Shown in pieces: positions 1-64,000 of a stretch of DNA of 64,000 nt. The stretch is from Psychrobacter sp. 5A.1 (GTDB taxonomy: Bacteria; Pseudomonadota; Gammaproteobacteria; Pseudomonadales; Moraxellaceae). Location: assembly GCF_030407455.1 (NCBI RefSeq), contig NZ_JASDDJ010000004.1:1-64000 (forward strand), in the 5' to 3' direction. A program made the translations under genes and the position numbers. The notes beneath the pieces were generated by a model. The model was given only the letters and a program-made list of their open reading frames with translations. It did not search any database and was not told the DNA's origin. The stretch's first letter is position 1, and every line of letters begins with the position of its first letter.

Positions 1-64
1 TTAAAGTATTCGATCTGGTATTCTTTTATATTAACTATGGTTATGTCTGATGACAGCATACTTT

Positions 65-439
65 TTAGAACACCACCAAATTTTTAATATCGCAAACCAC
101 TGCATTAACCGTATTTTGAGCTGTCGTAGGCACAATAACACTAAAAGCACAATATTTTCTCGACTCTAACATGTTAAGCCTGTTGGGGCTAAAATTTGTC
201 AATTCTGCACCATCGCCTATTAAGGTCTGAGACTGGAGGCGAAACTGATTAATCTCTTGATTAATAGTCATTAATTGCTTTTAATCAACTTAAGTCTGAT
301 AAATAATTGCAAGTAAGATACCAATTATAGTCATTACTATCATAATCTCAATTAAGATAAAACCAGATTGCTCACTAGAATGAGCCCATGATAATGGTGG
401 TTTTCTATGACTATAGTAGCAAACTGAAGGAGCTCTCAT
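65..439 (-). pseudogene. Degraded type IV pilin gene
   Basis: Reading the minus strand from an ATG at 439 gives a basic leader, then a class III prepilin cleavage and helix motif (SGFILIEIMIVMTIIGILLA), then YQT followed by TAA at 290-292, two codons, and another TAA. The same frame then continues as 68 residues from 271 down to a stop at 65. In intact pilins the helix is followed by YQxY, so the first stop falls where the second Tyr belongs. The restored length, about 125 residues, suits a pilin. The downstream part has two Cys residues (KYCAF and VVCDI). The gene follows the pilin glycosyltransferase and has its own sigma-54-like promoter, so it was probably once an expressed second pilin. 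I am confident that it is pilin-derived and interrupted. I cannot say whether the 49-residue fragment is still made. Confidence 0.75.
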
Positions 440-473
440 AAAAAGACTTTCTTAATTTAATAGTTCTATAGGT

Positions 474-488
474 GCAGAGGTTGTGCCA
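474..488 (-). promoter_or_regulatory. Sigma-54 promoter of the pilin pseudogene
   Basis: The minus strand reads TGGCACAACCTCTGC, matching the -24/-12 consensus TGGCAC-N5-TTGC with the GG and GC doublets exactly one helical turn apart (12 bases from G to G). Transcription would start near 462, about 23 bases before the ATG of the broken pilin gene. Confidence 0.65.
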
Positions 489-501
489 AAAAAGTCCTTT
501 A

Positions 502-2265
502 TCATTTTATAATCTTACTTTGATTATCCTTCACCCATCCATTGTAATCTTGGCGAATATCCTCAAACTGTTGATAGTTATTTGCAAGCTCATTAACATG
601 CAAACTGACAACCTCACAGCTTTTACTATGATCTAGCAGACAAGCTCCCTGGTACAAATGAAGCGCTTGTTTTGGTTGATTATTCAAGCCAAAATATAGA
701 GCTTGTTTTAATAAAATATCATGTGATAAAAATTTCGTTAATACCCTATTGCCAAGATTGATACGCTCTTCTAACTCTAAATTGTCCTTAGGAAGCAAAT
801 GATAAATAAAAAATTCTTTATAAGCCGAAAAACCAAAGATCGAAGGTAATTCTATTAACATCTGCTGCTGAATTTTAGCAACTTCCTGCATTTCATTTAC
901 TGTTAATGTATCGCTATCTAAAGAATCATAGTATTTGAAATAAGTATTAACTCGGTGATATTCTTTATAAGACTGATAATAAAAAATACTTCCTACAATG
1001 CATAGAGCAGTGATCGCAACAAATAGCTTATTTAAATCAATATTTGTTTTTATAGTTTTACGATTGATAACTGCCAACAGAAATACAGCGATTATTAGAT
1101 ATCGCGTGTACCACAATGGGTATTCACTTAAAGAATAAAGCGCTACGATGACTAATGAAACGAAAATGAAGCTTGATTCTAAACTACGTAACTGCCAATA
1201 AGACCGAAAAACTATAAAAGCTACCATAGCCAGTAGTGCTAATCCTAGCAGTCCAAACTCAGCGGCAAACTGCATAATAATATTATGACTATGGATATTG
1301 AAAACAAACCACTCAACTTGTTCAATATGTTCTAAGCTATCCGCCAACAAATTGCCAAAACCTACACCCAGTAGCGGATGATGTAAAAATTGCACCCAAG
1401 CTTGCTGAATCAGCTCTATTCGAGCATAGTTATCGCCTGTTGCTAGTCTAGTCAAAGCATCTTTAGAACCATATAAGCTATGAATGGTTAATAAATAAGA
1501 ACCTAGCGAAAACCCTACTATTGACACGCTTGCAGCGGTGAAAAATAGTTTAAAGCTATACCCTCTTTTAACGTTCAATACATATATTAAGAATGAAGCC
1601 AGTCCCAATATTAAGCCACCACGACTGCTCGTTAAGGCTAAGCCAATATTTAGAATAGCTAACGCCATGAATATCAATATACCGCGCTTATATTCAGCCT
1701 TAATAAGAAGATAATGACAAGCAACAATCCCTAAAGCATAAATAAATGCTAACTGATTGGGTTGACCGACATTACCAAAAAACCGGTTACCTTGCATGGT
1801 CATCACAAACCAAAGGTCATCAGACACATTGGCATACTGTAATAGCTGGAAAACAGTGTTAAGTAAGGCAACCGCAGTGAACCCAAAAGCTGAATAATAA
1901 ATCAGCTTAGACTTATCATCCGTATTATTAACAATAACCGATAGGATAAAACATACCAAAATAGTTGCTAAAGGGAAAATTACACCATCTAAATAAGCAT
2001 AATCAATAAAAAAAGGCTGAATCAAAACAAGCAGAAACAATAATAGCCAAAACAAGCTATCTATTCCGACTTTATGTATTCTAACTTTTGTGAGTAAGAC
2101 AATAAGCCCTAAACATAACAGCCCTATAACCGTAATATTAGGAATAAAATCTATTTGACTGGGCAAGTAATGTTGCGTTGTTGCCGTCCCAAATGCATAG
2201 ACATCAAAAACAATCAGTATCAGCCAAACTTCAAGATTCGAGGTTATATTTTTGAAAGTGAGCAT
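502..2265 (-). CDS. pglL: O-antigen ligase/PglL-family pilin glycosyltransferase
   Basis: A polytopic inner-membrane protein of about 587 residues with at least ten hydrophobic segments, then a soluble C-terminal region of about 150 residues. Motifs of the Wzy_C/O-oligosaccharyltransferase family are visible: GNVGQPNQLA, SSRGG, HPLLGVGFGN, and the conserved periplasmic-loop His in NIHSHN near residue 325. Members that lie next to pilA transfer a lipid-linked glycan to pilin in the periplasm. An upstream in-frame start at 2337 would place the first residues inside the pilA terminator hairpin, so I prefer the ATG at 2265. It lies 92 bases after pilA. Pilin as the substrate is inferred from position; O-antigen ligase or polymerase activity is less likely here. 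Confidence 0.8.
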   Translation of the reverse strand: MLTFKNITSNLEVWLILIVFDVYAFGTATTQHYLPSQIDFIPNITVIGLLCLGLIVLLTKVRIHKVGIDSLFWLLLFLLVLIQPFFIDYAYLDGVIFPLATILVCFILSVIVNNTDDKSKLIYYSAFGFTAVALLNTVFQLLQYANVSDDLWFVMTMQGNRFFGNVGQPNQLAFIYALGIVACHYLLIKAEYKRGILIFMALAILNIGLALTSSRGGLILGLASFLIYVLNVKRGYSFKLFFTAASVSIVGFSLGSYLLTIHSLYGSKDALTRLATGDNYARIELIQQAWVQFLHHPLLGVGFGNLLADSLEHIEQVEWFVFNIHSHNIIMQFAAEFGLLGLALLAMVAFIVFRSYWQLRSLESSFIFVSLVIVALYSLSEYPLWYTRYLIIAVFLLAVINRKTIKTNIDLNKLFVAITALCIVGSIFYYQSYKEYHRVNTYFKYYDSLDSDTLTVNEMQEVAKIQQQMLIELPSIFGFSAYKEFFIYHLLPKDNLELEERINLGNRVLTKFLSHDILLKQALYFGLNNQPKQALHLYQGACLLDHSKSCEVVSLHVNELANNYQQFEDIRQDYNGWVKDNQSKIIK

Positions 2266-2297
2266 AGTGATTATCTTTATTGAGGTATTTAACGGCA

Positions 2298-2328
2298 TAA
2301 AAAAGGAGAGCTTATAAGCTCTCCTCTT
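2298..2328 (-). terminator. Rho-independent terminator after pilA
   Basis: A perfect palindrome at 2304-2325 (GGAGAGCTTATAAGCTCTCC core) is followed on the minus strand by six T. It lies about 30 bases past the pilA stop and before the glycosyltransferase start, so it should limit readthrough from highly expressed pilA into the next gene. Confidence 0.85.
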
Positions 2329-2357
2329 CATACTCAAATATTATTTATATTTAAATA

Positions 2358-2783
2358 TTAACGGCACTCTGAAGGTAAGAATTTATCATCTAGAGTGCTG
2401 CCTGTACAACTCCACTCTACGCTTCCAGCATTAGCTGATGGCGATAAAACAACTGTATTATTAGTAGTACCTTTCTGTATTTTATCATTCACAACTACGG
2501 TAATTTTACCAGTAGCTACTGTGACACTTGTAACAGAATTGCCGCTGATATCAGTGTCAGTAGGCAAACCTGCTGAAGCGTTATTTGCAGGCCATACATT
2601 GTTAGATGAATAGAATTCAGTAACGGCAGTTTTAGCACCACCAGCTAAGCTTAATGCTTCGCTAACACGTGCACGCTTAGTATAGTCTTGATAAGCAGGT
2701 AGTGCGATCGCAGCTAGAATACCGATGATAGCGATAACGATCATTAGTTCGATTAAGGTAAAACCTTTTTGAGCAGTGTTCAT
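2358..2783 (-). CDS. pilA: Type IV major pilin
   Basis: Structural subunit of the type IV pilus, 141 residues. It has a short class III leader (MNTAQKG) cut before Phe, the helix [20 protein letters not shown] with Glu5, then [14 protein letters not shown]-terminal disulfide loop is formed by the Cys of WSCTG and the Cys of PSECR. An ATG two codons upstream overlaps the Shine-Dalgarno AAGGA, so the ATG at 2783 is the likely start. It has its own sigma-54 promoter and a strong terminator, as expected for a major pilin. A PglL-type glycosyltransferase follows, so glycosylation is likely. Confidence 0.92.
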
Positions 2784-2882
2784 AATCATTCCTTATTAAG
2801 ATAGTACGAAGACAGAACATCTGATATTCATCAAGATTTATCTGTCCATAATTTAACGAGAAGTCGTCTTATCATAAATGTT

Positions 2883-2897
2883 GCATATAATATGCCA
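2883..2897 (-). promoter_or_regulatory. Sigma-54 promoter of pilA
   Basis: The minus strand reads TGGCATATTATATGC, a close match to TGGCAY-N6-TGC with correct -24/-12 spacing. The start site would be near 2871, giving a leader of about 88 bases. Sigma-54 dependence of pilA, activated by PilR, is established in Pseudomonas and related bacteria. rpoN lies at 56880-58532 in this window. Confidence 0.75.
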
Positions 2898-2989
2898 AAT
2901 AATAATTAATACTCGTTTTCTTAAAAATTATTCAATTTATATTAAAATTTGCTATTCAAAGCTGTTTATTAAGTTTAATACTATTACAT

Positions 2990-3080
2990 TTGACAATTAA
3001 TGTTACGCTTAAGCTACTGAAAATTGTCAATTAACCCATTATGGGTAGTAAAAGGTAAACATTATTGACAATTTTTGTCA
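2990..3080 (-). promoter_or_regulatory. Candidate PilR-type activator sites upstream of pilA
   Basis: Four TGTC/GACA half-sites lie upstream of the sigma-54 promoter: TTGACAATT near 2990, AATTGTCAATT near 3022-3032, and TTGACA with TTGTCA at 3065-3080. PilR of Pseudomonas binds repeated TGTC-containing sites at a similar distance. Assignment to PilR is inference; pilR is not in the window. Confidence 0.45.
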
Positions 3081-3102
3081 GTCTATATTTACCTTTTACT
3101 AC
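3045..3102. repeat. Nested inverted repeat between pilE and pilA
   Basis: The arm GTAGTAAAAGGTAAA at 3045-3059 is perfectly repeated in inverse at 3088-3102. The 28-base spacer holds a second inverted pair, TTGACA/TGTCAA-type, at 3065-3080. On the minus strand it begins at the pilE stop codon but has no T tract, so it is not a normal intrinsic terminator. It may attenuate the minor-pilin operon or act as a regulator site for pilA. Confidence 0.7.
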
Positions 3103-3557
3103 TTTTCGTTCCAATCTTTTCCAGTTCCACAAATACTACCTCGACACTTATTATTTTGAAAGTTGAGACTTAGCGTCCCATCATTAGCCATTTGACCATC
3201 CATTTTTGGCGTGGCAATAATGCGCCACTCTGATGTAAGCGGATCAGGGGTAAAACTGATGGTATAGATCGCGTTACCTTGTTTGGGATAATCACCGCCC
3301 AAGCCTGTAATGAGAGTATTATTATAAGTGCCTTGCACTAGCTTGCGACTTTGTATTTGTGATGCAATATTATGCATCTCACTCATCATGTCAGTACGTT
3401 TGGATTTGATGATGTATTGCTGATAGTTTGGATAGGCTATTGCCGCTAACACACCAATGATAGCAACCACAATCATGACCTCTACAAGCGTAAAGCCATT
3501 CTGACGTAGAAACTTATTTATCCCTACTGCATTGTATTTATTAAGGTTTACCGACAT
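3099..3557 (-). CDS. pilE: PilE-type minor pilin
   Basis: A 152-residue minor pilin with a leader of about 20 residues, then FTLVEVMIVVAIIGVLAAIA and PNYQQYIIKSKR, the PilE signature. Two C-terminal Cys (CRGSIC) could form a small disulfide. Minor pilins prime pilus assembly with the PilVWX-FimU complex at the inner membrane. It overlaps the upstream gene in a TAATG junction, so the two are translationally coupled, and it is the last gene of the minor-pilin operon. Confidence 0.85.
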   Translation of the reverse strand: MSVNLNKYNAVGINKFLRQNGFTLVEVMIVVAIIGVLAAIAYPNYQQYIIKSKRTDMMSEMHNIASQIQSRKLVQGTYNNTLITGLGGDYPKQGNAIYTISFTPDPLTSEWRIIATPKMDGQMANDGTLSLNFQNNKCRGSICGTGKDWNEK

Positions 3558-4141
3558 TACCAGTTCTCCTGTCCAGTGCCACAGTCAACCGCTGCAATAT
3601 CGATGCTGTTTATATTTTGACACTGTAGACCAGTGCTGGTTAATACGATGTAATCGGCACCTTTCGTAACTCCTGAACTATTAGGTGTCGCTAGCATTTT
3701 CCATTGGCGACCAGTGATGCTATCTACATTCTCAGCTGACGTAGTCGCCACAAGAGATTTACTCGTGTCACCACCGTCAACGAGCTGAATTTTATAACGA
3801 TAGCTGCTTGCATCACTACCATCTGGTACATAGATAGTCGTATTGTCATTTTCATCATAGCGGTAAGTCACTGTATTATTATTACCAATGACTCGGGGTT
3901 GAAAACCTTGGTAGCTTAGCGCTCTTGAACGCCAACGCTCAAGCTCCATCTGTGTCTGCAACATTTTTGCTTGCACATCACGCTCAGCATTTAAAATGAC
4001 ATATTGGCGGTAATTTGGAACAGCGACGGCAGCAAGTATGCTGATAATAAAAACAACAATCATCAGCTCTATAAGCGTAAAGCCTCGCACACCGCTATGC
4101 GCTGCCGTACTTACTGTCCTATTGATGCGCGACTTGGTCAT
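3557..4141 (-). CDS. Type IV minor pilin
   Basis: A 194-residue prepilin with the leader ending SGVRG, then [20 protein letters not shown] and PNYRQYVILNAERD. The globular domain has a Cys pair near the end (LQCQN, VDCGTG). It lies between pilY1 and pilE and is probably co-transcribed with both. It may be a second PilE-like protein or a ComE/PilA2-type pilin; the exact subfamily cannot be told from the sequence alone. There are about 110 bases between pilY1 and this start. Confidence 0.8.
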   Translation of the reverse strand: MTKSRINRTVSTAAHSGVRGFTLIELMIVVFIISILAAVAVPNYRQYVILNAERDVQAKMLQTQMELERWRSRALSYQGFQPRVIGNNNTVTYRYDENDNTTIYVPDGSDASSYRYKIQLVDGGDTSKSLVATTSAENVDSITGRQWKMLATPNSSGVTKGADYIVLTSTGLQCQNINSIDIAAVDCGTGQENW

Positions 4142-4253
4142 ACACGGTGTCCTATTATAAGTGCAAGTAGAGTCATTTATTCTTAATTACCCTAAAGGTA
4201 GTACCTAGCAAGCTTGTGTATACAACTATTGTTATACCACCGTACTAACGCTG

Positions 4254-7200
4254 TTATTTTCTTTCATACCATGCTCGCGGCTGTAAGGTATAGCGTTCAT
4301 TGAATAAGAACTCAGCAGCCGTACCATCGCCATTGGCTTGTGTAGGACGATTCTGTTCTCCTGGATATAAATCCTTCATATTGCTTTCATTCTTACTACC
4401 ATCCACACCATAGCCCGCACGATTAGCGGCTTTTATACGTTCAACAATGGTCGTTGTACCTATCAATACTTTTATGTCTGTATTGTCTTTGTCATATGCA
4501 CCAAGAGTCAGCTCCTGAAGACCTTGGCCAGCAGGTATATAGCCACCCGTTCCTGATAATGAACCTGTACCTGTACCTGTACCTGTACCTGTACCTGATG
4601 GATCATTCATACAAATACCATAAGGTAGGCAATATAACTGACGCTCTGAACCACCCGATATCTTAGCCGCACAGCTAGCCACTGTACCGTATTGCTTATC
4701 AGGATTATAGACAGTGGTATATAACAAGTTGTTGATGACGGCACTATCACCCACACCTTTATTGTACCTAACATTATTATATCCATCGAACCTTGTTAAG
4801 GGATAATACCAACCCTGTTTACTTCCCTTAATCATATTTACCTTGGCAGCCTCTTTTTCCGCTTCAGAAGGGGTAGCACCAAGCGTAGTCGCTAAATTAA
4901 CCAATTCACCTTCTGTTATATTTTGCACAGCAGGCGTAAATCCGTTTTTGTATAAATCAGCATGGGTAATATCGCTATCAATAATGCCATAGACACGGTT
5001 GGCATAAGCATTATTGTTACGTAAAGTAGATAAAGGAGCACTACGATTGCCTGAAATAACATTGACTAAAGCAAAGAGCTTGCCGTTGTTGGTAACCGTC
5101 TGCCCACTAATACCTTCATTGCGATAAAAACTAATAATAGGGCGTTCATAGAAACGATAAGCATATTTTTTGAATGCTTCAGTACTAGGCGCAGCATTCA
5201 GTACTCGCGTAATACGCTTATTAGAGAAACTAGTAACTTCAGTAAAGCCATACTTTTCGGGACGGGCATTTTCAAAGTCGGCACGGAATACTTGTCCACC
5301 TAAATCAGCGGCATACAAATGATCCATAAGACCATCGTTGTCTCTATCAAGCACAGTGATACCGCCGACCATACTATTGATCATCTTATCGGTTTTGGTA
5401 TTTTTGGTACCGCCTGACTCACCACTAGTTGACCATAACAGCTCACCTGTTTGAGCATTGATCATATAAATGGCATTACCTTTCGCAGGAGCACTAGCTG
5501 TTGGTACATAGCTATCATCTTCATATTGCATATCATAACCACCACCAAATACTAATACATTGATAGGGTCAGCATCCTTACTCATACGAATTTTGGCTGC
5601 TGTTGGTTTATTCCAAACTTGACCTAAACGTTCGAAACCCACGGTGTTAGATTTAGTAGCTGTGCTTGAATTAAGGCCTGCTTTAGTAATGGTAAATAGC
5701 ATTTTTGGTTCAGATTTTTTACTAATATTCATCCCATAAAAAGCGTCGCCACCCATTCTCAGACCACCATAGGCGAACATACCTTTCTTACCTGCTACTT
5801 CCTCTACTCTTACCTGTTTTCCAGGTAAATCAAAACTGTAATCTGTAGTCACTAACCATGGAGCATCAACACCAAAGTAAGGTTCACCCACCCTATCTCT
5901 GATAGAACCATCTACTAACGCTTCTGGTTGTGCAGTCAACATATATTTCGGGATGATAGCCACTTCTTCTTTGCCATCATCAGCGTCAACCAGATGTAAA
6001 GCGCCATCCATAGAACCAAATAAAACATAGTCATCGCGAGTATCAGTGATACGCCCATTATCATCTAAAGTAGCACTATAAGAGATCGCTTCAGGTTTAG
6101 AATGTACAACACCGCCCAACACTTTTGTTTCATTTACCGGACGAGTCAGTACTAAATTTTTTACCTCGGTCGCTGAGGTAGGCTGTCCATCATTGGTTAA
6201 TACATTATTAAAACCTAAAAAACTCAGTAAGCGGCGTTGGTTCAGCTGACTATAGGCTACGGTATCTACTAACTTGTCAAACCCTTGGGGTTTACCGCTA
6301 CTATCAACACTCAATTTGCGCAAAATCGTTGTTTTATTACTACTCGAAATAGAGTCCTCAACATAAAGGCTACGGACACTACCAAGATTTGAGCTTGGTG
6401 TACGCAATTGCGCATAAACACCACCAGCAGTAATATTATTGTTGGCTATATCGCCCTCTACTTTAAAATCAGAGGTTTGCCATAAATCTTGAGTTTTTTC
6501 ATCGAGGTTACCAGCAACATCTTTGTAAAGCAGTTTGCTGTTATTACCAAATAACGTACCTTTATCTAGTTCATATTTCTTAAGATTGCCTCCCCAAGTA
6601 CTTGCTGCTGAAGCAATATTGGGATCAAGCATCGGTAGATAGGCATATGGTAGTTGATTTGCAGCGCGATAAGGATCTTCTGGAATAGTAATAGTACCTG
6701 AAGGTGCAGTGCTGATTATCTGTACCAATCCTGAGGCAAAATCAACGATACTCGCAGCAATATCTGCTGACTCTTCGGTATAGTAAAAACCGCCGTCACC
6801 AAAGGTTTTAACCTCATCGTCACCTTTACGTTCACCGAGTTTACAGAGGTTTCGGATATTGTCATTAACATTACCACTGTCACAATCCGTCACTTCTTTA
6901 GGCTTACCATTAATAATGATACTACGGCTGCCTGTCAAACCATCAAACGCCTTACCGAATCCGACAGTAGCAGTCTTAATGGATAATCCTTTTGGGTTGT
7001 TAGCAGTATTACGCAGTAGCGCAGCGTAGTCTGCCATACAACCCCAAGCACCACTATTGCTACCACCAGATAAACCATTACAGCTACCCACCGATAAAGA
7101 AGATGAGTAGGACAATGTGTTATTCATGATTTGCTTTGATCTAGAGTCATTACTTCCATTAGGCTCGCCATCTGTCAATAGGTAGATACCATTACCACTA

Positions 7201-8024
7201 CATTCTTTATCGCTTAATGGTGATATATAATTATCACTATTCTTTGTGCTGTCATCTGAATAATCAAAGCCACTCCACCAAGTATTATTTCTATTACCTT
7301 TCGTAGTAGTACCCATCATATAAGCACCAGACTCTGCTAGTGCATGCGAAGTCGGCGTACCTCCACCCGCCGTTAAGCCTCCGACTGTTCTAATCAGCTC
7401 CACTCGCTGAGCAGCTGTCAATTCACGGGTAGGTGTTAGAATGACGGCTCTTGTACCATCACCATTACGACTATAGTTACCCATACCAATGCTATAATCA
7501 TCGGGTAGTGAACCTGCATCCTTCAAGCTATTATCTTGTACGTTGTAAACCCTATCAGCTACTAACTCTATAATAGCCATCTTAAGGCGTGTCATCCGAT
7601 CAGTGGCTATTTTGCTACGATCACCTCTATCAGTACAGCCATATGGTTTATACGTGAGCTGTGCATAAGGTTTAGTAAAATCCAAAACAGTATTGCCATT
7701 CTCATCTCTTAGTAATCCATCAGCTTCATTAGCATCTTTTTTTCGCTCATAGATAACTAATCGGATTTCTTTATCATCTCTTTCGCTCTTGCTTCCCCAA
7801 CAGCTACGATCATAACTACCCATACTACCTGAGGTATCAAGCATCATAAAAATGGATGCCGTACCTGGTTTAGCAGGTGCATAGATTTCCAAGTCACCGA
7901 TGGGCTTTCTATTTACATTAGCTGCTTGAGTCATGGTACCTGTCAGTCCCATGACTACTGCTACCGCTAGAGCTTTGATAGGCCATGACTGTCGATTAGA
8001 CCTTTTTCTATATACATGTTGCAT
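4254..8024 (-). CDS. pilY1: PilY1-type pilus tip adhesin
   Basis: A 1256-residue exported protein. The signal peptide runs to about residue 34 (ALAVAVVMGLTGTMTQAA). A von Willebrand A-like domain follows, with a MIDAS motif DTSGSMG near residue 63. The C-terminal half matches the PilC/PilY1 beta-propeller and carries a calcium loop DRDNDGLMDHLYAAD near residue 890. PilY1 sits at the pilus tip and in the priming complex, and controls extension, adhesion and surface sensing. Its place between pilX and the last minor pilins is standard. A tract of five GT dipeptides near residue 1145 is encoded by a hexanucleotide repeat. Confidence 0.92.
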   Translation of the reverse strand: MQHVYRKRSNRQSWPIKALAVAVVMGLTGTMTQAANVNRKPIGDLEIYAPAKPGTASIFMMLDTSGSMGSYDRSCWGSKSERDDKEIRLVIYERKKDANEADGLLRDENGNTVLDFTKPYAQLTYKPYGCTDRGDRSKIATDRMTRLKMAIIELVADRVYNVQDNSLKDAGSLPDDYSIGMGNYSRNGDGTRAVILTPTRELTAAQRVELIRTVGGLTAGGGTPTSHALAESGAYMMGTTTKGNRNNTWWSGFDYSDDSTKNSDNYISPLSDKECSGNGIYLLTDGEPNGSNDSRSKQIMNNTLSYSSSLSVGSCNGLSGGSNSGAWGCMADYAALLRNTANNPKGLSIKTATVGFGKAFDGLTGSRSIIINGKPKEVTDCDSGNVNDNIRNLCKLGERKGDDEVKTFGDGGFYYTEESADIAASIVDFASGLVQIISTAPSGTITIPEDPYRAANQLPYAYLPMLDPNIASAASTWGGNLKKYELDKGTLFGNNSKLLYKDVAGNLDEKTQDLWQTSDFKVEGDIANNNITAGGVYAQLRTPSSNLGSVRSLYVEDSISSSNKTTILRKLSVDSSGKPQGFDKLVDTVAYSQLNQRRLLSFLGFNNVLTNDGQPTSATEVKNLVLTRPVNETKVLGGVVHSKPEAISYSATLDDNGRITDTRDDYVLFGSMDGALHLVDADDGKEEVAIIPKYMLTAQPEALVDGSIRDRVGEPYFGVDAPWLVTTDYSFDLPGKQVRVEEVAGKKGMFAYGGLRMGGDAFYGMNISKKSEPKMLFTITKAGLNSSTATKSNTVGFERLGQVWNKPTAAKIRMSKDADPINVLVFGGGYDMQYEDDSYVPTASAPAKGNAIYMINAQTGELLWSTSGESGGTKNTKTDKMINSMVGGITVLDRDNDGLMDHLYAADLGGQVFRADFENARPEKYGFTEVTSFSNKRITRVLNAAPSTEAFKKYAYRFYERPIISFYRNEGISGQTVTNNGKLFALVNVISGNRSAPLSTLRNNNAYANRVYGIIDSDITHADLYKNGFTPAVQNITEGELVNLATTLGATPSEAEKEAAKVNMIKGSKQGWYYPLTRFDGYNNVRYNKGVGDSAVINNLLYTTVYNPDKQYGTVASCAAKISGGSERQLYCLPYGICMNDPSGTGTGTGTGTGSLSGTGGYIPAGQGLQELTLGAYDKDNTDIKVLIGTTTIVERIKAANRAGYGVDGSKNESNMKDLYPGEQNRPTQANGDGTAAEFLFNERYTLQPRAWYERK
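4564..4598 (-). repeat. Hexanucleotide tandem repeat in pilY1
   Basis: Five tandem copies of GGTACA on the coding strand encode (Gly-Thr)5, followed by GS and a further GTGG. Each six-base change adds or removes one GT pair without shifting frame, so slippage would vary linker length only. Confidence 0.8.
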
Positions 8025-8114
8025 GACCTATTCCTTATATGTGTCAATTCAGTTTTCTAACCATCTTTCAATGATCAGCTGCACAGATTTTTGTTTATAA
8101 AATAATTGCTAGTA

Positions 8115-8945
8115 TCAAGTAGAGGGAAGCGTACAACGTAGGCCACTGCCTTTACCAAAATCAACACACTGCGTCCGTTCTGATTTATTTTCTACATTAG
8201 CTTGTTCATACAAAACTTTACTGGGCACACCAGCTTTTATCATGCAGCCACCAATAGTATTTTCTTTATTACTAACACTATCGATTTTACTGGTTTGCTC
8301 AAAACAATCTTTACCATTGACCTTTGGGTCAGCATAAGCAGGTAATATGGAAGTGCTGTTGATGTCAAACATAAATGCTTGGCTTGAGATTGTACCGCTG
8401 TCTTGACCAATCGTATAACTACCAAATGATTCGTTGCTAGCACTTGGTGGTGTCAATGATATATTCACCTGAGCCATACTGGCATTACGCTCACTAATAT
8501 AATCAGCAGACTTAGCAGGGTTACAGTAGCCTTTATCAGCACCTAGTATATTGCCACTACCAGGTACCGTAATCGTTGTCTTATTGATATCAAAGAACAG
8601 ATTACGAGGACGAAAACAAAAAATATACTCGTGGTTAGTGCTACTGGTATCTAAGATAAAATGCCCGAACGGGCCACTACGTGACAACATATCTTTATAA
8701 ATACTGGCATTGCTGCTGCCATTGATGCTTTGTTCAATATTCTGATTGGCATTATCTGCTGATTGTAATAGTAAGGTATTAATTTGATCACTGGTAGCTA
8801 GTCGCAAGTCAGTCGTACTTTGCTTAACAGCGATGGCGCCAGCTAGTATGATCAACACTAAAAACAGTAATACTACGATCAATACTGCGCCGTGCTGACC
8901 AGATAAAGACACTTTTGGATAATGAGATTGCTGAGTATTTGGCAT
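8115..8945 (-). CDS. pilX: Minor pilin-associated protein PilX
   Basis: A 276-residue protein with an N-terminal class III-like segment GAVLIVVLLFLVLIILAG that lacks Glu5, as PilX proteins do. The rest is a soluble domain with several Cys. PilX belongs to the PilVWX-FimU-PilY1 complex that primes pilus assembly. It lies 90 bases upstream of pilY1 and 28 bases downstream of pilW. Confidence 0.82.
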   Translation of the reverse strand: MPNTQQSHYPKVSLSGQHGAVLIVVLLFLVLIILAGAIAVKQSTTDLRLATSDQINTLLLQSADNANQNIEQSINGSSNASIYKDMLSRSGPFGHFILDTSSTNHEYIFCFRPRNLFFDINKTTITVPGSGNILGADKGYCNPAKSADYISERNASMAQVNISLTPPSASNESFGSYTIGQDSGTISSQAFMFDINSTSILPAYADPKVNGKDCFEQTSKIDSVSNKENTIGGCMIKAGVPSKVLYEQANVENKSERTQCVDFGKGSGLRCTLPST

Positions 8946-8973
8946 ATTATTCTCTTCTTATGATGATGCACAA

Positions 8974-9915
8974 CTATTTACTAGCCGAGACGCCCGTCAA
9001 AGCCATTACACGAGCATTGCGTAACAAAACGGTTGACTCATAACCACGACGATAGTATTTTTTACGTGTACTATCAGCCTTTAGTGTTTGCTCTTTACCA
9101 AGAAGGGTAAATGTTTCTTTATCAGCATCTGCTATTAAAGGCGTGTCACTACGGACAATAACACCTATTTTAACAGTAGTAATCGCCGGTTTATCTGTCA
9201 ACTCTAAGTATGTTTTAGCGGGAAGGTAAGTTAATTCATCCACACCAGTCTGAGTGCCTAGTAGTACTTTGAACTGTTCGATCGCAGATACAACAATTTC
9301 TCCATTTCCAGTAAAGGCAGAAGTAATAACGCCATTATCCTTAACGCGTCCAGCATCACAAGCTAATGCAAGCTCTCCTGCTGTACTACCAGATAAACGT
9401 ATGAAATAGCGTTCTACCACCCAATCTTTACTGTTGGCGTCAATTTTGCTCCCTTCACAATCATATAGTATATTTGAAGTAATATTTTTGTATTGGATGG
9501 TTAGTTGATCACTGCCAACACCGTCTATATTAGATAACCCTGTCCAATCTGTGCTGCCAGTACTAGCCGTAAAATATTGAGCGTCAGTAGCATTACTGCT
9601 ACCTAAATTATTTTTCGTCAAAACCACACCACCATGATTAGTTTTATCACTAATACTAGTAATTGGGTTGCCTAAGTTAGTAATGCGAATATGCTCTTCT
9701 AGTGATTGCATGGCGAAAATAGCACTATCTTGCACTTCTGAGGCACTCTGTTGTACTGTGATCGTACGTGTATTGATCAAATATACCTGTATTACTGCAG
9801 CTGAAATAAGTAGGCCTAATACTAAAGAAATCATAAGCTCAATAAGCGTAAAGCCCGATACCGCTGAGGGATAACCGTTAGGCTGATGATGAATGGTGTT
9901 GTTTTGCTCAATCAT
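8974..9915 (-). CDS. pilW: Minor pilin PilW
   Basis: A 313-residue prepilin with [25 protein letters not shown] after the leader, then SASEVQDSAIFAMQSLEEHIR, typical of PilW. It is the longest minor pilin of the operon. It overlaps pilV at a TAATG junction, implying coupled translation. Function: part of the inner-membrane priming complex and the pilus tip. Confidence 0.87.
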   Translation of the reverse strand: MIEQNNTIHHQPNGYPSAVSGFTLIELMISLVLGLLISAAVIQVYLINTRTITVQQSASEVQDSAIFAMQSLEEHIRITNLGNPITSISDKTNHGGVVLTKNNLGSSNATDAQYFTASTGSTDWTGLSNIDGVGSDQLTIQYKNITSNILYDCEGSKIDANSKDWVVERYFIRLSGSTAGELALACDAGRVKDNGVITSAFTGNGEIVVSAIEQFKVLLGTQTGVDELTYLPAKTYLELTDKPAITTVKIGVIVRSDTPLIADADKETFTLLGKEQTLKADSTRKKYYRRGYESTVLLRNARVMALTGVSASK

Positions 9916-10610
9916 TAGTAAGCCTCCGATATCAGACAGTGACTGCCAGTTTTATACACCCCATTACTTGTCGCACAAGCATACGTATCACTATCACTCA
10001 TAACAGCTTTTGTATCGCTCCATGCAGTAATGATACACATCTGCTGCTGAATAGCGGCTGTAGATGTACCTGGGCATGTCGTGATAGCAAGTTTAATCTC
10101 TTCATCAGCCGCTATTTTTTTGACCATCAATGTATCTCTAGCGGCAAGTTGATCAATACTACAAGGCTGTTTTGGAATTTTTTTGGCACCGACTGTTTCA
10201 ACCTCTGTGGAGAGACAGTTGGCACCCGAAGCTAAAATACTAATTGTTTTAGTATCTGTAACAACCGTTCCGTCAGCCTTGATTTTTTTGCTAGAGACAG
10301 TAACCGTATCAGTGGCTGGGCTGCTCATGACTGCTTGTATCGTTGGCACTGCACCCGACGCATCTGAAGCAGCACTAGTAAAAGCCGTGCCACTAACAGT
10401 GACGTAAGCCTCTGGATAAGCACGCATTACTTCAGCCAAGTTGCGAACCACCGTTAGAGACTTAGTTCGTACAAGACTTTCATCTGTTGCGCTAATGGCT
10501 CGTACTTGTAATGCACTAAAACCTAATACTGCAACAGACAATAGTAATACGGCAACTAACACCTCTATCAAACCAACACCGCGCTGATGAGTTAATCTAT
10601 TTGTTAGCAT
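9915..10610 (-). CDS. pilV: Minor pilin PilV
   Basis: A 231-residue prepilin with the leader ending HQRG, then VGLIEVLVAVLLLSVAVLGFSALQ, the PilV/GspI-like form of the motif with Glu5 present. The C-terminal half has several Cys, which probably form disulfides. It overlaps fimT upstream by seven bases and pilW downstream by one, so these genes form one translation-coupled unit. Confidence 0.87.
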   Translation of the reverse strand: MLTNRLTHQRGVGLIEVLVAVLLLSVAVLGFSALQVRAISATDESLVRTKSLTVVRNLAEVMRAYPEAYVTVSGTAFTSAASDASGAVPTIQAVMSSPATDTVTVSSKKIKADGTVVTDTKTISILASGANCLSTEVETVGAKKIPKQPCSIDQLAARDTLMVKKIAADEEIKLAITTCPGTSTAAIQQQMCIITAWSDTKAVMSDSDTYACATSNGVYKTGSHCLISEAY

Positions 10611-11089
10611 GAGACTCCCGCCTTAATATTGATATTAGCAAGCTTACTGACATTAACCTGTCTAGGCACAATCGATGTATTTTTATCACACACAGTATAG
10701 GTAATTGCTGCATCAACACGCTTGCTAGGCTCAAAATCAATACTGGTTTTGGAAGATTTAATAATGCTTTTACTATCATAACGATAGCTTGCTATTTTTC
10801 CTGCATCTGCATCAGTAATGTTTATCATTTTAGGGTTGCTATTATTGTCATAGCTTAAAGTAATAGATTGACGGCGAATCAAACTTTCGTTTTTAGCTTC
10901 TTTTAACGCATTCGCAAGAGTGGCTGTTGTGGATTTGACACGCTGATTTGCAAGCTGGCTATTAATACTAGGTGTTGCAATACCTACAATAATAGCAAGC
11001 ACAGCAATCGTGACCATTAATTCAATCAGGGTAAATCCTGAGCTGGTGGTTCGTAACTTGAGTGGTAGATTATATGTAGATGCGTTCAC
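10604..11089 (-). CDS. fimT: Minor pilin FimT/FimU (GspH-like)
   Basis: A 161-residue prepilin with [20 protein letters not shown], then TPSINSQLANQRVKSTTATLANALKEAKNESLIRRQ, the FimT/GspH signature. It is the first gene of the minor-pilin operon, as in other gammaproteobacteria. The two terminal Cys (TVCDK and AGVSC) could form a disulfide. FimT-type pilins of related bacteria bind DNA during transformation. comF follows at 11.6 kb, but competence here is only a possibility. Confidence 0.85.
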   Translation of the reverse strand: MNASTYNLPLKLRTTSSGFTLIELMVTIAVLAIIVGIATPSINSQLANQRVKSTTATLANALKEAKNESLIRRQSITLSYDNNSNPKMINITDADAGKIASYRYDSKSIIKSSKTSIDFEPSKRVDAAITYTVCDKNTSIVPRQVNVSKLANINIKAGVSC

Positions 11090-11602
11090 ATCGTATTCCT
11101 ATTTAAAACTGCAATTATCTATTTTTTGGCTGGATCTGATTAAACGTGGTTAGTAGTATTTTATTTTTGGTTTATTTCCACGATTTTTTTATATTCATTT
11201 CTTTAATTATATGCAATTTTCGTTCCATGAAATTTGACAAATGTTTTGCATAAAAATAATAATAGCGGTAGCAATAGTGCAAGCTATTTAGAAAATGTCA
11301 TTTCTGTGAATGGCTTTATTGAGAAATAGCCATACTATTGCCGCTATTACTAACAAATAAATATATATTATTTTAATAATATAGCGCTAAAGAAACATAT
11401 TAGCAATATATTAGATACTACTAGGCCGTGTCCTCATTTCAAGAATGCTGATAAAGATGAGACCAATTGCCGTCAAACGGGTAAAGTAGCGCAGATAATA
11501 TCGAGATATCAACCAACCATCTGGCAAAATTTAGCTATTTTTAGCTCATTTAGCTGATGCTCGATTGAATGGAGGACACGCCCTAGCAAAGATAAACTAT
11601 AT
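11090..11602. other. Gene-free AT-rich region with one MITE
   Basis: No gene was seen in these 513 bases. The part next to fimT (11090-11400) is very AT-rich and must hold the promoter of the minor-pilin operon, though I could not fix its boxes. The rest is a copy of the family-1 element at 11422-11585. Confidence 0.6.
11422..11585 (+). mobile_element. MITE family 1, copy A
   Basis: A 164-base element flanked by TA, with ends TAGGCCGTGTCCTCATT and GGAGGACACGCCCTA. The interior holds the family marker ATTGCCGTCAAACG and an AATATCGAGATAT segment. It carries no ORF. It begins 18 bases after the comF stop. Confidence 0.8.
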
Positions 11603-12427
11603 TCACGATTGGCTACCATGTGCTAACGCATAGGCAGAAATCTGATAATTAGTGTCGCTATGAATATTTACGGTTGCGGGTTTTTCAGGTGAAATAAATG
11701 CTCGGGCTAATGCCTGTAAGCTCGCACCTGTGGTAGACACATCGTCAAACAACAGTAAACGCTTTACAGGAGGCGTTTCGATGAGAGCAAAAGCATTGTT
11801 TAAGTTACTAAGGCGTTCGGCACGTGTGAGTCCTTGCTGACTGACAGTATCATCAACACGTTTGACGCCGTGCCACAATGGTATACGCCAATGCTTAGAC
11901 AGCTGGGCGGATAAAATACTGACAGGATCAAACCCACGTTTGATCAATCGTTGATTGGTCGTTGGCATAGCAACAATCACACTATTATTATTATGGCAGC
12001 CATGTGGACGTGGCAGCTGACGTATTGTATGTAACAATAACGGCAATTTGGTCATATCTTCATGATGTTTAAAAGCTCTGATAGCTTGTCGCATCGGATA
12101 TTCGTAGTAAGTAGAAGCTTGAATAGGTAGGGATATACCAGCAGCAATATCCACATTGAAGGGTTTAGGTAGCCAATTCATACTATTGTGACAGTGAGCA
12201 CAAAATAAACCACTACTTAAACGGTTAGTTGTTTGATGACGAAGAATAGTAAGCAATGAGTGTGTCTGTGAAGCGGTCTCTGCAGATACATCATTTAAAC
12301 TGGATAGTGAATGATGCTTGAGTAGTTGGGATTGGGGCATGCTACGATAGATACGGCATAGCTGGCAACGTATGTCTATATACTCTGCCAGCCACAGTCC
12401 TGTTTGATACGGCGCTAAACCGCGCAT
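11603..12427 (-). CDS. comF: ComF-family phosphoribosyltransferase-like protein
   Basis: A 274-residue protein of the ComF/GntX family. It has two N-terminal Cys pairs (CQLC and CAHC) resembling a zinc ribbon, a central VIVAMPTTNQRLIKRGFDP segment, QQGLTRAERLSNL, and the PRPP-loop motif LLLFDDVSTTGASL near residue 230. Family members are cytosolic and needed for DNA uptake in naturally competent bacteria, apparently at the conversion of incoming DNA. It is a single gene, divergent from nothing nearby and followed by a MITE. Confidence 0.88.
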   Translation of the reverse strand: MRGLAPYQTGLWLAEYIDIRCQLCRIYRSMPQSQLLKHHSLSSLNDVSAETASQTHSLLTILRHQTTNRLSSGLFCAHCHNSMNWLPKPFNVDIAAGISLPIQASTYYEYPMRQAIRAFKHHEDMTKLPLLLHTIRQLPRPHGCHNNNSVIVAMPTTNQRLIKRGFDPVSILSAQLSKHWRIPLWHGVKRVDDTVSQQGLTRAERLSNLNNAFALIETPPVKRLLLFDDVSTTGASLQALARAFISPEKPATVNIHSDTNYQISAYALAHGSQS

Positions 12428-12484
12428 CGACTATTACTTGTCATAAATCATAGTAAAAATCGCCTATATTAAGCCCTTTCCAAA

Positions 12485-13975
12485 TCAAAGCCCTTTCCAA
12501 TCATTAAGCACGATACCAAAACCGATCGAAGTACTTTCGTGATTGTAATCAACAATAGACTCACCATACCCTTGGAATAGCTGCACCATACCCTTGACAT
12601 TCTCCGACAATGGATAGATATAATCGATTTGGGCAGCGCCTTTATTGGTACTTGGATTATAACGCAAGGTGCCACTAATGCTATTTTCATTAGGTAAGTC
12701 ATACAAGAATTTGATGTCACCATAACCCATGTAGTCTTCGATATCTGGGTTATCATCATCGCTACTATTCTCATTATTCACTCGAGTCCATATACGCGGT
12801 ATGACTGACAACCTACCCCACTCTGCACCCGCCATTAGATACGCACGGTTCCATGAACGTGATAGTGGATCATCCTGTCCATTCGATTGATGCACAGCAC
12901 CAGCGCCCAGCATACGCAGACGGCCACCAAAAGGTAAGCTGGCAGTCACGGGTTGCGTCAAAAATATCTCAGGCTGATAATCAGTCGCACGGAATGGTCG
13001 TGAGTTGTCTTCGTTATAAACTTGCCAATGCGACTCTTGGGTATAGCCAAACCATAAATCAGCATTGGTATCGAATAAATCTTCTGCAACTTTTGTCTTT
13101 AGAGACAGCTGAAATTTTAGTTCGGTCTCACGTATATCATTAGAATCAAGAGGGTCTGTTATCTGCGTTGGTGTCCCTGGATTTAAATTGGGATCCAAGG
13201 TATAAAACAATGGCAACAGATAGGTCGGTCGGTAGGGTCTTACCGTCCAAGTACCACGCTCACTGTTTTTATCAAGATCATAAGACAAGCTGAGTGGTGA
13301 ATATTTTTCGATATCTGTTTGAGTGACGCCTACACTTTCTAAAATCTGCGCCTCACTCTTCGTTTCAGTACTCACCTCTACACTGCTATCCGCTTTCAAT
13401 TTGCTTTCTGCGAATTGCTGATTGGTCACCAAGATAGTATCTGCATCTTCGACCGTTGTACCACTCATCGTCGTTTCAGCTTCAGCTAATATTACTTTTG
13501 GATTACCTGAGATCGTACTTTGAAAGGTTTTTGCCAAATCGACTGGTTGTTTGGTCGAGGTGTAACTCGGCGTTTTTCCTTGTTCAGCGACTTTGTCAAA
13601 ACAGGCCAGTCGCGCAGCACTGGACTGAACTTGGGTACATTCAGCAAAAAACTTGGCTTGCTGAGCAACAAACTCTTTGCTAATCACTTTGCGATTTGTG
13701 GCAGTGCCATTCGAGTCTATTGACGTCTCATCAACACCCAGCGACGTGTCATAATCTTCATATTCAAATGCAGTTTCTGGTACTGGCAATTCATTATAAG
13801 TCTGAGACTCATCAGCAGCTTGTACTTGTATCGCGGTACAGCTCAAAGCGATAGCAACTGCAATACGCAGATGCGTGTGCGTACCCTGATAAATTGCCTG
13901 TTGGTGACTATTGGCCTGACGACTCATTGCATTGGTACGTGGTAGTTGACGCTGAGTAGTGATGTGGGCAAACAT
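12485..13975 (-). CDS. pldA: Outer-membrane phospholipase A
   Basis: A 496-residue protein with a signal peptide (AVAIALSCTAIQVQA) and a long N-terminal extension of about 190 residues before the OMPLA barrel. Hallmarks of the barrel are WFGYTQESHWQVYN and the catalytic stretch GAVHQSNGQDDPLSRSWNR, which holds the active-site His and Ser with the Ca-binding region; the Asn lies further on. PldA is normally dormant in the outer membrane and dimerises to hydrolyse phospholipids that reach the outer leaflet. E. coli PldA has 289 residues; the extra length here is the N-terminal domain. Confidence 0.9.
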   Translation of the reverse strand: MFAHITTQRQLPRTNAMSRQANSHQQAIYQGTHTHLRIAVAIALSCTAIQVQAADESQTYNELPVPETAFEYEDYDTSLGVDETSIDSNGTATNRKVISKEFVAQQAKFFAECTQVQSSAARLACFDKVAEQGKTPSYTSTKQPVDLAKTFQSTISGNPKVILAEAETTMSGTTVEDADTILVTNQQFAESKLKADSSVEVSTETKSEAQILESVGVTQTDIEKYSPLSLSYDLDKNSERGTWTVRPYRPTYLLPLFYTLDPNLNPGTPTQITDPLDSNDIRETELKFQLSLKTKVAEDLFDTNADLWFGYTQESHWQVYNEDNSRPFRATDYQPEIFLTQPVTASLPFGGRLRMLGAGAVHQSNGQDDPLSRSWNRAYLMAGAEWGRLSVIPRIWTRVNNENSSDDDNPDIEDYMGYGDIKFLYDLPNENSISGTLRYNPSTNKGAAQIDYIYPLSENVKGMVQLFQGYGESIVDYNHESTSIGFGIVLNDWKGL

Positions 13976-14353
13976 AAGTGTCCTTTATCTAACTGGCATT
14001 GGCGCCAGCAGAGTATATGAGATAATTAATATAGCCATTAGCGGTATCGCTAAAATAAAATGAAAATATCAGTAAACCGCAGATACGGGAAACCATAAAT
14101 ATAAGATTTAGCGCCCCTTCTGCATTGTTACTTTATTGTAATGAAAATATAGGCACTATACTAGCTTTATCGATGGTTAAAACAAGCAGCCATTGGCATA
14201 ATAATTAATAAAACAATTACTTAGATAATATATTATCGAATGAGTCTAGGGCGACTAAAAAAGCCAGCATACCGCACTCTGGTACACTGACTTTCCTTCT
14301 GCAATTGGGGCGTATCGAATATTGACGAAATATTTTTTTAAACGTTTAAGTAT

Positions 14354-14776
14354 TAGGGTGTGTCCTCATTTCACAAGTGGAGATAAATTGCCGTCAAACA
14401 AGAAAAATAGTGTCGATAATAATATCGGGATATTAGGGTCTGTTGAACATTCAAATATTAGGGCTGCTGATTGCTAAAATTGCACCAAATTAGGCGCAAG
14501 CCGACGATAATGTCGAGACCTTAATTAGGATTGCAACAACGTTTGGGGTGATTTTAGCATCAGCCTTTCAGGGCAGTACTATTTTCTGCCAATATATGGC
14601 GAAATTGTTTAACCTAGAATGACTAGGCGTCAAAAATTTCACTGCATATTGTCTAAAAAATAGTGACTGCCAGCACCACATTTGAATGTTCAACAGACCC
14701 TAACCAACTATTTGACGATGTTTGGCAAGCTTTAGCCCAGTTAGATGACACTCGTTTGAATTGAGGACATGCCCTA
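14354..14776 (+). mobile_element. MITE family 1, copy B (interrupted)
   Basis: The ends are TAGGGTGTGTCCTCATTTC and GAATTGAGGACATGCCCTA. The left part holds ATTGCCGTCAAACA and stops at GATAT. The right part resumes at ACCAACTATTTGACGATG, matching copy D. The two are separated by a 269-base insertion. The right end lies five bases from the dsbD stop codon. Confidence 0.85.
14434..14702. mobile_element. MITE family 2 inserted in family 1
   Basis: A perfect terminal inverted repeat of 22 bases (AGGGTCTGTTGAACATTC... at both ends), flanked by TA on each side. The interior has a second inverted pair, GCTGATTGCTAAAATTGCACC near 14466-14489 and its inverse near 14542-14564. No ORF. The surrounding family-1 sequence rejoins cleanly if one TA is removed. 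Confidence 0.88.
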
Positions 14777-14780
14777 GACA

Positions 14781-16913
14781 TCAATTGCTTAGGGCTGTCA
14801 AGGTTTGCTCAAATTCTGAACGACCAATTTCACCAACTTGCTGATTCACTAACTGACCATTTTGGTAATACAGTAATGCTGGTGGGCCAAACAGTTTATA
14901 GCGTGACAGAACAGCCTTGGAGTCTGCTGTCGTTTCTGTGATATCCAGTCTCACCAATTGCCAATCTTGCATCTGTACGGGGCGATTGTGAAACAGGTTC
15001 TTGTCCATAATGCGGCACTCAATACACCACTCTGCTGTCAGATCGACAATGACATTCGGATTGGCTGCGACAATGGCATCTAGCTCTGCAAGCGTGATGA
15101 TAATCTCATCGGTTGCGCCATTGTTATCTATCCCTTGACCAGCAGCCGACTGTACCATCATCGGCGCGGCACTCAATGAAGCCAATGGATGTAAGCTATC
15201 ATCATTCCCTAATGCAGCCCCAACTATCAAACAAGCTGCCCAAATACCAGCGATGAGAGCCATTGCTTGAGTCAACATGCGACCTTTACCCAACCAGCTC
15301 CACGCCCATGTGGCCACAACCATAAACCATAACGCCCATACCATGAGCATGACAGGTGATATAAAGACGCGTTCAATCAATAATAATGCGACGGCGAACA
15401 GTAATAAAGCAAAGCCTTGCTTGACCCAATTCATCCATTCGCCTGCCTTTGGCATGATCTTGCCTTGGGTGGCACCAATGAGAATAAGTGGCGCCGATAA
15501 GCCAAAGCCGAGCATAAACAAAGCCGCAAAACCGAGCGATGGACTACCGATGGTAGAGACCGCCAATAATGCACCAAATAGTGGCGCGGACACACAAGGG
15601 GACACGACTAACGCTGATAAAAAGCCAGCGATTAAACTACCGCCCGTACTACCAAGCTTGCTGTCACCTGCTTGGCTTAAGCCTTGCATTTTTCGACTAA
15701 GCACTTGAGGTAGTCGCACACTGAACAAGCCCAGCATATATAGCGCAAGCAAGATAAAGACGATAGCAAAGCTAATGAGAATAATAGGGTTTTGCAGCCA
15801 ACCAATAATACCTAATGACTCACCAAATACTGCGATGATTGCGCCCAAAATACCATAAGCAGTCGCCACACCAATCGCGTAACTGGTGGTCAAAATGACA
15901 CCGCGTTTGACCGTTGGGTTTTGTTCACGTGCCACGATATTGGCCACAATAGGCAACATCGGTAGGACACATGGTGTCAAAGCCAAGCCTAAGCCTGCTA
16001 GAAATAATAAAACCAATGCCAGCCAAGGGTGAGAAGCCAAACCAAAAGGATCGCCATCGACAAAGCTATTGGTTGACGGATTGCCACTATTGGTCACCTC
16101 GCCCGCGACGTTGCTATCTGCCCCAGAAAGCGAATTTGTCGCAGCACTGCCCTCTAAAGAGTCATACTCGACAGCGCTATCATCAATTAAATCATAATCA
16201 ATAGCACCATCATCTGTCAGTGCTTGCTCTGCATCTGGCAAAGTATTATCAAGAGCTGTTGAGCTTGCTTCCTCTGGTGTCGCCGTAGCACTATTCTCTG
16301 AATCGGTCGAGCTCGCACTACTCTCACTATCTGCTGATACCTGCGTCGATGCAGCTGCAATATCGACAGTCGTATTAATCTTTTCAGGTGGATAGCACAG
16401 TCCTGCTTTTGCACAGCCCTGCCAGCCAACGACGATAGCGGCACTATCTATATTCTTGCCACTATTATTCGTCAGTGTGGTGGTAGCGACCATATTTGCT
16501 TGGTCAAACACCAGTACTTTGCCAAATGTCGGATCATCTATCGAATATGGTGTCTGGCTAAAGGTAAAAGGTGCAGCCGTCACGCCAGCGGGTAGCGAGA
16601 GTTTGATTTGTTTTTTATAAACATAATGCTCAGGCGTGATATCAAAATTAATTGATAACCCTGTGCCAGATTTGGCAGGGGTACTGCTAGCACTGACCTG
16701 AAACGCTTGATCTACTGGCAAGAATTTTGACTTTGATGTGCTGTCACTGTTGCCAAAAAGATCACTCAACCCTGCGGCTTGTACCGTTGTTGATGTCGCT
16801 GACAAACCTGTAAGCAGCAAACCACTAGCGATAGCAAGTGCTAAGGGATACGACTTTCTTGGACGAGTACTACCAGTGAGCGATAGGGATTTTCGTAATG
16901 TCTTGATGGGCAT
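14781..16913 (-). CDS. dsbD: Thiol:disulfide interchange protein DsbD
   Basis: A 710-residue inner-membrane reductase that carries electrons from cytosolic thioredoxin to periplasmic partners. A signal peptide ends near QAAGL. The alpha domain has its active-site pair in GCAKAGLCYPP near residues 156-162. A Ser/Asp/Glu-rich linker follows. The eight-helix domain has LTPCVLPMLP and VVSPCVSAPLFG, and a C-terminal thioredoxin-like gamma domain has AEWCIECR. All six catalytic Cys are present. The acidic linker of about 120 residues is longer than in E. coli DsbD (565 residues overall). A duplicate of the alpha domain lies just upstream. Confidence 0.93.
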   Translation of the reverse strand: MPIKTLRKSLSLTGSTRPRKSYPLALAIASGLLLTGLSATSTTVQAAGLSDLFGNSDSTSKSKFLPVDQAFQVSASSTPAKSGTGLSINFDITPEHYVYKKQIKLSLPAGVTAAPFTFSQTPYSIDDPTFGKVLVFDQANMVATTTLTNNSGKNIDSAAIVVGWQGCAKAGLCYPPEKINTTVDIAAASTQVSADSESSASSTDSENSATATPEEASSTALDNTLPDAEQALTDDGAIDYDLIDDSAVEYDSLEGSAATNSLSGADSNVAGEVTNSGNPSTNSFVDGDPFGLASHPWLALVLLFLAGLGLALTPCVLPMLPIVANIVAREQNPTVKRGVILTTSYAIGVATAYGILGAIIAVFGESLGIIGWLQNPIILISFAIVFILLALYMLGLFSVRLPQVLSRKMQGLSQAGDSKLGSTGGSLIAGFLSALVVSPCVSAPLFGALLAVSTIGSPSLGFAALFMLGFGLSAPLILIGATQGKIMPKAGEWMNWVKQGFALLLFAVALLLIERVFISPVMLMVWALWFMVVATWAWSWLGKGRMLTQAMALIAGIWAACLIVGAALGNDDSLHPLASLSAAPMMVQSAAGQGIDNNGATDEIIITLAELDAIVAANPNVIVDLTAEWCIECRIMDKNLFHNRPVQMQDWQLVRLDITETTADSKAVLSRYKLFGPPALLYYQNGQLVNQQVGEIGRSEFEQTLTALSN

Positions 16914-16960
16914 GAATGACTACCTATTATTACCGATAACTGAATCGACCTACTCAATAT

Positions 16961-17509
16961 TTATTTGCGTGTCGCAGCAATGTTTATCTTGGTTTTGACT
17001 TTTTCTGGTGGATAGCACAGTCCAGCTTTTGCACACCCTTGCCAACCAATAATAATAGGGGCGTTTTTGGCTCCTTTACCGTTGCTGGTAGTCAGTATCG
17101 TGGTTGCGATGACGCTCCTTTGCGTAAATACAGGAACCTGACCAAAGGTCGGATCATCGATTGATACTGGTGCCTGATTAAAGGTAAACGGTGTCGCTTT
17201 TATCCCTTTAGGAAAGCTTAAAGTGAGCTGATCTTTGTAGACGTAATGCCCTGGTGTGATATCAAAGTTGATAGATAGTCGTGTGCCTTTGGAAGTCGCT
17301 TTGGTACTACTGACGACCTGAAAAGCGTCATCAACTGGTAAGAATTTCGATTTTGACGAGCCATTATTGTTAAATAAGTCGTTTAGTCCTGCCGCTTGCG
17401 CACTGACCGATGTCATTGACAAGACAGTTGCTAATGAAGTACTTGCGACGGTTAAAACCAATTTATAAAGGTTTTTAGAAAAGTATTTATTAAACTGTTG
17501 GATCGACAT
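16961..17509 (-). CDS. Free-standing DsbD alpha-domain protein
   Basis: A 182-residue exported protein closely resembling residues 1-180 of the DsbD encoded 47 bases downstream: shared AAGL-DLF start, SKSKFLPVD, LSINFDITP-HYVYK, SIDDPTFG, and the redox pair GCAKAGLCYPPEK. It ends at the point where DsbD enters its linker, so it has no membrane or thioredoxin domain. Tandem duplication is the simple explanation. It could pick up electrons from DsbD and relay them to other substrates. The two genes are probably co-transcribed. Family assignment is secure; the role is inference. Confidence 0.85.
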   Translation of the reverse strand: MSIQQFNKYFSKNLYKLVLTVASTSLATVLSMTSVSAQAAGLNDLFNNNGSSKSKFLPVDDAFQVVSSTKATSKGTRLSINFDITPGHYVYKDQLTLSFPKGIKATPFTFNQAPVSIDDPTFGQVPVFTQRSVIATTILTTSNGKGAKNAPIIIGWQGCAKAGLCYPPEKVKTKINIAATRK

Positions 17510-17624
17510 AGATGATTACCTTTAATTGCAGTTTGCGATGACTGTGTTACCGAGCGCTTAGATATATTTATAGCACTGACTATCAAACTTGTATTGGACA
17601 GTAGGTAGTTTATCTACTGATAAA

Positions 17625-17660
17625 AAATATCAACCAATAAAAGATTATTGGTTGATATTT
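17625..17660 (-). terminator. Terminator after gspG
   Basis: ATATCAACCAATAA at 17627-17640 is perfectly inverted at 17645-17658 with a four-base loop, and T residues follow on the minus strand. It separates gspG from the DsbD-alpha gene. Confidence 0.8.
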
Positions 17661-17754
17661 ATAAGTTATTGGACATGCATCGATGAACGAATGTTTCATT
17701 CTACAAAGCGATATCAATATCAGAATTTGTTCTTTATACGTATGTTATTAAGCT

Positions 17755-18315
17755 TTATAGCTGAGCATAAAGATCAGTATCTTGACCTTCACCGCCTTGT
17801 TGACCATCTGCACCTAATGAAAATAAGTCATAAGGTCGCCCTTCACCGCCTGGTGCAACATATTGCATCTCATTTTCCCAACCATCAGTTGGGTAGCCAC
17901 CTTTAATATAACCACCTTCAGGATAGTTTTTTGCATCCGCAGGTGGTGTTGTAAGCGCCTCTAAACCTTGAGCGGTGGTCGGATAGCGTGAATTATCAAC
18001 TTTATACATATCCAGCGCGTTTGAGACTGTGGCAAGTGCGGTTTCAGTCGTTTTGATGCGAGCTTTATCGCTTTGCCCGACTACTTTTGGCACCACTAAA
18101 CCAGCAAGAATGGCGAGGATCACGATGACAACCATAATCTCAATAAGGGTAAACCCTGCTTGGCCTGACTTTTTCGGCAAACCACGATACACAAATGAGG
18201 AGTCCTTCTTATGGTCGTTTATTATTGTTGAATGAGATTGGGTATCCTGAATAGCATTTTTTGGGATCGTATTTACTTGGAGTTTGTCAGTCATAGTCAT
18301 CGCTTTGGTCATCAC
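17755..18315 (-). CDS. gspG: Type II secretion major pseudopilin GspG
   Basis: The major pseudopilin of the type II secretion system. After an unusually long leader ending SGQAG comes FTLIEIMVVIVILAILAGLVVPKVVGQSDKA, then the GspG core with YPTTAQGLEAL, GYIKGGYPTDGW and the C-terminal calcium-site region DLFSLGADGQQGGEG. From the first ATG the protein has 186 residues against a usual 140-150. ATGs near residues 2 and 7 change little, so the leader is long by about 45 residues in any case. It is clipped by PilD-type peptidase, which is not in this window. gspF lies 384 bases upstream. Confidence 0.9.
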   Translation of the reverse strand: MMTKAMTMTDKLQVNTIPKNAIQDTQSHSTIINDHKKDSSFVYRGLPKKSGQAGFTLIEIMVVIVILAILAGLVVPKVVGQSDKARIKTTETALATVSNALDMYKVDNSRYPTTAQGLEALTTPPADAKNYPEGGYIKGGYPTDGWENEMQYVAPGGEGRPYDLFSLGADGQQGGEGQDTDLYAQL

Positions 18316-18699
18316 AGTTATGCAAATAGTAAAAGTGGCGTTTTAGTGGCACTCATTCATGGTGTATCAATGAGCTTTGAAACCATCATCACTATAAACC
18401 ATGATTTTATTTTTATCCAGCATTGCGATTCGATCACCGTGTCAGTCAATTATAAATGATGGTAGACACCAAATTTATGGCTTTTGATCCGCGTTCACTA
18501 TAGCGCGGAGCATGTATTTACCATAGCAAAAATGCTGCCCAGTCAACAATATACAACAGTAAGCAAACCTTAAGAAAGCTAACGCAAGATTTAGCAAGCA
18601 GGACAATATGAATAAGATAAGGACAATGTCGGGTGGCAGCGTAGAAAATAGCGGTAACTGGCTGTAGGTATTCAATGAACGATCAGCTCGAACCATGCC
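18316..18699. other. Intergenic region between gspF and gspG
   Basis: No supported gene in 384 bases; a 73-codon minus-strand frame here has no family features. It presumably carries the gspG promoter. Confidence 0.5.
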
Positions 18700-19902
18700 T
18701 TAGCCAGCTAAATCGTTCATATTGACGATTGGCAGCATGACCGCCATCACGATAACCATCACCACCATGCCCATCAGCACCAGCATCAATGGCTCAAGTA
18801 ATGACAGCAAAGTACTGATAAAATTGGTTGCTTCCGCTTCCTGCATGTTGGCAGCACGGCTGAGCATGTTTTCAAGCTCGCCTGAGTTTTCACCACTTTT
18901 AATCATTTGCACCATCATCGGTGGAAAATAAGTAGACTTTTCTAGTTGGCTAGACAAACTAGAGCCTTCCGTGACCCTATCGGCAGCGGTGATAATGGTT
19001 TTTTGAATATGTAAATTGGTCGCTACTGCAGCACCAATATGTAGTGCCTCAATCAACGGCACTCCTGAGCGTACTAGTATCGCAAGGGTACTGGCAAAAC
19101 GTGCAGCATTCAGCCCTTTGGATAATCGGGCTAGTATCGGTAGTCTAAGCACCACGCTATCAATCGCCAATTTACCTGCTTGCGTTTGGGCGAAACGATA
19201 GAATAACAGTGCCGTCCCTGCCAATACCAACAGCATCAACCACCACCACTGAGTAATGATATTCGATAGCGTGAGGACGATCTGGGTAATCAGAGGTAGC
19301 GCTTGCTCAGACTGCTCAAAGACTTTGACAATTTTGGGCACCACAAAGCTCATTAGCCCCATAATCACACCAATCGCCATCACCATAAGGACAATCGGAT
19401 AGACCATTGCCCCTTGGATTTTCTTTTGGAGGGCAAATCGGTTTTCGGTATAGTCTGCTAGCTGATTGAGGATAAGGTCAAGATGACCAGATTTTTCGCC
19501 TGCCGCAATCGTAGCGATATATAACGGTGGAAAGCTAGCGGCTTGTTGTAGCGCACGCGCTAAGCTCAGTCCTTCTAAGACATGTGAGCGTACCGCAAGC
19601 ATCAGCGATTTAATATGAGTCTTTGGCGATTGTTTGGCGACCGCTGCCAAGGTTTCTTCGAGTGGGATACCCGCTGCCAGTAATACAGATAACTGACGTG
19701 TCAACAATGCCAACTCGTATGCAGACGGTTTTTTGTAGCGGTTTTTGCTCTGACTCTGCCGGTCATTGACAGGATGGACTTCAACGGGTGTCCATTGCTT
19801 ATCACGCAGCTGCTGGCGAACCTGCCGCGCAGAATCCCCTTCTAGCAAGCCTTTTTGGACACCACCGTGGTCATCAAGCGCTTTAAAATGATAAGCAGGC
19901 AT
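18700..19902 (-). CDS. gspF: Type II secretion inner-membrane protein GspF
   Basis: A 400-residue inner-membrane platform protein of the type II secretion system. It starts MPAYHFKALDDHGG like other GspF proteins and has two repeated T2SSF domains: residues about 70-190 (LTRQLSVLLAAGIPLEETL) and 270-395 (FASTLAILVRSGVPLIEAL). Three membrane helices are visible, the last at the C-terminus (LMLVLMGMVVMVIVMAVMLP). It works with the ATPase GspE, found at 26.7 kb. Split loci are usual in Moraxellaceae. Confidence 0.93.
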   Translation of the reverse strand: MPAYHFKALDDHGGVQKGLLEGDSARQVRQQLRDKQWTPVEVHPVNDRQSQSKNRYKKPSAYELALLTRQLSVLLAAGIPLEETLAAVAKQSPKTHIKSLMLAVRSHVLEGLSLARALQQAASFPPLYIATIAAGEKSGHLDLILNQLADYTENRFALQKKIQGAMVYPIVLMVMAIGVIMGLMSFVVPKIVKVFEQSEQALPLITQIVLTLSNIITQWWWLMLLVLAGTALLFYRFAQTQAGKLAIDSVVLRLPILARLSKGLNAARFASTLAILVRSGVPLIEALHIGAAVATNLHIQKTIITAADRVTEGSSLSSQLEKSTYFPPMMVQMIKSGENSGELENMLSRAANMQEAEATNFISTLLSLLEPLMLVLMGMVVMVIVMAVMLPIVNMNDLAG

Positions 19903-19971
19903 AGCAGCAGATATCCTAAGAAACTCACAGATAGATAATTATAGTTTATGGCTTAACAAAAGGGTCAGCAC

Positions 19972-21033
19972 TTAAAAAAGCGGTGTCGAGTCATTACTAT
20001 CAGGCATCAAGCCTTGTAATAATAAGACATCCAAATGCTGCTGCTGTAGTTTTTTATCAAAATCATTAACTTCCGCAATCAGCATTCTCTCAATACGTTT
20101 ATCACTGGCAAAAACGCTCAATCGCGCACAGATAACGGCCAGCTGATAGATGCGTTTTTTGCAATAACCATCTAAACCCTGTAATAGCCGGACCATATGC
20201 GGGGTTTCAAGGCTAGCATAATCATAGTCAGCGACTACTTGCTGCCCAAGTGCTGTGACGCCATAGCTTATCGACAGGTGCGCACAATAATAACAACTGA
20301 ATAAATAGCCAACCACATGGCCGATGTAATAGCCTCGATCATAGGTAAAACTACTCACACCAAAGTGACCAAGTACGTAGCTGTTGAGACTGCCTTGATC
20401 ACGAATTGGCTTGCCGTGTTTTAGCTTACCCACTGTAGCAAAGCATAGCGGGTTTCGCCCATCTTGAGTAGTAAGCTGCCAACCAGCTGGCTGCTGCGCT
20501 GGCATATGACGCACGATATCTGCAATAACATCATCAACCACATGCAGCTGATGCCAGAGTCTTTCAAGCGTATCAACATCCATCAGCCCGCGCTTATCGA
20601 GCTGCTGAGCGAGTAAGTATTGCTGATATTCTGCGAATTGCAGCTTGAGGGTTTGTACTAAATAAGTGGGACGCGTATTGGCCGACGCCATGTATAACAA
20701 TCGAGTGCGTTCATGTTGAGTATGATAAAGCGCAACACGCTGTGCAGCAATACTTGATTCTTGCGCCGCAGTTTTTGCAGTGGCTGTAAGTGTATCAGAC
20801 GACTCCGCTGCGATGGCTTCCGTGGCGGTTTCATTGGCATCTGACAAGGTAAACATCGTCAGTAATGCCGCTTTGTCAGGTGTCGCTACTATAGTATCTT
20901 TCGGCGCAGTTTTGCCGACATGCGAGTGATCTATAGCAGTGTTTTTATTAACATTACTTTCTTTTTTAGCAGTGGCAGTAGCGTCTTGTCGGCTATTGCT
21001 TCCCGCACTTAGCTTTGCGGTCGGTTCAGTCAT
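19972..21033 (-). CDS. Unrecognised 353-residue protein
   Basis: I do not recognise a family. The first 115 residues are low-complexity, Ala/Thr/Ser-rich and probably disordered. The remaining 240 residues look folded and largely helical, with TYLVQTLKLQFAEYQQYLLAQQLDKRG, a Cys-bearing patch FSCYYCAH, and a C-terminal helical part rich in Leu and Gln. There is no signal peptide and no clear membrane segment. It lies 69 bases upstream of gspF on the same strand and may share its transcript. The tRNA cluster lies upstream. Base use is like that of its neighbours. Confidence 0.6.
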   Translation of the reverse strand: MTEPTAKLSAGSNSRQDATATAKKESNVNKNTAIDHSHVGKTAPKDTIVATPDKAALLTMFTLSDANETATEAIAAESSDTLTATAKTAAQESSIAAQRVALYHTQHERTRLLYMASANTRPTYLVQTLKLQFAEYQQYLLAQQLDKRGLMDVDTLERLWHQLHVVDDVIADIVRHMPAQQPAGWQLTTQDGRNPLCFATVGKLKHGKPIRDQGSLNSYVLGHFGVSSFTYDRGYYIGHVVGYLFSCYYCAHLSISYGVTALGQQVVADYDYASLETPHMVRLLQGLDGYCKKRIYQLAVICARLSVFASDKRIERMLIAEVNDFDKKLQQQHLDVLLLQGLMPDSNDSTPLF

Positions 21034-21253
21034 AACATACCATCAGCAGCGAAAATAAACATCGTCTAGATCCTTTTATATATCTATCATACAAGGACGT
21101 ATCACGCGCTAAAAAACAAACGCTTCTACCTCGACGACTCATCAACCCATAGTACCTGAACACAGACTCGTTGTCAGCTGTACTTAACTAAAATAGCGTG
21201 AGCAGAGAGTTTGACATCTTGCTCCTATAGATAATGGTTATTCACAAAGCAAA

Positions 21254-21292
21254 AAAAGCGCTAAGGATACATGGGTAACCTTAACGCTTTTC
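21254..21292 (-). terminator. Terminator downstream of tRNA cluster
   Basis: Minus strand: GCGTTAAGG, a loop of 12 bases, CCTTAGCGC, then seven T. Second of two terminators after tRNA-His. Confidence 0.75.
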
Positions 21293-21333
21293 GTTTCATA
21301 AGAATAATGCAAACAATGAAAATCAAACAGGCA

Positions 21334-21357
21334 TAAAAAAACGCCATCAAGGGCGAG
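21334..21357 (-). terminator. Terminator proximal to tRNA-His
   Basis: Minus strand: CGCCCTTGATGGCG followed by seven T. The stem is short, but position and T tract fit the end of the tRNA transcript. Confidence 0.55.
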
Positions 21358-21421
21358 TGCTATTACTTATATAAGTTTTACATTAAGAAAGGATATATGC
21401 AGAGGTCATACAGAAAAAATA

Positions 21422-21498
21422 TGGGGCGACTGATGGGACTCGAACCCACGACAACCGAGATCACAACCCGGGGCTCTACCAACTGAGCTACAACCGCC
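21422..21498 (-). tRNA. tRNA-His (GTG)
   Basis: A 77-base cloverleaf with encoded CCA. The anticodon loop TTGTGAT reads GTG. The extra 5' G (G-1) opposite discriminator C73 is the hallmark of tRNA-His. T-loop GTTCGAGTC present. Confidence 0.97.
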
Positions 21499-21538
21499 AT
21501 AACTATTGCCAAAGAATAGGCAAGATTTGCAGGCTAAA

Positions 21539-21615
21539 TGGTGCGCCTGGCAGGATTCGAACCTGCGGCCACCTCCTTAGAAGGGAGATGCTCTATCCAG
21601 CTGAGCTACAGGCGC
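21539..21615 (-). tRNA. tRNA-Arg (TCT)
   Basis: A 77-base cloverleaf with encoded CCA; anticodon loop CTTCTAA gives TCT. T-loop GTTCGAATC. It lies 40 bases upstream of tRNA-His on the same strand. Confidence 0.97.
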
Positions 21616-21723
21616 TCTTAGAGGACTTTTATATATTAAAACCAGTTTACAATATAATTTTTATTATATCAAAAACCAAACTATTATACATAAAAAAAAG
21701 CCTGTAAGGCTCTTAAAAATAGA

Positions 21724-21800
<77 letters not shown>

Positions 21801-22034
21801 AAAATTTCTATTATCACGATAGTTTGTTGCTTAACTTGTTATCAGAAATACTGCTAACTCGTTAATGTTCCTCGCTATCGAGGTGCACATATTAAGCGGA
21901 AACGGTGGTAGTGTCAACACTTATTTTTGATTAATTTAAAAAATTTCTAAATTATTTCAAAAACACCTACTTTTCATCAAAACAGCTTAAACAAAAAGTC
22001 TTTCCTACGACGGCGCTAACCATCGATAGCGCCA

Positions 22035-23525
22035 TTATACTCGATTCAAGGCCGAACACAAGCGCTCGTTTATCGTTCCAGTAAAGACATTAAATGGTAT
22101 GAGCCATAACTGAGCAGAATTCATATTATTATCAATATCTTGACCATTCAGAGACCGTTGACTAAGTGCTATCGGTTGTCTCTCATCACCTTGTACAGGA
22201 TAAACCAACCAGACTTGCTCTGCTTGGTAAGCCTGTGCATAGCTGGTCAATTGATAAGCGTCGCTTGCACTAATAGCAGCGGCATGCGGTAAATATTTCC
22301 ATTTAATATCGATGACATGGCTGTAGCGACCTTTTGCTTTGGTTTCAATAACCACAGTATCTTTCTGATTTTGGCCACTATCATCAGCAGCAGTTTTATA
22401 TATCAGCAAGTCAGGTCGTATAGATAAGCATGCTTGTCCTGCGGCATCGTTTAGCCAGACACGTTGGGTCTGATAAAAAGGACGGTAATTGTCGCTTAAT
22501 TGCTGAAACATCGACGCGATACGCTGACTTGCCCATTGCTCAAAAGCTTGATTCATATCAATCAGCAAACACAGTCTCAGCTGAGAGGGCGTTTGGTTGG
22601 CTGGAGCAATGCCATTACCTGTCGCAGTGTCTGTCTGTTTTAATAACCAGTATGCCAAATCTACTAACTGCTGCGCGGCATGTAATTTTTGCTTTTGAAG
22701 CGGCTGAGCATCTAGCTGGCGTTTTGCTTGAGCATAGATGAGCTCTAGCTGCGGCAGCTCACGATGAGTCAGCATAGATAGCGGCTGCCATGGCTGAAAT
22801 AGGTGCGAAAACGTCGATTTGGACAATAAAGGCGTCAAGTACACCAATGCACTTTTAATCAACCGATTGGCCAACATGTCATGACTCAACAAACTGCTTT
22901 CACAGACGAATTTATGCGGTTGCGTATTGTTCTGGCGTAGCTGCTCTTTAATGAGCAATCGCCCCTGTAAGGCTGTCTGGTTGTTGATTTGCGTCTGATA
23001 GTGTTTGGTTGGTTGATAATACATCAAGCGCTGTAAAAACTGTGTGATGAGCCAGTCTGATAGAGGCAGCACTTCTAGCGGTAAAGGCACTGACTTCGAG
23101 CTGAATTGACCGACGTTTTTTGTATTGGGCAGTTTATTTTTTTTAGGTGTATCAAGGCGCGCCAAATCCAATAGCATGCCTTGCACCCAGTAACGGGTTT
23201 GGACGATATCGTTATTCTGAGTAGATTTATTCAGCTTTGGCAATAGCTCAAGCGTCGTGCCACTAGGCAGTAGAATAATCCCGATATAATGGCCGACCTT
23301 AAGTTGCCACTGGCCTTGCTTACGCTTGATCGTAAATACGGCAAGCTCTTGTGCCAGCAGCCAATCGAAGTCAGACGCATGCAAAAAATCATGCACGGTC
23401 AGACGCTGATGCTCAAACACTGTGATGACATTTGCCATGGCGATATTACCGTCAGGTCTACGATTCTGAAGGCTATCTGCACTAATACACTGAGCGTTAG
23501 TGTAATGTCGATTATTGGTGATCAC
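22035..23525 (-). CDS. mcrC: McrC-type nuclease subunit of an McrBC system
   Basis: The endonuclease partner of the McrB motor. The N-terminal part has ITVFEHQRLTVHDF and GIILLPSGTTLELLPKL. The C-terminal PD-(D/E)xK nuclease shows RPDLLIY, VIETKAKG and HVIDIKWKYL. At 496 residues it is about 150 longer than E. coli McrC, mostly in the middle (residues 120-330). The GTG start at 23525 has a good ribosome site (GGTGG, seven bases upstream) and follows mcrB by 15 bases. An ATG 29 codons later is the alternative. Confidence 0.85.
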   Translation of the reverse strand: MITNNRHYTNAQCISADSLQNRRPDGNIAMANVITVFEHQRLTVHDFLHASDFDWLLAQELAVFTIKRKQGQWQLKVGHYIGIILLPSGTTLELLPKLNKSTQNNDIVQTRYWVQGMLLDLARLDTPKKNKLPNTKNVGQFSSKSVPLPLEVLPLSDWLITQFLQRLMYYQPTKHYQTQINNQTALQGRLLIKEQLRQNNTQPHKFVCESSLLSHDMLANRLIKSALVYLTPLLSKSTFSHLFQPWQPLSMLTHRELPQLELIYAQAKRQLDAQPLQKQKLHAAQQLVDLAYWLLKQTDTATGNGIAPANQTPSQLRLCLLIDMNQAFEQWASQRIASMFQQLSDNYRPFYQTQRVWLNDAAGQACLSIRPDLLIYKTAADDSGQNQKDTVVIETKAKGRYSHVIDIKWKYLPHAAAISASDAYQLTSYAQAYQAEQVWLVYPVQGDERQPIALSQRSLNGQDIDNNMNSAQLWLIPFNVFTGTINERLCSALNRV

Positions 23526-23540
23526 TAATCAGCCACCTTG

Positions 23541-25046
23541 CTAATATAAACGCTGGTAGAGCACGGCGTTATTAAACTCACCGCTATTGGCAATAAGATC
23601 TGCATTGATAGTATAACTGCCCATGTTCATGGATTGGCTGAGAAAAGAACCCTGCCCTGCAAACATTGAATGTTGAGCAGAGCCATTGTTTTGATTATCC
23701 ATCGAATGAGGCAAGCCGTCATTTATCAGCGCTTGACTGTCCTGTATAAACTGCTTGTTTGTCGGCTGCTGGTCATCCCCAAAAATATACTGTAAGACAG
23801 CAACTTGGCCGCCCGCTGCCTGAGCCAACTGCGGGATGATTTGTTCGATGAGCGCTGTTTGCAATTGCTCTAATCGACTGACTGTGAACAAAAACGCATG
23901 GCCTAACTGCGCTTCTACTCCGAGCGTCTGTGCGATACGCCTGTTCAGGCCACTTAGCAATTTACTCAAGTCTATCGTAGCAGCTTCTGAACGGTCAGTC
24001 GCGCTGGTGTTATCATCGCTGCTGTCACTACTGGCATCAACAATAATTGACAATAAATCAGGCTGTGGCGGACAATCAATAAAGCGAAAACGTCGACGTA
24101 ACGCCATATCAAGTGGCGCTAAAGAGTGATCTTGGGTATTCATAGTGGCATAGATATCAACGTTGGCGGGAACACTAAAAGCACGCCCAGAATACGCCAA
24201 ATTTACTGTCATAGCATTCGGCTTGCCCGCACGTTTATCAGGCTCAATCAAACTAAGAAGCTCACCAAACACCCGTGAGACATTGGCACGGTTAATTTCA
24301 TCAATCAGCATGGCATAACGCTGCTGAGGGTCACGGGCGGCACGTTGGCATAGCTTTAAAAACGCTCCATCTTGCACCGCGTAACTCATTTGAGTTTGAT
24401 TAGAAGGGCTGTTATTTGCTTGTGCAGCACCACTCATGACAGGCCGTATACCTTCTACAAACTCTTCATAACCATAGGCTTGATGGAAGCTCACCATACT
24501 AAAACGCTGTTGACCAAGCATTTGATTGTGATGGTGTTGGTTGTCATGCTGCGCCTGCTGAAACTCTGCTAATTCCTGCGACAAGTCTTGTAGTAGCCCC
24601 ATACTCTCAGGCAATAAATACCATGCCCCACTATTGTCTTTATCAAAATAAGCTTGGCTAGCGCGGTTTTTATAGCTGACTGTTTCTGATGTGATGGAAC
24701 AATGCATTTGCAGTACAGACCAAGCCGTATTGCTTAAGTTTTTTTCTCGATCATTTTGCGTTGCTTTTTTGGTAAAAAACTCATGGTTAACTAGCTCTGG
24801 CACTTTGACCAAGTCTTGCTTTTTTGATTGAAAATCTAAAAATATCAAGCATACAACCTCACGCCAACTCAAACCTTGCAACAGCTGTCCTAATAAATCT
24901 TCATCGTCCATTTTGGGCAGATGATCGGTATATTGCTTCGCGATTTGTAGCAAGCGATAGGTTTTACCCGTACCAGCAACGCCTGTATAAATAAGATTGG
25001 TCGGTTCGTGAGTAGACATATCAGGCATAGCGTCATCCAGCATCAA
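23541..25046 (-). CDS. mcrB: McrB-type AAA+ GTPase without the DNA-binding domain
   Basis: A 501-residue AAA+ protein. Walker A GVAGTGKT is only about 20 residues from the start, Walker B is MLIDEINRAN, then MNTQDHSLAPLDMALRRRFRF holds sensor and arginine-finger residues. The AAA+ core matches McrB, the GTP-driven translocase of modification-dependent restriction. The usual N-terminal modified-cytosine-binding domain (about 160 residues) is absent, and no ORF upstream supplies it. Two inserts rich in Gln and Asn lie at residues about 140-200 and near the C-terminus. ATG at 25019 is an alternative start. Possibly a defence system with recognition built into McrC. Confidence 0.85.
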   Translation of the reverse strand: MMLDDAMPDMSTHEPTNLIYTGVAGTGKTYRLLQIAKQYTDHLPKMDDEDLLGQLLQGLSWREVVCLIFLDFQSKKQDLVKVPELVNHEFFTKKATQNDREKNLSNTAWSVLQMHCSITSETVSYKNRASQAYFDKDNSGAWYLLPESMGLLQDLSQELAEFQQAQHDNQHHHNQMLGQQRFSMVSFHQAYGYEEFVEGIRPVMSGAAQANNSPSNQTQMSYAVQDGAFLKLCQRAARDPQQRYAMLIDEINRANVSRVFGELLSLIEPDKRAGKPNAMTVNLAYSGRAFSVPANVDIYATMNTQDHSLAPLDMALRRRFRFIDCPPQPDLLSIIVDASSDSSDDNTSATDRSEAATIDLSKLLSGLNRRIAQTLGVEAQLGHAFLFTVSRLEQLQTALIEQIIPQLAQAAGGQVAVLQYIFGDDQQPTNKQFIQDSQALINDGLPHSMDNQNNGSAQHSMFAGQGSFLSQSMNMGSYTINADLIANSGEFNNAVLYQRLY

Positions 25047-25068
25047 AAAATTTATAAAATAAAACGTA

Positions 25069-25080
25069 TAGGGTCTGTTG
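25069..25080. repeat. Solo MITE family-2 end
   Basis: TAGGGTCTGTTG matches the tip of the family-2 inverted repeat (14434) but no partner end is found nearby. Probably a remnant. Confidence 0.35.
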
Positions 25081-25307
25081 GTAATAGCAGTTCATACTTG
25101 TTAATGAAATCATGTAATGACATAGCCCAGCAACATAATTACGCTACTATTGTTTTGTAAGCGCAGCAGTTCATGCTAATAATACTAGGAAGGCGATGGT
25201 TAATGTACCATAGTGTTGATGGCAACTTTCATCATACACAACTTTTGTCGCTATCATAAAATCATGCCAAGAATGTCTTTCAACCCATATACATTAAGGA
25301 ACTTTGT

Positions 25308-26045
25308 ATGTCAGGATTATTAAAAAAACTACCCGCCAAGCTGACCAATAAGCTGCCAGCCAAAGTATCTGACAGTACAAGATCACCCGTTGAAAAGCCC
25401 AGTAGTACCCTAAAACCCATCAGCAATCAATTTACTAAATTACTATCAGTCACCAAGTATCTACCAGCGGGCGCACGCTCAAGTATTCTGTCCAAAGCCT
25501 TTGGCAAGGTCGTCCCATATGTCGGCACAACGGGCATCTATTATGAAACGGTAGAACCAAATCAAGTCGTCGTCAGTCTCAACAATAATAAAGCCGTCCA
25601 AAACCACATTGGTTCTATTCATGCGGTTGCCATCACCTTGCTGGCCGAAACGGCAACTGGTTTTATTTTGGGTTTGAACCTGCCTTCTGATCGCATTCTA
25701 CTGATTAAGTCTTACTCGGTGAATTTCCATCGCCCCATCAAAAAAGGTCAAATTGCCGCTGTGGCAAGCCTGTCTGATGAGCAACGTTTAGATATCTTAA
25801 ACACCCCAAAAGGTGAAATGATTATCCCTTGTGTCATCAATGATCGTGAATCTGACAGTGATCGCGACCCAATTGTGGTTGAAATGACATGGGCATGGAT
25901 ACCAAAAGCGGAGCTAGAAGCACGCCGCCAAGGTAAAGCGACTGAAAAAATGGCAGAAATTGAAACCGAAAATGAGACAGAAGCCGAAGCAACCGTCGCA
26001 GAAAGTGATGAGCCATCTACTCAAAATAATAGTGATGATAAGTAG
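25308..26045 (+). CDS. Hotdog-fold (DUF4442-like) thioesterase family protein
   Basis: A 245-residue cytosolic protein. Residues about 50-205 resemble the DUF4442/PaaI-type hotdog fold, with a central helix region GSIHAVAITLLAETATG and strands LIKSYSVNFHRPIKKGQIAAVASL. The N-terminal 40 residues are basic with KLPAK repeats, and the C-terminal 40 are strongly acidic and probably disordered. Substrate unknown; acyl-CoA thioesterase activity is a family-based guess. The TAG stop is part of a MITE starting at 26043, so the present C-terminus was probably set by that insertion. Confidence 0.7.
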   Translation: MSGLLKKLPAKLTNKLPAKVSDSTRSPVEKPSSTLKPISNQFTKLLSVTKYLPAGARSSILSKAFGKVVPYVGTTGIYYETVEPNQVVVSLNNNKAVQNHIGSIHAVAITLLAETATGFILGLNLPSDRILLIKSYSVNFHRPIKKGQIAAVASLSDEQRLDILNTPKGEMIIPCVINDRESDSDRDPIVVEMTWAWIPKAELEARRQGKATEKMAEIETENETEAEATVAESDEPSTQNNSDDK

Positions 26046-26108
26046 GGCGCGTTGAACATTCGACCATGGCACTGACAGGGACTATTTGTGAAGATTCAAC
26101 ACGCCCCA
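26043..26108. mobile_element. 66-bp miniature element (family 3), copy 1
   Basis: It begins TAGGGCGCGTTGAACATTC and ends GATTCAACACGCCCCA. The middle, CGACCATGGCACTGACAG, is shared with the copy at 44036. Its first three bases form the stop codon of the preceding gene. Confidence 0.75.
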
Positions 26109-26152
26109 GTTAATAAAAAATTGATAACAAACAAATCCAATGAGGAAACAGC

Positions 26153-26626
26153 ATGTCCAAACTCAGTACCGGCCTGTCTACCTTTGCGCTCGTTGCTTTG
26201 TGCTCATTAGGTTTTGCTAATAGCGCTAATGCCAATACGACGACGGCTGTCAGTATTGCTAAATCTGGACCTGTTTTCTTGGGTGATGGCGGTACTTATC
26301 CTTTTTCAGAAGCCGTACGTGTGGGCAATATATTGTATATGTCAGGGCAAATTGGCTTTAAAGAGGGCAAATTAGTCAAAGGCGGCATCAAAGCGGAAAC
26401 CAAGCAAGTGCTAGATAATATCCATAGCACGCTATTAAAGTACGGCTACCGACAGGCTGATATCGTCAAATGTATGGTCATGCTGACTGATATGGATGAT
26501 TTCGATGATTTTAATACCGTCTACAAAGCAGAGCTGACGAAGCCTTACCCTGCACGATCCGCTTTTGGCGTATCAGAACTGGCCGCTGGAGCCAGCGTTG
26601 AGATTGAATGTATGGCTGCCAAATAA
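26153..26626 (+). CDS. Exported RidA/YjgF-family protein
   Basis: A 157-residue protein with a clear signal peptide (ALVALCSLGFANSANA), then a complete RidA domain: FSEAVRVGNILYMSGQIG, NIHSTLLKYGYRQADIVKCMVML, and PYPARSAFGVSELAAGASVEIECMA, including the Arg and Glu that bind imine/enamine intermediates in RidA. Cytosolic RidA deaminates reactive enamines; the periplasmic subgroup has no settled function. Single gene with its own terminator. Confidence 0.87.
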   Translation: MSKLSTGLSTFALVALCSLGFANSANANTTTAVSIAKSGPVFLGDGGTYPFSEAVRVGNILYMSGQIGFKEGKLVKGGIKAETKQVLDNIHSTLLKYGYRQADIVKCMVMLTDMDDFDDFNTVYKAELTKPYPARSAFGVSELAAGASVEIECMAAK

Positions 26627-26660
26627 TAGCGGCTGAAAGCTCTAAAGCTTCAAAATCAGA

Positions 26661-26692
26661 AAATAACTGGCAGCTCACGCCAGTTATTTTTT
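26661..26692. terminator. Bidirectional terminator between ridA-like gene and gspE
   Basis: ATAACTGGC and GCCAGTTAT are perfectly inverted around a seven-base loop, with T6 to the right and A residues to the left. It can serve both the + gene ending at 26626 and minus-strand gspE ending at 26723. Confidence 0.85.
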
Positions 26693-26722
26693 GTCTGTTA
26701 TACCGATATTTTTTTCAAGTCT

Positions 26723-28276
26723 TTATACCAGTATCGTGTCGTCAGTTAAGGCGCTTTCCTTCGTCACTCGTAGCACCTCCTCTAATGTCGTCCGTCCTTC
26801 TATCACCTTACGCAAACCATCCGCGCGTATCGATGGTGTCTGTTGGCGTGCATATTCTTCTAGTTCATACTCTGCGGTATTGCTATGAATCATACGGCGC
26901 AACGTGTCATCGACTGGTACGACTTCATAGATGGCGGTACGGCCTTTAAAACCCGACTGATTACACTTATCACAGCCCACTGGCTTGGGCAGACGAATCG
27001 AATCATTTACTATAGGTTCAGCATTATTTTTTAACCCTGACCCAATCCCAATTTCGGTAAACAGCTTTGCTTGCTCAGTATCGGCAGCCTGCCAAGCATG
27101 ACAATGTGAACACAAGGTACGCACCAAGCGCTGCGCTACCACGCCAATGAGCGACGACGATAACAGAAAAGGCTCAACACCCATATCCTGCAAGCGAGTG
27201 ACCGCGCCAATGGCGGTGTTGGTATGCAGTGTTGATAATACCAAATGCCCTGTCAAAGATGCCTGTACAGCAATCTCGGCCGTCTCTAAATCACGAATTT
27301 CACCAACCATCACCACGTCAGGATCTTGGCGCAACATCGCTCGCAAGCTTTTAGCAAACGTCATATCTACCTTATTATTGACCTGCGTCTGCCCGATACC
27401 ATCAAGCTGAAACTCAATCGGATCTTCAGCAGTCAAAATGTTGCGGGTTTGGTCATTCAAGTCGGTCAATGCAGAATATAGCGTGGTGGTTTTACCCGAG
27501 CCAGTCGGCCCTGTCACCAAAATAATGCCATGCGGACGATGGATTAAGCGCTTTAGCTCAGTATAGTCATTATCAGACAGCCCCAAATACGTCATATTAA
27601 GGCGACCAGCTTGCTTATCTAGTAGACGCATCACCACGCGCTCACCAAAGCTCGATGGTAAAGTAGATACGCGCACATCAACTTCTCGCCCTGCCAGTCT
27701 TAAGCTGATACGACCATCTTGCGGCACCCGCTTTTCGGCGATGTCTAATTTAGCCATTACCTTAATACGTGAGACTAATAATGGCGCCAGTTGGCGTTTT
27801 GGCGTGATGATTTCCTTTAGCTCACCATCAACTCGGAAACGGACAACCAAGCGCTTTTCAAAGGTTTCAATATGAATATCTGAGGCACTTAAGCGAATGG
27901 CTTCGGACAATAATGCGTTGATCAGGCGAATAATAGGCGCATCGTCTTGTTGATCCATCAAATCTTCAGTTTCAGGGACGCTATCTGCCAAACTATCCAG
28001 ATCAGGGTGGTCTTCCAGTCCAGCAGCGATATGCTGTGACTCTCCTGTATTGCCCGCATAGGCGGCGTTCATTCGTCGTTCGAACTCATCCGAGCTGATA
28101 CTTTCGTAAGTGGGTACACCGCGGCTGCCCTGCTGCTGTAAAAACCGTACCGCCTCATTAATCGCTGACAATGGTGTCGCTTTTGTTAGCACCAACGTCG
28201 GAGGCAATTCAGGATCAATGGCAGGTATGGCCAAAATCTGATGGCGTTTCGCAAAGCTGTATGGCAACTGCATCAT
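26723..28276 (-). CDS. gspE: Type II secretion ATPase GspE
   Basis: The hexameric cytosolic ATPase of the type II secretion system, about 517 residues. The N1/N2 domain runs to about residue 125. The NTPase has Walker A GPTGSGKTTTLY near residue 260, an Asp box ILTAEDPIEF, Walker B DPDVVMVGEIRD, and a His box STLHTN. The zinc-binding CxxC pair occurs as CSHC and CDKC. Start taken at the ATG at 28276; an earlier frame start would add a hydrophobic stretch unlike GspE. It lies 7 kb from gspF/gspG, the split usual in Moraxellaceae. Confidence 0.93.
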   Translation of the reverse strand: MMQLPYSFAKRHQILAIPAIDPELPPTLVLTKATPLSAINEAVRFLQQQGSRGVPTYESISSDEFERRMNAAYAGNTGESQHIAAGLEDHPDLDSLADSVPETEDLMDQQDDAPIIRLINALLSEAIRLSASDIHIETFEKRLVVRFRVDGELKEIITPKRQLAPLLVSRIKVMAKLDIAEKRVPQDGRISLRLAGREVDVRVSTLPSSFGERVVMRLLDKQAGRLNMTYLGLSDNDYTELKRLIHRPHGIILVTGPTGSGKTTTLYSALTDLNDQTRNILTAEDPIEFQLDGIGQTQVNNKVDMTFAKSLRAMLRQDPDVVMVGEIRDLETAEIAVQASLTGHLVLSTLHTNTAIGAVTRLQDMGVEPFLLSSSLIGVVAQRLVRTLCSHCHAWQAADTEQAKLFTEIGIGSGLKNNAEPIVNDSIRLPKPVGCDKCNQSGFKGRTAIYEVVPVDDTLRRMIHSNTAEYELEEYARQQTPSIRADGLRKVIEGRTTLEEVLRVTKESALTDDTILV

Positions 28277-28554
28277 AAAGACGACCTGATAAGTGAGGGA
28301 AAGATAATAAAATATGCATATCAAGACATAATAAATGCCTTATCCTTAACAGATCGAATCAAAAAAGACTGCCAGTAAGGTTGCATGAGTTTGTTATAAT
28401 AGCATTTTGTTTTAGACGGGTATTATTTTATGTGACTGGCGCTTTGTACCTATCGCCCAGCACTTATAATGGCTGTATTCAATCAGCTTATCATGTGATT
28501 TTTTATTTTGCTGACAGTACGCTATTATTGTCTATTACCCCTTTTTATATGGCT

Positions 28555-28568
28555 TAGGCCGTGTCATT
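28555..28568. repeat. Solo family-1 MITE end
   Basis: TAGGCCGTGTCATTA matches the tip of family-1 copy A but has no partner end. It lies in the thiG leader. Possibly a remnant or chance. Confidence 0.3.
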
Positions 28569-28615
28569 ATATTTTGTCTGTCCCCTTCTCCCGCTCGATA
28601 TTAGGATTTTCCGTT

Positions 28616-29440
28616 ATGTCAGAGAACGTTAGCATTGCTACTAGCCCGACACCACTTTTACAAGATACCTTTACTGTAGGTAGTCGTACTTTTTCTTCTC
28701 GTCTGCTGGTCGGTACGGGAAAGTACAAAGACATGACGGAAACTGGAGAAGCCATTGCCGCTTCAGCAGCCGAGATCGTGACCGTCGCTATTCGTCGTGT
28801 GAATATTGGACAAAATAGTGATGAACCCAACTTATTAGATGTCATCTCTCCTGACAAATACACGATATTGCCCAACACTGCTGGCTGCTTTGATGCCGAG
28901 ACAGCCATTCGCACTTGCAAGCTTGCTCGCGAGCTATTGGGTGGGCATAATTTGGTTAAGCTGGAAGTATTGGGCGACGAAAAAACTCTATATCCAAACG
29001 TCATGGAAACTTTAAAAGCAGCCAAAGTCTTGATCGATGATGGCTTTGAAGTGATGGTTTATACCTCAGATGACCCTATCGTCGCACAAGAATTAGAAAG
29101 CATGGGCTGTGTCGCTATTATGCCGCTCGGCAGCCTGATTGGTTCAGGACTTGGTTTACTCAATCGTCACACCCTCAGTCTCATTATCGAAAATGCCAAA
29201 GTACCAGTATTGGTTGATGCAGGCGTCGGCACTGCCTCTGATGCTGCACTTGCGATGGAGCTTGGTTGTGATGGCGTACTGATGAACTCAGCCATTGCCA
29301 ATGCACAAAATCCTGTGATGATGGCGCATGCAATGAAACATGCTATGTGGGCAGGTCGTGCGGCATTTTTGGCAGGTCGTATGCCGATGCGCAAGATAGC
29401 CACGGCCAGCTCGCCACAAACAGGCTATTTCTTTCAATAA
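28616..29440 (+). CDS. thiG: Thiazole synthase ThiG
   Basis: Forms the thiazole phosphate of thiamine from deoxyxylulose 5-phosphate, dehydroglycine and ThiS-thiocarboxylate. A TIM barrel of 274 residues with [26 protein letters not shown], the Schiff-base lysine in [10 protein letters not shown], and [18 protein letters not shown]. The ATG at 28616 has AGGA nine bases upstream and gives the standard length; the frame opens earlier, but that would add 36 odd residues. Its sulfur carrier thiS is at 55.5 kb and dxs, which makes its substrate, is at 32.6 kb. No TPP riboswitch was recognised upstream. Confidence 0.95.
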
Positions 29441-29659
29441 GCTGAAGCATTGATGACATGCCTTACAGCGTGTCATCAATCTGAACTCGAAACAGTACTC
29501 ACGGTCATCATGTTCTACTGATATCAATTGTCCTGACTGGCTGTTCTCTAACGTGACAGAGGCTTCGAAACATTCATCCCAGTAGAACCACACTCTTTTT
29601 AAAATGGATCGATTATAGGCCAATGATAAAATAATAAAATTATTTCTGTGAACAGCTAT

Positions 29660-29823
29660 TAGGGCGTGTCTTCAACTCACTCGATAGCCATATAAATGGG
29701 CTAAATCTTGCCAAAAATCGTCAAATAGCTGGCTAATATCCCGATATTACCTGCGCTATTTTTCTTGTTTGACGGCAATTGATCTCATATTTATCACCAT
29801 TTTTAAAATGAAGACACGGCCTA
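29660..29823 (-). mobile_element. MITE family 1, copy C
   Basis: The ends are TAGGGCGTGTCTTCAACTC and AAATGAAGACACGGCCTA, 164 bases, inverted relative to copy A. It ends 44 bases before the start of the acyltransferase gene and supplies most of that gene's 5' region. Confidence 0.82.
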
Positions 29824-29867
29824 ATTATATTTTTCGTATGTCACTTATCGTCATAAAAGGATTTATT

Positions 29868-31307
29868 ATGCGACTTCTCACAGCAGTCGACCAGTTGTTC
29901 CTATTTCTTGAGTCGCGTAAACAGCCCATGCATGTTGGCGGATTGTTTTTATTTGAATTACCAGAAAATGCTGATAGTAATTTTGTCTACCAATTAATAA
30001 AACAAATGCAAGAATCTGATGTGCCGCCAAGCTTTCCTTTTAATCAGGTGCTTGAGCACTTGGCTTTTTGGCAAAAAGACAAAGACTTTGATGTTGAGCA
30101 TCATTTGCACCATGTCGCGCTACCCAGTCCTGGGCGTGTTCGTGAGCTATTGATGTATGTCTCAAGGGAGCATGGACGGTTGCTAGATCGTGCCATGCCG
30201 CTATGGGAATGCCACGTTATTGAGGGTATACAGCCAGAAATTGAAGGTGGACCTGAACGTTTTGCTTGGTATTTTAAGATCCATCATTCTTTGGTGGATG
30301 GTATCGCAGCTATGCGCTTGGTACAAAAATCACTATCACAATCGCCGACCGAATCAGTGACCCTACCCGTTTGGTCACTGATGGCCCGCCATCGCAACCA
30401 AATAAATGCCAACCTACCTGCCGAAAGGTCTATCAGACGCATCATAAAAGAACAGATATCTACCATCAAACCTGTATTTACAGAATTGCTAGATAATCTA
30501 AAAAACCATGGTGATGAAGGGTATGTTGGTACTTTTGATGCACCGATGAGTGTGTTGAACAAACGTATATCCGCTTCACGGCGCATAGCGGCTCAATCCT
30601 ATGATATACAACGTTTTAATGATATCGCTGAAAGACTCAAAATCAGTAAAAATGATGTGGTACTGGCAGTGTGTGCTGGCGCTATTCGTCGTTATCTAAT
30701 CTCGATGGATGCTTTACCAAGTAAACCTTTGATTGCCTTTGTGCCGATGTCGCTACGAACAGATGACAGTGTGGCAGGCAATCAACTATCATTTGTATTG
30801 GCTAATTTGGGCACGCATTTAGACAATCCACTACGCAGGATAGAGTTGATCCATCGCAGTATGAATAATGGCAAGCGTCGCTTTCGTCGCCTGAATCCGG
30901 CACAAGTCATCAACTACAGTGTTATTGCATACGCATGGCAAGGGATTAATCTAGCGACAGGACTGTTTCCTAGAAAACAGGCATTTAACCTGATTATCTC
31001 TAACGTTCCTGGCTCTGAAAAGCCTTTGTACTGGAATGGTGCACGTTTGCAGTCTTTGTACCCCGCTTCTATCGTCTTTAATGGTCAAGCTTTGAATATC
31101 ACTTTGGCCAGCTATTTGGATAAGATTGAGTTCGGTATTACCGCCTGTAGCAAAGTATTACCACGTGTGCAAGACATGATCACGCTCATAGAAGAAGAGC
31201 TACAACTATTAGAAACGACCAGTAAAGAATTGGCATTTAAAGGCATCACCGTTGAAGACAAAGGTGGCTACAAGGGTAATGATAAAACAAAAAAGCTGGC
31301 TCCATAA
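29868..31307 (+). CDS. Wax ester synthase/diacylglycerol acyltransferase
   Basis: A WS/DGAT bifunctional acyltransferase of 479 residues that esterifies fatty alcohols or diacylglycerol with acyl-CoA to make storage lipid. The catalytic HHxxxDG motif is present as HHSLVDG near residue 145. The second signature, LIISNVPGSEKPLYWNGA, is near residue 380. The start ATG at 29868 follows AAAAGG by seven bases and gives the family's usual MRLLTAVDQLFL opening; the longer frame runs back into a MITE. Neutral-lipid storage is common in Acinetobacter and Psychrobacter. Confidence 0.92.
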   Translation: MRLLTAVDQLFLFLESRKQPMHVGGLFLFELPENADSNFVYQLIKQMQESDVPPSFPFNQVLEHLAFWQKDKDFDVEHHLHHVALPSPGRVRELLMYVSREHGRLLDRAMPLWECHVIEGIQPEIEGGPERFAWYFKIHHSLVDGIAAMRLVQKSLSQSPTESVTLPVWSLMARHRNQINANLPAERSIRRIIKEQISTIKPVFTELLDNLKNHGDEGYVGTFDAPMSVLNKRISASRRIAAQSYDIQRFNDIAERLKISKNDVVLAVCAGAIRRYLISMDALPSKPLIAFVPMSLRTDDSVAGNQLSFVLANLGTHLDNPLRRIELIHRSMNNGKRRFRRLNPAQVINYSVIAYAWQGINLATGLFPRKQAFNLIISNVPGSEKPLYWNGARLQSLYPASIVFNGQALNITLASYLDKIEFGITACSKVLPRVQDMITLIEEELQLLETTSKELAFKGITVEDKGGYKGNDKTKKLAP

Positions 31308-31324
31308 TGGAACCAGCTTTTTCT
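31289..31324 (+). terminator. Terminator of the acyltransferase gene
   Basis: AAAAGCTGG and CCAGCTTTTT flank TCCATAATGGA; the stem overlaps the stop codon and is followed by T. Confidence 0.8.
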
Positions 31325-31375
31325 GTTCAACACTAAATCTGAATGCTAGATCTGAACAATAAGCGCGCTAAATGC

Positions 31376-31389
31376 TAGGGTGTGCCCTA
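31376..31389. repeat. 14-bp MITE-end palindrome
   Basis: TAGGGTGTGCCCTA looks like both tips of a family-1 element joined without an interior. A remnant is possible; chance is not excluded. Confidence 0.35.
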
Positions 31390-31408
31390 ATACCAAAAGC
31401 AGTAACGA

Positions 31409-32236
31409 TTAAATCGCGTCACCCCAGATTGGTACAACAGTTTGCATCAACGGTTTTAGCAATTTAACATTACAAGCAAAAATAGAGCCTGAGGTCATAG
31501 AGTTGTGCGCGCCAGTATGATCGACCACGACGCCGCGTGCTTCAGTCACGATAAGCTCACCCGCTGCGATGTCCCAAGGCTTAATAGACATCTCAAAATA
31601 ACCGTCAAAACGACCAGCAGCAACATAACACAAATCAAGCGCAGCTGAACCTAGACGACGTACCTGACCACCTGCCTCAGATATTTTTTGTAGGCTCTCA
31701 AAATGCTGTTTAGCGTAAGAGATGACTTCACCATTGCGCTTACGCTCAAGAGGATGGCCCGTCGTAAAGAAACCGCCGTCAATCGTTTTGCGTTCGCTGA
31801 CATTGATACGGCGTTGGTTTAAACGTGCGCCTTTACCACGGCTCGCAGAGAACATCTCATCACGTACTGGATCATAAATCACACCGTGCTGGGTAACGCC
31901 TTTATGCTGTACAGCGATAGATACGCAGAACTGCGGCACACCATGAACGAAGTTTTTGGTGCCATCTAGCGGATCGATAATCCAGCACCAGTCAGCATCT
32001 TCGCCGCGGCCTTCTTGCATACCAAACTCTTCACCCAAAAATGAATGATTGGGATAGCTGGCTTTTAGCGTCTCAATCGTGAGCTCTTCGCTAAAGCGAT
32101 CGATGCGCGTAACCAAACCATCAAGTCCTTTCGACTCGATATCCAACTCGATTTTGTGGCGGTTTTGATGCGCATATAAAATCTCTTTACCAACTTTTTC
32201 AGCAGTACGCGCTGCGATGACGACCATGGGTTCCAT
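31409..32236 (-). CDS. suhB: Inositol monophosphatase family protein SuhB
   Basis: A Mg-dependent phosphatase of the IMPase superfamily, 275 residues. Motifs: GEE in SFLGEEFG, WIIDPLDGTKNFVHG (metal site), and IKPWDIAAGELIVTEARG. SuhB also acts in rRNA antitermination complexes in E. coli. The ATG at 32236 gives MEPMVVIAARTA, the usual start; the longer frame has no ribosome site. Single gene, minus strand, separated from dxs by 250 bases of AT-rich DNA. Confidence 0.93.
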   Translation of the reverse strand: MEPMVVIAARTAEKVGKEILYAHQNRHKIELDIESKGLDGLVTRIDRFSEELTIETLKASYPNHSFLGEEFGMQEGRGEDADWCWIIDPLDGTKNFVHGVPQFCVSIAVQHKGVTQHGVIYDPVRDEMFSASRGKGARLNQRRINVSERKTIDGGFFTTGHPLERKRNGEVISYAKQHFESLQKISEAGGQVRRLGSAALDLCYVAAGRFDGYFEMSIKPWDIAAGELIVTEARGVVVDHTGAHNSMTSGSIFACNVKLLKPLMQTVVPIWGDAI

Positions 32237-32582
32237 AAATAACCTATTTGCTTGATGAATGAATATAAAAAATGAGACTAACTTTGTGCCCACAACATGC
32301 CAAACAGCCGCCGCATCACACCACATCTATGCGATTTAAAAAACGTGTCTTTTATAAATGAAAACTTATAAACGACAATCGCATTATACTAAAATTGTTC
32401 GATAAAAACGAAAAAACCGTCACGCTGACCAAGCCAATATTTTGGTGATCACCTAAACTGCGCAAGTTGTAAAAAAGTCAGCACCTACGGCTAGCAGGCG
32501 TTTGCTCTGTTTAAAGAGCTTATATCTGTTTTAATTAGGGCATTAATTTTTTAAAATAATATTGTAACGCTACAAACAATGC

Positions 32583-34646
32583 TTACGATAAGAGGGTTTT
32601 GAGCTGTTTAATCACGCCTTCGACATCCAGACCACAGTCAGCCAACTGCTCTGCTTGTGAGCCATGTGCAATAAAGCGATCAGAGATGCCTATATTGCAT
32701 ATGGCTGGACGGTTTTGTTTAAAGGCAGCCGACTCATTAAGTAAGTATTCATTCACTGCGCTACCTGCACCGCCCATAATCATGTGCTCTTCCAAGGTCG
32801 CAATATGAGTCACCCCTTGCGCCAGTAACGTCTCAAGCATGGCTGTATCTAGCGGTTTTACCCAGCGCATATTGACCACATGTACTTGACACTCTAGCAC
32901 TGCATCATCATTCGTTAGAATTTCTGCTGCTTGCTGAGCGTTCGCCACCATCGTACCAAAGGCCAATAATGCCAATTTATAAGGCGCATTATCTTTACCT
33001 AATACCGACTCAATAACAGCTTCGCCAATTTTATAATTTTGTGCTGGCTGCTCGATAGTTGCGCCTGTACCAGCGCCGCGCGGATAACGTACAGCCGTGC
33101 ACCCTGAATACTCATAGCAGGTATTGAGCAAATGGTAGCATTCGTTTTCATCTTTTGGCGCTGCAATCACCATATTAGGGATACAACGTAAAAATCCAAA
33201 ATCAAACACGCCAGCATGCGTGGCACCGTCTTCACCGACTAGGCCCGCTCGATCAATGGCAAACATCACGTCTAAATTCTGCAACGCAACATCATGAATC
33301 AGCTGATCATAGCCACGCTGCAAAAACGTTGAGTAAATCGCGACAATCGGTTTGATACCTTGGGTCGCCATCCCAGCCGCTAGCGTGACGGCGTGTTGCT
33401 CGGCAATCGCCACATCAAAAAAACGTTCTGGAAAATGACGAGCAAAGTCGATCATTCCAGAGCCTTCTTCCATGGCAGGTGTGACGGCTAACAGCTTATC
33501 GTCTGCGGCTGCTTTGTCACACAAAAACTGGCCAAACACTTGCGAGTACTTTAACGCTGGCTTATCTTTTGAAGCCTTTGCTATTGAAGTATTAGCTGCG
33601 TTGGTTTTTGCTTCGTTATCTTCGACAGGCAACTTACTAATTGCGTGATAACCCACTGGATCCAATTCTGCGGGTGCAAACCCTTTACCCTTAGTGGTAT
33701 AAATATGCACCAATACGGGACCTGATACTTGCTTTGCCAATGACAATACGCGCAGTAGCTCAGGAATATTATGCCCATCAAATGGACCAAAATAGGTAAA
33801 ACCAATCGCTTTGAATAAGTTGTCTTCTAGCTGCGGAACATCACGCATCTCTTTGTGACGTTTGCGGCGATCGAACGCTTGCATATCAGGACGGTGGCAG
33901 AGTACAGGCTCACCTGACTCAGAGATATCAACTTGATAACCTGATTCCCAAAGCATGGCCAAATGTCGTGAAAATCCACCAATAGAGCAAGATATCGACA
34001 TATCATTATCGTTTAGAACGACTAACAAATCAGCATCTTGCTGTACTGCGTCATTCATGGCCTCAAATGCCATACCACCTGTCATCGCACCATCACCAAT
34101 GATGCAAGCAACCGTCTGCGCGCGGCCTTGATAACGCAGCGCCAAACTCATGCCCAGACCCGCTGAAATGGAAGTCGATGAATGCCCAACACCAAACGTA
34201 TCATAGACAGATTCTGCACGCTCAGGGAATGCGGTCAGACCATCTTTGGATCTGATAGTACCCAACTGTTCACGGCGACCTGTCAGTACTTTATGAGCGT
34301 AGGCTTGATGGCCCACGTCCCATACGATTTGGTCTTGCGGTGTGTCTAACAGATAATGCAGTACAATGGTCAGCTCAACCACGCCCAAATTGGCACCAAA
34401 ATGCCCACCACTTTGACCGGCTGAATACAACAAAAAAAGGCGTAGCTCATCAGCCAACGTAATCAGTTGGGCAGTTGAGAAGGTACTAAGGTCTGTTGGC
34501 GTATCAATTGCATCAAGCAATGGTGTGTGAGGACGCACCCGTGGAATCATAGTATAGGTCTGCTGTAAGCTCGATAGCTGAGCAGCAGAGTCTAATGCTG
34601 ATGTAGATAGGGACTGAGACTTTGGAGAATGAGGTGATTGCTGCAT
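32583..34646 (-). CDS. dxs: 1-deoxy-D-xylulose-5-phosphate synthase
   Basis: First enzyme of the MEP isoprenoid pathway; also feeds thiamine and pyridoxal synthesis. A thiamine diphosphate enzyme with [33 protein letters not shown], the TPP loop [15 protein letters not shown], the Glu of [11 protein letters not shown], and [18 protein letters not shown]. The frame opens with TTG at 34724; I take the ATG at 34646, giving 687 residues. An ATG at 34550 would give 655, nearer to E. coli (620). A 25-residue insert near residue 355 ([14 protein letters not shown]) is extra. Start uncertain, identity secure. Confidence 0.93.
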
Positions 34647-34724
34647 AAACCGTACGATACCTACCAATCTGCTGACAAGACGTGTCTTTAATATATAGCG
34701 ATAACTATAACCAAACGACGTCAA

Positions 34725-35212
34725 TAATATCTACATCATTATTGATGTAATCGACCATATAATTATTCATGCAACTTTTGTGTCTATATAGCTGCGCTAC
34801 TTATGATAGTAGATACGCTGTCGTGATAGACCGCGCGTCAATACTAACGTTTTAATATTAAAACATTGATGCTTTAATACTATTAAATACTGGGGGATAA
34901 CATTATGCCCTATTATTTTGCATCAATAGCGAATGTTAGTGACGACATAGTAATGTAAGGGTAAAGACTTGTCACTGTATCCGTCAAAATAGTATGGCAT
35001 AATAGCATTTTTTTTTAATTGTCGCTTTAATCATCGTGCGTCGTCTGTGAATTTTGTGTGTTTTTATAATAAATACAATGAACACGCTGTCTTTATGAAC
35101 AGGTTATACTGGCACCCTCATAGTCGTCTTATTCAAGCTATGAGGATACCAGTATTTTAAACAGCGATAACAAACTATTCACCGCCACGACTATAGGCTT
35201 TATAGGACAGTA
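34725..35212. other. Divergent intergenic region dxs/ribA
   Basis: No gene in 488 bases. Promoters of dxs and ribA must lie here. The only clear structure is a hairpin just before ribA (35107-35154). No FMN riboswitch core was recognised. Confidence 0.5.
35107..35154 (+). promoter_or_regulatory. Hairpin in the ribA leader
   Basis: TACTGG pairs with CCAGTA, and inside it CCTCATAG pairs with CTATGAGG, around a 14-base loop; internal bulges are CA/GATA-like. TTTT follows. It ends 58 bases before the ribA start. It could be a leader control element or a terminator of an unseen transcript. Confidence 0.5.
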
Positions 35213-35941
35213 ATGTCATATCAATTTATCACTAGTGCCAAATTACCCACTCGTCACGGCGAGTTTGATATTCATATCTTTGAAAATAGCGAGGGTCAGG
35301 AGCATGTCATGCTGACCGCTGGCCTGACTGTGGTCGATCAAAAGACAGGCGCGGTGGCTAGTCAACCTTCAAATGACACGGTATTAAGCCAACAAGACGA
35401 GACAGTAGCGAAGCAAGTGCCATTGGTTCGTATTCATTCTGAATGTCTAACAGGCGATGCATTTAGCTCACTAAAATGTGACTGCGGACCGCAGCTCAAT
35501 ACTGCCATGCAAGCCATTCAAGAGTCAGGTTGCGGTGCAATTTTGTATTTGCGTCAAGAAGGTCGTGGTATTGGTCTGACCAATAAGATTCGTGCGTACG
35601 CCCTCCAAGATCAAGGCCATGATACGTTGGATGCAAACCTCATGCTAGGACTGCCTGCGGATGCACGTGTTTATGACATGTGTGGGCCGATGCTTGCCCA
35701 TATCGGTGTCGATGCCGTGAGACTCATCACCAACAATCCAAACAAGGTCGCTTATCTGACTGAGCATGGGATTGATGTTGTTGAACGCGTGCCATTATTA
35801 GTAGGGGTAAATGATATGAATGCTGAATACCTCGCGACCAAGCGTGACCGTATGGGACACTTGTTTGATAAGGATATTAATATTGATAAAGATCTCCATC
35901 TCGACACAGACATCAACACAGCCATACACCTGAATAAATAA
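35213..35941 (+). CDS. ribA: GTP cyclohydrolase II
   Basis: First committed step of riboflavin synthesis: GTP to a diaminopyrimidine, formate and pyrophosphate. The zinc-binding [15 protein letters not shown] and the catalytic region [23 protein letters not shown] are intact, as are GPMLAHIGV and LITNNPNK. At 242 residues it is about 45 longer than E. coli RibA, by an insert near residue 45-60 and a C-terminal tail rich in Asp, Ile, Asn and Lys (DKDINIDKD repeats). hemF follows by 22 bases, so co-transcription is likely. Confidence 0.94.
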
Positions 35942-35945
35942 ATAA

Positions 35946-36962
<1,017 letters not shown>

Positions 36963-37002
36963 GTTTTGTAAATAACGCAATATTCATATCTTTGGAAAAG
37001 TT

Positions 37003-37034
37003 AAAAAGGTCAGCTACGATAGCTGGCCTTTTTT
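37003..37034 (+). terminator. Terminator after hemF
   Basis: AAAAAGGTCAGCTA and TAGCTGGCCTTTTTT form a stem with a three-base loop, about 40 bases past the stop. Confidence 0.88.
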
Positions 37035-37241
37035 ATACTAATTGCCCCGTCCTGAAATATTACGAGGATATAACAACTATATAATTACCATCGCGCAGAT
37101 AACCGTTACAATAGAAGACGTTCTTTGGCAGCGACTGTGCTCAAAAGAATTTTTGATAGTGTATTGCATAACAACATTTTAATATAAGGTGAGCGTCTGT
37201 AAGCGCGCTTATTATTAGCCAAGTTTAAAGGAGTAAGTCAT

Positions 37242-37718
37242 ATGGCACAGGTTTATACCAACAAATCATTGAAATCCATCTTTGGCATCGCATTGATGAC
37301 AGCCGCCCTAGGTTTAACGGCGTGTAGCACTTCAACTGAATCGAACCCTGACGTGGAAGCCCGTCAGAACAACATGAAAAACTGGGGTGACGCGATGGGC
37401 GTCATGGGTGATATGGCAAAGGCACCTGACACATTTGATGCGGCTGTATTCAAAGAACAAGCAGCATTCTTGGCAGAAGATGCCGCCAATCCTTGGGGTC
37501 ATTTCGCAGACAAAGCAGCAGTGGGTAATGCCACTGAAGCGGTTTGGTCTAATGCGGATGGTTTCCGTGCCGAAGCCGATAATTTCCAAAAGGTGACCGC
37601 TGAATTGAACGCTGCAGCGCAGACCGCCACGAGTATGGATGATGTAAAACCTGCCTTTGGTCAAGTTGGTGCAAGCTGTAAATCATGCCATACCGATTTT
37701 AAAGCCAAAACTGACTAG
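37242..37718 (+). CDS. Cytochrome c' (class II c-type cytochrome), lipoprotein
   Basis: A 158-residue periplasmic cytochrome. The signal peptide ends in a lipobox LTAC, so it is probably lipid-anchored. The four-helix domain ends with the heme site CKSCHTDFKA, with the C-terminal CxxCH position of cytochrome c'. Such proteins bind NO and CO and protect against nitrosative stress; that role here is inferred. It has its own ribosome site (AAAGGAG). The TAG stop is supplied by a family-1 MITE. Confidence 0.88.
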   Translation: MAQVYTNKSLKSIFGIALMTAALGLTACSTSTESNPDVEARQNNMKNWGDAMGVMGDMAKAPDTFDAAVFKEQAAFLAEDAANPWGHFADKAAVGNATEAVWSNADGFRAEADNFQKVTAELNAAAQTATSMDDVKPAFGQVGASCKSCHTDFKAKTD

Positions 37719-37889
37719 GGCGTGTCCTCATTTTAAAAATGGTGATAAAAATGAGATAAATTGCTGTCAAACGAGGAAAATAGTGCAGATAATATCGAGA
37801 TATTGACCAACTATTTGACGATATTTGGCAAAATTTAGCTGTTTCTAGCCCATTTAGAGGACACTCGTTTGAATTGAGGACACGCCCTA
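37716..37889 (+). mobile_element. MITE family 1, copy D
   Basis: 174 bases flanked by TA, ends TAGGGCGTGTCCTCATTTT and GAATTGAGGACACGCCCTA. Its first three bases are the stop codon of the cytochrome c' gene. It shares its right-hand TA with a 53-base mini-element. Confidence 0.88.
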
Positions 37890-37940
37890 AGGCGTACCCT
37901 CAATCTGAATATGAAATTTTCAAAATGAGAACACACCTTA
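37888..37940. mobile_element. 53-bp miniature derivative of family 1
   Basis: TAAGGCGTACCCTCAATC at one end and AAAATGAGAACACACCTTA at the other are imperfect inverted copies of the family-1 tips, with almost no interior. It abuts copy D. Confidence 0.55.
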
Positions 37941-37966
37941 AGCTTCTATACTTATAGCAAGTAGAC

Positions 37967-38000
37967 AAAAACCGCCACATCAAATGACATGGCGGTTTTT
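37967..38000. terminator. Bidirectional terminator
   Basis: AAAACCGCCA and TGGCGGTTTTT flank a short loop. It can end the cytochrome c' transcript (+) and the mscS transcript (-). Confidence 0.8.
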
Positions 38001-38002
38001 CA

Positions 38003-38078
38003 TTTCTAAAAATGTGGTTGAAGGCTATTTTCTAAAAACGATTTCTAAAAGCAATTTTTTGAAATCAGCTTTCTAAAA
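38003..38078. repeat. Four TTTCTAAAA repeats
   Basis: TTTCTAAAA occurs at 38003, 38029, 38042 and 38070, within 76 bases after mscS. The spacing is irregular. Function unknown. Confidence 0.55.
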
Positions 38079-38109
38079 CTAACTTGTTAAAAGTGGCTCA
38101 TGGAGCCCA

Positions 38110-39084
38110 CTACTCTGCCACTGTCTTATTCGCATCAATAACTTGCTGTTCATTAATTTTTTTGACGATAGAAGTCACTGAAGGATCACTCAAGTCGATC
38201 GTGCGTATTGGGAACGGAATGTTCACACCTGCCGCATCCAATGAGTTTTTGATGCCCACAATCACTTGATGAATCGAGGCAACCTTGTTGGCTTGCGTAC
38301 CATCTTCGATAAACCAACGTACCATTAAATCAATGGACGAACCACCAAAACCAGTGGCAATCACACTTGGCGTAGCCTTCTTTGACACGCTATCTATCTT
38401 ATCTAAGGCCTTTATGATTTCAGCTTTGGCGGCTTCGATATCATCTTCATAGCCGATACCGACCGCCACTTGCAGACGGCGCTGCTTATAGGCGGTATTG
38501 ACCGTCAATGCTGACGTGTATAAATCTGAATTTGGAATCACTACTTGCCGACCGTCATACGTTTTGATGGTAGTAGCACGGATTTTAATGTCTTCGACTG
38601 TTCCTTCATATTCACCAGACACTATCTGATCACCGATACGAAATGGCTCTGAAATCAGTAGCAAAATACCAGAGAGTAGATTTTGAAAGATATCTTTAAA
38701 AGCAAAACCGATAGCGACTGAACCAATACCAAGTGCGCCTATTAATTTAGCGGGTGTAAATCCTGGCACCGCGATGACCATCGCTATCATAAAGCCAATA
38801 AAGAAAATGAGCGCCCCGCCTACCCGCTGAAACACTTTGACCAAGTTCTGATGCCGACTGCGACTGCCCAATAGTTTATGGACGACTTTTTTGAAAACGA
38901 TCGATAAAAACCAAAAAATTAGGACAACAATAATAGACGCCACAAAATATGGAATACGTTCAACAAAGCCAGTCAAAATATCATTTGCTGAATCAATAAT
39001 GCTTTGATACGTTAATACATCCGTCGTTGTCGTTTCTGTAGCGGTCTCAGCACTCAGTGCAGTGTCTGCCTCAGAGGTTGGCAT
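38110..39084 (-). CDS. mscS: Small-conductance mechanosensitive channel, MscS family
   Basis: A 324-residue inner-membrane channel that opens on hypo-osmotic shock. About three membrane helices occur in the first 150 residues; the pore helix shows LIGALGIGSVAIGFAFKDIFQNLLSGILLL. The cytosolic cage follows with GTVEDIKIRATTIKTYDGRQVVIPNSDLY, typical of MscS. The N-terminal 25 residues are Thr/Glu-rich. Single gene, minus strand. Confidence 0.9.
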   Translation of the reverse strand: MPTSEADTALSAETATETTTTDVLTYQSIIDSANDILTGFVERIPYFVASIIVVLIFWFLSIVFKKVVHKLLGSRSRHQNLVKVFQRVGGALIFFIGFMIAMVIAVPGFTPAKLIGALGIGSVAIGFAFKDIFQNLLSGILLLISEPFRIGDQIVSGEYEGTVEDIKIRATTIKTYDGRQVVIPNSDLYTSALTVNTAYKQRRLQVAVGIGYEDDIEAAKAEIIKALDKIDSVSKKATPSVIATGFGGSSIDLMVRWFIEDGTQANKVASIHQVIVGIKNSLDAAGVNIPFPIRTIDLSDPSVTSIVKKINEQQVIDANKTVAE

Positions 39085-39139
39085 CTAGGTGTCACTCCTT
39101 TGGTTGGTCATATCGATCATTGTTTTTATTGATAAGTAT

Positions 39140-39313
39140 TAGGGCATGTCCTCAATTCAAACAATAGTTATCTAACTGGGCTAAAAATGGCTAAATTTTG
39201 CCAAACATCGTCAAATAGCTGGTCAATATCTCGATATTATCGACGCTATTTTTCTCGTTTGACGGCAATTTATCTCATTTTTATCACCACTTGTGAAATG
39301 AGGACACACCCTA
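39140..39313 (-). mobile_element. MITE family 1, copy E
   Basis: 174 bases, ends TAGGGCATGTCCTCAATTC and GAAATGAGGACACACCCTA, inverted relative to copy D. It lies between gloA (47 bases past its stop) and mscS. Confidence 0.88.
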
Positions 39314-39359
39314 GCAACGAATACTTATCACACATTTAAAGCTTTCAAACGCTTGAAAC

Positions 39360-39929
39360 TTAGCCCATCAAATCGGCTTGCACGATTTCAATCCAGTAGC
39401 CATCTACATCTTTGATAAAGGCAATGTTTTTCATGCTGCCATCTTCTGGACGTTTTTTGAATTCGACATCGTTTTTGTCAAACCAAGCAACGGCTTCGTC
39501 TAAATTTGGTACGCTAAAACAAATGTGACCAAAACCTTGTGGATCTTGGTTACCATCATGATAGCTAAAGTCAGCTTTCGTTTCGGTACCATAGTTATGC
39601 GTCAACTCTAAGATACCGCGTTGTCGAAAGGCAAAGATTTCCAAATCATCGCCAGTTGGCAAGTTTTCGCGCTCGCTCTCGGTCAACTTGGCCAAGAAAT
39701 ATAAGTCGAATCCCATGTCAGGGAATTTTTTGACGGCAAGCAACGTCATACCCAAGACACCCGTATAAAATGCCAACGATTTGGCAGGATCTTTGACCCG
39801 TAGCATGGTGTGATTAAAGGTGAACCCTGTCGTCTGTGATGAGATGGCCTGAACACCATCAGTGCTGACGCTACTAGCAGGCTGGGCTATGATGGAATCG
39901 CTATTGTTAGCGTTAGATGAAGTAGACAT
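39360..39929 (-). CDS. gloA: Lactoylglutathione lyase (glyoxalase I)
   Basis: Converts the hemithioacetal of methylglyoxal and glutathione to lactoylglutathione. 189 residues from ATG 39929, which has AGGA five bases upstream. Metal ligands fit: His in FNHTMLRVKD, Glu in GILELTHN, His in GFGHICFSV and Glu in YWIEIVQ. YHDGNQDPQGFGH is the insertion form found in the longer glyoxalase I subgroup, associated with zinc-type enzymes. An unconserved leader of about 30 residues has no signal peptide character. Confidence 0.92.
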   Translation of the reverse strand: MSTSSNANNSDSIIAQPASSVSTDGVQAISSQTTGFTFNHTMLRVKDPAKSLAFYTGVLGMTLLAVKKFPDMGFDLYFLAKLTESERENLPTGDDLEIFAFRQRGILELTHNYGTETKADFSYHDGNQDPQGFGHICFSVPNLDEAVAWFDKNDVEFKKRPEDGSMKNIAFIKDVDGYWIEIVQADLMG

Positions 39930-40099
39930 AATTATCCTAATATAGTTCAAAAAATAAATGCATGAATACGCGAATCACGATGGTCGTGATTCGTGTGGCT
40001 CTCTCATCATAATAAAAAATGGCAAAATAATTGATAAGGTTTTGTAAGAATGTGAACGAGGTATGTTCATTTCTAAACGTTGTTTAGCTAGCTAGCTGA

Positions 40100-40738
40100 C
40101 TAACTGTCTAAAAAACGCACCTTTCCTGTCTCTAGGTCATATTCAGCACCGACTACAAGCAACTGACCACTATTGGTCAAGTCCTCTAATGCCCGCGAGC
40201 CATGTTTGAGCTGGCTGACTGACATACGTACGTTGGCACGGATAGAGCGATCGACCAATTCATCTGCATCGACGTCTTGACCATTGGCGGTTGCCAGTTC
40301 GTGCAAGTTGTAAACGCTTGGACGAATGCGATCAACAATAGATTGCAAGTTCGGTGAGTAGTTTTGCTCAGGATTAATCAATGTCTCAACGCAAGCAGTG
40401 ACCGCACCGCAATGTGAGTGACCAAGCACCACTACCAGTTTAGTACCAAATTTTTCGGCGGCGAACTCAATCGAACCAATCTGTGACGGCGCAACCACGT
40501 TGCCTGCGACTCGAATGACAAATAAATCTCCCAAACCTTGATCAAATACAATCTCCACAGGCACACGAGCATCCGAACAGCCCAAAATAATGGCGAGAGG
40601 GTCTTGATCACGGACCAACTCTGGGCGGCGCTGCATACATTGATCTATATTAGTGAGGCTATCAACGTAGCGCTCGTTACCTTGTTTTAAAAGTTCGAGA
40701 GCTTCTTGACCTGTTTTTGGGCGTATATCAGTAGGCAT
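40100..40738 (-). CDS. can: Beta-class carbonic anhydrase
   Basis: Interconverts CO2 and bicarbonate. 212 residues. Zinc ligands and dyad are present: LGCSDARVPVE (Cys, Asp-Arg dyad) and LGHSHCGAVTAC (His, Cys). IRVAGN and SIEFAAEKFGTKLVVVLGH are family signatures. Cytosolic, single gene, divergent from potA. Confidence 0.93.
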   Translation of the reverse strand: MPTDIRPKTGQEALELLKQGNERYVDSLTNIDQCMQRRPELVRDQDPLAIILGCSDARVPVEIVFDQGLGDLFVIRVAGNVVAPSQIGSIEFAAEKFGTKLVVVLGHSHCGAVTACVETLINPEQNYSPNLQSIVDRIRPSVYNLHELATANGQDVDADELVDRSIRANVRMSVSQLKHGSRALEDLTNSGQLLVVGAEYDLETGKVRFLDS

Positions 40739-41112
40739 GAGAGATCCTTTATCATCAATAATATTAGAGTTATAAACGGCTTTACATACGTGTCATCAAA
40801 CATGGCGTGTTTAGAGCTATTTATGTTTGTCAGCCATAGTATGATTGTATAGGAATAAAAACCAAAAAACGGTAAAAAAATTTGTCTAAATATCGCTAAG
40901 TGAATGTAGTTATACCTAAAAACATAAAGGCATATGTCACGACCGACGCCGTACAACTCGCGTAATTTATAACGAACTTGCACTAATTTATATCAAGGGT
41001 TTGTTATAATACGCAACATTCAGACCGCGCTTACGCTCATGCCAATCCCTTTGAATACAGCGAGCTACCTTGAGTACTGTATCGATATATTGGACGCTTA
41101 GGAACAAATATT
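40739..41112. other. Divergent intergenic region can/potA
   Basis: No gene in 374 bases; it must hold both promoters. A TATAAT at 41005-41010 could be the potA -10 box, without a clear -35. Confidence 0.45.
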
Positions 41113-42354
41113 ATGACAGACCCATCTCCAAACACGCATAACACCTCTGCGTCACCTCATGATGGTCAGGTACTGCTGCAACTGACTGGTCTAAAAAAAA
41201 CCTATGATCAAACCGAAGTGCTCAAAAACATCAACCTCGATATCAAACATGGTGAATTTTTGACGCTGCTTGGCCCGTCCGGCTGTGGTAAGACAACATT
41301 GCTGCGCTTGATTGCAGGTTTTGAGCAACCAAACGCTGGAGCAATATATTTAGATGGCATGCAGATGGCAGGCTTGCCCGCTGATAAACGCCCAGTCAAC
41401 ACAGTATTTCAGCAGTATGCATTGTTCCCTCACATGACGGTTGCCCAAAACGTGGCTTATGGGCTAAAGCTAAAAAAAGTCCCCAAAGATGAGATTCAAA
41501 CACGTGTACGTGAGATGCTCGCCATGGTACAGCTAGAGCACTTGGCCAACCGCAAACCGCAAGATTTGTCTGGTGGTCAGCAGCAGCGAGTTGCGATTGC
41601 GCGTGCTGTGATTAACCGACCTAAGCTCCTATTACTCGATGAGCCATTATCCGCGCTCGATCACAAACTACGTTTGCAAATGCAGTCTGAGCTCAAGCGC
41701 CTGCAACGTGAGCTTGGCATTACCTTTGTCTTTGTCACTCATGACCAAGAAGAAGCGCTGTCGATGTCAGACCGTATTGCCGTGATGAAAGACGGCACGT
41801 TCCAGCAGATCGGTACGCCTATCGAGATTTATGAAACCCCTGCCAATTTATTCACGGCCAGATTTATCGGTGAGACCAATTTATTTAGAGCCGAAGTCAA
41901 AGGTGTCTATCCAGACCAGCCAGATCGTAATGGCAAAGTGACCAATGGCCGCATCGAAGTTGAAGTTTGTGAAGCCCAAGTACAAGATGGGCCGACCACA
42001 TTACGCAATTTACGCCGCCCCAATTTTGCCAATGACGTGCAGGTAGGCGATATTGTTAATTTATTGCTGCGCCCTGAAGACTTACGAATTTATGACCCAA
42101 AAGATAGTGAGCATACTGGGCTATTGGGCCGCGTCATCGAGAGTAATTATAAAGGCAGCACGTTGGATTCAATTATTGAATTGGCCAATGGTCATATCAT
42201 CAAGGCATCTGAGTTTTTTGACGAGGACGACCCAAGCTTTGACTACAAATTAAATGAAGCGGTTAAAGTCTCATGGGTAGATGGTTGGGAATGGGTCTTG
42301 CCAGAAGATCCTGCAACCGTATCAGATGTGACCATACAAAAGGATGGTAGCTGA
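41113..42354 (+). CDS. potA: Spermidine/putrescine ABC transporter ATPase
   Basis: The ATP-binding subunit of a PotABCD-type polyamine importer, 413 residues. Walker A is GPSGCGKTT, the Q-loop is FQQYALFPH, the signature is [14 protein letters not shown], Walker B is [12 protein letters not shown] and the switch His is in [10 protein letters not shown]. The C-terminal regulatory TOBE-like region (residues 290-400) is present. It overlaps potB in a TGATG junction. No potD or potF gene is in the window. Confidence 0.93.
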
Positions 42355-43232
42355 TGGCACGCAACCACTTAGGCAGCAAAAGTCCATTTCGCACCGCCAC
42401 GCTTTGGCTCATCTGGGGTTGGCTACTGATATTTGCGTTATTACCAAATATCTTGGTCATCGCGGTCAGCTTTTTGACCCGCGATAGCAGCGCCTTTATT
42501 AGCTTACCTGTCAGCATCGACAGCTATGTACGTATGATTGATCCGTTATATTTTGAGGTGTTTGTCCATTCGCTGTGGATGGCTGGTATCACAACGGTTA
42601 TCTGCTTGCTGCTTGGCTATCCTTTTGCATGGCTGGTTTCCAAGGCAAAAGTGCGTTGGCAGCCGCTGCTCATGATGTTACTGATACTGCCCTTTTGGAC
42701 CAATTCTCTGGTGCGGACTTATGCATTAAAACTGCTCTTTGCTAACAATGGCTTGATCAATAAATCATTGCTTGCCATCGGCGTGATTGATACGCCAATC
42801 GATATGTTATACACGCAAGGTGCGGTGATTGCAGGTCTCACCTATCTATTGTTTCCGTTTATGGTACTGCCACTATATGCAGTATTTACTGACTTACGCA
42901 ATGATATGCTATTGGCTTCGCAGGATTTGGGTGCATCCAAAACACAAACCTTTTGGCATGTGGTATTACCTTTAACGACACCAGGGATTATCTCTGGTGT
43001 ACTGCTCGTGCTATTGCCTGCGATGGGCATGTTTTATGTGGCAGATATCTTGGGTGGTTCACGCAACTTACTGGTCGGTAACATCATCAAAAACCAGTTT
43101 TTGGATGCACGTGACTGGCCCTTTGGCGCGGCAGCTAGCGTGTTATTGACATTGGCAATGGCGGTATTATTGCTCGCCTACCGCGCCAGTAGCCGCCGCA
43201 TTGGCAAAACCGATTTTAGTGAGGTGGCCTAA
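42354..43232 (+). CDS. potB: Polyamine ABC transporter permease PotB
   Basis: A 292-residue inner-membrane permease with six membrane helices and the EAA-loop region LLASQDLGASKTQTFWHVVLPLTTPGIISG that contacts PotA. The opening (ATLWLIWGWLLIFALLPNILVIAVSFL) is typical of PotB. It overlaps both potA and potC by a few bases. Confidence 0.92.
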   Translation: MARNHLGSKSPFRTATLWLIWGWLLIFALLPNILVIAVSFLTRDSSAFISLPVSIDSYVRMIDPLYFEVFVHSLWMAGITTVICLLLGYPFAWLVSKAKVRWQPLLMMLLILPFWTNSLVRTYALKLLFANNGLINKSLLAIGVIDTPIDMLYTQGAVIAGLTYLLFPFMVLPLYAVFTDLRNDMLLASQDLGASKTQTFWHVVLPLTTPGIISGVLLVLLPAMGMFYVADILGGSRNLLVGNIIKNQFLDARDWPFGAAASVLLTLAMAVLLLAYRASSRRIGKTDFSEVA

Positions 43233-44020
43233 TGTCTCATTCTCGTACGCTTAAGATTGGCAGTATCGCCGCCAAAGGCTATCTCAGCCTCATTTATACC
43301 CTGTTGTATTTGCCTATCCTTGTTTTGGTGGTGATGTCCTTTAATAAGTCAAAAATTGGCTATAACTGGGGCGGCTTTAGCCTAAAGTGGTATGAGTCGC
43401 TATTTAATAACCAAGCGATGCTAGATGCCTTTTGGCACTCGATTGTCTTAGGGTTGGTGGCAGCCACCGTCTCAACGTTGATAGGCACGCTTACAGCGCT
43501 GGCGTTACACCGTTATAATTTTCGTGGTAAAGGCTTATTAAATGGATTGCTATTTGTCCTGATGATGTCGCCTGAAATTGTATTGGCTATTTCATTGCTA
43601 ACACTGTTTTTATTGATTGGTTTGCAATTGGGCTTTGTCTCACTGCTGTTGGCGCACATTACTTTTTGCTTACCCTTCGTCGTTATTACGGTCTTTGCGC
43701 GATTGAGTAGTTTAGATGAGCGCTTGATGGAAGCGGCACGTGATTTGGGTGCCAACGAATCCACCATGGTGCGCACGGTACTAATTCCAGTTATATTGCC
43801 CGCTGTCATGGCAGGTTGGTTGCTCGCCTTTACCTTATCGCTAGACGATGTGGTGGTTTCAACCTTTGTCACGGGGCCCAGCTATGAGATTTTACCGCTG
43901 CGTATTTATTCTATGGTGCGAGTAGGCCTCAAACCAGAGGTTAACGCTATTGGCACATTATTGCTGGTGGCTTCTTTGATATTGGTCATCATCTCACAGC
44001 TACTGTTACGCAAGCGCTAG
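43232..44020 (+). CDS. potC: Polyamine ABC transporter permease PotC
   Basis: A 262-residue permease with six helices. The opening YLSLIYTLLYLPILVLVVMSFN and the coupling loop EAARDLGANESTMVRTVLIPVILPA match PotC. It starts in a TAATG overlap with potB, and the operon ends here without a substrate-binding gene. A 66-base element follows 16 bases after the stop. Confidence 0.92.
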   Translation: MSHSRTLKIGSIAAKGYLSLIYTLLYLPILVLVVMSFNKSKIGYNWGGFSLKWYESLFNNQAMLDAFWHSIVLGLVAATVSTLIGTLTALALHRYNFRGKGLLNGLLFVLMMSPEIVLAISLLTLFLLIGLQLGFVSLLLAHITFCLPFVVITVFARLSSLDERLMEAARDLGANESTMVRTVLIPVILPAVMAGWLLAFTLSLDDVVVSTFVTGPSYEILPLRIYSMVRVGLKPEVNAIGTLLLVASLILVIISQLLLRKR

Positions 44021-44035
44021 CTGTGGAGGGCTCAT

Positions 44036-44101
44036 TAGGGCGTGTTTGATATTCGACCATGGCACTGACAGAGACTATTTGTGAATATCAAACATGCTTT
44101 A
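44036..44101. mobile_element. 66-bp miniature element (family 3), copy 2
   Basis: It begins TAGGGCGTGTTTGATATTC and ends GAATATCAAACATGCTTTA; the middle, CGACCATGGCACTGACAGA, matches the copy at 26043. The arms differ from copy 1 yet remain complementary to each other. Confidence 0.8.
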
Positions 44102-44177
44102 ATCATACGCTATGAATGAAAATCAGCAACATATGTACTATAATGAATTTTTCTCACCTTAGCGGTTTGGTTATATT

Positions 44178-45068
44178 ATGCTTGAGCTCCGTCATCTTAA
44201 TACATTAACCGCGCTACGAGCGCATGGTTCACTTGCAGCAGCGGCAGATGAGCTACACGTTACTGCTTCTGCCGTTTCGCATCAGTTAAAGGAGCTTGAG
44301 AATTATTACGATATCAGCTTGGTCAATCGTCGGACTCGCCCGCTTAGCTTTACGCCAGCAGGCAAAGCAGTATTGGCATTGGCCGACAGTATCTTGCCGC
44401 AAGTTACCCGTACCAAATCCAACCTTAAACGCTTAGCGCATGGTCAAGCAGGCAGGTTACGCCTAGCGTCTGAGTGCCATAGTTGCTTTGATTGGCTCAT
44501 GCCGATACTGAACCACTATCGCCGTGAATGGTCGGATGTCGAGCTAGATTTTGCCACAGGGTTTGAACCTGAGCCGCATCATTTATTGATGGAAGGTGAT
44601 ATTGATCTGCTTATTACTACCAGTGATTTGCCGCTTGACGGTATCAGCTATCAGCCATTGTTTGAATATGAGAGCCGTTTGGTGCTCTCACCAACGCATG
44701 ATTTGGCAACCCAAAATTTTATTGAACCAAATGATTTGACCAACGAGACTCTGATTGCTTATCCAGTAGAGGCCAAACGTCTCGATATTATTGCCAATTT
44801 TATGACACCCGCACAGATGAGCTTTAAAAGCGTTCGTACGACAGAGCTGACAGCGATGCTAATCCAGCTGGTCGCTAGTGAGCGCGGTGTGGCAGCATTA
44901 CCTGATTGGGTCGTGGCTGAATATGAGAAAAAAGGCTGGGTCGTTTCGCGGAAGTTAGGTGCAGGTGTGCATTGTCAGCTTTATGCAGCAACGCGCATAT
45001 CAAGCCAAGACACAGCGTACATGCAAGGGTTTGCGAATTTACTAGAAGGGATAGTGAAGCCGTTGTAG
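44178..45068 (+). CDS. metR: LysR-type methionine regulator MetR
   Basis: A 296-residue LysR-family regulator. N-terminal winged HTH: MLELRHLNTLTALRAHGSLAAAADELHVTASAVSHQLKELE. The effector domain has ECHSCFDWLMPIL, FATGFEPEP, DLLITTSDLP, LIAYPVEAKRLD and GVAALPDWVVAEYEKKGWVV, which together match E. coli MetR rather than other LysR proteins. MetR activates methionine synthase and related genes with homocysteine as coinducer. Its targets are not adjacent here. Confidence 0.88.
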   Translation: MLELRHLNTLTALRAHGSLAAAADELHVTASAVSHQLKELENYYDISLVNRRTRPLSFTPAGKAVLALADSILPQVTRTKSNLKRLAHGQAGRLRLASECHSCFDWLMPILNHYRREWSDVELDFATGFEPEPHHLLMEGDIDLLITTSDLPLDGISYQPLFEYESRLVLSPTHDLATQNFIEPNDLTNETLIAYPVEAKRLDIIANFMTPAQMSFKSVRTTELTAMLIQLVASERGVAALPDWVVAEYEKKGWVVSRKLGAGVHCQLYAATRISSQDTAYMQGFANLLEGIVKPL

Positions 45069-45316
45069 TTTCATTACTAATTACTTTCTTATAGTTATAA
45101 AATATTAGCCACTTTTTCATATCGTAACGAATGTTATGGTAAATAATGGTTCCCTTGTGAGGACTTGAATATTCGGCTGTAAGCTACGAATACAAGCGGT
45201 TTTGCTCACTGAAATAGTCCCAGTGTACTTCGTTGTGTACATGCAGTGAGCTTTTAAATCATTATTCTTGTTTACTATAAGAGCTTTTATGCGGAGTATT
45301 GTGTAAAGATGTTTGC

Positions 45317-45466
45317 TTATAAACAAACACCAGTTTTCTCTGCTGCATAAGTAGCTTCATCCTTTGTGTATTCTTGAACTTCACAAAGTTGGTTTATTAG
45401 ACCCTTATATGAGTAAGCATAATATTCAAGATGGTCTTTAGCTGATCTTACCGCTTGTTCTACCTA
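45317..45466 (-). pseudogene. Third Ltp repeat beyond an amber codon
   Basis: In the same frame after TAG (45464-45466) the minus strand codes VEQAVRSAKDHLEYYAYS, then KGLINQLCEVQEYTKDEA, then a natural stop at 45317. The TAG stands exactly where the other repeats have Trp (TGG) in DIDWVEQAV. A single G-to-A change explains it. Confidence 0.8.
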
Positions 45467-46960
45467 ATCTATATCCAAACTATCTACTGCCGTTTTGGCC
45501 TCATCTTTTGTATACTCTTGAATCTCATAAAGCTGCTCTATCAAACCCTTACGTGAATAGCTTGAATATCTAAGGTCATCCTTAGCTGATTTTACCGCTT
45601 GTTCTACCCAATCTATATCCAAACTATCTACTGCCGTTTTGGCCTCATCTTTCGTATACTCTTGAATCTCATAAAGCTGCTCTATCAAACCCTTACGTGA
45701 ATAGCTTGAATATCTAAGGTCTTCCTTAGCCGACCTAGAAGCGTTGGTTTCTGCCTTAGTCATATCAAACTTAGATGTACCGCTCGAAGGTTGTGGTTTA
45801 GCTTTTGGCCTAGTCATATCAAGCTTAGATGCACCACTCGAAGGTTGTGGTTTAGCTTTTGGCCTAGTCATGTCAAGCTTAGACGGGCTGTTTAAAACTT
45901 TAGACTCAGAAGATCTTTGGTCATTCATAGTAGGTAGTGGGGGTGGTGTTTCAGGTACTGGCAGCGCCTGTTTAAGTGATGTACGTTCAGGTGCACTATG
46001 ATTTAAAATCTTCGAGCCTTTTGAACGATTACACTTCCAGCATAATGTCTGTAAATTATCCTTAGATGTAACCCCCCCTTTAGAAAGAGGAATAATATGA
46101 TCAATTTCTAACAATAAATTAGGTTCATCTTTTGTTGAAAGACCACAAGCTTGACAAGTATAACCATCTCTAGTTTTTATTTCTTCTCTTAGCTTGGTAG
46201 TCATCAATGCCCTCTGCCCAGCAACACTATCTCTAAAACTTACTAAGTCAGCTAGATATACTATAAATTCTTCAAGTTTAGTGATATTAAATTCTATAGA
46301 AGTACTAAACCTACTATTGCCACCAGCAGAGACATATTGAAAAGTATAAACAGGAAAATATAATTTAGCTAAGCTGACTCGCTTTAAACCTAGCTCTTCA
46401 TTAATTCTATCTTGATGATGACGCTGCAAAAAGGAGGGAATAGAGTTACGTATTTCAAATAAGATAGCGTCCCTTTCATTAGCTAAGAGATACTTACCTT
46501 GCTCTGCAGCAGCAAAGTTATTCAAAGCTTGTTCAAACTTATCTAAAGAGTCTTTATTTGGACTAACATTAAAATACTTACAGAAGTACTTAAAAGGTTG
46601 ATCATCAGCACTCTTTGCAACAGACGAGGAACAGCGATAAGTTCTGCTATCTTTCATTGCACCAGCCCATTTAGGTCTATTCATATTGTAACGACTACTA
46701 TCGGTTAAGTCTGCTTCGCCATAGTTTGTAGAGGCTACATCAGAATAACTATACTTCAAATCTTCAATATGATCGTTTAGATCATTACACTCAGCAACAT
46801 GCTGCTGAACAGTATTCTTAATCGCAGTAAAGCTATCACTTTTAAAATAAGCATTTAACAATAGAGGGTAAATATAATGATATAAAAATGCTACTAAAAG
46901 ACCAAATAGGCAGAAATACGTAAGCAACTCAAAAGCAGACAAGTTTAACAAAGCATCCAA
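45464..46960 (-). CDS. Membrane-anchored HNH endonuclease with Ltp-type repeats
   Basis: A 498-residue protein with no exact family known to me. One N-terminal membrane helix (LLTYFCLFGLLVAFLYHYIYPLLL) is followed by a helical region with scattered Cys. A complete HNH nuclease lies near residues 265-313: CQAC, LEIDHIIPLSKGG, DNLQTLCWKCNRSKG, the four Cys forming a zinc site. Next come 18-residue repeats (SKLDMTRPKAKPQPSSGA) and two 48-residue repeats (SYSRKGLIEQLYEIQEYTKDEAKTAVD) of the Ltp/host-cell-surface lipoprotein type. A TAG interrupts a third repeat; without it the protein would have about 547 residues. Anti-phage function is inference from the domain mix. Confidence 0.75.
   Translation of the reverse strand: MDALLNLSAFELLTYFCLFGLLVAFLYHYIYPLLLNAYFKSDSFTAIKNTVQQHVAECNDLNDHIEDLKYSYSDVASTNYGEADLTDSSRYNMNRPKWAGAMKDSRTYRCSSSVAKSADDQPFKYFCKYFNVSPNKDSLDKFEQALNNFAAAEQGKYLLANERDAILFEIRNSIPSFLQRHHQDRINEELGLKRVSLAKLYFPVYTFQYVSAGGNSRFSTSIEFNITKLEEFIVYLADLVSFRDSVAGQRALMTTKLREEIKTRDGYTCQACGLSTKDEPNLLLEIDHIIPLSKGGVTSKDNLQTLCWKCNRSKGSKILNHSAPERTSLKQALPVPETPPPLPTMNDQRSSESKVLNSPSKLDMTRPKAKPQPSSGASKLDMTRPKAKPQPSSGTSKFDMTKAETNASRSAKEDLRYSSYSRKGLIEQLYEIQEYTKDEAKTAVDSLDIDWVEQAVKSAKDDLRYSSYSRKGLIEQLYEIQEYTKDEAKTAVDSLDID
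45467..45740 (-). repeat. Tandem 144-bp repeats coding Ltp units
   Basis: Two almost identical 144-base units (48 codons, junction at TGG 45608-45610) lie in tandem, differing at only a few bases. A third, diverged unit follows beyond the amber codon. The near identity suggests recent duplication. Confidence 0.85.
45754..45885 (-). repeat. Tandem 54-bp repeats
   Basis: Two full copies of an 18-codon unit (SKLDMTRPKAKPQPSSGA) and a partial third (SKFDMTK) form a linker between the HNH domain and the Ltp repeats. Confidence 0.85.
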
Positions 46961-47162
46961 AGTATTCCCCTAACATGCATACACAAAACACGATATGATA
47001 ACCTAGCCAAATAGCAACCCTTATAAAAAGCTGTTGCCTAATCTAAGCTTACCCAGTAAAAGTTTAAATTTTATACGATTCTTTATAATTATTGTAGTGG
47101 TTTGATGAACAGTAAACAGATTAACCAAACTAGACCACTAAACGATTAATATCTACCAACGG

Positions 47163-47534
47163 CTACAAAACCAACTTAAAGAAATAAAACCCCAGCGCGG
47201 TTGCTAGCAATGTGAGTCCCACATGTAAACCGATAAGCGCCAATCCTGCCAGCAAACGGCCATCATTGACGAAGGTAAAAACCTCCGCGCTAAAAGTGCT
47301 AAATGTCGTCAGTCCGCCCAAAAATCCAGTAATGACAAACAGTCTCACGTTGTCAGATAAGCCAGTACCCATCCGCCCGAACCATACTAGCGCGAGCCCT
47401 ATCAGCAGTCCACCCAAGACATTCGCACCCAATGTACCTAGCGGTATCCAATGATGGAGCGGATTAAAGCGTGCAAGCCATCCTCGCAAACACGCGCCAA
47501 ATGCGGCGCCCAAACCAATCGCAATCCACTGCAT
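47163..47534 (-). CDS. crcB: Fluoride exporter CrcB/Fluc
   Basis: A 123-residue inner-membrane channel that lets fluoride leave the cell as a dual-topology dimer. Four helices; motifs [29 protein letters not shown] and the sodium-site region [13 protein letters not shown] are intact. A fluoride riboswitch was not recognised in the short gap upstream. It lies 65 bases after tsaD on the same strand, so the two may be co-transcribed. Confidence 0.93.
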
Positions 47535-47599
47535 AGCTCATCCTTACTTTAGATAATTTTCATGAGCATCAACATGGACATGAGGCCCCATCAATACCT

Positions 47600-48658
47600 T
47601 TATACCGCAGGCAATTCGGTCATCGGCCAACGTGGCACACAGCTAACAGCCAAATCATCTGACTGCCCTGCTTGCAAGCGCTCATAGCCAGCATAAGCAA
47701 TCATTGCCCCATTATCAGTACACAATGCAGGCGGTGCATAGTGCACCGTTGCATTTATTTTGGCCAGCTCCGCTTCTAACGTTTCACGCAGATGAGTGTT
47801 GGCACTGACGCCGCCTGCAATCACTAGGCGACTCATATCTGCTTGCTTGAGTGCTTTGACACATTTTTTTACCAGCGTATCGACCACCGCATGTTGAAAA
47901 CTGGCGGCGATATCAGCGCGTACTTGTGGATTACTCTCGGCACTATTTCCTGAACCCCCTGAGTGTGGAGTGTCTTTGATAAGATTATGCACGGCTGTTT
48001 TCATACCGCTAAAGGAGAAGTCCAAACCACGATGTAGCATCGGTCTTGGCAAGCTATACGCGTTTTGATTGCCTGTCTCAGCCAGTTTAGCGATATTGGG
48101 ACCACCAGGATATGGCAAGCCCAGCATCTTAGCGGCTTTATCAAAGCACTCACCAGCCGCATCGTCTATCGACTCACCCAATATCTCATATTGCCCAACC
48201 CCACGTGCAGCAATGAGTAAGGTATGTCCACCAGAAACGAGCAATGACACAAAAGGAAATACGGGAGGGTTTGCACCCATCAGCGGTGCCAACAGATGTC
48301 CTTCCATATGATGAATGCCAATCGCTGGGATCTCTAAGCCATACGCCAAGCTGCGCCCAAATAATGCGCCTGTCATCAATGCACCAATGAGTCCCGGCCC
48401 TTTAGTATAAGCAATCGCGTCAATCTCGCTTTTTTTCATATCACACTGATCTAACAGCTCGTTGAGCAAAGGCACGAGCTTTCGAATATGGTCGCGACTG
48501 GCAAGCTCAGGCACGACGCCGCCATAAAGTGCGTGCAGCTCAATCTGAGAGTACAGTACTTGCCCGACCAAGCCTTGGTTGTCGCTATTTATTTGCTCAC
48601 TATCAAAAATCGCCAGCCCCGTCTCATCACAAGAGGTCTCTAAGCCCAATACTTTCAT
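47600..48658 (-). CDS. tsaD: tRNA threonylcarbamoyladenosine transferase TsaD
   Basis: Transfers threonylcarbamoyl to A37 of ANN-decoding tRNAs with TsaB and TsaE. 352 residues. The start [16 protein letters not shown] is classical; the metal site HHMEGH, SGGHT, the nucleotide site [26 protein letters not shown] and [11 protein letters not shown] are intact. In many gammaproteobacteria tsaD is divergent from rpsU; here rpsU is 1.6 kb away in that orientation, separated by two lipoprotein genes. Confidence 0.96.
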
Positions 48659-48816
48659 ACTTTTGCCTTAATACTTTCGTTTTCGTGCTATTTTTGTCGC
48701 ACTTTTATCTTACATCATTTTGAGAAATTGGATAACGAATACAACCAACCAAACACTATCTCAAATTCGCTTGATACAGCTGTATATTCTGAGACTGGCA
48801 TGACAAAAAACGTGCA

Positions 48817-48849
48817 TAAAAAAACCGTCATTGTCAGTCACAATGACGG
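48817..48849 (-). terminator. Terminator of the cytochrome c5-like gene
   Basis: CCGTCATTGT and ACAATGACGG around a five-base loop, followed on the minus strand by seven T; about 45 bases past the stop. Confidence 0.88.
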
Positions 48850-48894
48850 CCAGTTTAGCAAATTTCAATAGCTAACATATTCCAATATACCGTA

Positions 48895-49443
48895 TTAGCT
48901 TACCGACGCTAGCATATAATCAACAGCCGCTTTGACCTGTGCTTCGGTGACGCCGTTTACCGCTTGCGCTGGCATTTTATTAAAGCCTTTCACAGAGTGC
49001 ATATACAGCGTCTCTTTATCTTTGGTCAGGCGAGCTGCCCAAGCTGCCGTATCACCATATTTTGGTGCATTGAGCAAACCAGCAGCATGACAGACCTGAC
49101 AGTTTGATTCATATAGTTTAGCACCTGCATCCGCCGCCAACACTTCAGGTTCAGCAGCAATGTCAGAATCAACAGCAACCTCAGGCACTACTTCCTCTTC
49201 GACTACCCTATCGGTAGACTCTGTTTCTGTTTCTGTTTTTGGTTCTGACTCAATAACAGGCTCAGGCGTCGTGACCTCAGGTTCTGCTACAGTTATTTCT
49301 TCCACAGCGGTAGCAGGTTCGTTGGCTGCCGTAGGCGCTTCAGTGGTTGTGTTATCACCACTACAAGCACTCAATGCCAGTATTGCACTCATACTGATCA
49401 CAGACAATCTCAGCTTGTTCATATACGGTCGTATATCAATCAT
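48895..49443 (-). CDS. Cytochrome c5-like lipoprotein
   Basis: A 182-residue exported c-type cytochrome. The signal peptide ends in a lipobox (LALSAC), so it is probably membrane-tethered. An acidic linker rich in Glu, Pro, Thr and Val runs from residue 35 to 100. The heme domain has CQVCHAAGLLNAPKYGD and the Met-ligand region KGFNKMPAQ. It resembles cytochrome c5/c555, electron carriers to oxidases; the partner is unknown. The ATG at 49443 has AAGGG seven bases upstream. Confidence 0.88.
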   Translation of the reverse strand: MIDIRPYMNKLRLSVISMSAILALSACSGDNTTTEAPTAANEPATAVEEITVAEPEVTTPEPVIESEPKTETETESTDRVVEEEVVPEVAVDSDIAAEPEVLAADAGAKLYESNCQVCHAAGLLNAPKYGDTAAWAARLTKDKETLYMHSVKGFNKMPAQAVNGVTEAQVKAAVDYMLASVS

Positions 49444-49553
49444 GGTTTTACCCTTACTTAGTCAGTCTGTAATCATTTAATAGTGCAATATAATAAGCTT
49501 AAAATACTTATGTATGCTACTGATGACTGTTTAATAGTCCACTCAGCACTAGC

Positions 49554-49847
49554 TTATTCGGCAGTGGTTGCCGCTGCGTCTTCAGTCGCCATATCCGCGC
49601 TATCAGTAGCTGTTACTTCTACCGCAGCCTCTGTACCAGCTGCATCAGCCGCTGGCATCGGTGCTGTTTCTGGAAACTTCATATCTTCAGCGGGTGGCGC
49701 ATTTTTTATAGCAAGCTCAGCAGCTTCGTCAACGCGATCGATTGCTAATACTTCATGCTCTTCACCACCGCCACAAGCGCTCACGCTCACACCTAAAGCG
49801 ACGATAAGTGCCGTGCTCAACGCTGTATTCAATACTGTTTTTTTCAT
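49554..49847 (-). CDS. Small Ala/Glu-rich lipoprotein
   Basis: A 97-residue protein with signal peptide and lipobox (VSVSAC followed by GGG). The mature part is low complexity: Ala, Glu, Thr and Pro, with no recognised domain. The ATG at 49847 has GAGG eight bases upstream. It lies 110 bases upstream of the cytochrome c5-like gene on the same strand. A longer frame on the opposite strand is a shadow. Confidence 0.65.
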   Translation of the reverse strand: MKKTVLNTALSTALIVALGVSVSACGGGEEHEVLAIDRVDEAAELAIKNAPPAEDMKFPETAPMPAADAAGTEAAVEVTATDSADMATEDAAATTAE

Positions 49848-49871
49848 TCCAACATCCTCAATAAAATACAC

Positions 49872-50218
49872 ACAAAACGGTTCATAGGCTTACTATAATA
49901 TGTAAATTATCATAGCATAAACTCCACCTAAACCGTTATAGACGGTAAGGACTTTTTATTGATAAAGCGTTTTATATGTATTGAATATAGCGCAGAATCG
50001 CTACATTCGAATAGTTACTTAATTCAATGACATCTAGGCAATAAATCATTAAAATCATTGACTTTGTTGGTATTTTTTATTAAAATACCTGCCCTTGTGC
50101 TACTGTACAAGAATTGTCCTAGTTTGAGCTGATGCCGGTAATCTTGAGATATTACGGCTAAATACTAATACACAGCCAAACTAATGCCCTTATATCTCAT
50201 CCTAATCGAGGAGTCTTC
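49872..50218. other. Intergenic region upstream of rpsU
   Basis: No gene in 347 bases. It must hold the rpsU promoter and that of the small lipoprotein. AT-rich and without obvious repeats. Confidence 0.5.
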
Positions 50219-50434
50219 ATGCCTGCAGTTAAGGTTAAAGAAAACGAACCAGTTGATATCGCTATCCGTCGTTTTAAACGTGCTTGTGAAAAAGCTGGTG
50301 TATTATCAGACGTACGTAAGCGCGAGTTTTATGAAAAACCAACGCAAGTACGCAAGCGTAAAAAAGCTGCTGCCGTAAAGCGTTATAAAAAGAAATTACA
50401 ACGCGAAACTATTCGTACTACTCGTATGTACTAA
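50219..50434 (+). CDS. rpsU: 30S ribosomal protein S21
   Basis: A 71-residue, highly basic protein needed for initiation on many mRNAs. [42 protein letters not shown] is standard, as is the Lys/Arg-rich C-terminus. AGGAG lies nine bases before the ATG. A terminator and then yqeY follow. Confidence 0.97.
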
Positions 50435-50470
50435 TCAATACTCTGATTAGTTAAGTACAAGTACTACACT

Positions 50471-50508
50471 AACGCCACTGTTATCCATCGATATCAGTGG
50501 CGTTTTTT
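50471..50508 (+). terminator. Terminator between rpsU and yqeY
   Basis: AACGCCACTG and CAGTGGCGTT form a long stem with a TTATCC...ATAT loop, followed by T6. Leaky readthrough would supply yqeY. Confidence 0.88.
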
Positions 50509-50637
50509 ATGCTACAATTTTTGTTATTACTGCTGACACAATGTTTTATTACAGCCCCAATCAGCAGGTTTTGCTCTAGAAATCTAACAAACAACATCTA
50601 ACGAATAGCATTTAACAGATAAATAAGGATAATAACA

Positions 50638-51087
50638 ATGAGCCAACTTAAACAGACTTTATTAGACAGCATCAAAGTATCCATGAAAGCTCGTGAGCTT
50701 GAGCGCGTTAAAGTATTGCGTAACGTACAAGCAGTCATCAAGCAAATTGAGATTGACCGCCGGATAGAGCTAGATGATGCACAAGTATTAGACGTACTAC
50801 AAAAGCAGTTGAAACAGCGCCAAGAATCACTCACTATTTTTACAGAAAACAATCGTGATGACTTGGCGACCAAAGAACAGTTTGAGATTAATATTATTAA
50901 TGAGTTTATGCCACAGCAAATGAATGATGACGAAATTGCTGCTTTAGTCAACGCTGAAATCGCAGAACAAGGCGCCACCTCTATGCGTGATATGGGCAGC
51001 GTGATGGGTGTCCTAAAGAACAAAACGGCTGGTCGTGCGGATCCTGCCTTGATTTCTAAAATGGTTAAAGACGCGCTACAAGGCTAG
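50638..51087 (+). CDS. yqeY: GatB/YqeY domain protein
   Basis: A 149-residue cytosolic protein with the YqeY fold that resembles the tRNA-binding tail of GatB. Seen: LKQTLLDSIKVSMKARELERVKVLRNV, RQESLTIFTENNRDDLATKE, MRDMGSVMGVLKNKTAGRADPALISKMVK. Function unsettled; it is often beside rpsU, dnaG and rpoD, although dnaG and rpoD are not here. Confidence 0.92.
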   Translation: MSQLKQTLLDSIKVSMKARELERVKVLRNVQAVIKQIEIDRRIELDDAQVLDVLQKQLKQRQESLTIFTENNRDDLATKEQFEINIINEFMPQQMNDDEIAALVNAEIAEQGATSMRDMGSVMGVLKNKTAGRADPALISKMVKDALQG

Positions 51088-51141
51088 CACCTACTATTGG
51101 TTGGCAGGTCTTTTTGCCCAAACAACCGCTTATTTTATAAA

Positions 51142-51177
51142 AGAACCGCCTAAGGCTCAAAGTCTTTGGCGGTTTTT
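51142..51177 (+). terminator. Terminator after yqeY overlapping bepA
   Basis: ACCGCC...GGCGGTTTTT with an inner AAG/CTT pair. It overlaps the last codons of the converging bepA gene. Confidence 0.65.
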
Positions 51178-52841
51178 ATGGCTTTGATTTCTGCATTGAT
51201 ATTGGCCAATAATGGGCGCGCACTATTGGCTTGCGCTGTGGTTTGCAAGCTTTCGGTCAATTGCTTGGCTTGTGTTAAGGACGTCAGCGCACTCTCATAG
51301 CGCCCATTCCACAACTGATCATAACTGCGATAGCGTAATGCATTGATGGTGGCAATATTGGCCAGCTGCGGTGAAGTCGTGGTTTTTGCCAGCTTTTCAT
51401 TGGCCAGTTGCAGACTTTGCCAAGCATAACGATCGCTTGGCTGCTGCTCTGTCAGTGGCTTTAACAACGCTTGAGCTTTTATCGGCTGATTGCTATTGGT
51501 CAGTGCTTCGGCCAAATAAAGACGCAAATCACGGCGCTCAGGATAGATGCGCTGCTGGCTTTCTAGAATTTGTGCAGCTTCTGACCACTTACCTTGCTCC
51601 GTTAGCATATAGCTGTGGGTGATTGACAATAAAGGCTCTAACAGTTGACGCTGTGTGATTGGCAGTGCATTTATCTCAGCCAGTAGCTTGTTAGCATCTG
51701 TAAAACGTTGCTGTTCACTATACCAGTACATCAATGCGAGTTTGGCACCCAGACTGTTTTTAGCAGCTGTTGTCAGCGTCACTTCAGACGCATGTTTACC
51801 AGTAATTTGTACGCGCCAATACAGCAAATCAAACAGCGATTGGTGGCGCTGCTGCTTATTAAGTGACAATGGTGGGTAATACTGTGCGCGACTTTGTGCT
51901 TCACTTAAGCGCTCATTGCTCAGGGGATGCGAACGTACGAAGCTTGGCAAAAACCGATTTTCAATCTGGTTCAGCTGGCTTCGTTGATTCATCGTGGCAA
52001 AAAACCGTGGCATCGCCCTAGGATCATAGCCTGCTTGGGTCATAATCTGCATGCCTACTCGGTCGGCCTCACGTTCATTATTACGGCTGAACGCCATGCT
52101 GCTATTCATCGTCGCAGTTTGACTTCCCATCATCACAGCCGCCGCTGCGTCACCATCGACAGCGGAGGCAGCAATTGCCGCTAGCATACCGCCTATCTGC
52201 ATCAGCAAGGCTTTTTTACGTTCGTCAGCACCGCTTTCATAGTGCCGTTGACTGATATGCGCGACTTCGTGCGCAACGACGCTTGCCAGCTCATCCATAC
52301 TACTCGCAGCCAATATTGTCCCAGTATTTAGCCCGATGACACCGCCTGGTGCCGCAAAAGCATTGATACTAGGATTATCAATAATAACCAAACCAAGTGG
52401 TGCTTGCTGACGCGCTTGGGCATTGAGACGCCACGTCATGTCTTTGACCGTTTCTTGCACCCAAGGATCATGCTCCATTCTGACACGGCCATTGATATTT
52501 TGTAGCGACCACTCTCCAAGCATTTTATTTTGATACTGCTCAGCGAAGCTCAATCCTTGCCCGCGCAAATTCGGTAAATCCAATGTTTGTGAATCTGGCG
52601 TTTGCCACCCATTATCAGCTAGTGGCGACGCTTGACTATTACTCCCATGAGCACTGGTAGCCATCACCACTATCAATAGTGTCGTTGATAATCCTAACTT
52701 TATGCTATTTGACAAAGATAATTCCTTAGAATAATGGCTATTTTTTTGCCTAAAAGAATCAGATAAAGTACCTACCGATAGCTTAGCCATCGAAGGAATA
52801 ATAGCTTCATCAAATTGCGACGGTTTATTATCGTGGTACAA
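51150..52841 (-). CDS. bepA: BepA-like periplasmic M48 metalloprotease
   Basis: A periplasmic quality-control protease and chaperone for outer-membrane assembly (LptD). The M48 domain has the zinc motif HEVAHISQRH and the downstream Glu in NEREADRVGMQIM. The C-terminal half is TPR-like (EQGKWSEAAQILESQQRIYPERRDLRLYLAEAL). The frame opens with TTG at 52841, with AGGA seven bases before it, giving 563 residues. This places the hydrophobic export segment (LGLSTTLLIVVMATSAHG) about 45 residues in, so a later start is possible. Compared with E. coli BepA (487 residues) the extra length is mostly N-terminal. Confidence 0.88.
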   Translation of the reverse strand: MYHDNKPSQFDEAIIPSMAKLSVGTLSDSFRQKNSHYSKELSLSNSIKLGLSTTLLIVVMATSAHGSNSQASPLADNGWQTPDSQTLDLPNLRGQGLSFAEQYQNKMLGEWSLQNINGRVRMEHDPWVQETVKDMTWRLNAQARQQAPLGLVIIDNPSINAFAAPGGVIGLNTGTILAASSMDELASVVAHEVAHISQRHYESGADERKKALLMQIGGMLAAIAASAVDGDAAAAVMMGSQTATMNSSMAFSRNNEREADRVGMQIMTQAGYDPRAMPRFFATMNQRSQLNQIENRFLPSFVRSHPLSNERLSEAQSRAQYYPPLSLNKQQRHQSLFDLLYWRVQITGKHASEVTLTTAAKNSLGAKLALMYWYSEQQRFTDANKLLAEINALPITQRQLLEPLLSITHSYMLTEQGKWSEAAQILESQQRIYPERRDLRLYLAEALTNSNQPIKAQALLKPLTEQQPSDRYAWQSLQLANEKLAKTTTSPQLANIATINALRYRSYDQLWNGRYESALTSLTQAKQLTESLQTTAQANSARPLLANINAEIKAIKTAKDFEP

Positions 52842-53043
52842 GTGCGTATCCTATAAGATGATTGACGACGTCTTTTCGACTATACGAGCTTGTTTGCATA
52901 AGGTCAATTCTACGATGAACTTAACTACCAATAACGCAGCCATGCGTCACGATTGCGCAACATGACTGTGTAATTATTTATTAGGTAGTTCTTAGTGGAG
53001 CAATTCTTAATCATCTAAGTATTGGTTATATTAAGTATTGGCT

Positions 53044-53152
53044 ATATGTAGTTGATCCAATTTGAAAGTAGTACAAAGCAACCGAGTGCAGATTTATATG
53101 TAATATTTCAAGCGAGGTTAACGCTGTCACTTTTTTATAGTGGGTCAACGAT
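53044..53152 (-). mobile_element. MITE-like family 4, copy 1
   Basis: About 109 bases sharing GTAGTTGATCCAATTTGAAAG, AACCGAGTG and TTTTATAGTGGGTCAAC with the copy at 55855, in opposite orientation. The ends (ATGTAGTTGATCC/GGGTCAACGAT) are imperfect inverted repeats. Confidence 0.75.
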
Positions 53153-53247
53153 GGTTCTAATGAACCGAACACGGCGTTGACTATATTCAACTGCAACTAT
53201 ACATTGTCTATTTGGTATAATGATGCACTATGATAGTAGGCTTAGAT

Positions 53248-53267
53248 TAGAGCGTGTTGAACATTGT
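53248..53267. repeat. Solo family-3 MITE end
   Basis: TAGAGCGTGTTGAACATT matches the left arm of the 66-base element at 26043, without a partner arm. Confidence 0.45.
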
Positions 53268-53361
53268 GTGATATGTATTTGGTGGTTCATAGTCGTATCT
53301 AAGATCAAAGCCTATTGCTAATAATACACACTAAAATACTGACATCCATAAGGGTTAAGTT

Positions 53362-53817
53362 ATGTCCGCTGATAGTAAACCAGTCATCGAACGCGCATCG
53401 CATGTTATCCGTTTATCAGCGAATCTAACTGACGTACAGCAGCAAGATATTAATAACTTACTAGAGCTGCTACCGACTGAAAGTCATAATTCAGATGATG
53501 TAGCTACAGCGCAACCTGAACTGAACATAAAAAGCTTCGTTGATGGACGCGGTCTTGCTTGCCCGATGCCATTGTTAAAAACTAAGGTCGCATTACGTGA
53601 CGTAACAGTTGGCGAATCACTGTACGTGGTTGCAACCGACCCTAACTCACAAGCTGATATCACAGCGTTTTGCAGGCAAAGCCAGCAATCACAGGCGACT
53701 GACTATTTAGATCTAGTCGTCAATGAAGTTACTGACCACTCGTCAGTCGATGGCACATCATTACAGCGTTTCGCTACAATATATCACTTCATCATTACCA
53801 AAACTGATAGCAACTAA
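53362..53817 (+). CDS. TusA-family sulfurtransferase-like protein
   Basis: A 151-residue protein. The TusA/SirA fold starts near residue 55 with DGRGLACPMPLLKTKVAL, where the Cys before PMP is the sulfur-carrying residue, followed by ESLYVVATDPNSQADITAFCRQ. The C-terminus FATIYHFIITK fits the last strand. An N-terminal extension of about 55 residues (ADLTDVQQQDINNLLELLP) is not part of TusA. Canonical TusA has about 80 residues and passes sulfur to tRNA-modifying enzymes; the partner here is unknown. rpoH follows by 78 bases. Confidence 0.83.
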   Translation: MSADSKPVIERASHVIRLSANLTDVQQQDINNLLELLPTESHNSDDVATAQPELNIKSFVDGRGLACPMPLLKTKVALRDVTVGESLYVVATDPNSQADITAFCRQSQQSQATDYLDLVVNEVTDHSSVDGTSLQRFATIYHFIITKTDSN

Positions 53818-53895
53818 GCGCTGCTATCCTTTACAATCAAATCATAAAGATTTTTATCTGACTATTTGCTTAACTATTTAACCAAGGTCAAGAAT

Positions 53896-54921
53896 ATGGC
53901 TAATACTTCTACTGATGCTGAAAAAACGAGTAAAAAAGACGATGCAGCACCTGTAAAAAACGAAGCACGTGATGCAGCATTGAAAGCTGCGGCACAGCGA
54001 CCACCTTATGATGCGGATGCCCTAGGTGATACCAGTACTCGTGACTTAGTACCAGCTATGCCAACCCATTTATCAGCGCCAGGGGTCAATCTGGGTGCGT
54101 ATATCAATACCGTCCATCAAATCCCAATCCTAACGCCAATACAAGAGCAAGAGTTGGCGCATCGCTATTATGACGAAGGCGATGTTGAGGCAGCACGGTT
54201 GCTCGTGATGTCGCATCTGCGTTTTGTGATTCACATTGCACGTAGCTACTCGGGCTATGGACTGCCACAAGCCGATTTAATTCAAGAAGGTAATTTAGGA
54301 CTCATGAAGGCTGTAAAACGCTTTGATCCCAACAAAGGTGTGCGCTTGGTATCCTTTGCCGTGCATTGGATTAAAGCTGAGATTCACGAGTTTGTGATTC
54401 GTAACTGGCGCATTGTGAAGGTCGCAACCACCAAAGCCCATCGTAAGTTGTTCTTTAATTTACGTAGCCTCAAAAAAACCAATAACCAGCTGACACTAGA
54501 AGAAGCGGATGCTATCGCTAATGACTTGAATGTCACGCGCAAGCAAGTGTTAGAGATGGAATCACGTTTGACCTCTTATGACGCCTCATTTGAAGCGCAG
54601 TCGAGCGACGATGATGATGGTCGCTATGCCCCGCAGCTGTTTTTAGAAGATGGTATCGATCCAGCTGAGCAGTTAGAAGAAGCGGATTGGGAAGAAAACA
54701 ATTCATCAGCGTTAATCGCCGCGATGGGCACTTTAGATGATCGCTCACGTGACATCGTTGAGCAACGTTGGCTTTCTGAGCAAAAATCAACCTTGCATGA
54801 GCTAGCAGCGGTCTACTCTATCTCAGCTGAGCGCGTCCGTCAGATCGAAAAGAATGCCATGGACAAAATCCGTGATGCGATGACCATTGATAGTGTGATT
54901 TTGCCAGATGATATTCAGTAG
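53896..54921 (+). CDS. rpoH: Heat-shock sigma factor RpoH (sigma-32)
   Basis: A 341-residue sigma factor for heat-shock genes. Region 2: EQELAHRYYDEGDVEAARLLVMSHLRFVIHIARSYSGYGLPQADLIQEGNLGLMKAVKRFDP. RpoH box QRWLSEQ is present near the start of region 4. HTH: LHELAAVYSISAERVRQIEKNAMDKIR. About 65 residues at the N-terminus are extra against E. coli (284). The ATG at 53896 has AAGG eight bases upstream; the frame opens 10 codons earlier. Confidence 0.95.
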   Translation: MANTSTDAEKTSKKDDAAPVKNEARDAALKAAAQRPPYDADALGDTSTRDLVPAMPTHLSAPGVNLGAYINTVHQIPILTPIQEQELAHRYYDEGDVEAARLLVMSHLRFVIHIARSYSGYGLPQADLIQEGNLGLMKAVKRFDPNKGVRLVSFAVHWIKAEIHEFVIRNWRIVKVATTKAHRKLFFNLRSLKKTNNQLTLEEADAIANDLNVTRKQVLEMESRLTSYDASFEAQSSDDDDGRYAPQLFLEDGIDPAEQLEEADWEENNSSALIAAMGTLDDRSRDIVEQRWLSEQKSTLHELAAVYSISAERVRQIEKNAMDKIRDAMTIDSVILPDDIQ

Positions 54922-54945
54922 CCTTAAGATGATACGAGTTGTTCA

Positions 54946-55320
54946 ATGTTAAATTGGCTCGGTATTGCAGCGATTAATATGGCTATTGCCGTTGCCTTGG
55001 GCGCGTTTGGTGCACATGGTCTAGAAGGTCGTGTCAGCACTCAACAGCTTGAATGGTGGCAGACTGCAACGCTATATTTATTTGTACATGCGCTTGGATT
55101 GTTGCTTGTTGGTTTACTGATTCGTCTGAAATACATGACTCAGACGACAGCTTGGCTGCTTCAAATTGGCATTATCATTTTCGCGGGTAGTCTGTACGCC
55201 ATGACGCTTGGCGCCCCACGCTGGTTTGGTGCGATTACACCTATTGGCGGCATCCTCATGATTGCAGGTTGGTTATGGCTTGCGGTTTCTATGTTTCGAT
55301 TGAAAGACTCGGCTCTTTAG
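54946..55320 (+). CDS. DUF423 membrane protein
   Basis: A 124-residue inner-membrane protein with four helices and the DUF423 signature GIAAINMAIAVALGAFGAHGL, then QTATLYLFVHALGLL and TLGAPRWFGAITPIGGILMIAGW. Function unknown; the family includes E. coli YgdD. It starts 24 bases after rpoH and is likely on the same transcript. Confidence 0.9.
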   Translation: MLNWLGIAAINMAIAVALGAFGAHGLEGRVSTQQLEWWQTATLYLFVHALGLLLVGLLIRLKYMTQTTAWLLQIGIIIFAGSLYAMTLGAPRWFGAITPIGGILMIAGWLWLAVSMFRLKDSAL

Positions 55321-55465
55321 ATTCGCGGTTCCTTCGTAGTTCAATGGCTATTAAAGATTGTTAGCTTATGGTGTGAGTAGCGACATGAGTATTCGTAAAT
55401 AAAACAAAAAATACGTATCGAACAGCGGGTACAAAGGAATTTTAAACTATTAGGGAGTATTTAAT

Positions 55466-55666
55466 ATGAGCACCATTACTGTCAATGGTAAAAGCTTACA
55501 AACCACCCATCAGACTGTGCAACTGGTCATCAATGAGCTTGGTCTTAGTCAAGGTCGCTATGCTGTAGAAGTCGACGGTGAGCTGATGCCAAAAAGCGAA
55601 CTGACTCATTTACGGATCGTAGAAGGTATGAATATCGAAGTGGTACAGGCTGTCGGTGGAGGTTGA
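55466..55666 (+). CDS. thiS: Thiamine sulfur carrier ThiS
   Basis: A 66-residue ubiquitin-like protein ending in the required GlyGly (VQAVGGG), which is adenylylated and thiocarboxylated to donate sulfur to ThiG. Typical features: MSTITVNGKS and VVEG/IVEGMNIEVVQAVGGG. thiG is 27 kb away, so the pathway genes are dispersed. A family-1 MITE begins seven bases after the stop. Confidence 0.93.
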   Translation: MSTITVNGKSLQTTHQTVQLVINELGLSQGRYAVEVDGELMPKSELTHLRIVEGMNIEVVQAVGGG

Positions 55667-55672
55667 GTATAC

Positions 55673-55846
55673 TAGGGCGTGTAGTCAATTCAAACGAGTG
55701 TACTCTAAATGGGCTAAAAACAGCTAAATTTTGCCAAACATCGTCAAATAATTGGTCAATATCTCGATATTATCTGCACTATTTTCCTCGTTTGACGGCA
55801 ATTTATCTCATTTTTATCACCATTTTTAAAATGAGGACACGCCCTA
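55673..55846 (-). mobile_element. MITE family 1, copy F
   Basis: 174 bases, ends TAGGGCGTGTAGTCAATTC and AAATGAGGACACGCCCTA, inverted relative to copy D. It lies seven bases past thiS and nine bases before a family-4 element. Confidence 0.88.
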
Positions 55847-55854
55847 ACAGCTCA

Positions 55855-55961
55855 TATAGTCAATCCACTATAAAAGAGCGGCAGCGTTACCCTCACTTGA
55901 AGTATTCTATATACATCTACACTCGGTTGCCTTGTACCACTTTCAAATTGGATCAACTATA
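55855..55961 (+). mobile_element. MITE-like family 4, copy 2
   Basis: 107 bases with ends TATAGTCAATCCA and TGGATCAACTATA, an imperfect 13-base inverted repeat flanked by TA. Reverse complement matches the 53044 copy over most of its length. Confidence 0.8.
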
Positions 55962-55998
55962 GCAAGCAAGCTTTTGGCCACTTTAGATTTTTAGCACT

Positions 55999-56040
55999 AA
56001 AAAAGACCTCAACGCATGGTACGTTTGAGGTCTTTTTTTA
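55999..56040. terminator. Bidirectional terminator after hpf
   Basis: AAAAAAGACCTCAAACGTACC...GAGGTCTTTTTTT-type stem: AAGACCTCAA and TTGAGGTCTT around GCGATGGTACG-like loop, with A and T tracts on both sides. It can stop hpf (-) and rightward transcripts. Confidence 0.85.
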
Positions 56041-56139
56041 CGTTAATTACAAACTATGCAGCAGCTACTTATAAATTTTTATTCTCTTAGTCTACTTTCA
56101 CTAGCTTGTAACGTCAATCTTCACCATTTAACACTTCAA

Positions 56140-56520
56140 TTATGCGGCTGGTACCGCTTCTTCAGGGCTGAGATCCTGATAGCGACTATCACGCCCTGCA
56201 CCCTGAGTCTTTTTGCGCTCTTGACGGGTTTTGTACTTGCGTACTTGTCTATCTAGCTTGTCTGCCATCTCATTAATGGCTTTATACATATCATCTTCAT
56301 ACGCCTGGACAAACATTTCTTGACCTGAGACACGCATAATTGCTTCAGCTTTATGGCTCTTTTTACCGCCGTCACCAGCACCGCTGTTGTCTAACGATAA
56401 AATCACTTGAATACTTTGTATCTGATCGAAGTGACGCTCTACTTTTTCAAGCTTCTCGCGTACTGCTGTGTCCATGGCTTCGGTAACGCTGATATGATGA
56501 CCACTGATAGAAACATTCAT
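56140..56520 (-). CDS. hpf: Ribosome hibernation promoting factor
   Basis: A 126-residue short-type HPF. MNVSISGHHISVTEAMDTAVREKLEKVERHFDQI is the standard start; KAEAIMRVSGQEMFVQAYEDDMYKAINEMADKLDRQVRKYK carries the basic face that binds the 30S. It inactivates ribosomes in stationary phase by 100S dimer formation. A tail of about 25 residues (Gly/Asp/Pro) is extra to E. coli HPF (95). It lies downstream of rpoN, a widely conserved neighbourhood. Confidence 0.93.
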   Translation of the reverse strand: MNVSISGHHISVTEAMDTAVREKLEKVERHFDQIQSIQVILSLDNSGAGDGGKKSHKAEAIMRVSGQEMFVQAYEDDMYKAINEMADKLDRQVRKYKTRQERKKTQGAGRDSRYQDLSPEEAVPAA

Positions 56521-56879
56521 ATTATTGTCCTTTTATTTATAACTCACAATCAACAGATGAGGTAGCATTCTTGCTTTTATCATCCTGCCTTACCAATAAC
56601 TACTCCAATGCCTCTAGTATTGTGTCGACGTATCCTTTTATCGTCTCCTTTATTAGTTGTAAATAAATACTATAAATTGGCGCTTGGTTTTTGTTGTTGG
56701 TATGACTCTAATTTGTCATGAAAATCGAATAGTAGCAAGACGTTAAATTGTAATTAAGTGTAACAAAAACTGTTGTTTCTATCAGGTTTCTATATAATCA
56801 AAAAATTTTATTTTTTATATCTGTATTGCACTATACAGACAGGTAGCCATTAAGCTTATAGAAAGATGAACTTAGATAA
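56521..56879. other. Intergenic region rpoN/hpf
   Basis: No gene in 359 bases, very AT-rich. The gap is large for this pair, so hpf probably has its own promoter. Confidence 0.5.
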
Positions 56880-58532
56880 TTAATATTTCTGTTTGCGCTG
56901 AGTAGACGAGCCGATATTCATGGCTTCACGATATTTAGCCACCGTTCGTCTGGCAATATCGATACCATCGGCTAATAGCTCGTTTTTGATACGGCTATCT
57001 GATAGGGGTTTTTTGGGATCTTCATCAGCAATAAGTTTTTTAATCATGGCGCTGATGGCGGTTGATGAAATATCTCCATCAGCACTACTCACATGCGATG
57101 AAAAGAAATGCTTTAGAGAAAACAGTCCTTGTGGCGTCAAAATGGTTTTGCTGGTGGTGAGGCGCGACACTGTAGACTCATGCAAGTCTACTTCTTCGGC
57201 GATTGCTTTTAAGATCAGCGGTTGCATGGCGGTCGCACCATGCTGCAAGAATTCTTGTTGGTAGCGCACAATACTGGTCGCTACTTTGAGTAGATTTTGA
57301 TTACGCTCTTCGATACTACGAATGAACAATCGAGCATCGGTGAGGTTTTCGCGCAGATATTGATTGTCAGGGCTGTCATCGCCGCGCTTGACTAAATTGG
57401 CATATTCTTGGTTTACGCGTAGTTTTGGTAGTGTGTCTGGATTGAGACGCACATACCAACCGTCCTCTTCTATCTCAGAATCACTTGTCGTCTTATGATG
57501 TCTGACAGGTGTGACCAACACATCTGGAATATCATAGCTTTCAGGCATCTGAGCATAATCGGGTTGACTGGCCTGAAATAACAATCCTGGCGAGGCGTTT
57601 AAGGTACGTAATAAGGTAAGCGCAGGTGTGATATATTCTGGTGCAAGTCCCGTCCGTTCTGTGAGCGCTTTAATATTATTGCTGACTAAATGCTCGCTGG
57701 CTGACAACAGGGCTTGTGCTTCTTGCAGGTATTCGGTCTGTGCATCTAGTTTGGACAGCTGTATCGATAAGCACTCACTCAAATTACGTGCTCCTACACC
57801 GACTGGATCACAGGATTGGACAATATGTAATACTGTCAGGATTTCTTCGTACTCAACGCGCTCATCCCATTGATAGAAATTTGCCATCGTATCAAAGCTT
57901 TGTAGCAGCTCAGCTATATCGAGTCGAATAAAACCCATGTCATCCATGGCATCTATCAAATACTCTGCAATCAGCGTATCCGCCTCTGAAAGACGTTTGA
58001 AATTCAGCTGCCAGCGCACATGATCCTGAATGGTAGATGACGTACCACCTTGATAGCTATCAAAATCTTCATCACCCCTGCTATTGCCTGACCCTGTGGC
58101 GGCGGAGGCGTAATTGCCTGTATCAAAGTTACCTGTGTCGAAGCTATCGGCGCTAGAGCCATCTACATCTATCGCACTGTCATCGATATTGGGTTGTTGA
58201 AGTTTGTCCAAACTATCACTGAAGCGATCACTGGTATCGTCGCTGTACTCCGCAGTCGTGTCAGACACCGAGCTAAACGTGTCAGTGCTACTGCTCTGGT
58301 TCCAACTATCCAGTGTTAATGGCTCGCTTAATTCATCTGTATCATCGTCACTACTTTCGTATTCGTCGTCATTTTCGATACGTTCAAGTAGTGGATTGCT
58401 ATCCAGCTTTGCCTGAACCTCTTGTGCGAGCTCAAGACTAGAGAGCTGCAGCAATTTGATGGCTTGCTGCATTTGGGGGGTTAGCTTCTGTGAGTTGCTC
58501 AGCGTGGTCGCCAATCCGAACGACATACTCAT
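56880..58532 (-). CDS. rpoN: RNA polymerase sigma-54 factor
   Basis: A 550-residue sigma-54. Region I is Gln/Leu-rich: LTPQMQQAIKLLQLSSLELAQEVQ. Region II (residues about 50-160) is an unusually long acidic Ser/Asp stretch. The core-binding domain and HTH follow, and the RpoN box is ARRTVAKYRE near residue 533, which reads the -24 element. It serves enhancer-dependent promoters, such as the two pilin promoters in this window. hpf is downstream; lptB, often upstream elsewhere, is not present here. Confidence 0.96.
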   Translation of the reverse strand: MSMSFGLATTLSNSQKLTPQMQQAIKLLQLSSLELAQEVQAKLDSNPLLERIENDDEYESSDDDTDELSEPLTLDSWNQSSSTDTFSSVSDTTAEYSDDTSDRFSDSLDKLQQPNIDDSAIDVDGSSADSFDTGNFDTGNYASAATGSGNSRGDEDFDSYQGGTSSTIQDHVRWQLNFKRLSEADTLIAEYLIDAMDDMGFIRLDIAELLQSFDTMANFYQWDERVEYEEILTVLHIVQSCDPVGVGARNLSECLSIQLSKLDAQTEYLQEAQALLSASEHLVSNNIKALTERTGLAPEYITPALTLLRTLNASPGLLFQASQPDYAQMPESYDIPDVLVTPVRHHKTTSDSEIEEDGWYVRLNPDTLPKLRVNQEYANLVKRGDDSPDNQYLRENLTDARLFIRSIEERNQNLLKVATSIVRYQQEFLQHGATAMQPLILKAIAEEVDLHESTVSRLTTSKTILTPQGLFSLKHFFSSHVSSADGDISSTAISAMIKKLIADEDPKKPLSDSRIKNELLADGIDIARRTVAKYREAMNIGSSTQRKQKY

Positions 58533-58825
58533 GGGCGGCTTCTTACATTCTAGTCTTAGTGATAGGGTGTTTTTTTGTCAGCTAAGGTCATGACTTAAAC
58601 CTTGTCAGGACATGACGATAGCATTTTTTGCCACAATTTTGCTATGATAATTTATATTTTGTCCAAATATGTTTGGTTTAGCGCCTATACAAGGCTATTA
58701 TCTTGGCATCAATATTAATAGCCAATCTATAAATAGGAACGGTCTGTTCGTTCTCGTGAGCACATTATAATAAATAAGATACGGTGAATGACCGACACGG
58801 TTCCATATCTAATGGGAGTATTGTT

Positions 58826-59695
58826 ATGAATACAAACAGCCATAAGCTCAGCGTCGCTGCTATTCAAATGAGCAGTCAGCAAGACATTGAGAGTAATTTA
58901 GCGAGTATAAAAGCCGCCATCACTGATGCACAGGCTCAAGGGGCTGAGCTTATCGTCTTGCCTGAAAACTGCTGTAGCATGGGACAACAATCCGCTACTG
59001 CAGCGCGTTTTGATGAGCTATCAGCGACGATAGCAGGCTACGCACGCACGTATGGTATACATGTACTAGCCGGCTCGCTGCCCTGCCTTTATCGACCTGA
59101 TGGCACCATCGTTCCTGATGGTAGATTACGCCAAGTGAGCCAGTTGTTTGCACCAGATGGCAAGCGAGTCGCACGCTACGATAAGATACATTTGTTTACC
59201 GCGACTGTGGCTGATAAGCATGGTAGCTATAATGAAGCGGCGACTTTTGAACCAGGAACACAGACCGTGATTGCGCCACTCGAAGCAGGCAATGCTGTCT
59301 ATCAGCTCGGCATGATGGTGTGTTTTGATTTGCGTTTTCCCGCATTGGCGCAGCGTCTGCGACAAGCAGGTGCTGAACTATTGAGTGCACCCTCTGCCTT
59401 TACTTACTTAACTGGACAAGCGCACTGGTCGCTGTTATTACGGGCGCGTGCTCTAGATAGTCAATGTATGGTCATTGGCGCAGCACAAGGTGGCGATCAT
59501 CTCTACAAAGATGGTAGTACCCGTCAGACATGGGGACATGCAGCCATTACAGCGTTTGATAGTAGTATTATCGCAAGCTATGACGATAGCGAACTGGATA
59601 AACAGTATGCCATCGTCATGGCGTCATTAGACAAGCAAGCGCAAGAACAAGGCCGCCAAAAAATGCCTATTTTTGATTGCCATCGACTGGCATAA
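58826..59695 (+). CDS. Nitrilase-superfamily amidohydrolase
   Basis: A carbon-nitrogen hydrolase of 289 residues. The Glu-Lys-Cys triad occurs as ELIVLPENC, RYDKIHLF and MMVCFDLRFP. The form resembles NIT1/deaminated-glutathione amidase, which repairs a side product of transaminases; other amide substrates remain possible. The ATG at 58826 follows GGGAG by seven bases; the frame opens 14 codons earlier. Single gene, convergent with xerC. Confidence 0.88.
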   Translation: MNTNSHKLSVAAIQMSSQQDIESNLASIKAAITDAQAQGAELIVLPENCCSMGQQSATAARFDELSATIAGYARTYGIHVLAGSLPCLYRPDGTIVPDGRLRQVSQLFAPDGKRVARYDKIHLFTATVADKHGSYNEAATFEPGTQTVIAPLEAGNAVYQLGMMVCFDLRFPALAQRLRQAGAELLSAPSAFTYLTGQAHWSLLLRARALDSQCMVIGAAQGGDHLYKDGSTRQTWGHAAITAFDSSIIASYDDSELDKQYAIVMASLDKQAQEQGRQKMPIFDCHRLA

Positions 59696-59728
59696 ATTAG
59701 GAAATACAGTAGATTCCTTGTTTAATGA

Positions 59729-60748
59729 CTAAGTAGGATTTTTATCATTTTGAGCATGAGTTGCTCGTGGATGGGCGCGGTCATAGACCTGTGTTAATTT
59801 AGCAAAATCAACGTGGGTATAAATTTGCGTGGTGCTAATATCACTATGCCCAAGCATCTCTTGTACAGCGCGTAAGTCGCCACTGCCTGATAGCATGTGT
59901 GATGCAAAACAATGACGCAGTAGATGTGGATACATATTCTGTGCGATACCTGCACGGGTGGCAGCAACTTTTAAACGCTGCTGCACTGCCCGTGTTGATA
60001 ATCTGGTCCCGAGCTTTTCACTGATAAACAAGGCATTGTCCATTTGCTCTACCCAAAGATTACGATGCGGTAGGTAACGATTAATCGCTTCTGCGGCCTT
60101 TACGCCTAATGGCACTAGGCGTGTCTTATTACCTTTACCCGTGACGCGTACCCGCAAATCAGACAAGTCTACATCTGCCATATCGAGTGCAACCAACTCG
60201 CCAACTCGCAAGCCACTACTATAGAGCAATTCGAACATAGCTTTGTCACGCAACCATAATCGCGCTTGCTCTGGTGTATCAGGAATCTCTTGATCGAGTA
60301 GCTGAGTTAGTAAATCGACATCAGCAATAGAAGGCAGCGGTCTAGGACTGCGCTTCAGCTGATAGCCAGTGGTTGGGTTGATACGTGCTAGCGCTTCTTC
60401 AATCAGCCAACCATAAAAATGCCGAATCGCCGACAACTCTTGCTGAACACTGGCAAGCGCCAGCTTATCTTCATCAAGGCGCTGACTGATATGCTGGGCC
60501 AGTTGGCGCTTATCACAACGTGTCCACGTTAGACGCTTACCACGCAAAAATAACGCCAGTTGGTTCAAACCAGCGAAATAAGCAGTCAAAGTATGCGGCG
60601 AATGGTTGCGCACAGACAGTGTGTTGAGCCAACGATGCACAGGTGCTAGCAGCTCTCGTAACGCTGTGTCCGACTCTATAGTGGCTGCCAGCTCAGTAGA
60701 TAGCCAAGGTGCTGAGCTCGCCGCCTGACTGTCTTTATCAATGGACAT
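59729..60748 (-). CDS. xerC: Tyrosine recombinase XerC
   Basis: Resolves chromosome dimers at dif with XerD and FtsK. 339 residues. Catalytic residues are present: Arg in SSGLRVGELVALD, Lys in GKGNKTRLVPLG, His-x-x-Arg in HLLRHCFASHML, His in LGHSDIST and Tyr in TQIYTHVDF. The N-terminal SAM-like domain starts near residue 35. It belongs to the lptM-lysA-dapF-xerC neighbourhood; 46 bases separate it from dapF. Confidence 0.95.
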   Translation of the reverse strand: MSIDKDSQAASSAPWLSTELAATIESDTALRELLAPVHRWLNTLSVRNHSPHTLTAYFAGLNQLALFLRGKRLTWTRCDKRQLAQHISQRLDEDKLALASVQQELSAIRHFYGWLIEEALARINPTTGYQLKRSPRPLPSIADVDLLTQLLDQEIPDTPEQARLWLRDKAMFELLYSSGLRVGELVALDMADVDLSDLRVRVTGKGNKTRLVPLGVKAAEAINRYLPHRNLWVEQMDNALFISEKLGTRLSTRAVQQRLKVAATRAGIAQNMYPHLLRHCFASHMLSGSGDLRAVQEMLGHSDISTTQIYTHVDFAKLTQVYDRAHPRATHAQNDKNPT

Positions 60749-60794
60749 ATTAGAACCATCCTTGGCATTTATACCATGTGCCTAATAACGGCTA

Positions 60795-61682
60795 TCAGCT
60801 ATCAGCACCGGGTTTAAGTCCCGCTTGTGCCATCAGGCCATCTGGACTAAATACACCTTCATAGACGAAAGCGGTCGGTCCCGTCATCATAACTGAATAA
60901 CCTGGCTGCCATTTGATAATCATGCTGCCACCATATAGCTGCGCGCGGACTTCCTCACCTTCATCGAGCCAGCCTTCACGTATACCAACAGCCACTGCTG
61001 CACAAGCACCCGTACCACAAGCTTGGGTCTCACCCACACCGCGCTCGTACACACGCAAACGAATGTGGCGCTGATTCATCACTTGCATAAAGCCCACATT
61101 GACGCGGTCTGGGAATGCAGGATGCGACTCAATTGCCTTGCCTAAAGTCTCGACCTCTGCATCGAGCACGTCATCGACTTTTATTACAGCGTGCGGGTTA
61201 CCCATATTGGCAACGTACAGCTGTACAGGCGTGCCATTTACATCAAGGTGATAGGTGTTTTGGATTTTGGTCGTCGCTCTTGGGCTAAAGGGAATCTCAT
61301 CTGGCTCAAATTTAGGCTTGCCCATATCGACATCTACCCAACCGTAACGATCAGTAGTCAAAGAAATAATACCGCTGGCCGTCTCAACACGTAGGCGCTG
61401 CTTGAACGACAGCTTACGTGCTTGCACAAAACGTGCAAAACAGCGTGCGCCATTGCCGCATTGTTCGACTTCGGTGCCATCAGTATTAAAGATACGGTAA
61501 CTGAAATCGACATCAGGGCGCATGGGTGGCTCGACCACGAGCAGCTGATCAAAACCAATACCTAGGTGACGATCACCCAATAACTGCACCAAATCCTTGG
61601 TCAAATCTAGGCGCTGGGTCACTAAGTCGATGACCATAAAATCATTGCCCAAACCATGCATTTTAGTAAACTCTATTAGCAT
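60795..61682 (-). CDS. dapF: Diaminopimelate epimerase
   Basis: Converts LL- to meso-diaminopimelate for lysine and peptidoglycan. 295 residues; start MLIEFTKMHGLGNDFMVID. The two catalytic Cys are in EQCGNGARCFARF and TQACGTGACAAV. Co-directional with lysA and xerC. Confidence 0.96.
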   Translation of the reverse strand: MLIEFTKMHGLGNDFMVIDLVTQRLDLTKDLVQLLGDRHLGIGFDQLLVVEPPMRPDVDFSYRIFNTDGTEVEQCGNGARCFARFVQARKLSFKQRLRVETASGIISLTTDRYGWVDVDMGKPKFEPDEIPFSPRATTKIQNTYHLDVNGTPVQLYVANMGNPHAVIKVDDVLDAEVETLGKAIESHPAFPDRVNVGFMQVMNQRHIRLRVYERGVGETQACGTGACAAVAVGIREGWLDEGEEVRAQLYGGSMIIKWQPGYSVMMTGPTAFVYEGVFSPDGLMAQAGLKPGADS

Positions 61683-62011
61683 ATCTTTGATGTCCTATCC
61701 TATTTTTATGTATGCCTTATCTTAGCACGCTGTCAGATACAATCATAATAATACCAATCCCAAAAAATACGATTAGCGGTGTCAAACTTGTTTAGTCTAC
61801 AGTGAGTAGTACTTGCACTCGTTTTCTTTGCTACTCCAATTTTTGTGAATGGTGTTGCCTTCAACTAAAGGCATGCCTTCAATTAAGAATCAGCTTTAAT
61901 TAAAAAACACTTCCCTCAAAATCCAGTCATAAAAAAACCCATTGTCATTATCACAATGGGTTCTCTTCAATCATCAAATACGGCGATAGTTTTGGCTCGT
62001 CTTTAATAACC
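61683..62011. other. Intergenic region lysA/dapF
   Basis: No gene in 329 bases. It contains the lysA terminator (61930-61962) and presumably a dapF promoter, so lysA and dapF are not strictly one transcript. Confidence 0.6.
61930..61962 (-). terminator. Terminator of lysA
   Basis: AACCCATTGT and ACAATGGGTT around a short loop, followed on the minus strand by seven T; about 50 bases past the stop. Confidence 0.88.
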
Positions 62012-63388
62012 TTACTGCGCCTGCCACAACTCTTCATCTGCATATAATGATTCAATCGTTTCGCGCTTGCGAATAAGCTGATGATTATCGCCCGCCACCA
62101 TGACTTCGCTAGCACGCGGACGTGAGTTGTAGTTGCTGCTCATGGTAAAGCCATAAGCACCTGCCCCCGTGATGGCCAACACATCGCCTGTGGCCAATGA
62201 TAATAGGCGGTCTTTTGCCAAGAAGTCACCCGTTTCACAAATAGCGCCAACGATGTCCCATGGCTGCGTGCCATCCGTATCGATACCATCGCTAGGCAAT
62301 ACGCTTGGAATCACGGCCATTTCAGCTTGATATAAAGCAGGACGAATCAAGTCATTCATAGCGGCATCAACGATCGCAAAGTTCTTATGCTCAGTCGGCT
62401 TGAGTACGTCAACTTGAGTCAAAAGCACGCCAGCATTGGCAATGATACTACGACCTGGCTCAAAAAACACGGTCAAACCAAGTTCACTCAGCTTTGGCAA
62501 CAATGCTTGGGCAAACTCATCGATAGATACAGGCGTCTCATCGATATAGCGCACACCCAAACCACCGCCCAAATCGATATGCTGTAACTCAATACCTGCG
62601 TCACGCAGGCTATGTATCAGCTCAATCACTTTATCTAACGCTGCGACAAATGGCTCTACCTCCGTCAACTGCGAGCCGATATGACAATCAATACCAACGA
62701 TGTCGATGTGTGATAAATCGGCCGCTTGCTGATAAACCGCTAGTGCGTCTTCGTGAGTGATACCAAACTTGTTGTCTTTGAGTCCTGTCGAGATATACGG
62801 ATGGGTTTTGGCATCGACGTTTGGATTGACGCGTAATGAGATTGGCGCAGGCTTATCAAGTGACTTTGCCACGTCATTGATTAAGGTTAGCTCGCTGATA
62901 GATTCAACATTAAAACAGCCAATACCTTGGGTCAGCGCGTATTCGATATCACTATACGTTTTGCCAACGCCTGAGAATACCACCCGTTCAGCCGCCCCAC
63001 CTGCCGCCAATACACGCATCAGCTCACCACGAGAGACAATATCAAACCCAGCACCTGCCTGTGCTAAAACACCCAGCACAGCAAGATTGGAATTTGCTTT
63101 TACGGCATAGCACACTTGATGATTGAGGCTGGCGAAGCTATCAGTATAGGCTTGATAAACGTCCAATATTGCCTGCTTTGAATACACGTAGCATGGGGTG
63201 CCGTATTGTTTTGCCAACTCATCAATACTGACCTGCTCCATGTACAGTGCATCGCCGCGATAGCTTAGCGCTGGCAAGTGAGCACTCAACGCTTTGGGAT
63301 CAATATATAGCCCTTGCTCAGTTTGGATAGTAACGGATTCAACAGTGGCAGAATCGGTCAAGTCAGCAGGTAGTTCAGAATGACTCAT
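62012..63388 (-). CDS. lysA: Diaminopimelate decarboxylase
   Basis: Final step of lysine synthesis; a PLP enzyme of 458 residues. The PLP lysine is in CYAVKANSN near residue 95. HIGSQ, GGGLGVRY, EPGRSI and CETGDFLAKDR form the PLP- and substrate-binding sites. It is about 40 residues longer than E. coli LysA, mostly in an N-terminal extension. lptM lies 108 bases upstream. Confidence 0.95.
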   Translation of the reverse strand: MSHSELPADLTDSATVESVTIQTEQGLYIDPKALSAHLPALSYRGDALYMEQVSIDELAKQYGTPCYVYSKQAILDVYQAYTDSFASLNHQVCYAVKANSNLAVLGVLAQAGAGFDIVSRGELMRVLAAGGAAERVVFSGVGKTYSDIEYALTQGIGCFNVESISELTLINDVAKSLDKPAPISLRVNPNVDAKTHPYISTGLKDNKFGITHEDALAVYQQAADLSHIDIVGIDCHIGSQLTEVEPFVAALDKVIELIHSLRDAGIELQHIDLGGGLGVRYIDETPVSIDEFAQALLPKLSELGLTVFFEPGRSIIANAGVLLTQVDVLKPTEHKNFAIVDAAMNDLIRPALYQAEMAVIPSVLPSDGIDTDGTQPWDIVGAICETGDFLAKDRLLSLATGDVLAITGAGAYGFTMSSNYNSRPRASEVMVAGDNHQLIRKRETIESLYADEELWQAQ

Positions 63389-63496
63389 ATAAACATCTCT
63401 AATATAATCAGATTATCAAGGGTGGACATTAAATTCAGGTAGCAAGCAACACTATTTGGCCAAACCAGCATTCATAAAGAAATTGGCCATTAATAG

Positions 63497-63829
63497 TTAA
63501 TAGTCGTTGGGATCGGCACTAGGCTCAGGCAACACCATCTGCTCTTCTAGATAGCGGGTTTTTTGATAGTTATCATCATCAATACTCGCAAAGGCGGCAT
63601 CTTGTGGATGGCTGGTACTGCCAAGTACCGAAGCACTGCCCTCAATCGTTTGGCTATTAGCATCTGCCAAATACAAAGCACCTTTTTGCCCGCAGCCTGA
63701 CAATCCTATCATAATAGCACTGCCGATAAATAAAGTCGCAATAGCGCGGCAATTGGTACGAGCCAATGAGTTCGTGTGCTGGGTTTTTGAGGGATGTCGT
63801 ATATTTAAAGGGCGGTGTGTAGTAGACAT
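63497..63829 (-). CDS. lptM: LptM-like small lipoprotein
   Basis: A 110-residue lipoprotein. The lipobox is GLSGC, followed by the family hallmark GQKGALYL. In E. coli LptM stabilises the LptDE translocon for LPS export. The leader of about 50 residues is long. The C-terminal 60 residues (DDDNYQKTRYLEEQMVLPEP) are not in E. coli LptM. It is the first gene of the lysA-side transcript. Confidence 0.85.
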   Translation of the reverse strand: MSTTHRPLNIRHPSKTQHTNSLARTNCRAIATLFIGSAIMIGLSGCGQKGALYLADANSQTIEGSASVLGSTSHPQDAAFASIDDDNYQKTRYLEEQMVLPEPSADPNDY

Positions 63830-64000
63830 AGAATAGTTAACCTGTGAGCTTACAACGGTGTGATTGCGATAAAAAATCGTGATAAATAGACAGCTAAATG
63901 CGCTGCTAATATGACTGTTTTAATCATAGCATTATTACACAAAGCTGTACGTATGCTGAATACGATTGAAGAACAAATTTGATTATGTTTGAGAGGCTGT

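Follow-up and report, generated by a model that had tools for sequence, protein, structure and literature searches.

What is the function of a solitary gene that lies between a lysR-type gene and crcB in Psychrobacter sp. 5A.1 and encodes a membrane helix, a nuclease and Ltp-type repeats in a single product? A preliminary description, made from the sequence alone, had proposed a candidate defence gene for a membrane-held HNH nuclease that could cut DNA as it enters. We analysed the gene in its window (the whole stretch of 64,000 nucleotides) together with its relatives, and the following features were assigned in window positions.

45464..46960, minus strand: whole gene (helix, conserved region, HNH, linker and two Ltp repeats), 498 aa, TTG start
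46886..46942, minus strand: N-terminal transmembrane helix, aa 7-25, by hydropathy
46211..46849, minus strand: conserved region, aa 38-250, without a Pfam match, from the 59-row alignment A2
46013..46156, minus strand: HNH nuclease, aa 269-316, by Pfam profile and alignment A2
45757..45883, minus strand: linker, containing a 54-bp tandem repeat, by tandem-repeat analysis
45620..45751, minus strand: Ltp repeat 1, 22.9 bits alone, slightly under the cut-off (the whole protein is above it)
45476..45613, minus strand: Ltp repeat 2, 32.2 bits
45341..45460, minus strand: Ltp repeat 3, 29.2 bits, above the cut-off, past the in-frame stop at 45464-45466

The union of an N-terminal helix, a zinc-type HNH nuclease and C-terminal Ltp repeats in one protein, as first described, was borne out by hydropathy and profile searches. 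The 498-aa protein has a single hydrophobic helix (aa 7-25, mean Kyte-Doolittle value 1.98), at which no lipobox was seen by eye. Its HNH domain matched PF01844 (E = 1.6e-14, 54.2 bits versus a cut-off of 21.4), and the kinship of the repeats with Ltp held in the whole-protein search against Pfam (PF07553, E = 1.7e-10, 41.3 bits versus a cut-off of 23.2). No Pfam family was found for aa 38-250, where the motifs include QPFKYLCKYF, YVSAGGNS and GQRALMT. The best PHROG matches of the protein were to superinfection exclusion, through the Ltp part, and the same search returned many HNH matches. The Ltp part (aa 404-498) is acidic, with a net charge of -8; the closest solved Ltp chain was PDB 4eqq, aligned to aa 405-495 (E = 4e-4).

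The Ltp tandem has a 144-bp unit (97% matches, score 558), and that of the linker a 54-bp unit present 2.4 times (score 226). Ltp units 1 and 2 share 93.8% of their DNA, which fits a recent duplication, and match unit 3 at 60.0% and 63.7%; the recent amplification claimed earlier is in keeping with this for units 1 and 2. The feature had also been drawn as far as 45317. Since the gene stops at 45464 and repeat 3 lies beyond the in-frame stop, that end overshoots. In this one assembly the frame stays open for 48 more codons after the stop at 45464-45466, covering repeat 3, which is probably not translated with the gene. The ORF was, as reported, more AT-rich than its neighbours (GC 0.367 versus 0.48 for lysR and 0.505 for crcB, with 0.43 for the window), and 4.5% of 626 segments of ORF length had a GC as low or lower.

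Among genome contigs we found 131 relatives, and the best 80 of these were used for the family analysis. Within these 80, the common part was aa ~13-319 (the core) and not the Ltp tail, and a match through residue 498 occurred at the P. aestuarii locus only. Best-segment core identity among the best 80 of 131 was 33-62% (35-38% in Actinomycetota), and their phyla were Bacteroidota, Bacillota, Pseudomonadota, Fusobacteriota, Actinomycetota and others. With our own ORF counted, 75 of 87 ORFs end no more than 20 aa after the HNH domain, so the Ltp tail is an add-on; tails longer than 40 aa were present in 12 of the 87, seven from Psychrobacter and five from elsewhere. When tails and extensions of 10 proteins were scanned, Ltp was found in three, all from Psychrobacter, SHOCT in the tail of a Clostridia protein (L042, 27.3 bits versus a cut-off of 27) and a zinc ribbon, below the cut-off, in L059; nothing Ltp-like was found in the long tails of L048, L060 and L079. 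TM-HNH-Ltp proteins of the kind first described therefore exist in Psychrobacter, but Ltp is missing from most of the family.

The core itself is well conserved at its key positions. Seven residues of the HNH domain (C269, C272, D287, H288, N302, C307 and C310, forming CxxC, DH and CxxC) and four of the unnamed region (Y209, S211, Q249 and R250) are invariant in the 59 rows of A2, and most relatives with a complete N-terminus have one or two N-terminal helices. As judged from these alignments, the family is a helix, an unnamed conserved region and an HNH domain, spread over several phyla and with variable tails. The biggest cluster of neighbouring genes covers 11 of the best 80 of 131 loci, and no recurrent partner gene was found among them. 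In a Clostridia branch (L092-L113, 15 members aligned) the core is preceded by some 250 additional residues, in which a similar Y..AGNN motif was recognised by eye; this stretch is perhaps an internal duplication of the unnamed region.

Within the genus, some match was found in 28 of 105 Psychrobacter genomes, mostly to the HNH or the Ltp part alone. The core was present in eight of the 105 and Ltp repeats in 11. Both occur together in seven genomes, namely our own, G001, G005, G020, G029, G041 and G046; the core and the Ltp part of G020 are in separate frames, and the G046 Ltp part is found mostly at the beginning of a different contig. G102 has the core without Ltp, so that the tail is absent there and interrupted in our own gene and G020, while in G009, G014, G028 and G077 Ltp occurs solely in short proteins resembling the one of phage Psymv2. 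Only one of 398 sampled Pseudomonadota genomes, our own, had a match at 1e-30; set beside the wide range of phyla, this patchiness suggests horizontal spread.

We then compared the interval from lysR to crcB in 16 of the 104 crcB-matching genomes, comprising nearest relatives, other core-bearing genomes and a few more. The HNH gene was in none of the 16 stretches fetched, which agrees with its patchy presence (core in 8/105 genomes); presence or absence at this site had been named earlier as a check. The site was empty in four (33-79 bp between the genes), and 12 held other sequence of 541-3009 bp. Across the window interval 45069-47162 and L158-L173, the site looks like a hotspot whose cargo differs between Psychrobacter species; by eye, we take the cargo ORFs to be serpin-like, patatin-like, SEL1-repeat, GNAT-like and lectin-like proteins, and the neighbour labels DUF262 and TIR are likewise our presumption. 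The lysR-crcB interval is a general accessory cargo slot. The preliminary description had drawn on a lone gene between crcB and metR (the latter a name that we assume for the flanking lysR-type gene); that position was seen, but because the slot is general it gives no argument for defence.

For an indication of topology, charges flanking the membrane helix were counted in the 59 rows, a crude method that gave C-in for 31, N-in for 12, ties for eight and too short a sequence for eight, with the Psychrobacter rows mixed. A cytoplasmic nuclease is favoured by this count, and C-in, if right, would place both the HNH domain and the Ltp repeats on the cytoplasmic side. For the short Ltp proteins of Psychrobacter (that of Psymv2 is one), inspection by eye suggests N-in/C-out: the helix is preceded by MKK and followed by an acidic spacer.

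Relatives were also found on mobile elements. Viral contigs gave 42 matching loci, 35 with a match across most of the core; 27 were non-redundant. We scanned 115 of the 186 listed neighbours, from 26 of the 27 non-redundant loci; among these 115, two repressor families matched 14 and 11 proteins, a regulator family 14, two integrase families 10 each and a metallo-protease family, presumably ImmA-like, five, in PHROG sets that overlap. Integrases were called with an iterative HMM, which replaced an over-strict regular expression (6/27 viral, 2/58 and 0/21 genome loci). By this call an integrase-like gene was nearby at 11 of 27 viral loci versus 10 of 79 genome loci. Taking all of these loci (27 viral and 79 genome) and treating neighbours as independent, integrase-like genes made up 9 of 202 first neighbours versus 6 of 675 genes at least four genes away (p = 0.002). 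A few loci of the viral and genome sets, L084 and L234 among them, look like one contig counted twice, so the integrase counts are not fully independent. The relative in an M. abscessus prophage, gene 29, lies antisense to the structural genes, and two hypothetical genes follow it on its own strand. The Psymv2 Ltp gene (L119 4863-5348) is located between head-closure and tail genes and not in a lysogeny module.

Further relatives were found on mobilizable or conjugative plasmids, on mobilizable ones near replication and mobilization genes, and the Psychrobacter plasmid pA18BP2 carries an Ltp-tailed relative. For the plasmid relative (L114 1322-1406), annotated as 'Ltp family lipoprotein', the start was placed at an ATG that leaves out the membrane helix; by eye, an in-frame TTG further upstream would restore it. 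A PH-domain protein is encoded convergently to the HNH gene on pA18BP2 (L114 3138-3653) and in G005 (L120 6213-6683), and at 60.5% identity between the two PH-domain proteins, the PH-domain gene and the HNH gene may travel as a pair. On a Vagococcus plasmid (L117 135-9355) the core gene is flanked by two IS1216 copies, with optrA further along.

Defence genes adjoin several of the Psychrobacter copies. In G020, G041 and G046 the HNH gene lies downstream of zorC-zorD. PADLOC identified ZorA1, B1, C1 and D1 in G041, with the ZorA stretch cut by the end of the locus, and tblastn matched the G041 ZorC and ZorD in G046 and G020; in G020 both zorD and the HNH-Ltp gene are in broken frames. The three neighbourhoods may represent one inherited island. 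In G029 the next gene encodes a type IV restriction enzyme, and SspE/HEC-06-like and WYL proteins lie further along. ZorC was found in 15 of 105 genomes (two matches are partial, one of these a broken fragment), in five of the eight core genomes versus 10 of the 97 others (p = 0.0013; p = 0.026 once two likely copies of one island were dropped). The HNH gene was ruled out as a Zorya subunit, the core being missing in 10 of the 15 ZorC genomes and ZorC unmatched in three of the eight core genomes; ZorC1 had no match in our own genome. In G098 and G017 (L260, L262) the gene downstream of zorD matches restriction-enzyme models (PADLOC, one protein each), which suggests an exchangeable defence slot; by eye we take both genes to be McrBC-like. 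Across 141 of the 285 neighbour proteins collected from genome loci, tallied per family and with the 76 of the Clostridia branch set aside, HTH regulators numbered seven, integrases five and GNATs four, PDC-S02 occurred in two, and defence families were scattered. This broad picture is weaker for defence than that in Psychrobacter. Settings that fit defence were nonetheless present: relatives were located in lysogeny regions of phages, on plasmids and, within Psychrobacter, in defence islands.

The closest precedent in layout is SNIPE, described in the available text of its paper as a membrane-bound nuclease with DUF4041 and GIY-YIG that cleaves DNA during injection, has a tested N-out/C-in topology and associates with tape-measure proteins, probably via DUF4041 (PMC13190303). 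Judged against that text, our protein shares an N-terminal membrane helix, a middle region and a C-terminal nuclease, its family is likewise patchy and widespread, and the C-in topology shown for SNIPE is the one that the crude charge count favours here. In contrast to SNIPE, the nuclease is HNH and not GIY-YIG, and DUF4041 had no match in our protein in Pfam up to E = 1. SNIPE membership had been considered since both appeared by eye to contain a QR..R motif; it was dismissed because neither DUF4041 nor GIY-YIG is present and hhalign of A2 against eight SNIPE homologues gave a probability of 0.3%, that is, no homology. Two of the eight came from genome loci and six from plasmids, since viral-contig scans for SNIPE homologues gave only one and two loci. 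The word 'HNH' does not occur in the available part of the SNIPE text (PMC13190303), and our literature search, which covered few subscription papers or preprints, found no published description of a membrane-HNH defence family. SNIPE (PMC13190303, as available) thus supplies a precedent for the proposal that a nuclease at the membrane cuts incoming DNA, but the outward-facing Ltp which that proposal implied is at odds with the C-in charge count.

Ltp of phage TP-J34 is, in the accessible text, a superinfection-exclusion lipoprotein acting outside the membrane; its gene lies in the lysogeny module, and its repeats are reported to act on tape-measure proteins through acidic residues (PMC3952083, citing Bebeacua 2013). 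As far as that text goes, our protein resembles it in its acidic tandem PF07553 repeats and the spacer to a membrane anchor. It differs in having no lipoprotein anchor that we could see, in the nuclease between anchor and repeats, in the predicted position of the repeats on the opposite side of the membrane from that in the same partial source, and in its own location between lysR and crcB rather than in the lysogeny module described there; core relatives on viral contigs, near repressors and integrases, come closer to that setting. ZorE, in the available description an HNH nickase of type II Zorya that ZorAB recruits to act at the membrane (PMC11890865), shares the HNH domain, and three relatives of our gene adjoin Zorya. 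These neighbours are of type I (ZorC, ZorD), however, and our protein has its own membrane helix; identity with ZorE was rejected at 12.9 bits versus a model cut-off of 600. PtuB-type and restriction HNH proteins (PADLOC, best 2e-9) have the HNH domain in common, with matches that span little beyond it. Pneumococcal CbpL, as far as its accessible text describes it (PMC5137146), likewise carries a C-terminal Ltp module after a linker and is not a lipoprotein; it is, unlike our protein, a cell-wall choline-binding protein, and the same accessible text contains no word for nuclease.

From the domains, conservation and contexts that the sequence supplies, we infer compartment, target and cutting. 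Our preferred reading, to which we give a probability of about 0.5, is a solo, mobile anti-phage nuclease that would cut phage DNA at entry in a SNIPE-like manner. On docking of a tailed phage, the conserved middle region would engage its tape-measure protein or the entry pore, as would the acidic Ltp repeats in Psychrobacter; the incoming DNA would then be nicked or cut by the HNH domain. The action would resemble that of SNIPE with an unrelated nuclease and middle region, and prophage copies would provide superinfection exclusion. This model of a tethered nuclease at the injection pore draws on the SNIPE precedent, the tape-measure link of Ltp and the acidic repeats (net -8), and the mobile-element and defence-island settings of relatives support an anti-phage role. 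A wider claim can be advanced only tentatively, with the odds somewhat against it: that this is a widespread, unnamed family of membrane-tethered HNH proteins, independent of SNIPE in origin and carried as solo genes in prophages, plasmids and defence islands, which cut phage DNA at the entry pore, use place and the phage's injection protein to distinguish self from non-self, and in Psychrobacter have captured a tape-measure-binding Ltp array as an exchangeable targeting tail.

Against the preferred reading, the gene could be a decaying accessory in this strain, its core perhaps still working while the Ltp array is being lost and has no present role. The in-frame stop before repeat 3, the break between core and Ltp frames in G020, the TTG start and the AT-rich ORF all point that way, yet the core frame is open, its invariant residues are kept, two complete repeats are left, and a plasmid relative seemingly starts with TTG too; we give decay a minority chance, worth keeping in mind. 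Far less plausible is a free-standing homing or selfish nuclease hitchhiking with mobile elements. HNH nucleases are common in phages, and PHROG returned many such matches, but most members have a membrane helix and a long conserved stretch, and their tails vary, features that are hard to reconcile with it.

The model implied by the preliminary description was classical superinfection exclusion, in which the C-terminal part is periplasmic, Ltp blocks the tape measure outside and the HNH domain cuts in the periplasm. It accounts for the Ltp profile match, for the PHROG link to superinfection exclusion and for the N-in/C-out look of short Ltp proteins such as Psymv2's; the excess of C-in over N-in rows (31 versus 12 of 59), the lack of Ltp in most of the family and the unseen lipobox make it improbable. 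About equally improbable, in our judgement, is a barrier to any incoming DNA, whether by plasmids, conjugation or transformation, which plasmids and phages would carry without phage specificity. Mobilizable plasmids with relatives near replication and mobilization genes, and the copy between IS1216 elements, would suit such a barrier, whereas viral-contig loci near repressors and integrases, the Zorya neighbours and the link of Ltp to tape-measure proteins, as the available text has it (PMC3952083), speak for a phage target.

The notion of nucleases that act at the entry site is very recent (SNIPE, 2026). If the preferred reading is true, a second, unrelated nuclease family shares the same layout, and cutting at the injection pore would have evolved more than once; superinfection-exclusion proteins would also be tied to nuclease defence, some members carrying a tape-measure-linked domain. 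How specificity may vary in nature is suggested by the tails, which differ between members: Ltp, SHOCT (one Clostridia protein) or a weak zinc ribbon (another).

Beside the gene, the intergenic segment 45120-45260 contains an element with hairpins (DNA fold z of -3.0 for 45150-45260), which matched at seven places in our own genome, its own copy counted. The lysR-downstream sequence holding this element was present at nine of the 12 cargo-bearing sites and at none of the four empty ones.
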